DNA from: Ignavibacteriota bacterium
Lineage (GTDB): Bacteria; Bacteroidota; Ignavibacteria; Kapaibacteriales; UBA2268
Length of the DNA: 44,653 nucleotides
Assembly (NCBI GenBank): GCA_024636855.1
Contig: JAGXGG010000034.1
Coordinates: 1-44,653, forward strand
Direction of reading: 5' to 3'
How positions within the stretch are numbered: the stretch's first letter is position 1; every line of letters begins with the position of its first letter. Shown one piece after another: positions 1-44,653 of the stretch. The notes beneath the pieces were generated by a model, which was not told the DNA's origin, ran no database searches, and was given only the letters and a program-made list of their open reading frames with translations. Both the position numbers and the translations under genes were made by a program.

Positions 1-982
1 ATACTGAATAATCTACATTCAAATCAAATGCAGTGTTCTGCAAATCAGGTCTTAAACTTATACCAGCTCCCCATATATTTACAGGGAAAAGAGTAGGTAC
101 ACCATTATCTTCACCATAAACATTAAAACCACCTCGTATAGCTAATAATTCTGTTGGGACTATTTCAGCACCTAATACAAAGCTGGGTGAAATATCAGTT
201 TCTCTAAATATAGCGTCAAAACTTAGTAAAAAATATTTAGTAGCAGGTATATAAATAGTATCAATTTCACCAGTAATAGAAGTTCTTTGTTCTACTGATT
301 GGTCATTAATACCAAATTCTACTGCTACACCAGTCCTTACTGTTAATGGTAGTTCATCTACTGTACTATTTGGGGTATTCCATTTCAATGAAGCACCAAC
401 GTTTTGAATGGCAGCACCGAATGAAAATAAATCTGCAACATTAAATTTAGTTCCTAAGTCAAAAGCATATCCATTAGCACTAGTTCCACTACCTTGTAAG
501 TCTCTTCCTAAGTACTTGAAAGTACCTCCAAAACTATAATCTTCACTAGAATAAGCAGCAGAGACATTCATAGAATATTGCCAATCACGCATACTATTAG
601 TGGGGTTACCCATAATATCACGCCCTTGGAACTGACCTGAAGTAAAAGAATTAATACCAAGACCTATTCCAAAATGTTCGCCGATTCCTTGTCCATAAGC
701 TATATTGGAATGAACTCTTCCTATACCAGGCATACTAACAGAAGTTACAAACATTGGTTTATTCAATAAGAAACCAATACCTGCAGGGTTGATGAATACA
801 GAGTTTGGATCATTCACTACAGCCGTATAAGCCCCAGCCATTGCATTTATTCTTGAAGAGGTATTTCTGTTTAGGTAAGATGAACTATACGAACCATTCA
901 TCTGTTGTGAGTTCGCTTCATTTACGAAAGTTAAAGTAATACCTACAAGTATTACAATCATCGACGCTGATATTTTAGACAT
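1..982 (-). CDS. PorV/PorQ (UPF0164) family outer-membrane protein, C-terminus beyond window
   Basis: The reading frame starts with ATG at 982 and runs off the left edge, so about 327 residues are visible. A signal peptide (hydrophobic residues 7-20, then NEANSQ) is followed by a segment typical of the family around residues 40-66: SSRINAMAGAYTAVVNDPN then a short stretch ending in NPAG. The rest is a glycine- and aromatic-rich beta-barrel pattern. PorV-type proteins are FadL-like barrels; PorV itself shuttles T9SS cargo at the outer membrane, and many paralogues of unknown role exist in FCB bacteria. It lies 3 nt behind a gene for a T9SS sorting-domain protein, which fits a secretion-linked role. 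Family assignment is firm; whether this is the true PorV shuttle or a paralogue cannot be told. Confidence 0.8.
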   Translation of the reverse strand, partial: MSKISASMIVILVGITLTFVNEANSQQMNGSYSSSYLNRNTSSRINAMAGAYTAVVNDPNSVFINPAGIGFLLNKPMFVTSVSMPGIGRVHSNIAYGQGIGEHFGIGLGINSFTSGQFQGRDIMGNPTNSMRDWQYSMNVSAAYSSEDYSFGGTFKYLGRDLQGSGTSANGYAFDLGTKFNVADLFSFGAAIQNVGASLKWNTPNSTVDELPLTVRTGVAVEFGINDQSVEQRTSITGEIDTIYIPATKYFLLSFDAIFRETDISPSFVLGAEIVPTELLAIRGGFNVYGEDNGVPTLFPVNIWGAGISLRPDLQNTAFDLNVDYSV

Positions 983-985
983 TTG

Positions 986-1453
986 TTACCTTGATATTGT
1001 AAACTTTTCAGCATCACGGAAGTTGGGACCTTGGAGAATACACAAGTAGAATCCATTGGGAAGATTTGAAGCAACAAAAGGATACTCTACATCTTTAATA
1101 GCAGTTCCACTATATACTTCTTCTACTAAATTCCCTAACATATTGTAAATATTTATTTTAATAGGGATTATATATTCTTTAAGTCTAATTTTAACATTAA
1201 AGTTTAAATTATTACTTGTTGAGACCCTTAATATTTCATTTTTTATACTTGAAGTATCTTGGTCTATTCTTACCGTCTTGCTCGACTGTTTACTATCAAT
1301 TATTGTGCCATCAGGACTCTGATTAGATTGAACTACAGAGGTTTTAGTGGATACTAACTTATTATTTTTTGAAATAATATCAATAGTCTGCGAATTGCTA
1401 TAGTTAAATGCAATTAACAGCGAAGTTGATATTAATAGTAAAAATAATTTCAT
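986..1453 (-). CDS. Small secreted protein made mostly of a T9SS type A sorting domain
   Basis: I place the start at ATG 1453, giving 155 residues. It begins a proper signal peptide (MKLFLLLISTSLLIA, cleavage near SNSQ) and leaves 7 nt after the upstream stop; a longer frame from 1486 would overlap the upstream gene and bury the signal. Residues 22-80 are Ser/Thr/Asn/Gln-rich and look disordered. Residues 85-155 match the Por secretion C-terminal sorting domain pattern: NIYNMLGNLVEEVY, then NGFYLCILQG, ending EKFTISR. It sits between the AMIN-like/TPR gene and the PorV-like gene. The odd point is that almost no cargo domain precedes the sorting signal. It may be a tiny surface-anchored protein, or the domain may serve as a periplasmic binding module. 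The sorting-domain call is fairly safe; the function is unknown. Confidence 0.75.
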   Translation of the reverse strand: MKLFLLLISTSLLIAFNYSNSQTIDIISKNNKLVSTKTSVVQSNQSPDGTIIDSKQSSKTVRIDQDTSSIKNEILRVSTSNNLNFNVKIRLKEYIIPIKINIYNMLGNLVEEVYSGTAIKDVEYPFVASNLPNGFYLCILQGPNFRDAEKFTISR

Positions 1454-1460
1454 TTTTAAT

Positions 1461-2792
1461 TTATTGATTGTTTCTATTATTATCAACGTTGAACTTGCTA
1501 TAAAGTTTTGATTTTAGTTCATTATTATCCAACTCTGACTTAATTGGATTAATACTGATATTTGAAGATTTTATATCTTTGATTGCTGAAAGCAATTCCT
1601 TTGCTTCAATTTTCTTATCTGTATCGGTGGATTTTATATTTGATTCTTTATTTAACTTACTGCTTTGTATTTCTTTTTTATTTACAACATCTTTAGGTTT
1701 GTAACTAATTTCCTCAGATAAATCAGTTCTATCTATTACTATTCCGCCATCTTTTTTTACTTGTGAAGTAATCTGTTTTAATTCTTTTTCGAAACTATTC
1801 TTAGCGTCATTATTCTGACTATTTATCTTTGTTTTTCTCCACTTCAAATACAAAGAGATTATAATTAGAACTAAAAATATTAATCCGATAATAACATATT
1901 TTAAGAAGCTTTTCATTCCTAGGAATGCATCTTCATTTTCTAATTGATTCTTTGCTACTGATTCTGTTTTCTTTCTATTGATATCCTCATCAAAAAGATT
2001 CGAAAACCTTTCATTGTTTGCAACAACTTCCAAATCAACATCGCTTGTATCTACAAATTCATCTATTTTTAAGCTATCTATATTAGATTTAGTAAAAACT
2101 AATTGTGGATATTGATAATTTGTGTCTTTAATTGATAGATTTGATAAAAACTTACTTTTGTAATACTGAGCTTTAGTATTGCTACCTTTTTCAGAATATA
2201 TCTGACTTAGAGCAGCATAAACATCAGGTATGGTTGAATTATTACGAGCAGCGATTGTAAGTTGATTAAACGAAGCTTCCAAGCTATCTTCTAATAAATA
2301 AACTAAACCCAACATAGATCGAGCTGCATTCAGTTGCCCTTTAGATTCATTGAATAGATTTATCGACTGTTTATAAAGACTGCTTTCATAAGCAAATAAT
2401 CCACTTCTATATTTATCTTCTACCCCAGAAACTTTATTCCAATCAAAAACATCAACTATAATTGAATTTGAATAGGGGAGTTGGAATGTATTGAATCCTG
2501 AATTAGATTTCAAAATTATATTTACAAGCAAATTATTGTTTTTAGTTGTTACAAATATTTCTTTTATTAATTCCGAATCAAAACGGACACTATTCTTACC
2601 AATATGGTTTTTAGTATTTCTTAATTCGAGAGATATATTCTTTTTATCATTTGAGAGACCAGTAGAGTATGAGGCTCTATCATTAAATCTAAGTAAGAGA
2701 GTATTATTATCTATTTTTATTGCATCAAGTAATTCCGTAGAAAATACTGCGGTAGAAGTAAAGAATAATATTATATAAATGAAGGTTTTCAT
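1461..2792 (-). CDS. AMIN-like/TPR membrane protein with cytoplasmic tail
   Basis: 443 residues. A signal peptide or N-terminal anchor (residues 1-18) is followed by a beta-rich segment at about 20-117 resembling AMIN domains (LLDAIKIDNNTLLLRF ... NSIIVDVFDW). TPR-like helices lie at about 128-215, then an acidic linker. A clear membrane span at 298-316 is followed by a basic stop-transfer (KWRKTK) and a lysine/serine-rich tail to 443. If the N-terminal signal is cleaved, the AMIN and TPR parts are periplasmic and the tail cytoplasmic. AMIN domains bind envelope components such as peptidoglycan or secretin-type machines. Its ATG overlaps the stop of the upstream kinase-like gene by 4 nt, so translation is probably coupled. 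The general layout recalls FimV-like polar hub proteins (periplasmic envelope-binding domain, span, cytoplasmic tail), but that comparison is an inference and no specific family is recognised. Confidence 0.7.
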   Translation of the reverse strand: MKTFIYIILFFTSTAVFSTELLDAIKIDNNTLLLRFNDRASYSTGLSNDKKNISLELRNTKNHIGKNSVRFDSELIKEIFVTTKNNNLLVNIILKSNSGFNTFQLPYSNSIIVDVFDWNKVSGVEDKYRSGLFAYESSLYKQSINLFNESKGQLNAARSMLGLVYLLEDSLEASFNQLTIAARNNSTIPDVYAALSQIYSEKGSNTKAQYYKSKFLSNLSIKDTNYQYPQLVFTKSNIDSLKIDEFVDTSDVDLEVVANNERFSNLFDEDINRKKTESVAKNQLENEDAFLGMKSFLKYVIIGLIFLVLIIISLYLKWRKTKINSQNNDAKNSFEKELKQITSQVKKDGGIVIDRTDLSEEISYKPKDVVNKKEIQSSKLNKESNIKSTDTDKKIEAKELLSAIKDIKSSNISINPIKSELDNNELKSKLYSKFNVDNNRNNQ

Positions 2793-3976
2793 TTAACTAA
2801 AATATTGAAAAAATATCCTAATTCCTCGACATATACTATTTCGAGTTTAGAATTAATGCTATTCAAAAGTTTTTTAGTAATTTCAAGTTCTTTTGGAAGG
2901 GGTATTTCTACTGGGGAATCAATAGTCATATTAGTAGTGAATGAATAATTTTCTACACCAAGGTAAAAAGAAATATTAGCTTTATTATTCACGGTCTTGT
3001 AATATATATTTAGAACTTTGAATTGCTCTGCTTGATTTAGTATATGAACTAATAGATTGATAATTGCAGATCGTATCTTACCCTTAGAAGTATTTATATA
3101 GAATTTCTCAGTAGATTCAATGAAATTTATCTCTAAGTTTGTGTTGAGAAAGTCATGATTCATAACCTCCAAGATTTCATTGATAATCTCATCCAGACTA
3201 AGATTACTACTCAAATTATCTAGATTATTACCCATTTCCTCTGTCAGCTTAGAGTTTAACTCAGAAATAGTTTCAATTTCACTTGTTATTTTATTCAAAC
3301 GAGTATAAAAAGTCCCAGATTCATTATCAATTAAATTCAAGTTGTTCTTTACTATTGACAATGATTGATTTATTTTTTCTGAAGTACTTTCTACAATTAG
3401 TTTTCCATCAAGATAATTCACACTACTAAGTATAATCTTTTCATAATACTCTAAACTACTAGCCATAGATTTTAATTTAAGCTCATAGTAAAGGGATATT
3501 AATTTTGAATTAAATAGTAAAACTAATCTATCAATATTGTTTATCTGCACGTCATCAAACAAAAGTCTATTATTCTTACTTAATGCTAAGTAAAATCCAA
3601 TATGAATATCCTTATTGAATAATGGAGTTATAATAACAGCAGCTTTGCCATAAGAGTAGAATGGGGAGGGGACTATTTGAGTTTTACCTGTTGTTTTTAC
3701 CCAATCTAATATACCTTCTTCGCTCAAATAAGTTGTTTCCTTTTCTAAATACTTTTTTTTATCAAGGGATGACTCAAAGAATTCAATATAATCTTGGTTT
3801 TCCAACTCTATTTTTGATTCAATTATACTAAAACGCTTGTCTAGCTCTTTTTCAATGACCAACAATAGTGAGCGGAAGTCTTGAGTATTAACAATTTCGA
3901 ACAAAGAATCCATCTTATCTTCCATTTGGAGGATTTTTCTAATGTATTTTCTATGTCCTATTTTGCTTTTTCTCAT
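2789..3976 (-). CDS. GAF-like, degenerate histidine kinase (pseudokinase) protein
   Basis: 395 residues with no membrane span. Residues about 20-165 read as a GAF-like sensor (YGKAAVIITPLF, IGFYLALSKNNR). Residues 195-216 match the histidine-kinase H-box skeleton (canonical HEINNPLSIIKNYL) as EKINQSLSIVKNNL, with Glu200 in place of the phosphoacceptor His and Ser in place of the Pro. A coiled coil follows to about 255. Residues 300-317 resemble an N-box (IRSAIINLLVHILNQAEQ), but no DxGxG G-box is visible in the C-terminus. The start directly abuts the HDOD gene stop; Met18 or Met22 are alternative starts. HDOD and sensor-kinase modules often occur fused or adjacent, so this is likely the HDOD partner. 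I infer a non-phosphorylating sensor or scaffold. Confidence 0.65.
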   Translation of the reverse strand: MRKSKIGHRKYIRKILQMEDKMDSLFEIVNTQDFRSLLLVIEKELDKRFSIIESKIELENQDYIEFFESSLDKKKYLEKETTYLSEEGILDWVKTTGKTQIVPSPFYSYGKAAVIITPLFNKDIHIGFYLALSKNNRLLFDDVQINNIDRLVLLFNSKLISLYYELKLKSMASSLEYYEKIILSSVNYLDGKLIVESTSEKINQSLSIVKNNLNLIDNESGTFYTRLNKITSEIETISELNSKLTEEMGNNLDNLSSNLSLDEIINEILEVMNHDFLNTNLEINFIESTEKFYINTSKGKIRSAIINLLVHILNQAEQFKVLNIYYKTVNNKANISFYLGVENYSFTTNMTIDSPVEIPLPKELEITKKLLNSINSKLEIVYVEELGYFFNILVK

Positions 3977-4873
3977 TTACATCTCTGTAAAGAAACTATA
4001 TTTATCAAATTCCTTTAATAAATCTTGTTTAATTAATGATATTGAACTATTTGCATCGAACATAGTATCATCATTTGAAGTGAAAATTTCTGGACCAACG
4101 AAAAGCTTTGAATCAGTCATTTCACTGTTCCAAGTCATAAACCCTAATTCCTTTGCAAAATATTCTGATAACGCAACGGCAATAGTTAATGGCTGTTCAT
4201 TTATAACATCTTTTACATCTACATTGCTAAAATAATAATGATGATTTTTAAGTGCTATACAAATCTTAGAAGGTAGATTCCATTTATCAGCTAACCAAGA
4301 TGCAACTTCTGCATGATTAGTTTGCAATATCTTTTGTTCAGCTTGCACTAGTGAATACCTACTATCCATTTCTAACTGTATCAGAACTTCTTTATATTCA
4401 TGTGAAAAATAAGTACTCAATAAAAGTACACCCATATCATGCATTAGCCCTGTTACAAATGATTCGCCTAATGGTCTATATTTTAATTTACCAGCAAAAT
4501 ATTTTGTTGCACCAGCACAGAATATACTGTATTTCCAATATGAATCTAAGTCAATTACAGATTTATGTGAGTTCACAAATATACGTTTGACCATTATACC
4601 AGTTACAATATCACGTATAGTATTTATACCGATTAATGCAATAGCTAGCTCTATAGTAGATATTTTTCTTGTAAATCCATAGTAAGGCGAATTAGCTACT
4701 CTTAGAACTCGAGTAGTTAACATTTGGTCTCTTTCTATAGTCTCTGCAAGATTTTTTGATTTCAAATTTTCGTCATCCAACATTGTCATTATTTCTGTTA
4801 ATACAATGGGAATAGAAGGTAAATCTTCAATCCTAGAAAGACGTTTTATAATATTGTTACTAAGCATACTCAT
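3977..4873 (-). CDS. HDOD domain protein
   Basis: 298 residues. The N-terminal two thirds are a classic HDOD domain: LPSIPIVLTEIMTML at about 18-32, then LTTRVLRVANSPYYGF at 52-67 and the helix IELAIALIGINTIRDIV at 74-90. An HD pair remains at His145-Asp146 (GLMHDMG). HDOD proteins are output or adaptor modules in signalling, often tied to chemotaxis, flagella or cyclic-di-GMP control. The start overlaps the end of fliA by 14 nt and the stop abuts the kinase-like gene, so sigma factor, HDOD protein and sensor are likely made together. The domain call is secure; the signal and partner are inferred from position. Confidence 0.88.
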   Translation of the reverse strand: MSMLSNNIIKRLSRIEDLPSIPIVLTEIMTMLDDENLKSKNLAETIERDQMLTTRVLRVANSPYYGFTRKISTIELAIALIGINTIRDIVTGIMVKRIFVNSHKSVIDLDSYWKYSIFCAGATKYFAGKLKYRPLGESFVTGLMHDMGVLLLSTYFSHEYKEVLIQLEMDSRYSLVQAEQKILQTNHAEVASWLADKWNLPSKICIALKNHHYYFSNVDVKDVINEQPLTIAVALSEYFAKELGFMTWNSEMTDSKLFVGPEIFTSNDDTMFDANSSISLIKQDLLKEFDKYSFFTEM

Positions 4874-5621
4874 ATTTATTTATTTTAACCTTTAATTCTT
4901 TAATGACTTCAGAGTGAATTTGACTTACTCTACCTTCAGTCACATCAATCAGCTTGCCAATTTCTTTAAAAGTTAAATTTTCGTAATAATAAAGAGCTAT
5001 TACTAGTCTTTTTTTCTCTGGTAAATCTTTCAAATACGTAGTTAGGAAATCTACTTTTTCTGTTTCAATCAGATCATCTAATTGATTGACTTCATTATCG
5101 TAAGTAACATTATCCACCAACGAATACCCTTCGTTATCCGTATCAACACTGCTATCTATGAATGAAAGTGTGTTACGTGAGGCTTCCATAGCTTGCAAAT
5201 AGCTGTTATATTGCTCGCTTGTTAAATCTAATTTATTGATTATCTCTTCGTCAGATACTTCAATTCCATTTTCCTTTAGCGTTTTTTCTTTTATTTCATT
5301 TATACTATTTACTTTTTTCCTTGCAGTACGAGATAACCAGTCTAATTTTCTCAATTCATCTTGTATCGTACCTCGAACTCTAGTAATAGCATAACTTTCG
5401 AATTTTACATTTTTATCTAAATCAAATCTATCTATTGATTGACTAAGTCCTATCATCCCAATATTTACTAAATCTCCTCTTTCTAGAATTGAATTATCTG
5501 GAACTTTGAGTTTACTCAATACATAATTGACTATCCAAGAATATTGAACAAATAATTTGCCCCGTAATTCCTGATTAGGATCTTGTTTGTATTCTAACCA
5601 TATATTTTCAGATATGTTCAT
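4860..5621 (-). CDS. fliA: Flagellar/stress-type sigma factor, FliA/WhiG family (sigma-28)
   Basis: 253 residues, the usual size for FliA. Region 2 is at about 45-97 (RGDLVNIGMIGLSQSIDRFD, FESYAITRVRGTIQDELR, then LDWLSR, the characteristic FliA/WhiG start of region 3). Region 4 is at about 205-250 (LPEKKRLVIALYYYENLTF, IGKLIDVTEGRVSQIHSE), a helix-turn-helix for -35 recognition. It directs RNA polymerase to late flagellar and motility promoters. The position downstream of flhF and flhG is the common arrangement in polar flagellates and supports fliA rather than a sporulation sigma factor. No flgM is seen nearby. The start at ATG 5621 lies 24 nt after the upstream gene. Confidence 0.9.
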   Translation of the reverse strand: MNISENIWLEYKQDPNQELRGKLFVQYSWIVNYVLSKLKVPDNSILERGDLVNIGMIGLSQSIDRFDLDKNVKFESYAITRVRGTIQDELRKLDWLSRTARKKVNSINEIKEKTLKENGIEVSDEEIINKLDLTSEQYNSYLQAMEASRNTLSFIDSSVDTDNEGYSLVDNVTYDNEVNQLDDLIETEKVDFLTTYLKDLPEKKRLVIALYYYENLTFKEIGKLIDVTEGRVSQIHSEVIKELKVKINKYEYA

Positions 5622-5645
5622 TGTTATTAATTACTAGGAGTTAGT

Positions 5646-6059
5646 TTATTCGTTTTCTTGTATTGATTCATTCATTATTCTGTCCATCTCGTCTTCTTCA
5701 TAATCAAAATTTTGATTAGTACTTTTTTCGCTCTCTTTCTTTGATTCATTGACTTTGATTCTATAGAGTGAATAAAAGAAAATAAGAACAATTAGTCCTA
5801 CACCAACATAAATAGTCGAAAATATTAGAAATGCACGATAGCTACTCTCTACTATATCAAACTCCGAACCAAAATAGAAAACTAAAAAACCTATAATAGT
5901 AAACATAAGTGCAGCAAGTAGTAGACTTTTGAATGGGGAAATTACTATTTTGTTTGCCTTTTTTTGTTCTTCTTTTTGACGTTTCTTTAGCTCTTTTTCT
6001 TTTTCTTTTTGGGCTTTTGTATCAATTTCTTTTGATTTTGCTAATTCTTTTTCATCCAT
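5646..6059 (-). CDS. Small basic coiled-coil protein with two membrane spans
   Basis: 137 residues, not recognised. Residues 1-38 are a charged Lys/Glu/Gln-rich helix (KEKEKELKKRQKEEQKKANK), probably a short cytoplasmic coiled coil. Two membrane spans follow at about 46-64 and 77-98, then an acidic tail ending DEMDRIMNESIQENE. It begins 1 nt after the flhG stop and sits 24 nt before fliA, in the place where polar flagellates often carry small accessory genes. An inferred role is a membrane anchor or partner for FlhF/FlhG, but nothing in the sequence proves it. Confidence 0.65.
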   Translation of the reverse strand: MDEKELAKSKEIDTKAQKEKEKELKKRQKEEQKKANKIVISPFKSLLLAALMFTIIGFLVFYFGSEFDIVESSYRAFLIFSTIYVGVGLIVLIFFYSLYRIKVNESKKESEKSTNQNFDYEEDEMDRIMNESIQENE

Positions 6060-6060
6060 A

Positions 6061-6246
6061 CTATCTATTCTCTTTTATTAGATTATTAGATTTCAAATAC
6101 TGTTCAATTCGACCGCAAATATCGTGCAAGTTTTTAGAAACTGGTAAATTATTATTACTTATTGTGATTAATTCTTGAGTTTGAATAGATTTTCTAACTT
6201 CTCTATCATATGGTATAAATCCAACATTATTAAAATTTACTCCCAA
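6061..6246 (-). CDS. flhG: C-terminal part of FlhG, out of frame with the first part
   Basis: About 61 residues that continue the MinD/FlhG fold: GVNFNNVGFIPYDREVRKSI matches the conserved C-terminal strand and helix of FlhG/MinD (a GxIPxD-type motif followed by V-x-x-A/S-I/V). The only possible independent start is TTG at 6246 inside the upstream gene, without a ribosome binding site, so this is not a convincing separate gene. Adding one T to the T5 run at 6245-6249, or a -1 slip there, joins it smoothly to the upstream part, giving about 258 residues, close to normal FlhG length. Read it together with the N-terminal part. Confidence 0.75.
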   Translation of the reverse strand: MGVNFNNVGFIPYDREVRKSIQTQELITISNNNLPVSKNLHDICGRIEQYLKSNNLIKENR

Positions 6247-6833
6247 AAACTTATTTGTAGAAGGTTTATCTTATTTATTATTTCTTCGTAATCTTCTTCA
6301 TCTATCACATTATTTACTAATATACCTATCTTATCTGATTCTACAAATGGTAAAATTAATTTTAGTAGTCCGTATGAATCAACTATAGTTGTTGGTTCAT
6401 CTGTAATTAATACAATTGATAAATCAGACAAAATGCAAGATTCAAGAACTAATTCACCAGCACCCGGCATAGTATCTATGACCACAAAGTCATATTGATT
6501 TAGTGCTTTTATTTCCTGATAAATTTCATAGAATTTTTCGCTGTGTTCGCTATCGTGTCTATCACTAAGAGGGCTATCTATTATTAAATCAAAATCTTGC
6601 TTTACTTTGAAAATAGTATCTTTGAATTTTACATTTGAACTAATATAATCATTCAATCTAAGTGGAGGATCAACACCTAATATCAGATGCAAATTTGGAA
6701 AGTTTAGATTTGAATCCCAAAGCAGAGTCTTACCTTTTTGAGAAAGTAGATGCGCAAGATTAGCAGCGACGAAGCTTTTACTAACACCACCTTTACCACT
6801 ACAAATAGTTATAAATTTTGTCGCTTTATCCAT
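6237..6833 (-). CDS. flhG: FlhG (MinD-like ATPase), N-terminal part, frameshifted
   Basis: 198 residues of a MinD/ParA-type ATPase that controls flagellar number together with FlhF. The deviant Walker A is at residues 13-20 (GKGGVSKS, where KGGVGKS/T is usual), the first acidic switch at LLWDSNLNFPNLHLILG and the second at VVIDTMPGAGE. The segment VLITDEPTTIVDSYGLLKLI matches the FlhG/MinD PEPT(S)-x-x-DAY region. The frame ends early at a TAA (6237-6239) immediately after a T5 run, and the missing C-terminus is encoded in the -1 frame. The start overlaps the end of flhF by 8 nt. Either the genome truly has a frameshift, ribosomes slip, or one base was lost in sequencing or assembly. Confidence 0.85.
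   Translation of the reverse strand: MDKATKFITICSGKGGVSKSFVAANLAHLLSQKGKTLLWDSNLNFPNLHLILGVDPPLRLNDYISSNVKFKDTIFKVKQDFDLIIDSPLSDRHDSEHSEKFYEIYQEIKALNQYDFVVIDTMPGAGELVLESCILSDLSIVLITDEPTTIVDSYGLLKLILPFVESDKIGILVNNVIDEEDYEEIINKINLLQISFWE
6244..6252 (-). other. Apparent -1 frameshift site within flhG
   Basis: On the minus strand the codons AGT-TTT-TGG-GAG-TAA end the first flhG frame. Re-reading one T (6246) gives AGT-TTT-TTG-GGA-GTA and continues into the conserved FlhG C-terminus. The Phe codon TTT can re-pair as TTT one base back, so a single-tRNA slip is possible, but there is no perfect X-XXY-YYZ heptamer. A homopolymer error is the simplest alternative. Confidence 0.7.
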
Positions 6834-7815
6834 TACTAAGTATCATCTTTTTAATCCCACTTACATCTGCTAATTCTATGTCATCAGGTATATTTGAGCC
6901 ATTTGTATAAAAACAAAATGTCAGATTCTTATTAATCAGAAGCTCAATTATTGGTTGAATTTCAAATTTTTCATCTAATCCAGTTAGACCTATATAGCTA
7001 CTACTATATTCATTTAATTTTGTTAATAAATAATTTTTAGTACTATTTACAGGTAAGATTAGTATGTTTTCAAGATTCGTATTTGTATATTTTGATTTAC
7101 TGTCAAAGTCAATCAAAATTAGATCATAAGCTTTTTTATTCTCTATTAACCGGTTAAGCTCTTCTTCGGATCCTGCTTTTTCAAAATTCAAATCTAGCAT
7201 TTTACAGTAGGCAGCCAATAAATCATTGGCTCCAAAATTGTGATTATTCGCACCAATTACTAGAACATTTGATGAATTCATTATTTTGTGAATAACAGCA
7301 AACTTTAACAAAGTTGATGATTTACCTACACCTGATGGACCAACAAATCCGTAAATTTTACGGGAAATTCGTTTTTGAAATAAATTCTCAATTTTAATTC
7401 TACTTATGATTGAATTAAGCAAATCGTTTTCTGATATATCTAGATTATTAGATTTAGAAAGTGCTTGTAAACTAGGTCCAATAAAGGTTTCGTCGAAACC
7501 TAATTTTTTTAGATAAAGATACTTTTCTGAAAGATTATTATCTAAGTATCTCAGGAGTGGATAATTAATAGATTCTATGAGGCTATCTATTTTACCCTTT
7601 TCTATTTCTTGAACCTCTGTTCTTGATTTAGATTCAACTTTAGGTATGTTTTTTATTTTTTCATCAATAGCCGCAACTATCTCAATAGTGTCCTTTCCAG
7701 TTTCACTATTTTTAATATTTCTTGTAGATAGTATTATTGCATCTTCCCCAAGTTCTTTTTTTATAAGAACTTTACCTTCACTAAGGTTTTCAGCAATTAT
7801 CTTCTTTATTCTCAT
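6826..7815 (-). CDS. flhF: FlhF-like SRP-family GTPase with degenerate motifs
   Basis: 329 residues, somewhat short for FlhF. The N-terminus (MRIKKIIAENLSEGKVLIKK, LGEDAIILSTR) is the FlhF signature, and the P-loop GPSGVGKS is intact at 159-166. The C-terminus keeps the FlhF ending TNGSNIPDDIELAD at 304-317. Other nucleotide motifs are lost: the DTYRxGA box reads NNHNFGA (190-196), DTAGR reads DFDSK (236-240), and TKLD reads TGLD (278-281). FlhF localises the flagellum to the pole and works with FlhG. This copy probably binds a nucleotide poorly or without GTP specificity, and may act as a scaffold. It is the first gene of the minus-strand string; 104 nt separate it from the gene upstream. 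Confidence 0.85.
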   Translation of the reverse strand: MRIKKIIAENLSEGKVLIKKELGEDAIILSTRNIKNSETGKDTIEIVAAIDEKIKNIPKVESKSRTEVQEIEKGKIDSLIESINYPLLRYLDNNLSEKYLYLKKLGFDETFIGPSLQALSKSNNLDISENDLLNSIISRIKIENLFQKRISRKIYGFVGPSGVGKSSTLLKFAVIHKIMNSSNVLVIGANNHNFGANDLLAAYCKMLDLNFEKAGSEEELNRLIENKKAYDLILIDFDSKSKYTNTNLENILILPVNSTKNYLLTKLNEYSSSYIGLTGLDEKFEIQPIIELLINKNLTFCFYTNGSNIPDDIELADVSGIKKMILSNG

Positions 7816-7919
7816 CTATTCAATTACCAATTTATGCAGACATACGTATTTATGTAAAGTAAAAATATAAATGATTTTTACAATAAAATAAGTAATAATA
7901 TAAATTATTAATTAGTAAT

Positions 7920-10367
7920 TTAAAAATGAAAATATTTTAACGGGAGACTATTTTCTATACTTGTATTCCTTATGAAATATAAGCCTTTATATTTAAGCAA
8001 GGTATTAAAGTCAACTTCTTGGCCTTCATCCAAAATATAATTACTGATTATTTCTTTACCTTCATAATTATATATCGAAATAACAGTACTTGAATTAGAT
8101 AGTAATAAAGATCCATTTATTTCTAAATCCTCATCCCAGTTCATCTCTATTACTCTGAGGTCGTGTACACATATATCTACATTAACTGTATCACTCTTAC
8201 TACCATAATAACAATTATTACCTTCTTTACTGAATAAAGCAAATTCAGGAGTAAAAAGTGAATCTTTGTTCAATAGCGATCTTAGGAGTATATTAACTGA
8301 ATTACCATTTGTAATATGACTTCTTGGTAAATCATAATTAAGTTTATAATAAATAGTATCATTTATTGCAGTATCTGTTAATTGACTCATAACAGATTCA
8401 TCAAGTATTTCAAAATCTAATAACTCGAACCATTCTCTATAAAACTTAAATGAAATTGTATAATTATTAAGAAATGATAAAGTATCTTTAGCTTCATTAA
8501 GTGATACTGAAAAATATAATTCATCTCCGGGAGTGATTTTAGATACAATAGGCTTATTTAATGGGATAGATTCATTAAATCTATAATAAACAGTGTCATA
8601 GAATACTTTGCCTGTTTCTGAAGTTGCAGTTATTATGTACCTAGATTCAAATGGGGCTATAGTTAGTACACCCTTGAAATGGACAACTAAACTATCATCT
8701 GAAATATCATAAGAGTATAATATTCCTTCAGTTGAAATTACTTTAAAATCCGCAAATTTATATTCTTTTGAGTAGTAACCTTGAGAACCATCAGATCCAA
8801 ATGTACTTTTTATTCTATAATCTAGATTAAAAGAATCACAATCGAATGAATTAGTATTAGAAACAAGCGTATCAATCAAAGGTAAATTCCCTATGGCTGT
8901 TTGCATACCATAAGAGTCAGCTGAACCAAAACCATATAGGAATGCAGCTAATCTAACTTCAGAGTTAATACTATGAACTCCAGGCTTTATATCAAATCTT
9001 AGCCAGTAGTAACTTGTATTTCCAATTCTATTATTTTTAATACTAGGATTAGTAATATAGATAGGGGAACCATCTAATATAATAGATTCTAGTTGATTAT
9101 TAATATTTTTAGTTAGGTCAACATTGACTATCATATTAATATTATGTCTATCAAAATCATTATATGATGGAACAAGAAATCTAATATTATTTGTGAACTG
9201 TTCTTCGTTAATTAGATTCAGCATGAATGGATCGTAGTTGTCATTTCTACTAAAGCTCGTATTCTTTTCCCAATCTTGAGAATAAGCATATTGAGTTACT
9301 AGTATTGGTTGGTCTGCTTCCCATATCGTAGATCCTTTTATTCCGACTAAGCTCTGACTATTATAACTATTGATTTTTGCATTATTAAATTCATAATACC
9401 CACCACCTGTGTTGATAGTTACGGTTTCAGTTTTTGCAATATTGCCGTTTTCGTTATAATTTGTAATTGTTAGTTTTGTATTATCTTTTAGTGGTAATAC
9501 TCTAAAATAGTCTCCCATTTTACGACCAAAATCAATCGAAATATATTTATTTCTCCAATTAGAAAGTGGTTGCATCATCTCTATAAGATGATCGAACCCG
9601 TTGTCTGGACTGTCTTGTGGTATTAACGTTCTTTCGTGAAAAGATATAAGTCCAATTGGATTATTACCAATTATAAGTGAACCAGATAAATCAAAAGTAT
9701 TGTTATAATCAGATTCAGTTTTAACTGTATAGGATTCATTTTTATTCAACTTCAAATTTAGTGTATCACCTATTTCGAAACTTCCTGATTTCGTAGTACC
9801 TCTCAAATCCCCTTTACCTTTCAATATTACTTTTATTAATGTACTGTCTTCCTGAGATAGAATTGTAAAACCAGATGAACGAGATTCTCTATTGCGATAA
9901 TGATGGTAGAAAGAATTATGAATATAATTATTCCCCCATTCGGAAACAGGGTAGGCAAGGTAGCCGTCAGAAGTATTATTCTTAGAATTAATTACAAAAA
10001 CTGATATAGGATTATTTGATGTAATCTCAATAACTTTTCTACTTATCTGACCATCTGAAGTTTCTTCTATTTCATTTTGACTGCCTAATTCAAAATTATC
10101 TAAAGTTAATATTTCATCTTTATTAATAGTCCGAGTTACAGTTCTACTATTAAAGTGATTTTTCAAAGTAATGGTAGCCCCAATGGAACTACTTACATAT
10201 AAAGCTAACTTAACATTATTATCAAAATCCCTACTATTCGTTCTTTCATTTTGTGGGAAAGACACAAGAAATCGAGTACCTTCACTTGCGTTTTCCTGTG
10301 AAAAAGTAGGATATATATTTAGAATGATAATTAATAATAGGGCTATTTTATTTATAAACGTTTTCAT
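7920..10367 (-). CDS. Secreted IgGFc-binding-domain protein with T9SS sorting tail
   Basis: I start at ATG 10367 (815 residues) because it opens a clean signal peptide (MKTFINKIALLLIIILNIYP, cleavage near TFSQ); an in-frame ATG at 10403 adds 12 residues in front of it. The N-terminal half matches the IgGFc-binding N-terminal domain: TRFLVSFPQNER near the start, then NPISVFVINSKNNTSDGYLA and YPVSEWGNNYI, the typical pattern of this domain. Beta-rich repeats follow. The last 65 or so residues look like a T9SS type A sorting domain (TVISIYNYEGKEI ... KGLYFIRN). Such proteins are exported to the cell surface and are thought to bind matrix or host ligands; no ligand can be inferred here. It stands alone, divergent from the transketolase operon. 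Confidence 0.75.
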   Translation of the reverse strand: MKTFINKIALLLIIILNIYPTFSQENASEGTRFLVSFPQNERTNSRDFDNNVKLALYVSSSIGATITLKNHFNSRTVTRTINKDEILTLDNFELGSQNEIEETSDGQISRKVIEITSNNPISVFVINSKNNTSDGYLAYPVSEWGNNYIHNSFYHHYRNRESRSSGFTILSQEDSTLIKVILKGKGDLRGTTKSGSFEIGDTLNLKLNKNESYTVKTESDYNNTFDLSGSLIIGNNPIGLISFHERTLIPQDSPDNGFDHLIEMMQPLSNWRNKYISIDFGRKMGDYFRVLPLKDNTKLTITNYNENGNIAKTETVTINTGGGYYEFNNAKINSYNSQSLVGIKGSTIWEADQPILVTQYAYSQDWEKNTSFSRNDNYDPFMLNLINEEQFTNNIRFLVPSYNDFDRHNINMIVNVDLTKNINNQLESIILDGSPIYITNPSIKNNRIGNTSYYWLRFDIKPGVHSINSEVRLAAFLYGFGSADSYGMQTAIGNLPLIDTLVSNTNSFDCDSFNLDYRIKSTFGSDGSQGYYSKEYKFADFKVISTEGILYSYDISDDSLVVHFKGVLTIAPFESRYIITATSETGKVFYDTVYYRFNESIPLNKPIVSKITPGDELYFSVSLNEAKDTLSFLNNYTISFKFYREWFELLDFEILDESVMSQLTDTAINDTIYYKLNYDLPRSHITNGNSVNILLRSLLNKDSLFTPEFALFSKEGNNCYYGSKSDTVNVDICVHDLRVIEMNWDEDLEINGSLLLSNSSTVISIYNYEGKEIISNYILDEGQEVDFNTLLKYKGLYFIRNTSIENSLPLKYFHF

Positions 10368-10464
10368 AATGACATTAACACCTGAAACTAAGAAAGGTAA
10401 CAATTGTTGATAATTCTATTAAAACTAATATAGCTATAATTTAAGAATTAGAATAATATTTTCT

Positions 10465-10472
10465 TAATTTTG
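10465..10472 (+). promoter_or_regulatory. Candidate Bacteroidota-type -7 element (TAATTTTG) for transketolase
   Basis: TAATTTTG fits the TAnnTTTG -7 consensus of Bacteroidota primary sigma factors and lies 26 nt before the transketolase ATG, implying a leader of roughly 20 nt. No good TTTG -33 box is visible. The match is short and could occur by chance in AT-rich DNA. Confidence 0.35.
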
Positions 10473-10498
10473 AGCATATTAATAAATGAAAATATAAA

Positions 10499-11374
10499 AT
10501 GAGCCTGGAAATAAATTTTTCTGCAAAAGTGTTTGAAAATAGAAAGAGAAAGTATAACGAATATGATGAGATAGCTCTTACTATTAGACAAGATATTATT
10601 AAAAGTTTAGTTCTAGCTAAGTCAGGTCACCCTGGTGGTCCCCTTGGTATTACTGATGTTATGTCTGTATTGTTTTTTGGAAGTGTGATGAAATATGACC
10701 CTTCGAATTCAGATTGGTCAGAAAGAGATAGGTTCGTACTTTCAGCTGGACACATGGCACCAGTTCAATATTCTACATTAGCTAGAGCCGGTTATTTCCC
10801 AACTGAAGAGTTGAAAACATTAAGAAAATACGGTTCTAGATTGCAAGGACATCCAGGATTAGACATGCATTTACCTGGTATAGAAACTTCATCGGGATCG
10901 TTAGGTCAAGGTGTCTCAATTGCTGTAGGAATGGCTATGTCAGACTGGATAATAGACAAAAATGATAGAAAAGTATTTTGCATAACTGGCGATGGGGAAT
11001 TACAAGAAGGTGCTAGTTGGGAAGCTGCAATGGCAGCTGGCAGCCACCGATTAAGTAACTTTTGTTGGATAGTTGACAATAATGATTGTCAAATAGATGG
11101 AAGAGTAACAGATATACTTTCAGTTTATCCCTTAAAAGAGAAGTTTGAAGCTTTTAATTTTGATGTTATTGAAATTGATGGCCATAACTATCAACAAATT
11201 CAAGCAGCCTTTGATAAATTTGAAGAAAATCATAAAAACAATGGATTACCAACTTGTATAATAGCAAAAACATTTATGGGTAAAGGTGTTTCATTCATGA
11301 ATGATGAATATAAATGGCACGGGAATCCACCGAATGAAGAGCAAGCTGAAACAGCATTATCTGAACTAATATAA
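10499..11374 (+). CDS. Transketolase, N-terminal subunit
   Basis: 291 residues, the size of the separate N-terminal subunit of split transketolases. It carries the thiamine-diphosphate domain: SGHPGGPLG at 42-50, GSLGQGVSIAVGMA, and the metal/diphosphate motif GDGELQEGASWEA followed by VDNNDCQIDG. With the C-terminal subunit it moves two-carbon units between ketose and aldose phosphates in the non-oxidative pentose phosphate pathway, in the cytoplasm. The stop overlaps the next ATG by one base (TAATG), and the next gene is a lipoprotein rather than the partner subunit. Confidence 0.92.
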   Translation: MSLEINFSAKVFENRKRKYNEYDEIALTIRQDIIKSLVLAKSGHPGGPLGITDVMSVLFFGSVMKYDPSNSDWSERDRFVLSAGHMAPVQYSTLARAGYFPTEELKTLRKYGSRLQGHPGLDMHLPGIETSSGSLGQGVSIAVGMAMSDWIIDKNDRKVFCITGDGELQEGASWEAAMAAGSHRLSNFCWIVDNNDCQIDGRVTDILSVYPLKEKFEAFNFDVIEIDGHNYQQIQAAFDKFEENHKNNGLPTCIIAKTFMGKGVSFMNDEYKWHGNPPNEEQAETALSELI

Positions 11375-11982
11375 TGAAGAAGTTAGGCATCATAGCATTT
11401 TTATTACTTATTATGATTTCTTGTGATTCAAATGAACCAGAAGATGTTGATCTTATAAAAGATAGTACTAAATCTAATTCAGGATTAACTGAATTACAGT
11501 TCAATGATAATGTAAAGCATAAAGTTAGTAAAGAAAAGACTATAGAAGTAGAAGGTAAGGAACTGATAACTCCGAATAGATTATTTGATTTCTACCCTAG
11601 TTCTATTAAAAATATTAAACTTGAGAAATCCTCTTCTGGTCAAACTCGCTCCGGTTTGGGACGTTATACTACTTCTACGGGAGTATATGAGACCAAAGGC
11701 AAGCTAATAAAAGTTAGAGTATCTGATTATTATAGCAAGGAGTTTTTTCCTGACTATCAATTAATGATAGATTTACCTAATGAAGATCCAGGATTTATTC
11801 TTACTAGATTAGATTTGAAAGAAGGGTATATCGGTTATATGCGTTGGGAAGAAAACTATAAGTATGGGTATATTAGCTTATTTATACAAGATAGATTCCA
11901 TGTACTTATTGATATCGAAGGATTCTCTGATTTGAAAGATAGTTACAAAGACTTAGTATATAAATTCAATTTCGAAAATTAA
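11374..11982 (+). CDS. Lipoprotein of unknown function between transketolase subunits
   Basis: 202 residues. A short signal (MKKLGIIAFLLLIMIS) ends in a lipobox with Cys17, so it should be lipidated and leave the cytoplasm. A charged Ser/Asp-rich linker runs to about 55, then a folded, aromatic-rich alpha/beta segment to the end (LFDFYPSSIKNIKLEKSSSG, YGYISLFIQDRFHVLID). I do not recognise a family. It overlaps the stop of the N-terminal transketolase subunit by one base and is followed 18 nt later by the C-terminal subunit, so all three should be co-translated. The base composition looks like its neighbours, so recent transfer is not indicated. A metabolic link to transketolase is not obvious; it may simply be a stable insertion in the operon. 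Confidence 0.8.
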   Translation: MKKLGIIAFLLLIMISCDSNEPEDVDLIKDSTKSNSGLTELQFNDNVKHKVSKEKTIEVEGKELITPNRLFDFYPSSIKNIKLEKSSSGQTRSGLGRYTTSTGVYETKGKLIKVRVSDYYSKEFFPDYQLMIDLPNEDPGFILTRLDLKEGYIGYMRWEENYKYGYISLFIQDRFHVLIDIEGFSDLKDSYKDLVYKFNFEN

Positions 11983-12000
11983 TAATATATAATATATAAA

Positions 12001-13017
12001 ATGACAAAAATAGAAAGTTACGGTAATAAGCCGACTAGAGATGGATTTGGACTAGGGTTAGTTGAATTAGGAGAGAAGGATGAAAGAATTGTGGTTATCG
12101 GTGCAGATGTATCGGGCTCAGTAAAAACATCTTATTTTCAAGATAGATTTCCTGAAAGATTTATATCTGTAGGTGTAGCAGAACAAAATGCGACTACTGT
12201 AGCTGTAGGACTAGCTTTATCAGGTAAAGTCCCTTTTTTCTCTAGTTATAGTGCATTTGCAGCATTTAGAAATGCTGACCAAATTCGTGTTTCTATATGT
12301 TATAATGAAGCAAATGTAAAAATAGGTGGTGGACATTCCGGTTTAACAGTTGGTCCTGATGGTGCAACACATCAATCATTAGAAGAAGTAGCATTCTTGA
12401 GAACATTACCTAATATGACCCTTATTTGTCCAGCTGATTTCGAACAAGCTAAAAAAGCAACTATTGCAATTGGAGAAATGGTTGGACCGGCATATTTGAG
12501 ATTTGGAAGACCTTCTGTTCCAATGTTTACTAAACCAGAAGATGAATTTATAATAGGTAAAGCTGATTTGTTAAGAGAAGGAACTGACGTTTCTATCGTG
12601 GCGAACGGCATTATGGTTTGGGAAGCATTAAAAGCTGCTGAAGCATTAAAAGAAAAACATAATATAAATGCTGAAGTTATAAATTGTCACACTATTAAAC
12701 CAATAGATGAAGAAGCTTTAGTTAATTCGGCAAAAAAATGTGGTGCTATGGTAACTGCAGAAGAGCATCAAGTTCATGGCGGTCTAAGTGGTGCAGTAGC
12801 AGAAGTATTAGTTAAGAATTATCCAATACCAATGGAATTTGTAGGTGTCAAAGATACTTTTGGTGGTAGTGGCGAACCTTTCGAATTAACTGAGTTATTT
12901 GGTTTAACTTGGAAAGAAATATATGCATCTGCTTTATTCGCAATAGATAGAAAGAAGAATGGAACTAGTTCTATACGAAAAGTGAAAGATGTTGCTATAT
13001 ATACAGATGGAATATAA
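12001..13017 (+). CDS. Transketolase, C-terminal subunit
   Basis: 338 residues covering the pyrimidine-binding and C-terminal domains. Key features are GADVSGSVKT near residue 34, the conserved Glu in VGVAEQNA near residue 60, the substrate/cofactor segment SSYSAFAAFRNADQIR, and GGHSGLTVGPDGATHQ. It pairs with the N-terminal subunit encoded upstream. It is the last gene before an intrinsic terminator at 13042-13068. No Shine-Dalgarno motif is seen in the 18-nt gap before it. Confidence 0.92.
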   Translation: MTKIESYGNKPTRDGFGLGLVELGEKDERIVVIGADVSGSVKTSYFQDRFPERFISVGVAEQNATTVAVGLALSGKVPFFSSYSAFAAFRNADQIRVSICYNEANVKIGGGHSGLTVGPDGATHQSLEEVAFLRTLPNMTLICPADFEQAKKATIAIGEMVGPAYLRFGRPSVPMFTKPEDEFIIGKADLLREGTDVSIVANGIMVWEALKAAEALKEKHNINAEVINCHTIKPIDEEALVNSAKKCGAMVTAEEHQVHGGLSGAVAEVLVKNYPIPMEFVGVKDTFGGSGEPFELTELFGLTWKEIYASALFAIDRKKNGTSSIRKVKDVAIYTDGI

Positions 13018-13041
13018 TTGTAAATAAAAATTGAGAATATA

Positions 13042-13068
13042 GGCGGTTCTAAGAATCGCCTTTTTTTT
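13042..13068 (+). terminator. Intrinsic terminator of the transketolase operon
   Basis: A perfect-length 8-bp stem (GGCGGTTC / GAATCGCC with one G-T pair), a 3-nt loop and a run of eight T. The T-run ends on the base just before the ATG of the CCA-adding enzyme. Confidence 0.88.
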
Positions 13069-14481
13069 ATGAAAATAGAAATTGAAGATAAAGTACTAAA
13101 ACAAATTGGTCAAATAGCTGATTCTCATTCCTGTGAGATATACGTAGTTGGAGGCTATGTTCGAGATAAAATATTAGGCAAAAGCAAAACAGATTATGAT
13201 ATAACTGTTGTTGGAGATGCCATCGAATTTGCAAAAATTGTTGCAGAAGAGCTAAATTCACATGTAATAGAGTATGCTAGATTCAGAACAGCATTGGTAC
13301 CATATCAAAAAATACAAATCGAATTCGTAGGTACTAGAACTGAAAAATATACAGAAGGTTCAAGAAAACCAGAAGTAAAGGCTGGTACACTTGAAGACGA
13401 TATAAGAAGAAGGGATTTTACTATCAATACGATGGCAGCATCTCTAAATAAAGATACATTTGGTGAAGTACTAGACCTATTCAATGGCATGACAGACTTA
13501 GAAAGCAAGATACTAGTTACTCCTCTAGACCCAATTATAACTTATAAAGATGATCCTCTTAGAATGATGAGAGCTGCTAGATTTGCTTCCCAATTGGGTT
13601 TTGAAATAGAATCTGAATCATTAAATGCTATAAAACAATTACACCAAGAAATTAAGAAAATATCTCAAGAACGGATAACCGACGAAATTTTAAAAATACT
13701 TAGAACAAACAAACCTAGTATAGGTTTGAATATCTTAATGGATACTGGTCTATTAGAGATTATTTTTCCTGAGGTATATAACTTGAGGGGGATTGACAAA
13801 ATTGAAAAAAATGGTCGAGTATATGCTCATAAGGATGTTTTCTATCATACTCTAGAAGTTGTAGATAATATTTGTGAGATGACTGATAATCTCTGGCTCA
13901 GATTTGTAGCTCTAATGCATGATATAGCAAAGCCAGCTACTAAACGCTTCCACCCAACAACAGGTTGGACTTTCCATGGCCATGAAGAAATTGGTGCAAA
14001 ATGGCAAAAACGAATTTTTCAAAACCTTAAACTTCCAATGGATCATCACTCATATGTCGAAAAGCTAGTTAGACTACATCAACGTCCTATGGCATTAGTT
14101 GATGGAGAAACTACTGATAGTGCTTATCGTAGATTAGCCGCTTTTGCAGGTGATGATTTAGAAGACTTGTTTATACATTGTAAAGCGGATATAACTACTA
14201 AGAATTCGAAGAAGATGGAACAGTATCTTGAGAATTATGAAGTAGTATTTGCAAGGATAAAAGAAGTCCAAGAGAATGATCATTTACGAGCATTCCAATC
14301 TCCAGTTAGGGGAGAGGAAATAATGGAAATATGTAATATCAGTCCTTCAAGACTAGTCGGTTATATCAAAAACGAAATAGAAGAAGCAATCTTAGAAGGG
14401 ATTATTCCTAATGAATATGAGTATGCTAAAACTTACTTTATCGAAAATAAAGACAAATGGATGAAGGAGTTTAGTACCTAG
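13069..14481 (+). CDS. cca: CCA-adding enzyme / tRNA nucleotidyltransferase with HD domain
   Basis: 470 residues. The nucleotidyltransferase head has GG-x-x-x-RD at 28-33 (VVGGYVRDKILG) and the metal-binding DYD at 42-44, then RRRDFTINTMA and LRMMRAARFASQLGF, typical of class II CCA enzymes and poly(A) polymerases. An HD domain follows with His284-Asp285 (LMHDIAK) and further His residues (HGHEE). It completes or repairs tRNA 3' CCA ends. The start is constrained: the first conserved motif begins 25 residues in and no later Met is suitable. The ATG directly follows the U-tract of a terminator, so no ribosome binding site is present. It ends with a 4-nt convergent overlap with the nuclease gene. 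Confidence 0.9.
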   Translation: MKIEIEDKVLKQIGQIADSHSCEIYVVGGYVRDKILGKSKTDYDITVVGDAIEFAKIVAEELNSHVIEYARFRTALVPYQKIQIEFVGTRTEKYTEGSRKPEVKAGTLEDDIRRRDFTINTMAASLNKDTFGEVLDLFNGMTDLESKILVTPLDPIITYKDDPLRMMRAARFASQLGFEIESESLNAIKQLHQEIKKISQERITDEILKILRTNKPSIGLNILMDTGLLEIIFPEVYNLRGIDKIEKNGRVYAHKDVFYHTLEVVDNICEMTDNLWLRFVALMHDIAKPATKRFHPTTGWTFHGHEEIGAKWQKRIFQNLKLPMDHHSYVEKLVRLHQRPMALVDGETTDSAYRRLAAFAGDDLEDLFIHCKADITTKNSKKMEQYLENYEVVFARIKEVQENDHLRAFQSPVRGEEIMEICNISPSRLVGYIKNEIEEAILEGIIPNEYEYAKTYFIENKDKWMKEFST

Positions 14482-17400
14482 TCGCGTTTTATTAATTTAA
14501 TTTCTTTGCTATCGTAATTATCATTGCTGTTTGCTTTCATTTTATTGAAATCCAAAATATAAAGTTGTTCTATAATACTAATTGCATTATCTAACAGGGA
14601 ATTGATTTTAGCATCAACTGTGCCATTCACCTTATTTAATTCTAATATATCTTGGTAGCCAAGTAAACTTTTAGAATCAGATTTATATCTAAAAGAATCA
14701 TAAATTAATCCTTCTGGTTCTACTTCTAAACCATATCCATTTTTGAATATATTCTGCATTATTCTTGCATAAATTGCTAACTGCAAGCCATCTCTTTCAG
14801 ACTCACTTGTCTTATAATCAATAATTTTAAAAGATTTAAAATCCTTTGAAATATCTATTCTATCAATTTTACCTTTGAAAAAAGGATTAACACCAATAGT
14901 ATCTAGTTTTTCTTTTTTAAATGAGAATTCTAATGCAACTATATAGTATTCGTCACTAATATGTCTATCAATTATGTTCTCGAACCATTTTATCATTATC
15001 CCATCATATTGATCGTCCCCTAAAAGTAGTAATTGGTCAAGGTTGAAAAATTGATGTTGTGATTTATATAAACTTAATTTTTCTTTTACAATAGTTTTAA
15101 ATAGCTTAATAATCCCAATTTTATCTGATTGTTTTAATTCCACTAAATCTATATTAGGGTATTCTTTTTCCTCTTTAGGTTTAATACTACCTATTATACA
15201 ATCTGAATTAGACTTGTATAAAGTGAAAGTATCTTCAATAGATTTGTGAATCAAATTCCCTAATTCTAATCTAGAAAGATAAATTTCGATATTTTCAGGA
15301 ATTTCTAGATTTACTGTATTTGAATAAAAAAAATTATAAGTATAGTTTTTGAAGCTTTCTATCCTAGATACAGAGAATTCCTCTTGATTGATCTGATCTG
15401 CTATCATTCCAACTTCTAATCCTGAATCTACTTCCAAATCAACTCGTTTACTATATTCATCCATTCGAACTTTTATAATTTCTGATGGAGATTCTAATCC
15501 AGCTAAAATCAATTCTCTTTTATTTATAATAGCTTGTTGCCAGACTAAATTTGAATCTTCATTGTATTTACCAATACCTTCAATTTTCTCCAATGGGGTT
15601 ATAAATTGGCTAACTAGCTTTGCTTCATCATTATCGTCTAAATGAGAAAAAATGTAGAAACGAGCATCATTATTCATAAACTCATGAAATTGTGCATATT
15701 CTTGGTAAAAGTGTCTACGCTCCGAATCTTGGATTATCTTCCCAACTAATTTATCTGTTTTAAATGGAATTGGCATCATCCCTTCTATAGCACCAGCCAT
15801 TATACGAACCTTATAGTTAATCCCTCTAGTCTGTTCTATAGAAGTTACGGCAACTCCGTATCCCTTCTTTTCTCTGATTTGGTATCTAGTTATTGATACA
15901 ATACCTTTAAGTTTGTTTACTAGTTCTTCAAGAGAGTATTTTCTTTGTGGATCAAAATCAAGTTCTAATTGATTTAGCTTATTCAATAATTCGAAAAATT
16001 TGAATAAGGCACGAGCATCCTTTTCTACTCTTTCAGTATAAAATACTTTATCATTGAAAGTTAAATCAGCTACATTTATCCAATCAGTTAGTTCTAATAT
16101 TTTATTCTTAATTGAGAAGGAATGAACTAGATTATTAATTAATATGATAAACTCTTCAATTTTATATTGTTTTGAAATATCAATACTTTTAAATTTTTGC
16201 TCAAGAAGTTTGAATTTTTGAGATACTTCTTCTAGCTCTTTCACTTGCTTATTATACTTTCTGATTCGGTAATGATTATCACTATCCTCTTTTATCGCTC
16301 TTCTTACACTAGCTAATCTAGAAGTTAACTGTGTTAAGAAATTAGTAATTCCCATACCTGGTATTCCACCAATCAGTTTGTATTTTTTCGCTAAATGAAG
16401 CATCTCCTTTGAATTATCAATACTAACATCTAGATAAGCAGAATTAAAGACTTCTTGCAATGAGCTCAATTTATAATCAGTTAAAGGGGATTCTAGTAAG
16501 TGAAATATTCCTATTATTACAGGTGATTTTGATAATTCATATCTATCAGTAATATTAGTAGGAATTTGATTGTCTGCGAAAAACTCTCTAAGAAGTAGTG
16601 AATATGCTCCAACGTCTCTAGATACAACACATATATCAGATGGCTTTAGTCCTAATTCTTTATTAAGCAATAAGTATTTTACTAATTTGGTAATTCCATA
16701 AGATTCTTCTCTTATTGAACTATATTTATATAATTCAATATTCGTTTCATTATTTGAGACTACCATTTTTGTTGACTCATCGAATCCTAAATCAGTTTCA
16801 AGCAATTTCGTTTCAATTTTTTGTTTACTATTTGAATAGGGTATAAATCCAATCTCTAATAGATCATTATAGAAAAAATTATCATTTCCAATAAATGGTC
16901 CTTTTTCTAATGAAAAATTTGAGTTAATGATGATTTCATTATTAGATAACGAAAGCACCTCTAAAAACTCAATGTCTGGTTTTCTAAAATTAATGAAATT
17001 ATTAAAAAGCAGTTTCTTATTAGTAAAAGACTCACTGTCTTTAAGTATAATAGTCAATAATTCTGTAGCTAAAGGATAGTCATACAGATCTAATTTACTT
17101 AACAAATACTCATAATTCTTCATAATATCATAGATATCATTCAATCTATCATTATCATGTTTACCTTTGTCAATATTGTCTAGTAAGTCTTCCCTTATAT
17201 TCGATGCTCTTATGCCGTCTTCTCTTAATCCTCTGATTATAGAGCAAATTTGATTGATATAATTGTAATTATATTTAAGAGATAATTTAAGTGTATTACT
17301 GCTTTCGATTGATTTAACTATTAACTCATTTTCCACTAATTCATCAATAATTTCTTTTTTCAGAAGATTTTTAGATAAATGATTAATGAATTTTCGAAAT

Positions 17401-17582
17401 GAGAATATATCAGTTAAATGGAATGCTTTACCTGTTTCTTTTAATAGGGCTACATTCCATTTTTGTGAGAGTTTCTCTGTTGATGTAATAAGTATTAAAT
17501 CATCATTTTCAATCTTAGATTTAATGAATTGCTGTGGACTTATTATTGTATTATCAGATATATTTGAATTAGCAAATATCAT
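14478..17582 (-). CDS. AddB/RecB-like PD-(D/E)XK nuclease with inactive helicase fold
   Basis: 1034 residues. The N-terminus lacks a Walker A motif. The mid-protein segment TSIEQTRGINYKVRIMAGAI then EGMMP corresponds to a UvrD-type C-terminal helicase motif as kept in AddB-like proteins. The C-terminal nuclease domain shows GKIDRID (Asp907) and IIDYKT (Asp922, Lys924) followed by GLQLAIYAR, the Q-x-x-x-Y helix of RecB-family nucleases. The four iron-sulfur cysteines of classical AddB are not apparent. No AddA helicase is adjacent; the gene follows dprA and a polyprenyl synthase by one-base stop/start overlaps. The likely role is DNA end processing in recombination repair, with a helicase partner encoded elsewhere. 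Confidence 0.8.
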   Translation of the reverse strand: MIFANSNISDNTIISPQQFIKSKIENDDLILITSTEKLSQKWNVALLKETGKAFHLTDIFSFRKFINHLSKNLLKKEIIDELVENELIVKSIESSNTLKLSLKYNYNYINQICSIIRGLREDGIRASNIREDLLDNIDKGKHDNDRLNDIYDIMKNYEYLLSKLDLYDYPLATELLTIILKDSESFTNKKLLFNNFINFRKPDIEFLEVLSLSNNEIIINSNFSLEKGPFIGNDNFFYNDLLEIGFIPYSNSKQKIETKLLETDLGFDESTKMVVSNNETNIELYKYSSIREESYGITKLVKYLLLNKELGLKPSDICVVSRDVGAYSLLLREFFADNQIPTNITDRYELSKSPVIIGIFHLLESPLTDYKLSSLQEVFNSAYLDVSIDNSKEMLHLAKKYKLIGGIPGMGITNFLTQLTSRLASVRRAIKEDSDNHYRIRKYNKQVKELEEVSQKFKLLEQKFKSIDISKQYKIEEFIILINNLVHSFSIKNKILELTDWINVADLTFNDKVFYTERVEKDARALFKFFELLNKLNQLELDFDPQRKYSLEELVNKLKGIVSITRYQIREKKGYGVAVTSIEQTRGINYKVRIMAGAIEGMMPIPFKTDKLVGKIIQDSERRHFYQEYAQFHEFMNNDARFYIFSHLDDNDEAKLVSQFITPLEKIEGIGKYNEDSNLVWQQAIINKRELILAGLESPSEIIKVRMDEYSKRVDLEVDSGLEVGMIADQINQEEFSVSRIESFKNYTYNFFYSNTVNLEIPENIEIYLSRLELGNLIHKSIEDTFTLYKSNSDCIIGSIKPKEEKEYPNIDLVELKQSDKIGIIKLFKTIVKEKLSLYKSQHQFFNLDQLLLLGDDQYDGIMIKWFENIIDRHISDEYYIVALEFSFKKEKLDTIGVNPFFKGKIDRIDISKDFKSFKIIDYKTSESERDGLQLAIYARIMQNIFKNGYGLEVEPEGLIYDSFRYKSDSKSLLGYQDILELNKVNGTVDAKINSLLDNAISIIEQLYILDFNKMKANSNDNYDSKEIKLIKRD

Positions 17583-18568
17583 TAAACAGCTCTAGTTTTA
17601 TACTCATTTAATAATTCGATAAGTATGTCGGAATATTCATTATCTCGTATTTCTTTTATTAACTTGAAAACAAACTCAAATTTTTCATCAACTAAATTCC
17701 TAACATCTTCAATTATATTAAGTTCTTCAAACATTGCCTTCATAATTGGAACTTCTTTTTCATCAAGACCAGAATTCTTGAAGAATTTGTCAAGTAATTC
17801 TAAATGTTCTATTTTTTTTGCATTCTCTTTTGCTTTGATAATAAGGTATGTCTTTTTACCTTCTATTATATCTTGGCCCGTTTTTTTCCCAAATTCTTTT
17901 TGTTTTCCTATTATATCTAACAAATCGTCTTGTAATTGAAATGCCTTACCTAATTCATTACCTACTAAAGCTAATTTTTCTAATTCTTCATCAGTAGCGT
18001 TGCCAGCAATACCACCTATTACAAAACTTACCTTGATCAAAGAACCAGTTTTTCTTTCTATCATCATCTCATATTCTTCTAAAGAAATATCAGTTCTAGT
18101 TTCAAACTCTAGGTCGTATCCTTGACCGTCGCAAACTTCCACAAGTCCAGAGTTAAACACGCTCATTGCTTTCATACCCTGTGTTGGTTCTAATCCAATT
18201 TTCAAACTTTTGCATGAAAGTCCTAATATCAGATCTCCCAGTAATATAGCAGTTGTATCATCCCATTTCTGGTAGATTGTTTCTTTACCTCTTCTAAGTG
18301 GAGACTTATCCATTATATCATCATGTACGAGTGTAAAGTTATGAAGCAATTCAATAGCAGTACCTTGGTTTACTGCTAATAAATAGTCAGAAGTAAACAT
18401 AGCACAACTGAGAGTAGTCATCAATGGTCTGAATCGCTTACCACCATTACTAACTAGATATTTATATGATTCTTTAAGTCTAGTTGTATTTATTTCTTTT
18501 TCAATTTCCATCAACTTAGAGTTGACTTCATTTATTATATTTTCTGTTATTTGAATTTTTGTTCTCAT
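17582..18568 (-). CDS. Polyprenyl (trans-isoprenyl) diphosphate synthase
   Basis: 328 residues of the all-helical prenyl synthase family. The first Asp-rich motif is DDIMD at 83-87, followed by LRRGKETIY, and the second is DDLLD at 214-218 within FQLQDDLLDIIGK. GGKRFRPLM lies at 42-50. It condenses isopentenyl diphosphate onto an allylic primer. Phe78 sits five residues before the first motif, where long-chain enzymes such as octaprenyl synthase have a small residue, so a short product (C15-C20) is favoured; this is an inference. It overlaps dprA upstream and the nuclease gene downstream by one base each. Confidence 0.9.
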   Translation of the reverse strand: MRTKIQITENIINEVNSKLMEIEKEINTTRLKESYKYLVSNGGKRFRPLMTTLSCAMFTSDYLLAVNQGTAIELLHNFTLVHDDIMDKSPLRRGKETIYQKWDDTTAILLGDLILGLSCKSLKIGLEPTQGMKAMSVFNSGLVEVCDGQGYDLEFETRTDISLEEYEMMIERKTGSLIKVSFVIGGIAGNATDEELEKLALVGNELGKAFQLQDDLLDIIGKQKEFGKKTGQDIIEGKKTYLIIKAKENAKKIEHLELLDKFFKNSGLDEKEVPIMKAMFEELNIIEDVRNLVDEKFEFVFKLIKEIRDNEYSDILIELLNEYKTRAV

Positions 18569-19653
18569 TAATCAATATTCCTGATAAATAAATTTCCAGG
18601 TAATTGTCTTACCATGGAATTGAATTCTAAAGTTAATAAATTTACTTGTACATTCATAATTGGCATATCTACACCATTTGCTATCTCATCTATATGTTTC
18701 GGTGAAAATGATAGAAATCCAAATATTTTTTCTTCTTCTGTATTATTGAAAACTAAATTATTTTTCTTGATATTGTTGGTAACATTCAAAAATCCAATAT
18801 GCTTTAGTATTTGATCAACACTTAATGCAGGTATAGCCATATCTTTCTCAATCAGACTATTAGTACCTTTACTTTTCGACTCGAATATACTTCCAGGAAC
18901 AGCGAATAAATCTCTATTCTGCTCTACAGCAAATTTGGCAGTCCAAAGGGATCCTCCTTTTGCATCACTTTCTATTACAATCGTTGCTTTCGAAATACCA
19001 CTTATAATTCGATTTCTGCTAATAAAATAAGGGGGGAGAGCATTCACCCCAAATGGATATGAACTAATAATACAACCTTCATTATCAACTATCTTTCTTG
19101 CTAATTTCTTAGATCTATCAGTACTTATTTTATCTATTCCAGATGCAATTACGGCATAAGTAGTTCCTTTACTTTGTAAAGTAATATCGTGAGCATATGA
19201 ATCTATTCCATAAGCTAATCCACTTGTAATTATTACTCTGTTTTCGACTAATTGATTAACAAACTTTTCTACAACAAGTCTTCCATAGTTAGTTGCCTTC
19301 CTAGTCCCTACTATTGATACACTTACATTCTCTGCGTCGTATAGTTTACCCTTACAGTAAAGAACTGGTGGAGGATTCTCAATGTTTTTAAGTAAAGTTG
19401 GATAATTATTATCTTGTATAGTTATAATTTCAGTTTCATTTTTAACAGCTAGTTCTAGTTGCTGTTCTGCTTTATCTAAATATTCATTATTCGAATCAAA
19501 AAGGGATACTTTGTCAAACTTCTCTTTGAATGTTTTTCCCAACTTTGAACTTACAATATGTTTGATAGATTCAAAATTTTCTAGATAGAAAAGTAATTCT
19601 CTATTACTAATTTCTTTCGTTAAACTTAATGCTATTATTTCCTTCTTATTCAT
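18568..19653 (-). CDS. dprA: DNA-processing protein DprA
   Basis: 361 residues. The Rossmann-like DprA core includes VSIVGTRKATNYGR near 113-126, TSGLAYGIDSYAH, SRNRIISGIS, and GGSLWTAKFAVEQNRDLFAV followed by PGS. The C-terminal residues from about 305 resemble the DprA winged helix. DprA loads RecA onto incoming single-stranded DNA during natural transformation. It heads an operon with a prenyl synthase and a recombination nuclease. No other competence gene is in the window. Confidence 0.92.
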   Translation of the reverse strand: MNKKEIIALSLTKEISNRELLFYLENFESIKHIVSSKLGKTFKEKFDKVSLFDSNNEYLDKAEQQLELAVKNETEIITIQDNNYPTLLKNIENPPPVLYCKGKLYDAENVSVSIVGTRKATNYGRLVVEKFVNQLVENRVIITSGLAYGIDSYAHDITLQSKGTTYAVIASGIDKISTDRSKKLARKIVDNEGCIISSYPFGVNALPPYFISRNRIISGISKATIVIESDAKGGSLWTAKFAVEQNRDLFAVPGSIFESKSKGTNSLIEKDMAIPALSVDQILKHIGFLNVTNNIKKNNLVFNNTEEEKIFGFLSFSPKHIDEIANGVDMPIMNVQVNLLTLEFNSMVRQLPGNLFIRNID

Positions 19654-19772
19654 TTGATAAATTAACTATAAAATGAAAAAAATACTAAGGTGTGAATAAA
19701 TAGAATATAAATAATTCAATTATTTCTCTAATTTCAGATTAGAATCTTTCAAATAAACAGAACATCAATTGA

Positions 19773-20468
19773 ATGTTAACTAAATTTCAAAAATACTTAT
19801 CTGAAATCGTATATGGTGGTATTGATGGTAGTGTTACTACGTTTGCAGTAGTAGCTGGTGCTGTAGGAGCAGATTTAGGATCATCTGTTATTTTAATTCT
19901 TGGTTTTGCTAATCTAGTTGCGGATGGATTTTCTATGGCCGTAGGAGCATATCTTTCATCAAAAGCTGCTCATGAAAAATTTCATAAGATAGAAAATTTA
20001 GTTGAAAAAGGTTTTGAAACACAGAGAAATTTGGATATAGAAAAAATAGAATATATTTATAAATCAAAAGGGCTTACTGGAGAATTATTGGATAGTTTAA
20101 CTGCAGAAACAATATCGAATAAGAAGCTATATATAGATTTCAATATGAAGGAGGTTAATGAAATGATGCACCCTGAACTCACGTCGTTTAATATTGGATT
20201 AGCTACATTTATATCTTTCTTTTTAGTGGGTTTAATTCCACTTTCTTTCTATGTTTATGAATTAATACTAGGAATAGAGTCCAATGGCAATTCTTTTATT
20301 GTTACTTGTGTATTAACTTCCTTAGCTTTTATATTAATTGGATACTTTAAGAGCTATATAACAGATAGAAATAAGATGAAGTCAATTCTAGAAACTGTTT
20401 TTTTAGGTGCAATTGCGGCAATACTATCATATTTTCTAGGAAGTTTCCTCGAAGGAATAATTACTTAG
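19773..20468 (+). CDS. VIT1/CCC1-family metal ion transporter
   Basis: 231 residues. IVYGGIDGSVTTFAVVAGAV at 12-31 and ANLVADGFSMAVGAYLSSKA at 46-65 are the family signature. These form the first two membrane spans; a charged helical metal-binding region follows at about 66-125 and three more spans at about 142-164, 175-193 and 205-228. Members export Fe2+ or Mn2+ from the cytoplasm. It stands alone on the plus strand, and its 3' end overlaps the convergent motB by 8 nt. Confidence 0.9.
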   Translation: MLTKFQKYLSEIVYGGIDGSVTTFAVVAGAVGADLGSSVILILGFANLVADGFSMAVGAYLSSKAAHEKFHKIENLVEKGFETQRNLDIEKIEYIYKSKGLTGELLDSLTAETISNKKLYIDFNMKEVNEMMHPELTSFNIGLATFISFFLVGLIPLSFYVYELILGIESNGNSFIVTCVLTSLAFILIGYFKSYITDRNKMKSILETVFLGAIAAILSYFLGSFLEGIIT

Positions 20469-21387
20469 TCGCTTCTTCTAAGCCTTCAATCATTCCTTTC
20501 TTTTGCTCTAAGAAATCTTTAGATTTGATATATTTTAGATAAATAGTTACTCTTCTATTCTCATTAGCAAATGGGTTATCTTTGTTTACTAATTCCTTGT
20601 CTGCATATCCAGCAACAACACTTATTTGACCATTCCAAAGTCCCTTAGATTCCATATATTTACGAGTAGAGTTCGCTCTGTCAGATGATAAATCCCAGTT
20701 ACTATAACCTTTGGAATTACCATATTTTCGGCTATCTGTATGTCCTTGAATTTCGACAGAATTTGGAAGTTTACCAATTTCTTTAGCTAAGAGGGCAATT
20801 ATTTTCTGCCCTTTGGGATTTATTTTAGAACTTCCAACTTCGAAAAATAGATTTTCATTGTTCTCAACTAATTCAATTTTGAGACCATCTTCAGTAAAAG
20901 TAAATTTTACGGATTCGGAGAAGTCAGATAAACCAGAAGTCGAATTAATCAAACCTTCTATGAATTCTTGTAATTCCTCAGCAGATGATTTCAGATTTTC
21001 AGCAGCTTCTATACTATCTCTAATAGCTTCATTCATTAGTTGCTTTAGAGATTGAGATTCACTATCTATATTGTTATCTTCAATGTTTCCACCTCCGTCT
21101 CCAACCATCTCTCCTAAAATACTTCCAGGTATTGGTTTGAGCCCTGACTCAGTGGCTACAGCTCTTTTCCCCGTAACAAAACTAAATGCTCCTGGATCAT
21201 CGAAATAAGCTTGAATCTGATCTTGAGTTTCTTCACTGGCTGAAAGAATCCATAAAACAATAAACAAAGCCATCATCGCAGTTACGAAATCAGCATATGC
21301 TACTTTCCAAGCACCACCATGATGTCCACCGGCAACTTTATTAATTTTCTTAATTATTATGGGTTGTTTTTCTTCTTCTTCAGCCAT
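20461..21387 (-). CDS. motB: Flagellar motor stator protein MotB
   Basis: 308 residues. One membrane span at about 29-50 contains the proton-carrying Asp33 (KVAYADFVTAMMALFIVLW). A linker/plug region follows, and an OmpA-type peptidoglycan-binding domain at about 170-295 (LFFEVGSSKINPKGQKI, EIQGHTDSRKYG, LSSDRANSTRKYM, NENRRVTI). MotB anchors the stator to the cell wall and conducts ions together with MotA. Its start abuts the motA stop. The linker is rather long and acidic. Confidence 0.93.
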   Translation of the reverse strand: MAEEEEKQPIIIKKINKVAGGHHGGAWKVAYADFVTAMMALFIVLWILSASEETQDQIQAYFDDPGAFSFVTGKRAVATESGLKPIPGSILGEMVGDGGGNIEDNNIDSESQSLKQLMNEAIRDSIEAAENLKSSAEELQEFIEGLINSTSGLSDFSESVKFTFTEDGLKIELVENNENLFFEVGSSKINPKGQKIIALLAKEIGKLPNSVEIQGHTDSRKYGNSKGYSNWDLSSDRANSTRKYMESKGLWNGQISVVAGYADKELVNKDNPFANENRRVTIYLKYIKSKDFLEQKKGMIEGLEEATK

Positions 21388-22235
21388 TATCTTTTCAATG
21401 CTCCTTCAGCTTCTTCAAAAGTAGGTCTCATTTGGGGTTCAATTACTCTTCTACCATATTCAATCGCCACTGTAGCAGGTAAACCTTTAGAAAAAGCCAA
21501 AAGTGAAACTTTGATACAACTCATATATGAACTTTCACTTTCTATCATTAAACCTATATTTCTTGCTAATGGCCCAGCGATACCATAAGATAATAGTACT
21601 CCTAAGAATGTACCAACTAGGGCAGCAGCTACGTGTGCACCTACAGTCTCAGCACCTTCACTAACTGAACCCATCGTTATAATTACACCAAGTACAGCAG
21701 CAACAATACCAATCGCGGGGAAGGCATCAGAGACTGTATTCAGGGCATGTGCGACTTCGTGTTCTTCTTTGTGTAATGCTTCTAAATCTATATCCATCAA
21801 CTCTTCCAAATCGTATGGTGGAATACCACCACTCAAAAGTACTTTTAATGTATCACACAGGAAGACCTCAGCGTGATGATTCGCTAAAAATGAAGGGTAC
21901 TTTGAAAAAATTGAACTACTTTTTGGCTCTTCAACGTGTTTCTCTAAAGCGATTAAGCCTTCTTTTTTGGCAAATTGAAATGTCTCATATAGTAATTGGA
22001 TTAAATCTAAAAATGCTTCTTTGCTTACGTCTGGACCTTTCATTGTTTTCATTACGCCTGCAAAAACACCCTTTACTATATGCATTGGGTTTGCTACAAG
22101 CATAGAACCTAATGCAACTCCACCAATGATAATAAACTCACTGGGCTGTATAAGAACTAATAGATTACCACCATGCATCATATAACCACCGAGCATGGAT
22201 GCCATAACTAGAACCAATCCAATAATTACAAACAT
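21387..22235 (-). CDS. motA: Flagellar motor stator protein MotA
   Basis: 282 residues with four membrane spans (about 2-20, 32-48, 171-189 and 201-221). Pro173 (FPAIGIVAAVLG) and Pro222 (AGPLARNIG) stand at the functionally important proline positions of the E. coli protein, and the cytoplasmic loop between spans 2 and 3 is charged and normal in length. It forms the stator with MotB. The ATG overlaps the stop of the TPR lipoprotein gene by one base. Confidence 0.94.
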   Translation of the reverse strand: MFVIIGLVLVMASMLGGYMMHGGNLLVLIQPSEFIIIGGVALGSMLVANPMHIVKGVFAGVMKTMKGPDVSKEAFLDLIQLLYETFQFAKKEGLIALEKHVEEPKSSSIFSKYPSFLANHHAEVFLCDTLKVLLSGGIPPYDLEELMDIDLEALHKEEHEVAHALNTVSDAFPAIGIVAAVLGVIITMGSVSEGAETVGAHVAAALVGTFLGVLLSYGIAGPLARNIGLMIESESSYMSCIKVSLLAFSKGLPATVAIEYGRRVIEPQMRPTFEEAEGALKR

Positions 22236-23860
22236 TATTTACCTGTTTTGATTTTTATTTTTTCTTCCAAATCGAATCTTCCTGATTCTAATTCTAACGC
22301 TTTCATATACATTTCTTTAGCTTTCTCTAATTCATTCGTTTCTATATATATATCACCTAAGTGTTCATATACTTCAGCGGATACATTACCTATTTCTATA
22401 GCTTTGAGAATATTTTTCTTAGCCTCTGTAATATCACCTAATTTGTACTTAATCCAACCATAAGTATCAAGAAATGCCGAATTATTTGGTGAATCTTTTA
22501 AAGTGTGTAAACTCATTTTTAACGCTTTATCTAGCTCTTTACCATATTTAGAAAGAGTATATGCATAATTATTAAGTAAATATGTATTATTGCTATCTAA
22601 ATTATAATGTAATTCATAGTAATAAAGAGCTGAATCAAGATTACCTTGGGCATCAAAGGTCTCACCAATCATAGTCAAGGTTACATAATTATTATAAGAA
22701 CTATCCTTAGCTAGTATTTTTTTATAATTCTCAAGTGTCTTATTATAATCCTTTTGCATGAAATAGTTCATTCCACTAAGAGTATAAAAATACAATTCTT
22801 GTTTCAAACTATCTGCATTCAAAGCTGAGAGTATTTCAAGTGAACGTTTATAATCCTTATCAAAATAATAAACCTCAGCTACACCTACTCTTAAATCGGA
22901 ATTCTCATCTACAATCTTTAGTAATCTATCAAAAAAAGTGTCTCTTTTTTGATAATTACCAAAATTAGAAGCCAGTAGACCCGAATAATACATTAATTCT
23001 GGGTTGAAAAGCAATGTTCCTTTTATTCTTGAAAGGAACTTATTTACTAATACTGTATCAACTATATTATTCTGCATAATAGAAGATGATAGAAGTATAT
23101 AATAAGTCTCCTGCTCTTGGCCGAAGTATAATGTATCAATTACATCCATGTAATTAATTGCTTCTTCGATCTGGTTGTTTTCTAGATAAATTTGGAATAT
23201 TTCTCTTGAAATTTGGGTGTTGAAAGGCTGTTTTTCTAATTCATCCTTTAGGTTTTCAACTAAACTTTCTACTCGACCTAATTTTTTGAAAAGAACTATT
23301 TTCCTTTCGTTTATCAGATTTTTGTAATTTGGTGAATTAATAGAATTGTAAATTTTAAGCGCTTCCTCAGGGTTTTCATTTTCTATTATTAGCGCTTTAG
23401 TTAATAGTCTATCAGTTGTTTCTTCTATATCTAAAGCTTGGCGGTTAGTAATTTTTGCTTTATCTATTTCACTTCTGTATAAAAATATTTCAGTTAATAA
23501 ATCATAAGCTTGGACAAATTCAGGGTTAAGTTTGGTCGCATTATACAAATGTTCTTTAGCAATATCAATTTTACGAATTTCTAAATATGATTTTGCAATT
23601 GCATATTTGATAGCTGCAGAGCTATCATATCTAAGAGCTTCTTGGAATTCTAGAATAGAGGCTGCATAATCTTTTTGTTGCTGTTTTAGGGTACCAGCAA
23701 TTAGATACGAACGTGCTTGACTCTCGAAATAGCTAGTATCAAATTTCGTGACATTATTCATATCACTTATAACTAATTGGTTATACTTTGCTTGATTCGA
23801 GTTAAATCCACTACTGCATGCGGATAAAGTTAAAATTAAGATTGATAATATTAGGCGCAT
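22235..23860 (-). CDS. TPR-repeat lipoprotein upstream of motAB
   Basis: 541 residues. The signal peptide ends in a lipobox with Cys15 (LTLSAC), so it should be a lipoprotein in the envelope. Most of the rest is tandem TPR repeats, for instance AASILEFQEALRYDSSAAIK near 64-83, LDSALYYYELHYNLDSNNTY in the middle and LEKAKEMYMKALELESGRFD near the end. The conserved G/A-Y-A pattern is regular, suggesting ten or more repeats and a superhelical protein-binding surface. It overlaps motA by one base, so it may support stator assembly, though generic TPR lipoproteins are common. Upstream lies the rpmB terminator, whose U-tract ends 18 nt before this ATG. Confidence 0.82.
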   Translation of the reverse strand: MRLILSILILTLSACSSGFNSNQAKYNQLVISDMNNVTKFDTSYFESQARSYLIAGTLKQQQKDYAASILEFQEALRYDSSAAIKYAIAKSYLEIRKIDIAKEHLYNATKLNPEFVQAYDLLTEIFLYRSEIDKAKITNRQALDIEETTDRLLTKALIIENENPEEALKIYNSINSPNYKNLINERKIVLFKKLGRVESLVENLKDELEKQPFNTQISREIFQIYLENNQIEEAINYMDVIDTLYFGQEQETYYILLSSSIMQNNIVDTVLVNKFLSRIKGTLLFNPELMYYSGLLASNFGNYQKRDTFFDRLLKIVDENSDLRVGVAEVYYFDKDYKRSLEILSALNADSLKQELYFYTLSGMNYFMQKDYNKTLENYKKILAKDSSYNNYVTLTMIGETFDAQGNLDSALYYYELHYNLDSNNTYLLNNYAYTLSKYGKELDKALKMSLHTLKDSPNNSAFLDTYGWIKYKLGDITEAKKNILKAIEIGNVSAEVYEHLGDIYIETNELEKAKEMYMKALELESGRFDLEEKIKIKTGK

Positions 23861-23878
23861 AAATCCTGAAAAAATAAT

Positions 23879-23905
23879 AAAAAAAAACCTCTCAAATTTG
23901 AGAGG
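23879..23905 (-). terminator. Intrinsic terminator after rpmB
   Basis: On the minus strand a self-complementary 18-nt element (CCTCTCAAATTTGAGAGG) is followed by nine T. It lies 7 nt after the rpmB stop codon and 18 nt before the start of the TPR lipoprotein gene. Confidence 0.88.
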
Positions 23906-23912
23906 CTTTAAA

Positions 23913-24137
23913 TTAAGAATTTTTTAGCTCTTTCATCATTGCATTGTAACCTTTTTTATCTAAAGTTTTCAATGCTTTTGCAGTAGCCTTTACAGTTACC
24001 CATTTATTTTCTTCAGGTATCCATATTCTTTTCTTTTGCAAGTTTGGCATAAATCTTCTTCTAGTCTTATTATGTGCGTGAGATACGTTGTTCCCACTCA
24101 TTGGCCCTTTGCCTGTTAGCTCACATATATTAGCCAT
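23913..24137 (-). CDS. rpmB: 50S ribosomal protein L28
   Basis: 74 residues, normal length. The start [20 protein letters not shown], then [14 protein letters not shown] and a C-terminal [15 protein letters not shown], is the L28 signature; only one cysteine is present near the N-terminus, so this is the zinc-free form. A strong Shine-Dalgarno-like AGGTGGG lies 3 nt before the ATG, and a TATATTTG promoter element lies 38 nt upstream. It is followed by a terminator, so it is probably a single-gene transcript. No rpmG neighbour is seen. Confidence 0.96.
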
Positions 24138-24175
24138 TTTCCCACCTATTTTGAGTTTTGTTTTATCAAAGACTT

Positions 24176-24183
24176 CAAATATA
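24176..24183 (-). promoter_or_regulatory. Candidate -7 element (TATATTTG) for rpmB
   Basis: TATATTTG on the minus strand matches TAnnTTTG and is placed to give a leader of about 34 nt before rpmB. A clear -33 TTTG box is not seen at the expected distance. Confidence 0.4.
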
Positions 24184-24251
24184 TCAATAAAATTTATTTA
24201 ATACAATTAATTATAGTTGAGGGTCTTAGAATTTATCCTTAGTTTGAATTT

Positions 24252-24659
24252 ATGTTTAAAACAAAAGATATAATTTCAAAGATAACAATTCTTATTGGAT
24301 TACTTGTATTAGTCTATTCTGCTATTGTATTTTCTTCTTATGATGAAAAATTTCAATCGAGCGAAGTAGTTGAAGGTAACGTAATAGACTATAGAAAAAA
24401 TAAAGATGGTATTAATGTTCCAATTGTAATTTATGTAGTAGGTAGAGATACTTTTGAATTAGATAGCAAAACGGAAATTGGCACTTATCCAAAAGAGAAT
24501 AGAGTACATATTGAGTATAATATTTCAGATCCAAGTGAAGCCGTAATATATGAGAGTTATATAAAATATGGTATCCCAATTTCTATTGCTACTATTGGGA
24601 TGATGATACTTTTATTTGGACTTATTATGCTTTATTTTTCGTGGAAGAGACGAGTTTAG
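24252..24659 (+). CDS. DUF3592-like membrane protein
   Basis: 135 residues: a membrane span at about 9-27, a small extracytoplasmic beta-rich segment (VVEGNVIDYRKNKDGINVPI, then VEIE-like strands with a DxFxLDSKTEIG turn), and a second span at about 104-128 before a short basic end (SWKRRV). This is the layout of DUF3592 proteins, whose role is unknown. The 3' end overlaps the convergent glycosyltransferase gene by 35 nt, the largest convergent overlap in the window. I see no functional link to the neighbours. Confidence 0.65.
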   Translation: MFKTKDIISKITILIGLLVLVYSAIVFSSYDEKFQSSEVVEGNVIDYRKNKDGINVPIVIYVVGRDTFELDSKTEIGTYPKENRVHIEYNISDPSEAVIYESYIKYGIPISIATIGMMILLFGLIMLYFSWKRRV

Positions 24660-25839
24660 AATACTCATCTATTATTATTTTCACATTTGATTTCCAAGTA
24701 TGTCTAGTTTCGATGAATTTTCGTGCATTCTTCCCAAGCTCATTTCTTAGATCTTCATTATCAAATAATGTTCCTATTTGAGTAATATATTCGTCTACTG
24801 TATTTGCTCTGATGAGACCCTGTGATTCATTAGCTTCTATTCCTTCTGCTGACACGTCTGTAGCTACTACAGGTAACCCCATCGACATTGCTTCTAATAT
24901 TTTAATTCTAATACCTCCACCCACGAATAAAGGAGCAATATAAACTTGTGACTTATTGTAAAACGGTTTTACATCATCTACATACCCGAGCTTTTTAACT
25001 CCAATATCTTTGAAATCATCAAATCTTTTCGGTGGATTTTTACCAATAATATTTAAACTAATATCGGGGTATTTTAAATATAATTCAGGTTGTACATTAT
25101 ATAAGAACCATTGAATTGCATTGACATTATGAATCCAATTAAATGTAGTAGCTATTACCATAGAAAAAGGTTCTTTTGGGATTTTATTATCAATTCTCCA
25201 TTCATCTAAGTTAACACCAGCACTAGCCACAATAACATTTGCACTTGGCGCTATCTCGAGTGCTCTTTCCTTATCTTCTTTTGTAATAGCAAAAGATACA
25301 TCTGAATTAGTTATAAATTCAGATTCTAAATTCATTAATAATCTATATTGCTGTCCAATAAACAATTTTTTGAGACTGAATTTTCCTAATCCATCATAAT
25401 AACGTTTCCATATCAAAAACTCTAAATTATGAAGTCTTAATCCAATAGGAATCTTATATTTGACTGATAATTCGATAGCTACTCTTGCCATATTGCTATG
25501 ATCTGCATGAATTACGTTAATAATGCTCATTTCAACTAACTGTTCAATTTTTTCTATTAAATCAGGGGTATATTGTTTTTCGATATAGAGTGATTTATTT
25601 CGAAGAAAATGGCTAATTACACGTAATTTCGTATTCTTAGTATCCATTTCTATTATTTTTATGTTTCCATTTCTTTTATTCTTATCTATTTCAATTTGTT
25701 TGATTGGATATCTAGACATACAAACCATCTCTACTTCATTTCCTTGCTCTAAAAATTGAAAATAATGATTGGCTATACTTATCCTACCACCATCATCTGC
25801 TGGAAACGGGAATTGTGGTGTTAATTGTAATATTCTCAT
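24625..25839 (-). CDS. Glycosyltransferase, GT4 family
   Basis: 404 residues with the two-Rossmann GT-B layout. The N-terminus MRILQLTPQFPFPADDGGRI has the acceptor-side glycine loop. The donor-side motif APLFVGGGIRIKILEAMSMG, continuing LPVVATDVSAEGIE at about 300-335, is the E-x7-E type element of GT4 enzymes. It should transfer a sugar from a nucleotide donor to an envelope glycan or lipid. Its start overlaps the upstream GT2 gene end by 4 nt, so the two probably act in one pathway. Donor and acceptor are unknown. Confidence 0.88.
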   Translation of the reverse strand: MRILQLTPQFPFPADDGGRISIANHYFQFLEQGNEVEMVCMSRYPIKQIEIDKNKRNGNIKIIEMDTKNTKLRVISHFLRNKSLYIEKQYTPDLIEKIEQLVEMSIINVIHADHSNMARVAIELSVKYKIPIGLRLHNLEFLIWKRYYDGLGKFSLKKLFIGQQYRLLMNLESEFITNSDVSFAITKEDKERALEIAPSANVIVASAGVNLDEWRIDNKIPKEPFSMVIATTFNWIHNVNAIQWFLYNVQPELYLKYPDISLNIIGKNPPKRFDDFKDIGVKKLGYVDDVKPFYNKSQVYIAPLFVGGGIRIKILEAMSMGLPVVATDVSAEGIEANESQGLIRANTVDEYITQIGTLFDNEDLRNELGKNARKFIETRHTWKSNVKIIIDEYSKLVSSTKNKA

Positions 25840-26744
25840 TTATATAAGTTTTTTAGAAATGATATAAATCCTTTATAAAATTCATTTTTGCCTATAACTC
25901 TTTCGAAATCATTACTTGGTATTGGATCTCTCTCATTTCTCCAAGTTTTGATAACTGTAACAATTGATTGAAAGAGAAATTCTACAAAAAAAGACAATTT
26001 GACTCTTTGTCCTAAACCGACTATTAACTGACTAAAATAACATATTATTAAATTAAGTAATCTTGAGAAAGGATAGTATTTTACTATAATCCGAATATTT
26101 TGAGTTGATAACTTCAACCATCTATCGCTTCTATTTCTATCATTTTCACTTGAATAATGTAAAGTCCTAATATTGGGAAAAATCTTTATGCTTAAATTAT
26201 TTCTCAAAGCTCGAATACTAAGATCTAACTCTTCCATCCCAAATTCCCAATAGTATCCTATTCTATCAAATACACTTTTCCTAAGTGCACTTCCTGGACC
26301 CGAAAAACTTTTAACCGGGTAGCCATCAATGTCATTTCCATTATTTCTATCTAATGTCGATAATTCAATTTCAGAAAAGTCTTTTTTAACAAGTGTTTCT
26401 GTAGTTGAAATAATATCTAAATTTGGTTGTGATTCAAAAATGTCTGAAATCCTTTTAAATGTATCTTTACTTTCCGGATGTGAATCACTATCCGTTCTCC
26501 AAATTATTTCTCCAGAAGCTTGACTGATACCTATGTTCTGTGCAAGAATATTAATATTTATTGGAAGATAAGTATATAATACTTGCGGATATTCGTTTCT
26601 AATCATATCTATAGTTCCGTCATTCGAAGCATTATCAATAACTATTACTTCAAAGTTATCATAGTCTTGACTATAAAAACCTTTAAGAGTAACTCTTAAA
26701 TCATCTTTACGATTTTTAGTACATATTACTACGCTTATTCTCAT
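25836..26744 (-). CDS. Glycosyltransferase, GT2 family
   Basis: 302 residues. The GT-A core starts MRISVVICTKNRKDDLRVTL and has the nucleotide-binding VIVIDNASNDGT at 34-44 and the metal-binding DSD at 85-87 (RTDSDSH). GSALRKSVFDRIGYY and the acidic MEELDLSIRA complete the fold. The C-terminal 60 residues are hydrophobic and basic, which may give peripheral membrane contact. It is likely coupled to the downstream GT4 gene by a 4-nt overlap, and is probably used in polysaccharide or glycolipid synthesis. Confidence 0.88.
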   Translation of the reverse strand: MRISVVICTKNRKDDLRVTLKGFYSQDYDNFEVIVIDNASNDGTIDMIRNEYPQVLYTYLPININILAQNIGISQASGEIIWRTDSDSHPESKDTFKRISDIFESQPNLDIISTTETLVKKDFSEIELSTLDRNNGNDIDGYPVKSFSGPGSALRKSVFDRIGYYWEFGMEELDLSIRALRNNLSIKIFPNIRTLHYSSENDRNRSDRWLKLSTQNIRIIVKYYPFSRLLNLIICYFSQLIVGLGQRVKLSFFVEFLFQSIVTVIKTWRNERDPIPSNDFERVIGKNEFYKGFISFLKNLYK

Positions 26745-26821
26745 ACAGAAAAGTTATTTTGATATATTAGACAAGTAAAGAGTGCAAAATATTAAAAAAT
26801 ATGTCATAAATAAATAATTGA

Positions 26822-27853
26822 ATGTTTTATAAAAGCTCAAAAAAAGAAGATCACAGAATAAAGAAACCTTATATTCCTCTATTTTTATTGGTGACAATAA
26901 TAATTGGTGGGACAATTGGTTATGATATAATATGGACTGAAACAGAATCTAATATCATCGATGCTCTTTATATGACAATCATTACGATAACTACAGTTGG
27001 TTATGCAGAAGTATTTCCTTTGGATACGACAGGTAGAATATTTACAATGATAATAGGTGTATTAGGGATAGGTAGTTTATTTTATCTTCTTAGTATTTTC
27101 ATGGAAAATCTATTTACTTATCAATTATTAAACATTAGAGGAAAGAAAAAAGTGCAGAAAAGACTCGACAAATTATCAAATCATATAATAGTAGTTGGTT
27201 ATGGTAGAGTAGGGGAGTTAGCTACAAAAGAATTGATTGAAAGAAATATCGAATTTGTGATAATAGATAAAGAGATTCCTGATGAATTAAAAAGTCTAAA
27301 AAATGTAATCTCAATCGAAGGCGATGCTACAGATGATGCTGTACTTTCACTTGCTAATGTAGAAGAGGCCAAATCACTTGTTGTAGCAACTGCAGATGCC
27401 TCTACTAATCTATTTATTGTTCTGAGTGCTAGAGAGCTAAATGAGAAAGTTTTCATAATCTCAAGATCAGATAATTCTTTGCTTGAGAAAAAACTATTAC
27501 GAGCAGGAGCTGATAGAACTCTAAACCCTTATTCTGCGGGTGGTCAGAAAATGGCAAATATAGCAATAGACCCTCAAATTATGGATTTCATAGATTCTAA
27601 TCTAGGAACAAAAGATGGCGATTTTCTAAAAATAGAACAATTCGAACTATCTGAAGATAATGACTGGCATGGTAAAACTCTAAAAGAGTTAGATATTCGT
27701 CAAAAATCAGGTGTAACTATAATTGGTATTATTAGAGATAATGACACAAATCTGAACCCATTTGGAGATTTCGAATTGAAGTCAAAAGATCAACTGGTTG
27801 CTATTGGGACTAAAGACCAGCTAATGAAATTCAATGATCTTTGTAATCGTTAG
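26822..27853 (+). CDS. TrkA-domain potassium-channel-like protein with altered filter
   Basis: 343 residues: two membrane spans (about 17-34 and 71-95) with a pore loop between, then a TrkA_N/RCK Rossmann domain (IIVVGYGRVGELA, GxGxxG at 126-131, followed by the acidic FVIIDKE) and a TrkA_C domain from about 265. The filter is TVGYAE (58-63) instead of TVGYGD, so the second filter glycine is Ala. It is probably a nucleotide- or ligand-gated cation channel of the MthK type. The gene has its own upstream region and ends 4 nt from the convergent HAD gene. Confidence 0.85.
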   Translation: MFYKSSKKEDHRIKKPYIPLFLLVTIIIGGTIGYDIIWTETESNIIDALYMTIITITTVGYAEVFPLDTTGRIFTMIIGVLGIGSLFYLLSIFMENLFTYQLLNIRGKKKVQKRLDKLSNHIIVVGYGRVGELATKELIERNIEFVIIDKEIPDELKSLKNVISIEGDATDDAVLSLANVEEAKSLVVATADASTNLFIVLSARELNEKVFIISRSDNSLLEKKLLRAGADRTLNPYSAGGQKMANIAIDPQIMDFIDSNLGTKDGDFLKIEQFELSEDNDWHGKTLKELDIRQKSGVTIIGIIRDNDTNLNPFGDFELKSKDQLVAIGTKDQLMKFNDLCNR

Positions 27854-27857
27854 ATAG

Positions 27858-28592
27858 TTAAATATCTAATGATTCGTTCAATTCTAACCAATGATTAATT
27901 GTTATATCAGCACTTGATATTTCGGGATTCTTACGATCGAACTCCGAATCAACTCCAGTAAATAATACAGATATCATTCCTGTATTATTAGCTCCAACTA
28001 CATCAGTTCTTTCAATGTCACCAATATGTAAAGAATGAGCTGGGTCTGTTTTTAATTCATGCAAAATAGTGTGAAATGCTTTCTCATGTGGCTTACTAAC
28101 TCCAGTCTCATTGCTAAAGCTAAATGAAGTAAAATAATCTAATATTTCATTATCTGCCATTAACTTTCTTAAGTGAGTACCCGGAGAATATCCAGTATCT
28201 GAAATTAATCCAAGTCTATATTTCTCAGCTAATTTAGGTAACATTTCCTTTACTCCATCTATCAAGACAGGAGGATGCTCGAATAAGCTATCTTCATAAG
28301 ATGTAACAATCCTTTCGAAAGCACTTTTTTCATTAGGTAAGTTCAAGTGTGTAAAAATAACTTGAACTAATTCTGAACTTTCAGGAGTTCTCATTTTATT
28401 TATCCAATGATCTTCAAAATAAGTCCAACTTTCTTTTATTGCTATATCCAATTCAGTTTCAAGGATATCAAAACCTAGTTTAGATGTTTCTTGTAAAAAG
28501 ATATCATTTCTATATTTATATCTACCTTCATGATTTACTGAATCAAATAATGTATTCCAGAAATCTATTGTTATTACTTTTAAATCTTTCAT
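27858..28592 (-). CDS. HAD-superfamily hydrolase, subfamily IA
   Basis: 244 residues. Motif I is DFWNTL with nucleophile Asp10; the usual second Asp is Trp12. Motif II is the S in GLISDTGYS, motif III the Lys in GVSKPHEKAF, and motif IV GDIERTDVVGA. A helical cap lies between motifs I and II. It probably acts on a small phosphorylated or related substrate, which cannot be predicted. It follows nth by 2 nt, in one transcript with nth and a glycosyltransferase gene. Confidence 0.88.
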   Translation of the reverse strand: MKDLKVITIDFWNTLFDSVNHEGRYKYRNDIFLQETSKLGFDILETELDIAIKESWTYFEDHWINKMRTPESSELVQVIFTHLNLPNEKSAFERIVTSYEDSLFEHPPVLIDGVKEMLPKLAEKYRLGLISDTGYSPGTHLRKLMADNEILDYFTSFSFSNETGVSKPHEKAFHTILHELKTDPAHSLHIGDIERTDVVGANNTGMISVLFTGVDSEFDRKNPEISSADITINHWLELNESLDI

Positions 28593-28594
28593 TT

Positions 28595-29266
28595 TTATTT
28601 CTTTTTTTTATTTTCTAATGAATATGCAGACGGACAAAGATGATTAATAACGCATTTACCACAAAGTGGTTTTTTTGCATCACATATTTTCCTTCCATGC
28701 TGAATCATATAATGTGTAAACATAACCCAATCTTCTTGTGGTATTAATTCCATCAATTCATATTCTATCTTAACGGCATTAGTTGTATTAACAAATCCTA
28801 AACGATTAGAAAGTCTGCTAACATGAGTATCAACTACAATACCATCTATTCCGAAGCAATGTCCTAATACAACATTTGCTGTTTTTCGACCTACACCATC
28901 TAAACTTAGTAATTCTTCCATTGTGCCTGGAACTTCACTATTAAATTCTTCGACCAGTCTTTTAGTTGCACTTTTGATATTTTTTGCTTTATTCTTATAA
29001 AAACCAGTTGAATAAATGTCCTGTTCCAAATTTTCAATTGGAATTAATACATAATCTTCAGGTGTTTTATATTTTTTAAATAACGATTCGGTTACAATAT
29101 TTACTCTTGCATCAGTGCATTGAGCGCTCAATATAGTAGCTATTAATAATTCAAATGGATTTGAATAGTTAAGAGCTATCCTAGCATCAAGATGTTCTAG
29201 TTTTAGAATATCAAGTATATCTTTCATTCTTTCACTTCGAGCAGATTTACTTTTCGAAAATTTCAT
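28595..29266 (-). CDS. nth: Endonuclease III
   Basis: 223 residues. The helix-hairpin-helix carries catalytic Lys128 (LDGVGRKTANVVLG), the catalytic Asp146 lies in VVDTHVSRL, and four cysteines (195, 202, 205, 211) have the C-x6-C-x2-C-x5-C spacing of the 4Fe-4S cluster. It removes oxidised pyrimidines and cuts the abasic strand in base excision repair. The start overlaps the upstream glycosyltransferase by 4 nt. Confidence 0.96.
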   Translation of the reverse strand: MKFSKSKSARSERMKDILDILKLEHLDARIALNYSNPFELLIATILSAQCTDARVNIVTESLFKKYKTPEDYVLIPIENLEQDIYSTGFYKNKAKNIKSATKRLVEEFNSEVPGTMEELLSLDGVGRKTANVVLGHCFGIDGIVVDTHVSRLSNRLGFVNTTNAVKIEYELMELIPQEDWVMFTHYMIQHGRKICDAKKPLCGKCVINHLCPSAYSLENKKKK

Positions 29267-29889
29267 TTACTCACCGTATTACAAATTGAATCTGGAGTAT
29301 CACGATAATAAATATAAGTTTGATATTCTGTTTTTACTATATTCAATTTTCTTTTTTCAAATTCTTCATACATCTTACTATCTTCACTATAATCAACATT
29401 CTCATCAAATAATAATATCTTATTATCAAGGTTAGAATTAATGAAGAAAGTACCGCCGATAACACATTCTGAAAGTTCAATCATTTTTTCAATATTATTC
29501 TTATCTGGAACTTTGCTATTTCCAATTATTTCTACACCACCATGTAGTAAATCTATTTTATTATCTTTTAATAATTCAAATCTTTTAGAAAGATGAACAG
29601 TTTTATATTCATCATCTGAGTCAAGAAATGTGATGTATTTCCCATTTGCCTTACTTATACCAAGGTTTCTAGCTTTAGCTACGCCACTATTATTATCAGT
29701 TTTGAAATATCTAAAACGATTATCAACAAGAAATGGTGTGATAACACTTTTTGTGTTATCAGTACTGCAATCATCGATATTTATTAATTCCCAATTTTCA
29801 GTATCTTGATTCAAGACTGATTCAATTGCTCTTGAGACTAATTCTTCTCTGTTATATACTGCAATTATTATAGAAAAAAATGGTTTCAT
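29263..29889 (-). CDS. Short GT2-family glycosyltransferase
   Basis: 208 residues, only the GT-A catalytic core. FFSIIIAVYNREELVSRAIE, then INIDDCSTDNT, AKARNLGISKANGKYITFLD and the metal-binding DSD at 90-92 are typical. The usual C-terminal region after the core is short, ending YYRDTPDSICNTVSK, so it may be a compact member rather than a truncation; no downstream remnant is visible. It is first in a minus-strand group with nth and a HAD hydrolase. The substrate is unknown. Confidence 0.85.
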   Translation of the reverse strand: MKPFFSIIIAVYNREELVSRAIESVLNQDTENWELINIDDCSTDNTKSVITPFLVDNRFRYFKTDNNSGVAKARNLGISKANGKYITFLDSDDEYKTVHLSKRFELLKDNKIDLLHGGVEIIGNSKVPDKNNIEKMIELSECVIGGTFFINSNLDNKILLFDENVDYSEDSKMYEEFEKRKLNIVKTEYQTYIYYRDTPDSICNTVSK

Positions 29890-29911
29890 ATATATTTCGT
29901 TATAACTTTAG

Positions 29912-29919
29912 TAAATTTG
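29912..29919 (+). promoter_or_regulatory. Candidate -7 element (TAAATTTG) for the rsmG operon
   Basis: TAAATTTG matches TAnnTTTG and would place the transcript start about 24 nt before rsmG. It lies in the 58-nt divergent gap between the short glycosyltransferase and rsmG. Confidence 0.4.
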
Positions 29920-29947
29920 TTTTTATTTTAATCACAATATAAAGAAT

Positions 29948-30613
29948 ATGGATTTAATACAGTTTTGGACAATACTTTCTGCAAATGGAATAGTACTAGA
30001 TCAAAAGCAAAGAGAAAGAATTGAAAGATATGCTAATGAATTATTACATTGGAATAGCAAAGTAAACTTGATTTCAAGAAAAGATGAAGGAATGATTTTA
30101 GAATCACATATTCTTCATTCTCTTTCTATACTTAGGTTTATAAACTTAGATGGAAAGTATGAATGTATGGATTTGGGTTCAGGTGGTGGACTACCAGGTA
30201 TCCCTCTAACTATTGCTTCTCCCAAAATAAATATGTTACTGCTTGATTCTATTAAAAAGAAAATGAAAGTTACTGAGATGTTGGCTCAACATACTCAACT
30301 AAGAAACATCAAATCAAAAGCAGAAAGAGTAGAAGTACTAGCAAATCAAAAAGAATATCATAAAAAGTTTGATTTTATCTTTGCGCGAGGTGTAGCGAGA
30401 TTAAACCTCATACAGTCATGGGTTGCGCCTATTCTAAAAGATGATGGTAAAATAGTACTCCTAAAAGGTGGAGATTTGACTGACGAAATCAACGAAGCAA
30501 AAAAGCATAATAAAGCTTTGAAAGTTGAAATGCATGATTTAGATTTGATTGCATTCGACCATTTCAAAAAATTACAAAAGAAGATATTAATCTGCAGCTT
30601 TGATAACAAATAA
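29948..30613 (+). CDS. rsmG: 16S rRNA (guanine527-N7)-methyltransferase
   Basis: 221 residues. The SAM-binding loop MDLGSGGGLPGIPLTIA is at 74-90, preceded by the RsmG motif WNSKVNLISRKDE (35-47) and LESHILHSL, and followed by FDFIFARGVARL. It methylates G527 of 16S rRNA. It is first in an operon with the DUF4159 and DUF4175 genes (TAATG one-base overlap), an unusual partnership, since rsmG often lies near mnmG or parA/parB. Confidence 0.94.
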   Translation: MDLIQFWTILSANGIVLDQKQRERIERYANELLHWNSKVNLISRKDEGMILESHILHSLSILRFINLDGKYECMDLGSGGGLPGIPLTIASPKINMLLLDSIKKKMKVTEMLAQHTQLRNIKSKAERVEVLANQKEYHKKFDFIFARGVARLNLIQSWVAPILKDDGKIVLLKGGDLTDEINEAKKHNKALKVEMHDLDLIAFDHFKKLQKKILICSFDNK

Positions 30614-31290
30614 TGCTTACAATCGTAACATACACAATGCGATTAATAACATTCATATTATTATCAATTCTATTTATCTTACCACTTCATTCTGCTGAAA
30701 AAATCAAAATAGGCAGAGTGAAATATTCTGGTGGTGGGGATTGGTACAATGACCCAACTAGTGAAGTTAATTTATTAAGTTTTGTTAAAAGCAATACAAA
30801 TGCATTAGCCGAACCTGTATATGAGTATGTAGATTTAAAATCTGATAATCTTTTTGATTATCCGATTCTATTTCTAACTGGTCATGGCAATGTTAATTTC
30901 TCGGGAAAAGAAGCTGAAAACCTAAGACTTTATCTAGAAAATGGTGGTTTTCTATATATAGATGATGATTATGGTTTAGATTCTTTTATAAGAAAGGAAA
31001 TGAAGAAAGTGTTTAATGATAAAGAATTCCTTGAAATACCATTTTCTCATCCTATTTATACTATACAATATGATTTCTCTTCTGGACCTCCCAAAATACA
31101 TGAACATGATGATAAGAAACCTCAATCTTTCGGTATATTTATAGATGAAAGATTAGCAGTTTTTTATACAGTAGAAAGCAACCCTAGTGATGGATGGGCA
31201 GATCCTGATACACATAATGATGCTCCTGAGTTAAGAGAGTTAGCGTTGAAATTTGGTACTAATATTATAATATGGGCATTGATGAATTAG
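30613..31290 (+). CDS. DUF4159-domain secreted protein
   Basis: 225 residues. The ATG at 30613 overlaps the rsmG stop; an in-frame ATG at 30637 gives a cleaner signal peptide (MRLITFILLSILFILPLHSA) and may be used. The mature part starts KIKIGRVKYSGGGDWYND and has LFLTGHGNVNFSGKEAENLR, then YLENGGFLYIDDDYG, the glutamine-amidotransferase-like fold of DUF4159. It ends with RELALKFGTNIIIWAL. Family members are found beside MoxR/BatA-type genes in Bacteroidota, and their function is unknown. One base separates its stop from the DUF4175 gene. Confidence 0.85.
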   Translation: MLTIVTYTMRLITFILLSILFILPLHSAEKIKIGRVKYSGGGDWYNDPTSEVNLLSFVKSNTNALAEPVYEYVDLKSDNLFDYPILFLTGHGNVNFSGKEAENLRLYLENGGFLYIDDDYGLDSFIRKEMKKVFNDKEFLEIPFSHPIYTIQYDFSSGPPKIHEHDDKKPQSFGIFIDERLAVFYTVESNPSDGWADPDTHNDAPELRELALKFGTNIIIWALMN

Positions 31291-31291
31291 A

Positions 31292-34200
31292 ATGAATAAC
31301 TCAGAAATAAAATATAACTCACTAATTCAAAGACTTAAAGAAGCATATAACAAGCAGAGTACGCTTGATTTAGTCTTACATATAGTTGGTGGGTTTAGTC
31401 TTATTTCGGTGATTTTCGTACTTGTGTCATTGATTGAATTCTTTGTGAATGGCTCAATAGAATTTAGAACTGATTTATTCTATGCTTTCATAGGCTTAGC
31501 ATTGGCTACTATTATAACGTCTTTTATACTGTATAAAAGAAAATATAGAATCAAAGAGTATGACTCTATCTTGGTAACATCAAATAAAGTTGGAAATTAC
31601 TTCCCTCAAATTAGAGATAAGCTAACAAATGCTTTGCAAATCTATAATCAAGTAAATACTAGTCAAGGGATATCAATTGATTTGGCTAATTATGAGCTAG
31701 AATCAATCTCAACTAAAACTCAAGATTATAATTTCAATGATATTATAGATAGAAAAAAGTTCAAAAAATTCATTTTATTATTTCTATCAATTATATTTTT
31801 AGGATTAGTCTTAACATCTCTTCCTAACATCTTGTTAAATCCTGCTGCAAATAGGGTAATAAATTATAATAAGTCTTTTATCCCAACAGCACCTTTTGAT
31901 ATAAAATTGAAAAATAAGAGTGGAAATGTCTTAAGGGGAGAAGATATTGAAATTGTAATTTCTTCCTCAGGTAATAGTCCCGATAAGCTGACTTTATTTA
32001 TTAAAGAAGATAATCAAGATGAGTATGATGAACTTATAATAGAAAGAAATTCAGAAAAAGAGTATGTCTACAAGATATCTTCTATCAAGAATTCAATTTC
32101 TTACTATGCGAGTACACAATGGTATAACTCTGCTATTCAGACTGAAATTGGTAAAGTGAATGTTAGTGAAAGACCAGTAGTTAAGAGAATGACTGGCAAG
32201 GTTTCTTATCCATCTTATACTGGAGAGAAACTAATCGATTTCGATATTAATACAGCCGATATTGTTGCTATTAATGGTAGTAAAATTTCGTTTAATCTAG
32301 AATCGAATAAGGATATCAAAAAGGCATTTATGATATTCAATTCAGAATCATCTGTAATTGATTCAAATGGAATAGTAAATGAAACTATCAGTAAATCGGA
32401 TACTATAGAACTATCAGTTAATAAGAATAAAGCAAATCTCAACTTTACTATTAGAAAATCGGGTTACTATTATTTCAAACTATTTGATAATAATGGTGTG
32501 GATAATGAGAACCCTATAAAGTATAGCATAATCGCTACTACGGATAATAGTCCAAATATTACTCTTATTAATCCTACTGAAAATGTTCAACTTTCTGAGA
32601 ATGCTTTAATTCAAATCGATACTGAAATAATGGATGATTTTGGATTTACTAATCTTAGATTGAATTATAAGTTAGTAAAATCAATTTATGTAGCTCCATC
32701 AAAAGATTATAAATCTGTAAATATAAGTATAAAAAAGAATGAGAAATATCAATTAGCTTCTTATATGTGGGATTTGAATTCGATGGGGATTTCTCCTGAA
32801 GATGAGTATGAGTTCTATTTAGAAGTATTTGATAATGATATAGTAAATGGTCCGAAATCAGCTAAAACTCGAATATTATCAGTAAGACTACCATCACTCG
32901 AAGAAGTAATTGCTTCTTCTGAACAGGCTCAAAAAGAAATTGAAAAGGATTTATCTGAAGTATTGAAAGAGGCTCAAGAACTTAAAAAGAATATGGAAGA
33001 GCTAAAACAAGACCTAAGGAAAGATTTCAAAAAGAAGGAAATGAATTATGAACAGAAGAAAAAAGCAGAAGATATAGCTAATAAACAAAAGCAAATTTCT
33101 GAGGATGTCAAAAATCTTCAGGAAAAGATAAATGAAACTGCAAAAGAAATGCACGAGAATAAAGTGCTTTCTCCTGAAACTCTTGAAAAATTCATGAAAC
33201 TACAGGAGCTACTTAAGCAAGTAGATATGCCTGAACTAAGAAAAATGCAAGAGAAAATGAATAAAGAGTTGAAGGATATGACTCCTCAAGAAATGCAGAA
33301 AGCTCTAGAAGATATGAAATTCGACGAAGAGCAATTCCAAAAGAGCATAGAGCGGTCGATGAAAATATTAGAAAGAATGAAAGCCGAACAAAAGACTGAC
33401 GCCATAAAAAAAATGGGTGAGAAGTTAGAAAAGGATTTAGAGAACCTAATGAATGAAACTGAGAAATCAGACTCAAAGGATAATAAGGAAAATGAAAAAT
33501 TAGCCAAAAAACAAGATAATCTAAATAAAGATCTCGATAAGTTAGATAATCAGATGAAAGAGCTAGAAGATATGTTATCTAAGCAAGAAGATATGCCCAT
33601 GGATAAACTTGATGAAGCTAATAAGGAGCTAAATAAGCAAGAAACTTCTGAGCAAATGGAAAAATCTGAGCAAAATTTACAAAAAGGGCAAAAACAAGAA
33701 GCTCAGAAAAATCAGCAGAATGCAAAGCAGAATATGAAGAAATTCAACAAAAAAATGTCTGAGCTAAAGCAAGAAATGGAAAACAAAGTATCAAGAGAAA
33801 CTCTGAATACTATGAAAAAAGCTGTTCAAGATATGCTTCAGATTTCAAAAGAGCAAGAGCAATTGAAGAACCAAACAAATGCCTCTAATTATAATTCGCC
33901 ACAATTACCAGAGATTAATAATAAACAGAATAAATTAAATGAGTCACTACAAAGAGTTGCAAATAGTCTAACTCAACTTTCTGAAAAATCTTTTGCTGTA
34001 ACACCAGAGATGGGGAAAGATATAGGTAAGGCAATGCAAGAAATGAATACTGCGATGAGTGAATTAGCAGAAAGACGTTCTTCACAAGCAGGAAAAGCAC
34101 AACAGCAATCTATGGCTAAGATGAATAGTGCTGTTAGTCAAATGCAGGGTATGTTAGGTCAGATGCAAGGTCAAGGTAAGGGACAAGGGCAGGGTAAAGG

Positions 34201-34837
34201 TCAAGAAGGTTCTGGTGGAAATTCACCTGGTATGAGTAACTCACCAGGAGGGATGGGCTTTTCGCAACAATTACAACAAGCTGCAGCACAACAACAGATG
34301 GTAAATAATTCTCTTCAGCAAATGATGCAACAAGGTCAACAGTCTGGAAAAGAAGGACAAAATGGCAGTGGTGGTAAATCTGAGATGCAAAAGCAATCAG
34401 AGTATGGACGTCTGAGAAATGAACAAGGAAATGCTAAAAAATCGATTGAAGAATTAGCTGAAGAACAAAAGAAATTCCAAAAGCAAGGTGGTAAGAAGGA
34501 TATAGATTTGGAAGAGATTGCTAAAGAAATGAAAGAAGTAATGTCTGACATGGAATCGGGAAATATTACTCAAGCTACAATAGAAAGACAAGAGAAAATA
34601 CTATCTAAATTGCTAGATGCCAATCGTTCTGAAAATGAACGTGATTTTGAAAAGAAAAGAGAAGCAAAATCTGGTAAACAGTATTCACAGAATAGCCCAG
34701 AGGCACTAAAGCTAAAAGAATATTTGAATAAAGTATCTGAGGACAAGCTCAAGAAATCTTTGAAATTAGGCTATACTAAAGATATGGAAGAATTGATAAA
34801 GAAATACTTTGATGAGTTAAAACAGAAATCTAATTAA
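31292..34837 (+). CDS. DUF4175-family membrane protein with very long coiled coil
   Basis: 1181 residues. Membrane spans lie at about 26-50, 60-80 and 155-176, then beta-rich Ig-like segments to about 530 (RPVVKRMTGKVSYPSYTGE, SPNITLINPTENVQLSENAL). From about 540 to 900 it is an almost unbroken Lys/Glu/Met-rich coiled coil. Residues 950-1040 are Gln/Gly/Met-rich, and a final charged helix ends LIKKYFDELKQKSN. It is probably an inner-membrane protein with a large periplasmic rod. DUF4175 and DUF4159 proteins tend to co-occur, which the adjacency here repeats. Its stop overlaps the convergent nadD by 4 nt. Confidence 0.82.
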   Translation: MNNSEIKYNSLIQRLKEAYNKQSTLDLVLHIVGGFSLISVIFVLVSLIEFFVNGSIEFRTDLFYAFIGLALATIITSFILYKRKYRIKEYDSILVTSNKVGNYFPQIRDKLTNALQIYNQVNTSQGISIDLANYELESISTKTQDYNFNDIIDRKKFKKFILLFLSIIFLGLVLTSLPNILLNPAANRVINYNKSFIPTAPFDIKLKNKSGNVLRGEDIEIVISSSGNSPDKLTLFIKEDNQDEYDELIIERNSEKEYVYKISSIKNSISYYASTQWYNSAIQTEIGKVNVSERPVVKRMTGKVSYPSYTGEKLIDFDINTADIVAINGSKISFNLESNKDIKKAFMIFNSESSVIDSNGIVNETISKSDTIELSVNKNKANLNFTIRKSGYYYFKLFDNNGVDNENPIKYSIIATTDNSPNITLINPTENVQLSENALIQIDTEIMDDFGFTNLRLNYKLVKSIYVAPSKDYKSVNISIKKNEKYQLASYMWDLNSMGISPEDEYEFYLEVFDNDIVNGPKSAKTRILSVRLPSLEEVIASSEQAQKEIEKDLSEVLKEAQELKKNMEELKQDLRKDFKKKEMNYEQKKKAEDIANKQKQISEDVKNLQEKINETAKEMHENKVLSPETLEKFMKLQELLKQVDMPELRKMQEKMNKELKDMTPQEMQKALEDMKFDEEQFQKSIERSMKILERMKAEQKTDAIKKMGEKLEKDLENLMNETEKSDSKDNKENEKLAKKQDNLNKDLDKLDNQMKELEDMLSKQEDMPMDKLDEANKELNKQETSEQMEKSEQNLQKGQKQEAQKNQQNAKQNMKKFNKKMSELKQEMENKVSRETLNTMKKAVQDMLQISKEQEQLKNQTNASNYNSPQLPEINNKQNKLNESLQRVANSLTQLSEKSFAVTPEMGKDIGKAMQEMNTAMSELAERRSSQAGKAQQQSMAKMNSAVSQMQGMLGQMQGQGKGQGQGKGQEGSGGNSPGMSNSPGGMGFSQQLQQAAAQQQMVNNSLQQMMQQGQQSGKEGQNGSGGKSEMQKQSEYGRLRNEQGNAKKSIEELAEEQKKFQKQGGKKDIDLEEIAKEMKEVMSDMESGNITQATIERQEKILSKLLDANRSENERDFEKKREAKSGKQYSQNSPEALKLKEYLNKVSEDKLKKSLKLGYTKDMEELIKKYFDELKQKSN
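34140..34415 (+). repeat. Low-complexity Gln/Gly/Met-rich region in the DUF4175 gene
   Basis: The DNA around 34165-34210 repeats short GGTCAAGGTAAGGG-like units that encode GQGKGQ motifs, followed by Gln-rich blocks (QQLQQAAAQQQ). The reading frame stays open throughout. Slippage-prone repeats like this may vary in length between strains. Confidence 0.55.
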
Positions 34838-35415
34838 TAAATATAATTTTTTAAAATATATGATTCAACTTCTGGATGAAGGTAATCGATATCTTTTTCA
34901 CCTTTTACAATCTTTTCTCTAATCGCAGATGCTGAAATTTCAATAAAAGGCATTTCCATATAAATTGCTTTCTTATAACTTTCGAACTCATAAGTTGGGA
35001 TTTTATAACCTTTTCTTAAAGCTACATAAATATCTGCATTATCTAATATAAACTGCCAGTTCTTCCAATTGTGGAAGTTCTCAGCTTGATCACCACCTAC
35101 TAATAAACATAGCTTATCAGCTGGATAAAGTCCTTTAAAATGCTGTATTGTTTGAAATGTATATGAAATTCCATTATTGTCTAATTCATATTCAGAGACG
35201 TCGAACAAAGGGCTATCTTGAATAGCAATCTTCACCATTTCTAATCTATGATTATTAGGAGCAATACTTTCATTAGTCTTAAAAGGGGAGACGTTGCAAG
35301 GAATAAATACGACTTTATCCGCAGAGTGCTGCTTTATAAAGTAATTAGCAACAGAAGTATGTGCTTCGTGTATGGGGTTGAAACTACCACCTAATAATCC
35401 AATTTTTTTGTTCAT
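34834..35415 (-). CDS. nadD: Nicotinate-nucleotide adenylyltransferase
   Basis: 193 residues. The nucleotidyltransferase motif GLLGGSFNPIHEAHT (6-20, GxFNPxHxxH) and the C-terminal ISASAIREKI (IS-x-T/S-x-IR) are present, with LLVGGDQAENFHNW between them. It makes nicotinate adenine dinucleotide for NAD synthesis. A strong hairpin terminator sits just upstream, its U-tract ending 5 nt before the ATG, so nadD is separated from nuoF. The 3' end overlaps the convergent DUF4175 gene by 4 nt. Confidence 0.93.
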   Translation of the reverse strand: MNKKIGLLGGSFNPIHEAHTSVANYFIKQHSADKVVFIPCNVSPFKTNESIAPNNHRLEMVKIAIQDSPLFDVSEYELDNNGISYTFQTIQHFKGLYPADKLCLLVGGDQAENFHNWKNWQFILDNADIYVALRKGYKIPTYEFESYKKAIYMEMPFIEISASAIREKIVKGEKDIDYLHPEVESYILKNYIY

Positions 35416-35420
35416 TTTAT

Positions 35421-35460
35421 AAAAAAAGGAAGTCAGATACTATCAATAACTAACTTCCTT
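35421..35460 (-). terminator. Intrinsic terminator after nuoF
   Basis: On the minus strand the stem AAGGAAGTTAG / CTGACTTCCTT (11 bp with one G-T pair, 13-nt loop) is followed by seven T. It lies about 30 nt after the nuoF stop and 5 nt before the nadD start. Confidence 0.85.
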
Positions 35461-35490
35461 AACTCTTTTTATTTAACTAATTAATATAAT

Positions 35491-36819
35491 CTAGCTTTCA
35501 TAAATCAATGTATCAGCTGTTGCTCTCTTAGCGTGGGCTATATTTGGTGCTTGGAAAACTCTAGTAGCTTTTACTTTTGCTTCAAATTCACTTCGGAATT
35601 TATTAACAAAACCTCTAACTGCCCAAGCTGCTGCATCACCTAATGCACATATCGTATTACCTTCGATATTATTACATACTGAAATTAATAAATCTAAATC
35701 TTTAGAAGTACCTTCACCTTTGTCAATACGCTTCAAAGTCTTTTCCATCCATCCACAACCTTCACGGCAAGGAGTACATTGACCACAAGACTCATGGTGG
35801 TAGAAATGAGCAATACGTAGAGTTACTTTAACTAGGTCAGTGTCTTCATCCATAACCATTACACCTGCAGTACCTATATGAGTACCAACTTTCTTCAATG
35901 ATTCCTCATCCATTTGGACGTCTAATTCATCAGCTGATAGTACTGGCATAGAAGATCCACCAGGTATTATGGCTTTTATATTCTTACCACCTATTACACC
36001 ACCGCATACATCGTATATAAGACTTCTTAGTGTTATACCAGTTTCAAGCTCATAAACACCAGGTTTATTAACGTGACCACTAACACCATAAAGTAATGTA
36101 CCAGGGTGTCCTGGTGCACCTAACCCAGCATAAGTTTCTGGGCCAATCTCAAATATCTTTGGTATTGCAGCAATTGTTTCAACGTTATTAACAGTTGTAG
36201 GCATACCCCACAACCCAACTTGAGCTGGGAATGGTGGCTTGAATCGTGGATAACCTCTATTGCCTTCTAATGAATTCATCAAAGAAGTTTCTTCACCACA
36301 TATATAAGCACCAGCTCCACTATGAACATATACGTCCATTGCAAAGTCAGTTCCAAATTTCTCTTTCATCTTTTCGCCAAAGTATCCAGCTTCATAAGCT
36401 TCATCTACTGCAGCTTGCATTAATTTATTCCAAAGGTAATACTCACCACGTATATAAATATATGCAGCTTTTAAGTTCATAGCTTTACCAGCTATCAATA
36501 TACCTTCTAATAGTAGATGCGGATTAAATTCAAATATTCTTCTATCTTTGAATGAACCTGGTTCTGCTTCGTCACCATTTACAGCTAGATAATTAGGCTT
36601 CTCTATACCATCTGGCATAAATGACCATTTCAATCCAGTAGGGAAACAAGCTCCACCACGTCCACGAAGATTAGATTTTTTTACAATATCTATAATTTCA
36701 GATTTCTCCATTTTTAGAGCCTTTCTAGCTTGTTGGTATCCACCATTTTGCTCGAAAATTTCTAATTTATGAAGATCTTTTATTTCTGGTAATAATAGTT
36801 TTGGGTTCTTTTCCATCAT
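35491..36819 (-). CDS. nuoF: NADH-quinone oxidoreductase subunit F (NuoF)
   Basis: 442 residues. The FMN-binding loop is GRGGACFPTGLKWSF at 53-67, NADH contacts include NGDEAEPGSFKDR, and further on AGAYICGEETSL occurs. The N3 4Fe-4S cluster motif ESCGQCTPCREGC is near 343-353, with the fourth Cys in NTICALGDAAAWAV. It is the NADH-oxidising entry subunit of complex I. No nuoE or nuoG lies beside it; it is followed by a terminator, and 61 nt separate it from valS upstream. Related flavoproteins of hydrogenases have the same fold, but the length and lack of extra ferredoxin domains fit NuoF. Confidence 0.9.
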   Translation of the reverse strand: MMEKNPKLLLPEIKDLHKLEIFEQNGGYQQARKALKMEKSEIIDIVKKSNLRGRGGACFPTGLKWSFMPDGIEKPNYLAVNGDEAEPGSFKDRRIFEFNPHLLLEGILIAGKAMNLKAAYIYIRGEYYLWNKLMQAAVDEAYEAGYFGEKMKEKFGTDFAMDVYVHSGAGAYICGEETSLMNSLEGNRGYPRFKPPFPAQVGLWGMPTTVNNVETIAAIPKIFEIGPETYAGLGAPGHPGTLLYGVSGHVNKPGVYELETGITLRSLIYDVCGGVIGGKNIKAIIPGGSSMPVLSADELDVQMDEESLKKVGTHIGTAGVMVMDEDTDLVKVTLRIAHFYHHESCGQCTPCREGCGWMEKTLKRIDKGEGTSKDLDLLISVCNNIEGNTICALGDAAAWAVRGFVNKFRSEFEAKVKATRVFQAPNIAHAKRATADTLIYES

Positions 36820-36880
36820 TTTTCAGATTATGTTATTATTCAGTTGTCAATATAATACTTATTGCTTAAATCTCTAAATC

Positions 36881-39565
36881 TTATGAGAATGAAATTAAAC
36901 TTTCTTTCAATTGTTCTATTTTCTCACTCATATCACTTAGTTTCTTTCTTTCCATTTCTACTACTTTAGCAGGGGCATTATCCACGAAACTAGAATTTGA
37001 AAGTTTCTTATTTATCCCGATTACTTGGCCTTCTAACCTTTTTATTTCATTTGTTAGTCTTTCCTTTTCTTGCTCTGGATCGACTGCATCACCAACAAAT
37101 AAATTTATTTCTGCAAAGTTAGTAACCCCTTTTATTGATGTCTCTTCAGAGGATTCATTAAGAATAATTTCGGTTGACTTTGTTAGTTCTTTCAAAAGAT
37201 TAAGATTAGACTCTATTAGTTGAGTTACTTCATTATTTGTAGATATTCCTATTTTAAGTCTTTGCTCTGCAGAAATACTAGGAGTACTTGATTTAAGACT
37301 TCTAGTAGTCTCAACTATATTCATTAGCTTTTCGAAATCATCAATTGTTATTTGAGAAATTACAGATTTATCTGACTTAATCAATTGTTGAGTAGATATA
37401 CTCTCATTAACATCTATCTTGTTAAGTAAATGCCATAACTCTTCAGTTATAAAAGGCATTACGGGGTGAAGTAATTTTAATACTTCATTAAATATATTTA
37501 TAGCAAAAGCTAATTTTTTCTTATTTAATTCATCAGAATTCGAATACGATTCGATTTTTAGTGATTCGATATACCAGCCACAGTAATCAGACCATATAAA
37601 ATCATAAAGTGTTTTAGAGTATTCTGTCACTTTGAAATTATTTAGGCAATCATCTATTTTAAGAATTGACTCGTGGAGTTTAGATTGTATCCATTTATCA
37701 GAAAGTGATAATTCACTTTCATTTGGCAGTTCATTAGTATTACCAAATTGCTCTGCTTTCATATTAAGGAATCGACCAGCATTCCATAACTTATTAGCAA
37801 AATTACGTCCTACTTCCATAGATGGTATGTCTTGAGCTTCAAGATCCACTTCCATTCTAACATCTTGTCCTAGTGGTGCAAGATAAAGAATAGTAAAACG
37901 AACAGCATCAGCTCCATATTTATCCATCACATTTAGCGGGTCTGGTGAATTACCTAATGATTTGGATAACTTACGACCTTGACCATCTCTAATTAGACTA
38001 GTGAAGTAAACATTTTTAAATGGAATCTCATCTTTAACATTTTTCGATGCCATTACCATACGAGCAACCCAAAAGAATATAATATCGGGTCCAGTTACTA
38101 GTAAATCTGTTGGCGAGAACTTCAACATAGTTGGGTTATCTAGATTCTCGTTACCATTTTCATCAAACCATCCCATTGTAGTGAGTGGCCATAACCAAGA
38201 AGAGAACCAAGTATCTAGGACATCTTCATCTTGACTCAAAATAGCGTTTGGTGCTAACTTAAGTTTCGTTCTAGCTTCATCTTCATTTCTAGCAGCAGTA
38301 TGATTACCATTCTCATCATAGAATACTGGAATTCTATGACCCCACCATAATTGACGAGAAATACACCAATCACGGATATTATTCATCCAATGCTCATAAG
38401 TTTTTACCCAATGATTAGGGTGAAATTTGATTTCACCTTCTTGTACGACTTTCAATGCCTGCTCAGCAAGTGGCTTCATATTAACAAACCATTGGTCTGA
38501 TAAATAAGGCTCTATTGGTTCGCCACCTCTTTGTGAAAACCCAACATTGTGAGAGTAATCGTCTATTTTTTCCATTAATCCAGCTTCTTCCAAATCTTTA
38601 ATAACCTCTTTCCTTGCTTCGAACCTATCTAGATTAGCATATTTGCCTGCTAATTCATTCATAGTACCATCAGGATTGATTGTATTTATCGATTCTAGAT
38701 TATGCCTTTTACCAATTTCAAAGTCATTAGGATCATGTGCTGGAGTTATTTTTACGCAACCTGTTCCAAATTCTGGGTCAGCATAATCATCTCCTATTAT
38801 CTCAACTTCACGATTTACTAGAGGTACTACAACTTTTTGACCAATTAACTTTTTATATCTAATATCATTTGGGTTTACAGCTACAGCTATATCACCAAAA
38901 ATAGTTTCAGGTCTTACAGTTGCAACTTTTAAATAACTATCAGTACCTTTGAAGTAATACTTCATTGTATACAATTTTCCGTGTACTTCCTTAAACTCAA
39001 CTTCTTCATCAGAAAGAGCAGTTTGAGCTAGGGGGGACCAATTAATAATTCTTTTACCTTTATATATGAGTCCTTCGTCATATAATCTAATGAACATTTC
39101 TTCTACAGCTCTTGAAGCTGATTCATCCATAGTAAATAACGTTCTATCCCAATCGCAAGAAATACCAAGCCTTTTTAACTGCTCTAGTATTATTCCACCG
39201 TACTCTTCTTTCCAATCCCAAACTTTATCTATAAATTTCTCTCTGCCCAAATCATATCTAGTCAACCCTTCTTCTTTTAGTTTTTGTTCTACTTTTGTTT
39301 GAGTCGCTATACCAGCATGATCCATACCCGGAAACCAAACAACTTCTTTACCCTTCATACGCATTCTTCTAATGAACAAATCTTGTAGAGTATGGTTAAG
39401 TACGTGCCCAAAGTGCAACATACCCGTTACATTTGGGGGAGGCATAAGAATAGAGTAAGGTTCTTTGTCAGAATTCTCATCAGCTTTGAATATTTTATTA
39501 TCTTCCCATTTCTGGTACCAGTTCTTTTCTCTTTCTTTAAAATTGAAGTTCTTATCGAATTGCAT
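36881..39565 (-). CDS. valS: Valyl-tRNA synthetase
   Basis: 894 residues, full length. The class I signature HFGH is at 51-54 (PPPNVTGMLHFGH) and KLSKS near 533 (GRKLSKSLGNSPDPL). The anticodon-binding domain and the C-terminal coiled-coil arm of ValRS follow (ERLTNEIKRLEGQVIGINKK). It charges tRNA-Val. A TAATTTTG promoter element lies 38 nt upstream. No T-box or other leader structure is visible. Confidence 0.97.
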   Translation of the reverse strand: MQFDKNFNFKEREKNWYQKWEDNKIFKADENSDKEPYSILMPPPNVTGMLHFGHVLNHTLQDLFIRRMRMKGKEVVWFPGMDHAGIATQTKVEQKLKEEGLTRYDLGREKFIDKVWDWKEEYGGIILEQLKRLGISCDWDRTLFTMDESASRAVEEMFIRLYDEGLIYKGKRIINWSPLAQTALSDEEVEFKEVHGKLYTMKYYFKGTDSYLKVATVRPETIFGDIAVAVNPNDIRYKKLIGQKVVVPLVNREVEIIGDDYADPEFGTGCVKITPAHDPNDFEIGKRHNLESINTINPDGTMNELAGKYANLDRFEARKEVIKDLEEAGLMEKIDDYSHNVGFSQRGGEPIEPYLSDQWFVNMKPLAEQALKVVQEGEIKFHPNHWVKTYEHWMNNIRDWCISRQLWWGHRIPVFYDENGNHTAARNEDEARTKLKLAPNAILSQDEDVLDTWFSSWLWPLTTMGWFDENGNENLDNPTMLKFSPTDLLVTGPDIIFFWVARMVMASKNVKDEIPFKNVYFTSLIRDGQGRKLSKSLGNSPDPLNVMDKYGADAVRFTILYLAPLGQDVRMEVDLEAQDIPSMEVGRNFANKLWNAGRFLNMKAEQFGNTNELPNESELSLSDKWIQSKLHESILKIDDCLNNFKVTEYSKTLYDFIWSDYCGWYIESLKIESYSNSDELNKKKLAFAINIFNEVLKLLHPVMPFITEELWHLLNKIDVNESISTQQLIKSDKSVISQITIDDFEKLMNIVETTRSLKSSTPSISAEQRLKIGISTNNEVTQLIESNLNLLKELTKSTEIILNESSEETSIKGVTNFAEINLFVGDAVDPEQEKERLTNEIKRLEGQVIGINKKLSNSSFVDNAPAKVVEMERKKLSDMSEKIEQLKESLISFS

Positions 39566-39603
39566 AAGGATTTACGTTTAGTATATTTATTAATTTATTT
39601 GTA

Positions 39604-39611
39604 CAAAATTA
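39604..39611 (-). promoter_or_regulatory. Candidate -7 element (TAATTTTG) for valS
   Basis: TAATTTTG on the minus strand matches TAnnTTTG, in the 208-nt divergent gap between valS and the small lipoprotein gene; the implied leader is about 34 nt. I see no other clear signal in this gap apart from the lipoprotein ribosome binding site. Confidence 0.38.
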
Positions 39612-39761
39612 ATTAAAATAGGTCTTATATTTAATATTGTTAAGAAAAACAGTCATTGTTAAAATATTTTGATAACTAAATAGACTATTTAACTAGTAAT
39701 TAAACATACTTTTTGCGATATTTGAAAAAATACTATGTAACATTTATTAATTAATGATATC

Positions 39762-39767
39762 GGAGGA
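39762..39767 (+). promoter_or_regulatory. Strong Shine-Dalgarno site (GGAGGA) of the small lipoprotein gene
   Basis: GGAGGA lies 6 nt before the ATG at 39774. Most starts in this window lack such a site, so this gene is probably translated at a high level. Confidence 0.75.
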
Positions 39768-39773
39768 TACATT

Positions 39774-40070
39774 ATGTTATCCAATAAAGTAGTAAAAACA
39801 ACTGCTGCAGCGATTATTTTCGCAGCTTCTAGTTTGTTTTTGACTGATTGTACAAGCATGATAACTGAAGAACAGTTGGCTATGCTACAAGATCTAAGAC
39901 GCCAAGAAGCGCAGCTTACAGAGAATATACAAACGGCAAAGGCTGATTTGAATAAATTGAAATCTGAGCTAAAAAGTAGAGAGTCTGAGTTAAACGATTG
40001 TAATGAGAAGACTCAGTTTGTTAAAGATAAATTGTCTCAATGGCCTAACGTTTGGCCTGATAACAATTAA
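39774..40070 (+). CDS. Small coiled-coil envelope protein, probable lipoprotein
   Basis: 98 residues. A signal segment (about 8-24) ends FLTDC with Cys26; the Asp just before Cys is unusual for a lipobox, so lipidation is likely but not certain. Residues 30-85 are one heptad-like helix (LQDLRRQEAQLTENIQ, LNKLKSELKSRESELNDCNE), with a second Cys at 76. The end is WPNVWPDNN. The next gene product carries a similar LxDCN motif in its coiled coil and a WPKIW sequence in its LysM domain, so the pair may be related and may interact. It resembles small Lpp-like rods in overall form only. Confidence 0.8.
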   Translation: MLSNKVVKTTAAAIIFAASSLFLTDCTSMITEEQLAMLQDLRRQEAQLTENIQTAKADLNKLKSELKSRESELNDCNEKTQFVKDKLSQWPNVWPDNN

Positions 40071-40108
40071 TTTACTTTTATTCAGTATAACAATTATTTA
40101 GAGGAAAA

Positions 40109-40897
40109 ATGAAAAACTTATTAATTATACTATTGTTCTCAGTTTTAGCTGGCGGTCATTTGATAGCTCAAATGCCTCCTGCATCAAAACCTGATTTAGA
40201 ACTTACAGAAGATGAAGCAACACTTAGAATTAATGATTACAAATCAAAAATCAAAAGTTTAGAAGACCAATTAGCTTCAGTTAAAGGCGACCAAGATGAT
40301 ATCAAAGCAAAAATTGCTGACACTAAAAAGCAATTAGAAGATTGTAATGATGCATTGATGAAATTAGTCGGCGCTAATGCTGCTGATTTAGAAGCTTTCA
40401 AACAAAAGCTAGGTCAATTAGAAGGAAAAGTTAGAGAAATGCAAAGATTGTCTAATGATGAACTTGCTGACAAAAGATCAGAAGTTGAAGAATTAGATAG
40501 ACAATATATGGAATTAAGAAATAATAAAATTTCTTTATTACCAGACATTTACCCTAGAATGGTAAAATTAGGTAAAGATATTAAAGGTCTTTATAGAGAA
40601 AAGAAAATTACTACTTATACAGTTGGTACTTGGGCAGAAAACAGAGACTGTCTATGGAACATAGCTGGTAATACTGAAATCTATGGCGATCCTAATCAAT
40701 GGCCTAAAATATGGCAAGCTAATACTGGCTTGATAAGAAATCCTGATGTTATCCAACCAGGATGGGTACTTTCTATTCCTCCTAAAGGACCAAAAAATCC
40801 TGAAGAGTTAAAAGCAGAAAGAAAATATTACAGAATGAAGAAAGAAGCTACTGAAAGCAATGCTACAACTGGTGGCACTGGTACAGATGGTCAATAA
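40109..40897 (+). CDS. Secreted coiled-coil protein with LysM domain
   Basis: 262 residues. The signal peptide is at 1-20 (LAGGHLIAQ). A long coiled coil at about 33-137 contains Cys79 in LEDCNDA. A LysM-type peptidoglycan-binding domain at about 168-224 reads YTVGTWAENRDCLWNIAG, then DPNQWPKIWQAN and IQPGWVLSIP. A charged, Thr/Gly-rich tail follows. GAGGA lies 3 nt before the ATG. It lies 38 nt after the small lipoprotein gene, and a terminator follows, so the two form a transcription unit. An inferred role is linking outer membrane or surface structures to the cell wall. Confidence 0.87.
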   Translation: MKNLLIILLFSVLAGGHLIAQMPPASKPDLELTEDEATLRINDYKSKIKSLEDQLASVKGDQDDIKAKIADTKKQLEDCNDALMKLVGANAADLEAFKQKLGQLEGKVREMQRLSNDELADKRSEVEELDRQYMELRNNKISLLPDIYPRMVKLGKDIKGLYREKKITTYTVGTWAENRDCLWNIAGNTEIYGDPNQWPKIWQANTGLIRNPDVIQPGWVLSIPPKGPKNPEELKAERKYYRMKKEATESNATTGGTGTDGQ

Positions 40898-40921
40898 TTC
40901 AATCAAAATTTGAGTATTTAT

Positions 40922-40960
40922 AGGCCTCATAGAAGATTTTATCTTCGATGAGGCCTTTTT
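40922..40960 (+). terminator. Intrinsic terminator after the LysM gene
   Basis: A long hairpin: outer arms AGGCCTCAT / ATGAGGCCT and inner arms GAAGAT / ATCTTC around a TTT loop, followed by five T. It lies 25 nt after the LysM stop and 27 nt before phoH. Confidence 0.88.
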
Positions 40961-40987
40961 ATTTATAATAATTGAGTAAAAATATTT

Positions 40988-41953
40988 ATGTCTGAAATCG
41001 TAAAATACATAAATCTAGATGATACTGATTTAGTATCTGTATTTGGTACAAATGATTCATTATTAAACCTTATAGAGGCTGCCTTTGAATCTACGATCTT
41101 TGTGAGAGGAAACCAAATTGTAATTACAGGTAAAGAAAATGAAGTAAAAATTCTTGATTCCATATTCAAAGAATTACTTTACATGTTAAAGAAGAATGGA
41201 GTACTTAACGATACAGATGTAAAAACAGTCATACAACTCACTACAGTTAATAAATCAGAACCTGAAACATTCTCAATTAAAAATGATGATAATGTAGTTT
41301 ATAAAGGTTTTAAAAATCAAATCCGTACAAAAACCAAAACTCAAATAGAATATTTTCAAAAAGTAAAACAAAATGATGTAGTTTTTTCAATTGGACCAGC
41401 CGGAACAGGTAAAACATTCCTAGCTGTCGCAATGGCGCTTAGAGAGCTAAAACTTAATGAAGTTAAAAGGATTGTATTAACTAGACCCGCAGTAGAAGCA
41501 GGGGAGTCTCTAGGGTTTTTGCCGGGGGATTTGCAAGAAAAGATAGATCCATATCTACGACCATTGACTGACGCTCTTCAATACATGCTCTCGCCTGAGA
41601 AATATAAGATTATGAAAGAGAGAAATATTATTGAAATTAATCCTTTAGCATATATGAGAGGTAGAACTCTTAATAATGCATTTGTGATACTTGATGAAGC
41701 TCAGAACTCCACAGAAACTCAAATGAAGATGTTTCTAACACGTTTAGGTATAGGCTCAAAAGCAATAATAACTGGTGACACTACACAAATTGATCTACCT
41801 AGAAACAAAAAATCGGGACTTATATCTGCACAAAGAATTCTTAAAAATATAGATGGAATTGATTTTGTTTATTTTAATGAACACGATGTTGTTCGTCATA
41901 GATTAGTAGCAGAAATCATAAAGGCTTATGATAGAGATTTGACTGAAAAATAG
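40988..41953 (+). CDS. PhoH-family ATPase
   Basis: 321 residues. An N-terminal KH-like segment is followed by the PhoH ATPase core: Walker A GPAGTGKT at 136-143, VKRIVLTRPAVEAGESLGFL, the GDLQEKIDPYLRPL segment, Walker B VILDEAQNS, and ITGDTTQIDLP. This is the PhoH/YbeZ type, which acts in RNA metabolism with YbeY in many bacteria. No ybeY is adjacent. A terminator precedes it, so it should have its own promoter. Confidence 0.93.
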   Translation: MSEIVKYINLDDTDLVSVFGTNDSLLNLIEAAFESTIFVRGNQIVITGKENEVKILDSIFKELLYMLKKNGVLNDTDVKTVIQLTTVNKSEPETFSIKNDDNVVYKGFKNQIRTKTKTQIEYFQKVKQNDVVFSIGPAGTGKTFLAVAMALRELKLNEVKRIVLTRPAVEAGESLGFLPGDLQEKIDPYLRPLTDALQYMLSPEKYKIMKERNIIEINPLAYMRGRTLNNAFVILDEAQNSTETQMKMFLTRLGIGSKAIITGDTTQIDLPRNKKSGLISAQRILKNIDGIDFVYFNEHDVVRHRLVAEIIKAYDRDLTEK

Positions 41954-42082
41954 AGCATATTTAAAGTAAAATTGTCTGATACGTTACATTAATATCTTAA
42001 AATCCATTCAAAATAATTAGCTTATTCCCATCCTAAGTACTATATTCAATTGTAAATTTCAACGATTATTAAATTAGAATTA

Positions 42083-44131
42083 ATGAAAAAAATGAAAGAC
42101 GTATTCCTACTATGTATTTTAACATTGACCTTAAATACATCTATTTCCTTTTCAAAATCACAAGAAAAAGGTAACATAACTGATAAAATAGTAACTAAAA
42201 TTATCGCTGATAAAGTCAACCTTAGTGACAATGATAAGTTAAGATTCAAAAGAGGAATTATACAAGCACAAAAACTCTGGAATGAATCGGACGGTAATAT
42301 TGAAGAATTTCAGGAGCTTGTTAAAAATAATTTTTATTCTGAAGGTGCTGAATTAGATACATTATTTGATAAAGTACAAAGAAACCTAGAGATAATCAAG
42401 GGTCATTTCAATAAAATGACACTTGATATGAAAATGCCAGTGGCCTTAGAATGGGGTGAAATAACTGATATAGATAGAATGTTTGATAGTTATGATCCTT
42501 CGTCACACCTAGAGTCGGATTTATACAAGAATAAAATTGCTTTTAATGTATTATTAAATTTCCCTTATTTTACTTTAGAAGAAAAAAGAGCCAATGAAGA
42601 CAAATGGAATAGAAAGCAATGGGCTTACGCTCGTCTCGGTGATTTATTCACTTCTAGAGTTAAAAGTCAATTACTTCAAGATTTTGCAAAAGTTAACTCA
42701 GAAGCTGATGCTTATATATATGAATACTATATTCATATGGGAAATATAATAGATAGTGATGGGAACCACCCTTTTCCAAAAGAGATGAAACTAATAACGC
42801 ATTGGAATTTGAGAGATGAATTAAAATCTCAATACTCAAATGACAAAGATGGTTTGAAGAAGCAAAAGTTAATATATGCCATAATGCAAAGAATAATAAC
42901 TCAAGAAATTCCAGAAAAGTTTATAAATAACAATGATTATAATTGGAATCCAGTTACCAACAAACTTTTTAAAAATGAGAAAGTTGTTGATTTTGATAAA
43001 GAGCCAAATACTAGATACCAAAAAATCCTAAATCAATTCGATGTGTTAAAAGAAATTGATGAATATTCACCTTCCATGTCAACTTATATTCAGAGAAAAT
43101 TTACTGGTGAAATGGAGATGTCTATTGATGAAGTAGAATCACTTTTCATTAGTTTTGTTAGCTCACCTACTGTAAAGAAAGTTGCAAGTTTGATTAAAAA
43201 ACGATTGGGTAGAGACCTTCAACCATTTGATATCTGGTATGATGGCTTCAAATCTAGAAGTTCTATTAACGAAGAAGATTTAAATAAGATCACTAAAAAG
43301 AAGTATCCTAATCCAGAATCAATCAAAAAAGATCTGCCTAATATACTTGTGAAACTTGGTTGGACGAAGGAAAGAGCAGAGTATATTACTAATAAGATAG
43401 AAGTAGATCCTTCCAGAGGTGCTGGACACGCCTGGGGAGCTTTAATGAAAGGTGTTTCAGCTAGATTGAGAACTAAGATAGCTGCTGATGGGATGGACTA
43501 TAAAGGATATAATATAGCAGTACATGAATTTGGGCATAATGTAGAACAGACTTTATCATTATATGATATTGATTATTATATGTTAAATGGTGTTCCAAAT
43601 ACAGCATTTACTGAAGCTCTAGCGTTTGTATTTCAAATGAGAGATTTACGATTATTAGGTATAGATTCAAATGATCCTAATAAACATAGCCTATATGTAT
43701 TAGACAACTTCTGGTCAACTTATGAGATTATGGGTGCTTCACTTGTAGATCAAAAAACTTGGATGTGGTTGTATGATAATCCTAATGCTACTAAAGAAGA
43801 ATTGAATAATGCAGTAAATAAAATTTCAAAAGAAGTTTGGAATAAGTATTATGCTCCAGTTTTTGGTGTAGAAAATAGTAATATACTTGGTGTATATTCG
43901 CACATGATTTCGTACCCTCTATACTTATCGGCTTACCCTATTGGACATCTTATTGAATTCCAAATAGAGCAATATATAGAAGATAAGAATCTAGGGTTAG
44001 AATTCGAAAGAATGGCAAAAATTGGTAGATTAACTCCTAATAAATGGATGAGAGTAGCTACTGGCAATAATATAACAACTGTTCCGCTTATTAAGGAAAC
44101 TGAAAAAGCTTTAGCACAAATCAAAAAATAG
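42083..44131 (+). CDS. Exported M3-like zinc metallopeptidase
   Basis: 682 residues. A signal peptide (about 1-25, DVFLLCILTLTLNTSISFSK) indicates export. The catalytic motif HEFGH is at 481-485 (AVHEFGHNVEQ), and Glu511 in TEALAFVF, 25 residues further on, fits the third zinc ligand of thimet-type M3 peptidases. FDIWYDGF near 384-391 is also M3-like. Sequence outside the centre is not familiar, so the exact family is open; M2 and M32 are less likely alternatives. It has a 129-nt upstream gap with no hairpin. Confidence 0.75.
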   Translation: MKKMKDVFLLCILTLTLNTSISFSKSQEKGNITDKIVTKIIADKVNLSDNDKLRFKRGIIQAQKLWNESDGNIEEFQELVKNNFYSEGAELDTLFDKVQRNLEIIKGHFNKMTLDMKMPVALEWGEITDIDRMFDSYDPSSHLESDLYKNKIAFNVLLNFPYFTLEEKRANEDKWNRKQWAYARLGDLFTSRVKSQLLQDFAKVNSEADAYIYEYYIHMGNIIDSDGNHPFPKEMKLITHWNLRDELKSQYSNDKDGLKKQKLIYAIMQRIITQEIPEKFINNNDYNWNPVTNKLFKNEKVVDFDKEPNTRYQKILNQFDVLKEIDEYSPSMSTYIQRKFTGEMEMSIDEVESLFISFVSSPTVKKVASLIKKRLGRDLQPFDIWYDGFKSRSSINEEDLNKITKKKYPNPESIKKDLPNILVKLGWTKERAEYITNKIEVDPSRGAGHAWGALMKGVSARLRTKIAADGMDYKGYNIAVHEFGHNVEQTLSLYDIDYYMLNGVPNTAFTEALAFVFQMRDLRLLGIDSNDPNKHSLYVLDNFWSTYEIMGASLVDQKTWMWLYDNPNATKEELNNAVNKISKEVWNKYYAPVFGVENSNILGVYSHMISYPLYLSAYPIGHLIEFQIEQYIEDKNLGLEFERMAKIGRLTPNKWMRVATGNNITTVPLIKETEKALAQIKK

Positions 44132-44137
44132 AATTAG

Positions 44138-44653
44138 ATGAAATACACAGCTTTTGTAACTGAAGAAATTGAAAAAAATAGATTTGTAAGTTCTTTCAAA
44201 GAATTAGAATTAGATGCTTTACATATTAATGAAGTTCTAATCAAAGTTGAATGGTCTTCATTAAATTATAAAGATGCACTAAGCGCAAGAGGTCATAAAG
44301 GAATAACTAGAGAATATCCTCATACTCCTGGAGTTGATGCAGCTGGTATAGTTTTAAAAAGCAAAAGTACTGATTTTAATGAAGGTGATAAGGTAATCGT
44401 AACAGGTCATGATTTAGGCATGAATACTAATGGCGGTTTTGCAGAGTATGTTTCTGTTCCTCATGATTGGATTGTCAAATTACCTGATAATTTGAATTTA
44501 AGAGAATCTATGATTTTTGGAACTGCCGGGATGACCGCAGCAATTAGTATAAACGAACTAGTAAAACATAAGATAACTCCTGATAAAGGTAAGATACTAG
44601 TTACAGGAGCTACTGGGGGAGTCGGCTCTATGTCAGTAGCAATATTAAACAAA
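44138..44653 (+). CDS. YhdH/AcuI-type NADPH:quinone/acrylyl-CoA oxidoreductase, N-terminal part
   Basis: 172 codons visible from ATG 44138; the C-terminus is beyond the window. The start MKYTAFVTEEIEKNRFVSSF, then VEWSSLNYKDALSARGHKG, TPGVDAAGIV, VTGHDLGMNTNGGFAEY and GTAGMTAA is the YhdH/YhfP family pattern of medium-chain reductases without zinc ligands. The nucleotide-binding GATGGVGS follows near the edge. Members reduce acrylyl-CoA or similar activated alkenes with NADPH. It follows the peptidase by 6 nt. Confidence 0.88.
   Translation, partial: MKYTAFVTEEIEKNRFVSSFKELELDALHINEVLIKVEWSSLNYKDALSARGHKGITREYPHTPGVDAAGIVLKSKSTDFNEGDKVIVTGHDLGMNTNGGFAEYVSVPHDWIVKLPDNLNLRESMIFGTAGMTAAISINELVKHKITPDKGKILVTGATGGVGSMSVAILNK

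Follow-up and report, generated by a model that had tools for sequence, protein, structure and literature searches.

In one genus of uncultured Kapabacteria, the active site of the flagellar protein FlhF has been replaced while the protein stays under strong selection. One such gene lies in the window, by which we mean the whole stretch of DNA analysed, 44,653 nucleotides from an Ignavibacteriota bacterium. Our preferred reading, to which we give a probability of roughly 0.6, is that this FlhF is a pseudo-GTPase that still scaffolds flagellar assembly, maybe holding nucleotide as a fixed ligand. The relevant features are listed in Table 1.

Table 1. Position of flhF, its motifs and its neighbours in the window.
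Feature	Position	Strand	Remarks
HDOD-domain protein	3977..4873	(-)	order flhF-flhG-sigma-HDOD recurs in L095
fliA-type sigma factor	4860..5621	(-)	TIGR02479 over cut-off
Small predicted membrane protein	5646..6059	(-)	between flhG and fliA; no family over cut-off
flhG (MinD/ParA-type)	6237..6833	(-)	overlaps flhF; lacks DQAxxLR; frame broken near end
flhF	6826..7815	(-)	329 aa, stop codon within coordinates; predicted hydrolysis-dead FlhF
FlhF residues 1-50, FliG-interaction domain (FID, start of B domain)	7666..7815	(-)	normally conserved
FlhF residues 159-168, G1/P-loop GPSGVGKSST	7312..7341	(-)	GxxxxGK[ST] kept in 4/4 genus species
FlhF residues 187-205, replaced G2/motif II IGANNHNFGANDLLAAYCK	7201..7257	(-)	protein-invariant in genus
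FlhF residues 236-240, replaced G3 DFDSK	7096..7110	(-)	Asp kept, Gly lost
FlhF residues 241-248	7072..7095	(-)	coil in model; genus lacks about 16 residues here
FlhF residues 278-281, replaced G4 TGLD	6973..6984	(-)	Lys lost, Asp kept
motB	20461-21387	(-)	best match MotB, below cut-off; flagellar stator gene
motA	21387-22235	(-)	over TIGR03818 cut-off; flagellar stator gene, same contig as flhF

Motifs of the nucleotide site

In SRP GTPases, the Thr of the G2 motif DTxR is reported to hold the gamma-phosphate and Mg2+, and the Arg acts as a finger; the contacts to Mg2+ and water lie in G3 (DxxG), and guanine is recognised through the G4 Asp (PMC10910532). A preliminary description of the window, made from its letters, had reported an intact P-loop beside altered versions of these motifs, and we confirm each reading. 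The P-loop fits its pattern. Conversely, where DTYRxGA is canonical for G2, the window has NNHNFGA, so both DTxR and the arginine finger are missing; all four genus species have NNHN. The G3 sequence is DFDSK where DTAGR is canonical and does not fit DxxG, with DFDS in all four species. Similarly, G4 is TGLD where TKLD is canonical, and falls outside [TN][KQ]xD; the genus has TGLD or SGLD (4/4). The motif II Gln is also gone, with DLL instead of EQL. This position is Leu throughout the genus (4/4); in the FlhFs of the same family outside the genus it is Gln in 41 of 42 and His in the other. The spacing from G3 to G4 is 36 in the four genus copies, compared with 52 in 41 of those 42 relatives and 57 in one.

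The same description had taken the residues for Mg2+ binding, catalysis and guanine selection to be lost. This is correct for G2, the G3 Gly and the G4 Lys. It is incorrect for two aspartates, D236 of G3 and D281 of G4, which are kept. Because the G4 Asp is still there, guanine selection need not be lost. Nucleotide binding may nonetheless be weak or absent, since the G2 Thr, the contact for gamma-phosphate and Mg2+, has gone.

Identity and context of the gene

The flhF product matches the FlhF profile TIGR03499 with E 3e-37 and 129.2 bits, which is under the curated cut-off of 174.15. Note that no more than 11 of the 54 family genomes reach this cut-off when all six frames are searched, so it shuts out most of the family. 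We regard the protein as an FlhF orthologue by descent and not as a TIGR03499 member by score. The Pfam SRP54 model gives E 7.6e-6 and 26.1 bits, passing its gathering cut-off of 22.7. Beyond SRP54 and FlhF, no family in Pfam or NCBIfam was over cut-off. By sequence, the nearest solved structures are those of FlhF (8r9r and 2px0).

The reading frame at 6826..7815 is the sole FlhF match in the 3.1 Mb genome, and each of the four genus genomes has one FlhF. The single match excludes a paralogue with a second, active copy elsewhere. Each genus genome has two further SRP54-family matches, Ffh and FtsY, whose motifs are intact in all four. The gene order is that expected for FlhF, with flhG directly after flhF and fliA near by. 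All four genus genomes have FlhA, FliG, FliF and four flagellin genes. Between 4800 and 8100, there are 18 promoter-like sites (20.6 expected) and four terminator-like sites (0.6 expected), the latter all within flhF or flhG coding sequence. Elsewhere in the window, at 10499-13017, what appears from its sequence to be a transketolase is in two halves (10499-11374 and 12001-13017). An unrelated lipoprotein-like reading frame (11374-11982) separates them.

Compared with FlhF of B. subtilis and Shewanella putrefaciens (2px0, 2px3, 8r9r), the window protein is alike in its FID/B domain, N domain, G domain fold and P-loop, and in having flhG directly downstream. It differs in the replaced G2, G3, G4 and motif II residues, and in the absence of about 16 residues after G3. 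Furthermore, the FlhG of its system lacks the activator motif. The protein has 329 aa, against about 370-417 aa for other FlhFs of the family.

Selection on flhF within the genus

FlhFs of the other three genus species (contigs include JAUHXN010000036.1 and JAGQWJ010000082.1) are 88, 78 and 75% identical to the window's. Aligned with it, they share its replacements, and the flhF frame is open in all four species, one copy being truncated where its contig ends. The combination that would have spoken against the preliminary description, canonical motifs in close relatives together with other disabling changes in the window's copy, was thus not observed. The replaced motifs are thus common to every genus species in the sample (4/4), encoded by differing codons. 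Such sharing is more than chance.

Whole-gene dN/dS is 0.052-0.087 over the six species pairs, most of which have reached or nearly reached saturation at synonymous sites. For residues 186-208, the range is 0.008 to <0.072. Within residues 187-205, none of 19 positions varies in the four species, whereas 48 of the 160 remaining G-domain positions do (p 0.002, for a region picked after the data were seen). Extending the region to residue 224, a choice made in the same way, gives 4 of 38 variable positions against 44 of 141 elsewhere in the G domain (p 0.012). Because residues 187-205 are invariant as protein while their codons differ, the new motif is maintained in its own right. Conversely, the linker (residues 55-72) shows no constraint, dN/dS reaching 1.9 in one pair over 18 codons. 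The three sister species and the dN/dS values exclude a pseudogene, and bear out the earlier view that decay without selection is unlikely.

Domains and predicted structure

The preliminary description also had the flanking FlhF sequence as well kept. This stands for the FID and fails for the N and G domains, which diverge more than those of any other member in the comparison. In this comparison, one sister copy (L002) represents the genus, and is set against 26 family members with usable FlhF and FlhG. Mean identity of its FID to the other 26 is 0.55, and 0.545 among those 26. For the N domain, the values are 0.189 and 0.248, and for the G domain 0.282 and 0.395, with none of the 26 lower in either case. 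Its FlhG is ordinary (0.382 versus 0.407; 7 of 26 lower).

Structure models were made for the window protein and for L095, an FlhF from a second genus described below. The window model has a pLDDT of 91, and its FID is a strand-helix-strand-strand unit with a pLDDT of about 95. Its best fold match is FlhF 8r9r (Z 24.7, rmsd 2.5, 235 aligned). The next FlhF, 2px3 (Z 23.5, rmsd 2.5, 230 aligned), is tied with FtsY entries (23.1 and 22.9). Foldseek places FlhF at ranks 1-3. Residues 238-248 are modelled as coil, where L095 has a 14-residue helix; the helix comparison is with this one model. For L095, the NG fold is likewise predicted, with a pLDDT of 93.

FlhF and FlhG across the family

We next consider how far the replacements extend. 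From the 54 genomes of the family, we obtained 46 FlhF sequences in 45 genomes (L024 is partly masked); an FlhF fragment from G025 was left out, and eight genomes have no FlhF match of their own. Among the 42 FlhFs outside the genus, the P-loop and the G2 Asp are present in every one (42/42). DxxG and TKxD are each found in 41, the exceptions being L013 and L138 respectively. The arginine finger is retained in just two (L133 and L138) and is Lys in the other 40. Since this change is already so widespread outside the genus, part of the motif loss is, by our reading of these sequences, older than the genus. In 48 distinct FlhFs from other groups, the finger is Arg in 42, the G2 Asp and TKxD occur in all 48, and DxxG in 46.

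Three further observations concern FlhFs in this collection. L133 (G073:C51) is a second FlhF of its family genome, and groups with a Melioribacteraceae copy, L110. The FlhF L055, on a contig labelled Desulfobulbaceae, groups tightly with L131 of the Kapabacteria family, through either a wrong bin or a transfer. Two gammaproteobacterial FlhFs (L059 and L064, one labelled Legionellales) have DLDK at G2 and DTSFS or DSSFS at G3, and an FlhG without activator motif. These two possibly represent a third loss.

FlhG is reported to activate FlhF via the Gln of an N-terminal DQAxxLR motif (PMC12826062). This motif is absent from all 26 family FlhGs examined, the window's included. Eight further distinct family FlhGs gave no fit to the strict pattern; one of the eight, the partner of L133, has a QA-type motif. 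P. aeruginosa FleN is likewise described as lacking the activator motif (PMC12713375). We then drew FlhF/FlhG pairs from many phyla. Of 102 distinct FlhFs, 15 had no FlhG found downstream, leaving 87 pairs. With the strict pattern, an Arg finger is paired with the motif in 32 cases and with none in six; a Lys is paired with the motif once and with none 44 times, and four pairs have Asn and no motif. After the pattern was broadened, having viewed the exceptions, the same pairs divide into 37 (Arg, motif), one (Arg, none), one (non-Arg, motif) and 48 (non-Arg, none). Note that these pairs are related. They contain three independent pairs on well-supported branches, or six on all branches, and a sign test cannot then reach 0.05. 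Since the pairs are non-independent, we present the association of finger and motif as a pattern, without claiming a tested coupling.

In the window, the flhG frame breaks at 6237-6263 (-), and FlhG-like sequence continues in another frame to about 6060. The frame is intact in two complete sister copies, and the third sister copy runs off its contig. The lesion would be either very recent or an assembly error. The Walker A sequence of the window's FlhG is KGGVSKS, compared with KGGVGKS in the three sister species. Of 40 Kapabacteria-type FlhGs, 20 have Asn in place of the second switch I Asp, so this change has no particular link to the FlhF of the window. Four proteobacterial FlhGs (L086, L087, L098 and L105) have a degenerate Walker A and an intact DQAxGL, with largely canonical motifs in FlhF. 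It is possible that these FlhGs are ATPase-dead and still activate FlhF.

A second genus with eroded motifs

Another family of the same order contains a second genus with eroded SRP-GTPase motifs (g31; six species with a match, L159-L164). Its examined FlhF, L095, has the same gene order as the window. The P-loop Lys is replaced in three of six species, by three different residues. The G2 Asp is lost in 3/6 and DxxG in 4/6, and TKLD at G4 is kept in 6/6. FlhF of one species, L160, is almost intact. Since the motifs vary and L160 is almost intact, the site appears to be eroding in g31, rather than being fixed in a new form. Conversely, the window's genus keeps the P-loop and has fixed motifs. 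A FliG match is present in five of six g31 genomes. In the five g31 FlhG copies read (L160-L164), the Walker A GKGG is replaced by GRAG, GRTG or GRPG.

The tree separates the two genera, giving two changes, and a tree that joins them is not rejected (p-AU 0.14). Because the genera belong to different families and show different kinds of loss, we favour two origins of degenerate FlhF in the order.

Comparison with laboratory mutants

GTPase activity is reportedly needed for motility in P. aeruginosa. For Shewanella oneidensis, the same is stated in the literature, and C. jejuni FlhF mutants of the GTP site are described as impaired (PMC12713375). That source also reports that, in P. aeruginosa, GTP and not GDP favours FliG binding, and that laboratory species differ in whether GTP binding, hydrolysis or a mere FlhF tether is needed for flagellar placement. 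A set of motif mutants is available from V. alginolyticus (PMC6092412). There, R334A is reported to abolish GTPase activity and leave flagella normal, while T306A, T436M, D439A and E440K lose flagella. With G380A, flagella remain, polar foci are stronger and motility is lower; with K437A, there are fewer flagella and FlhF is less polar. Note that 11 of 12 motif mutants in this set precipitate, including G380A and K437A.

Mapping by spacing, we infer that the four essential Vibrio positions are kept in the window protein (Ser/Thr166, Thr/Ser278, Asp281 and Glu282), and that the positions lost correspond to R334, G380 and K437. This combination fits a nucleotide that is possibly held and not hydrolysed. 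Against the scaffold reading weigh the precipitation of most Vibrio motif mutants, the K437A phenotype, the GTPase and GTP requirements reported in other laboratory species, and the second FlhF of one family genome (L133), whose FlhG has the QA-type motif. The likeness to V. alginolyticus R334A and P. aeruginosa R251G (PMC6092412) is the loss of hydrolysis, which is predicted here; flagella of the Vibrio mutant are reported as normal. The difference is that the window's genus carries multiple natural, fixed replacements, not one substitution.

Septins, eukaryotic filament proteins with an unrelated function, belong to another class of GTPase than the SRP type. Like FlhF, they pair G domains through the nucleotide site, and they are described as having lost hydrolysis repeatedly, sometimes with non-conservative changes in the pocket (PMC10731463). 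The SRP-type family is itself described as comprising Ffh, FtsY and FlhF only (PMC12826062). In searches of mainly open-access literature, we found no earlier case of a natural SRP-family pseudo-GTPase or degenerate FlhF.

Interpretation

FlhF is reported to act as a tether: FliG binds to its first 44 residues and is then able to recruit FliF, and the polar landmark HubP is bound by NG whatever the nucleotide (PMC11236974). In the window's genus, residues 1-50 would still bind FliG and NG would keep the SRP-GTPase fold. If so, the first ring proteins would still be tethered to the membrane site. GTP hydrolysis would be lost, and GTP and GDP probably no longer told apart, because the protein lacks the Asp and Thr of G2, the arginine finger, the Gln of motif II, the Gly of G3 and the segment that follows G3. 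In particular, without the G2 Thr and the post-G3 stretch, the GTP/GDP signal would not be transmitted. Retention of the P-loop and of the aspartates in G3 and G4 suggests that a nucleotide may remain bound there, as a fixed ligand with a structural role. Release, a step that hydrolysis triggered by FlhG normally sets, would have been given up earlier, since almost the whole family lacks both the FlhG activator motif and the FlhF arginine finger.

More tentatively, and as a possibility that we would not call likely, the Kapabacteria FlhF-FlhG switch may have been dismantled stepwise. Activator and finger would have gone first, followed by the GTP site, probably twice. The window's genus would then have rebuilt the site into a conserved motif, and FlhF would dimerise or bind partners without reading the nucleotide state.

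An unlikely alternative is that the site has been rebuilt for another ligand or chemistry. NNHN and DFD would then make up a novel centre for binding or catalysis, be it for another nucleotide or for hydrolysis with moved residues. The invariance of the replacement motif, its conserved His and Asp residues and the P-loop kept throughout the genus are all compatible with this. However, a conserved surface or dimer contact would look alike, the model shows only a shortened coil after G3, and the profile searches returned SRP54 and FlhF with no other family over cut-off.

Relaxed selection, with FlhF on its way out, is very improbable for the window's genus. It may hold in g31, where motifs drift and the P-loop Lys has given way to three different residues, and the broken flhG frame of the window genome would be in keeping with it. 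This reading is contradicted by a dN/dS of 0.05-0.09, the invariant motif and the open frame in all four species, and both complete sister copies of flhG are intact.

We also give little credence to an NG that now lacks a flagellar role and serves something else. While the marked divergence of the N and G domains could be so explained, the order flhF-flhG-sigma-HDOD, the normally conserved FliG-binding domain and the occurrence of just one FlhF per genome, in four genomes that carry flagellar genes, argue otherwise. A sequencing or assembly artefact has a negligible chance, since the adjoining flhG frame break makes contig errors possible but the same flhF motifs, in different codons, occur in four genomes.

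We return to FlhF as a putative scaffold, predicted to have lost its GTPase activity. A genus in which the active site is replaced and the protein strongly selected would be a natural experiment, isolating the scaffold role of FlhF. The case suggests that an SRP-type GTPase can be converted to a pseudo-GTPase, for which the repeated losses described in septins (PMC10731463) are a precedent. It further suggests that FlhF, a molecular switch, may turn into a fixed scaffold.
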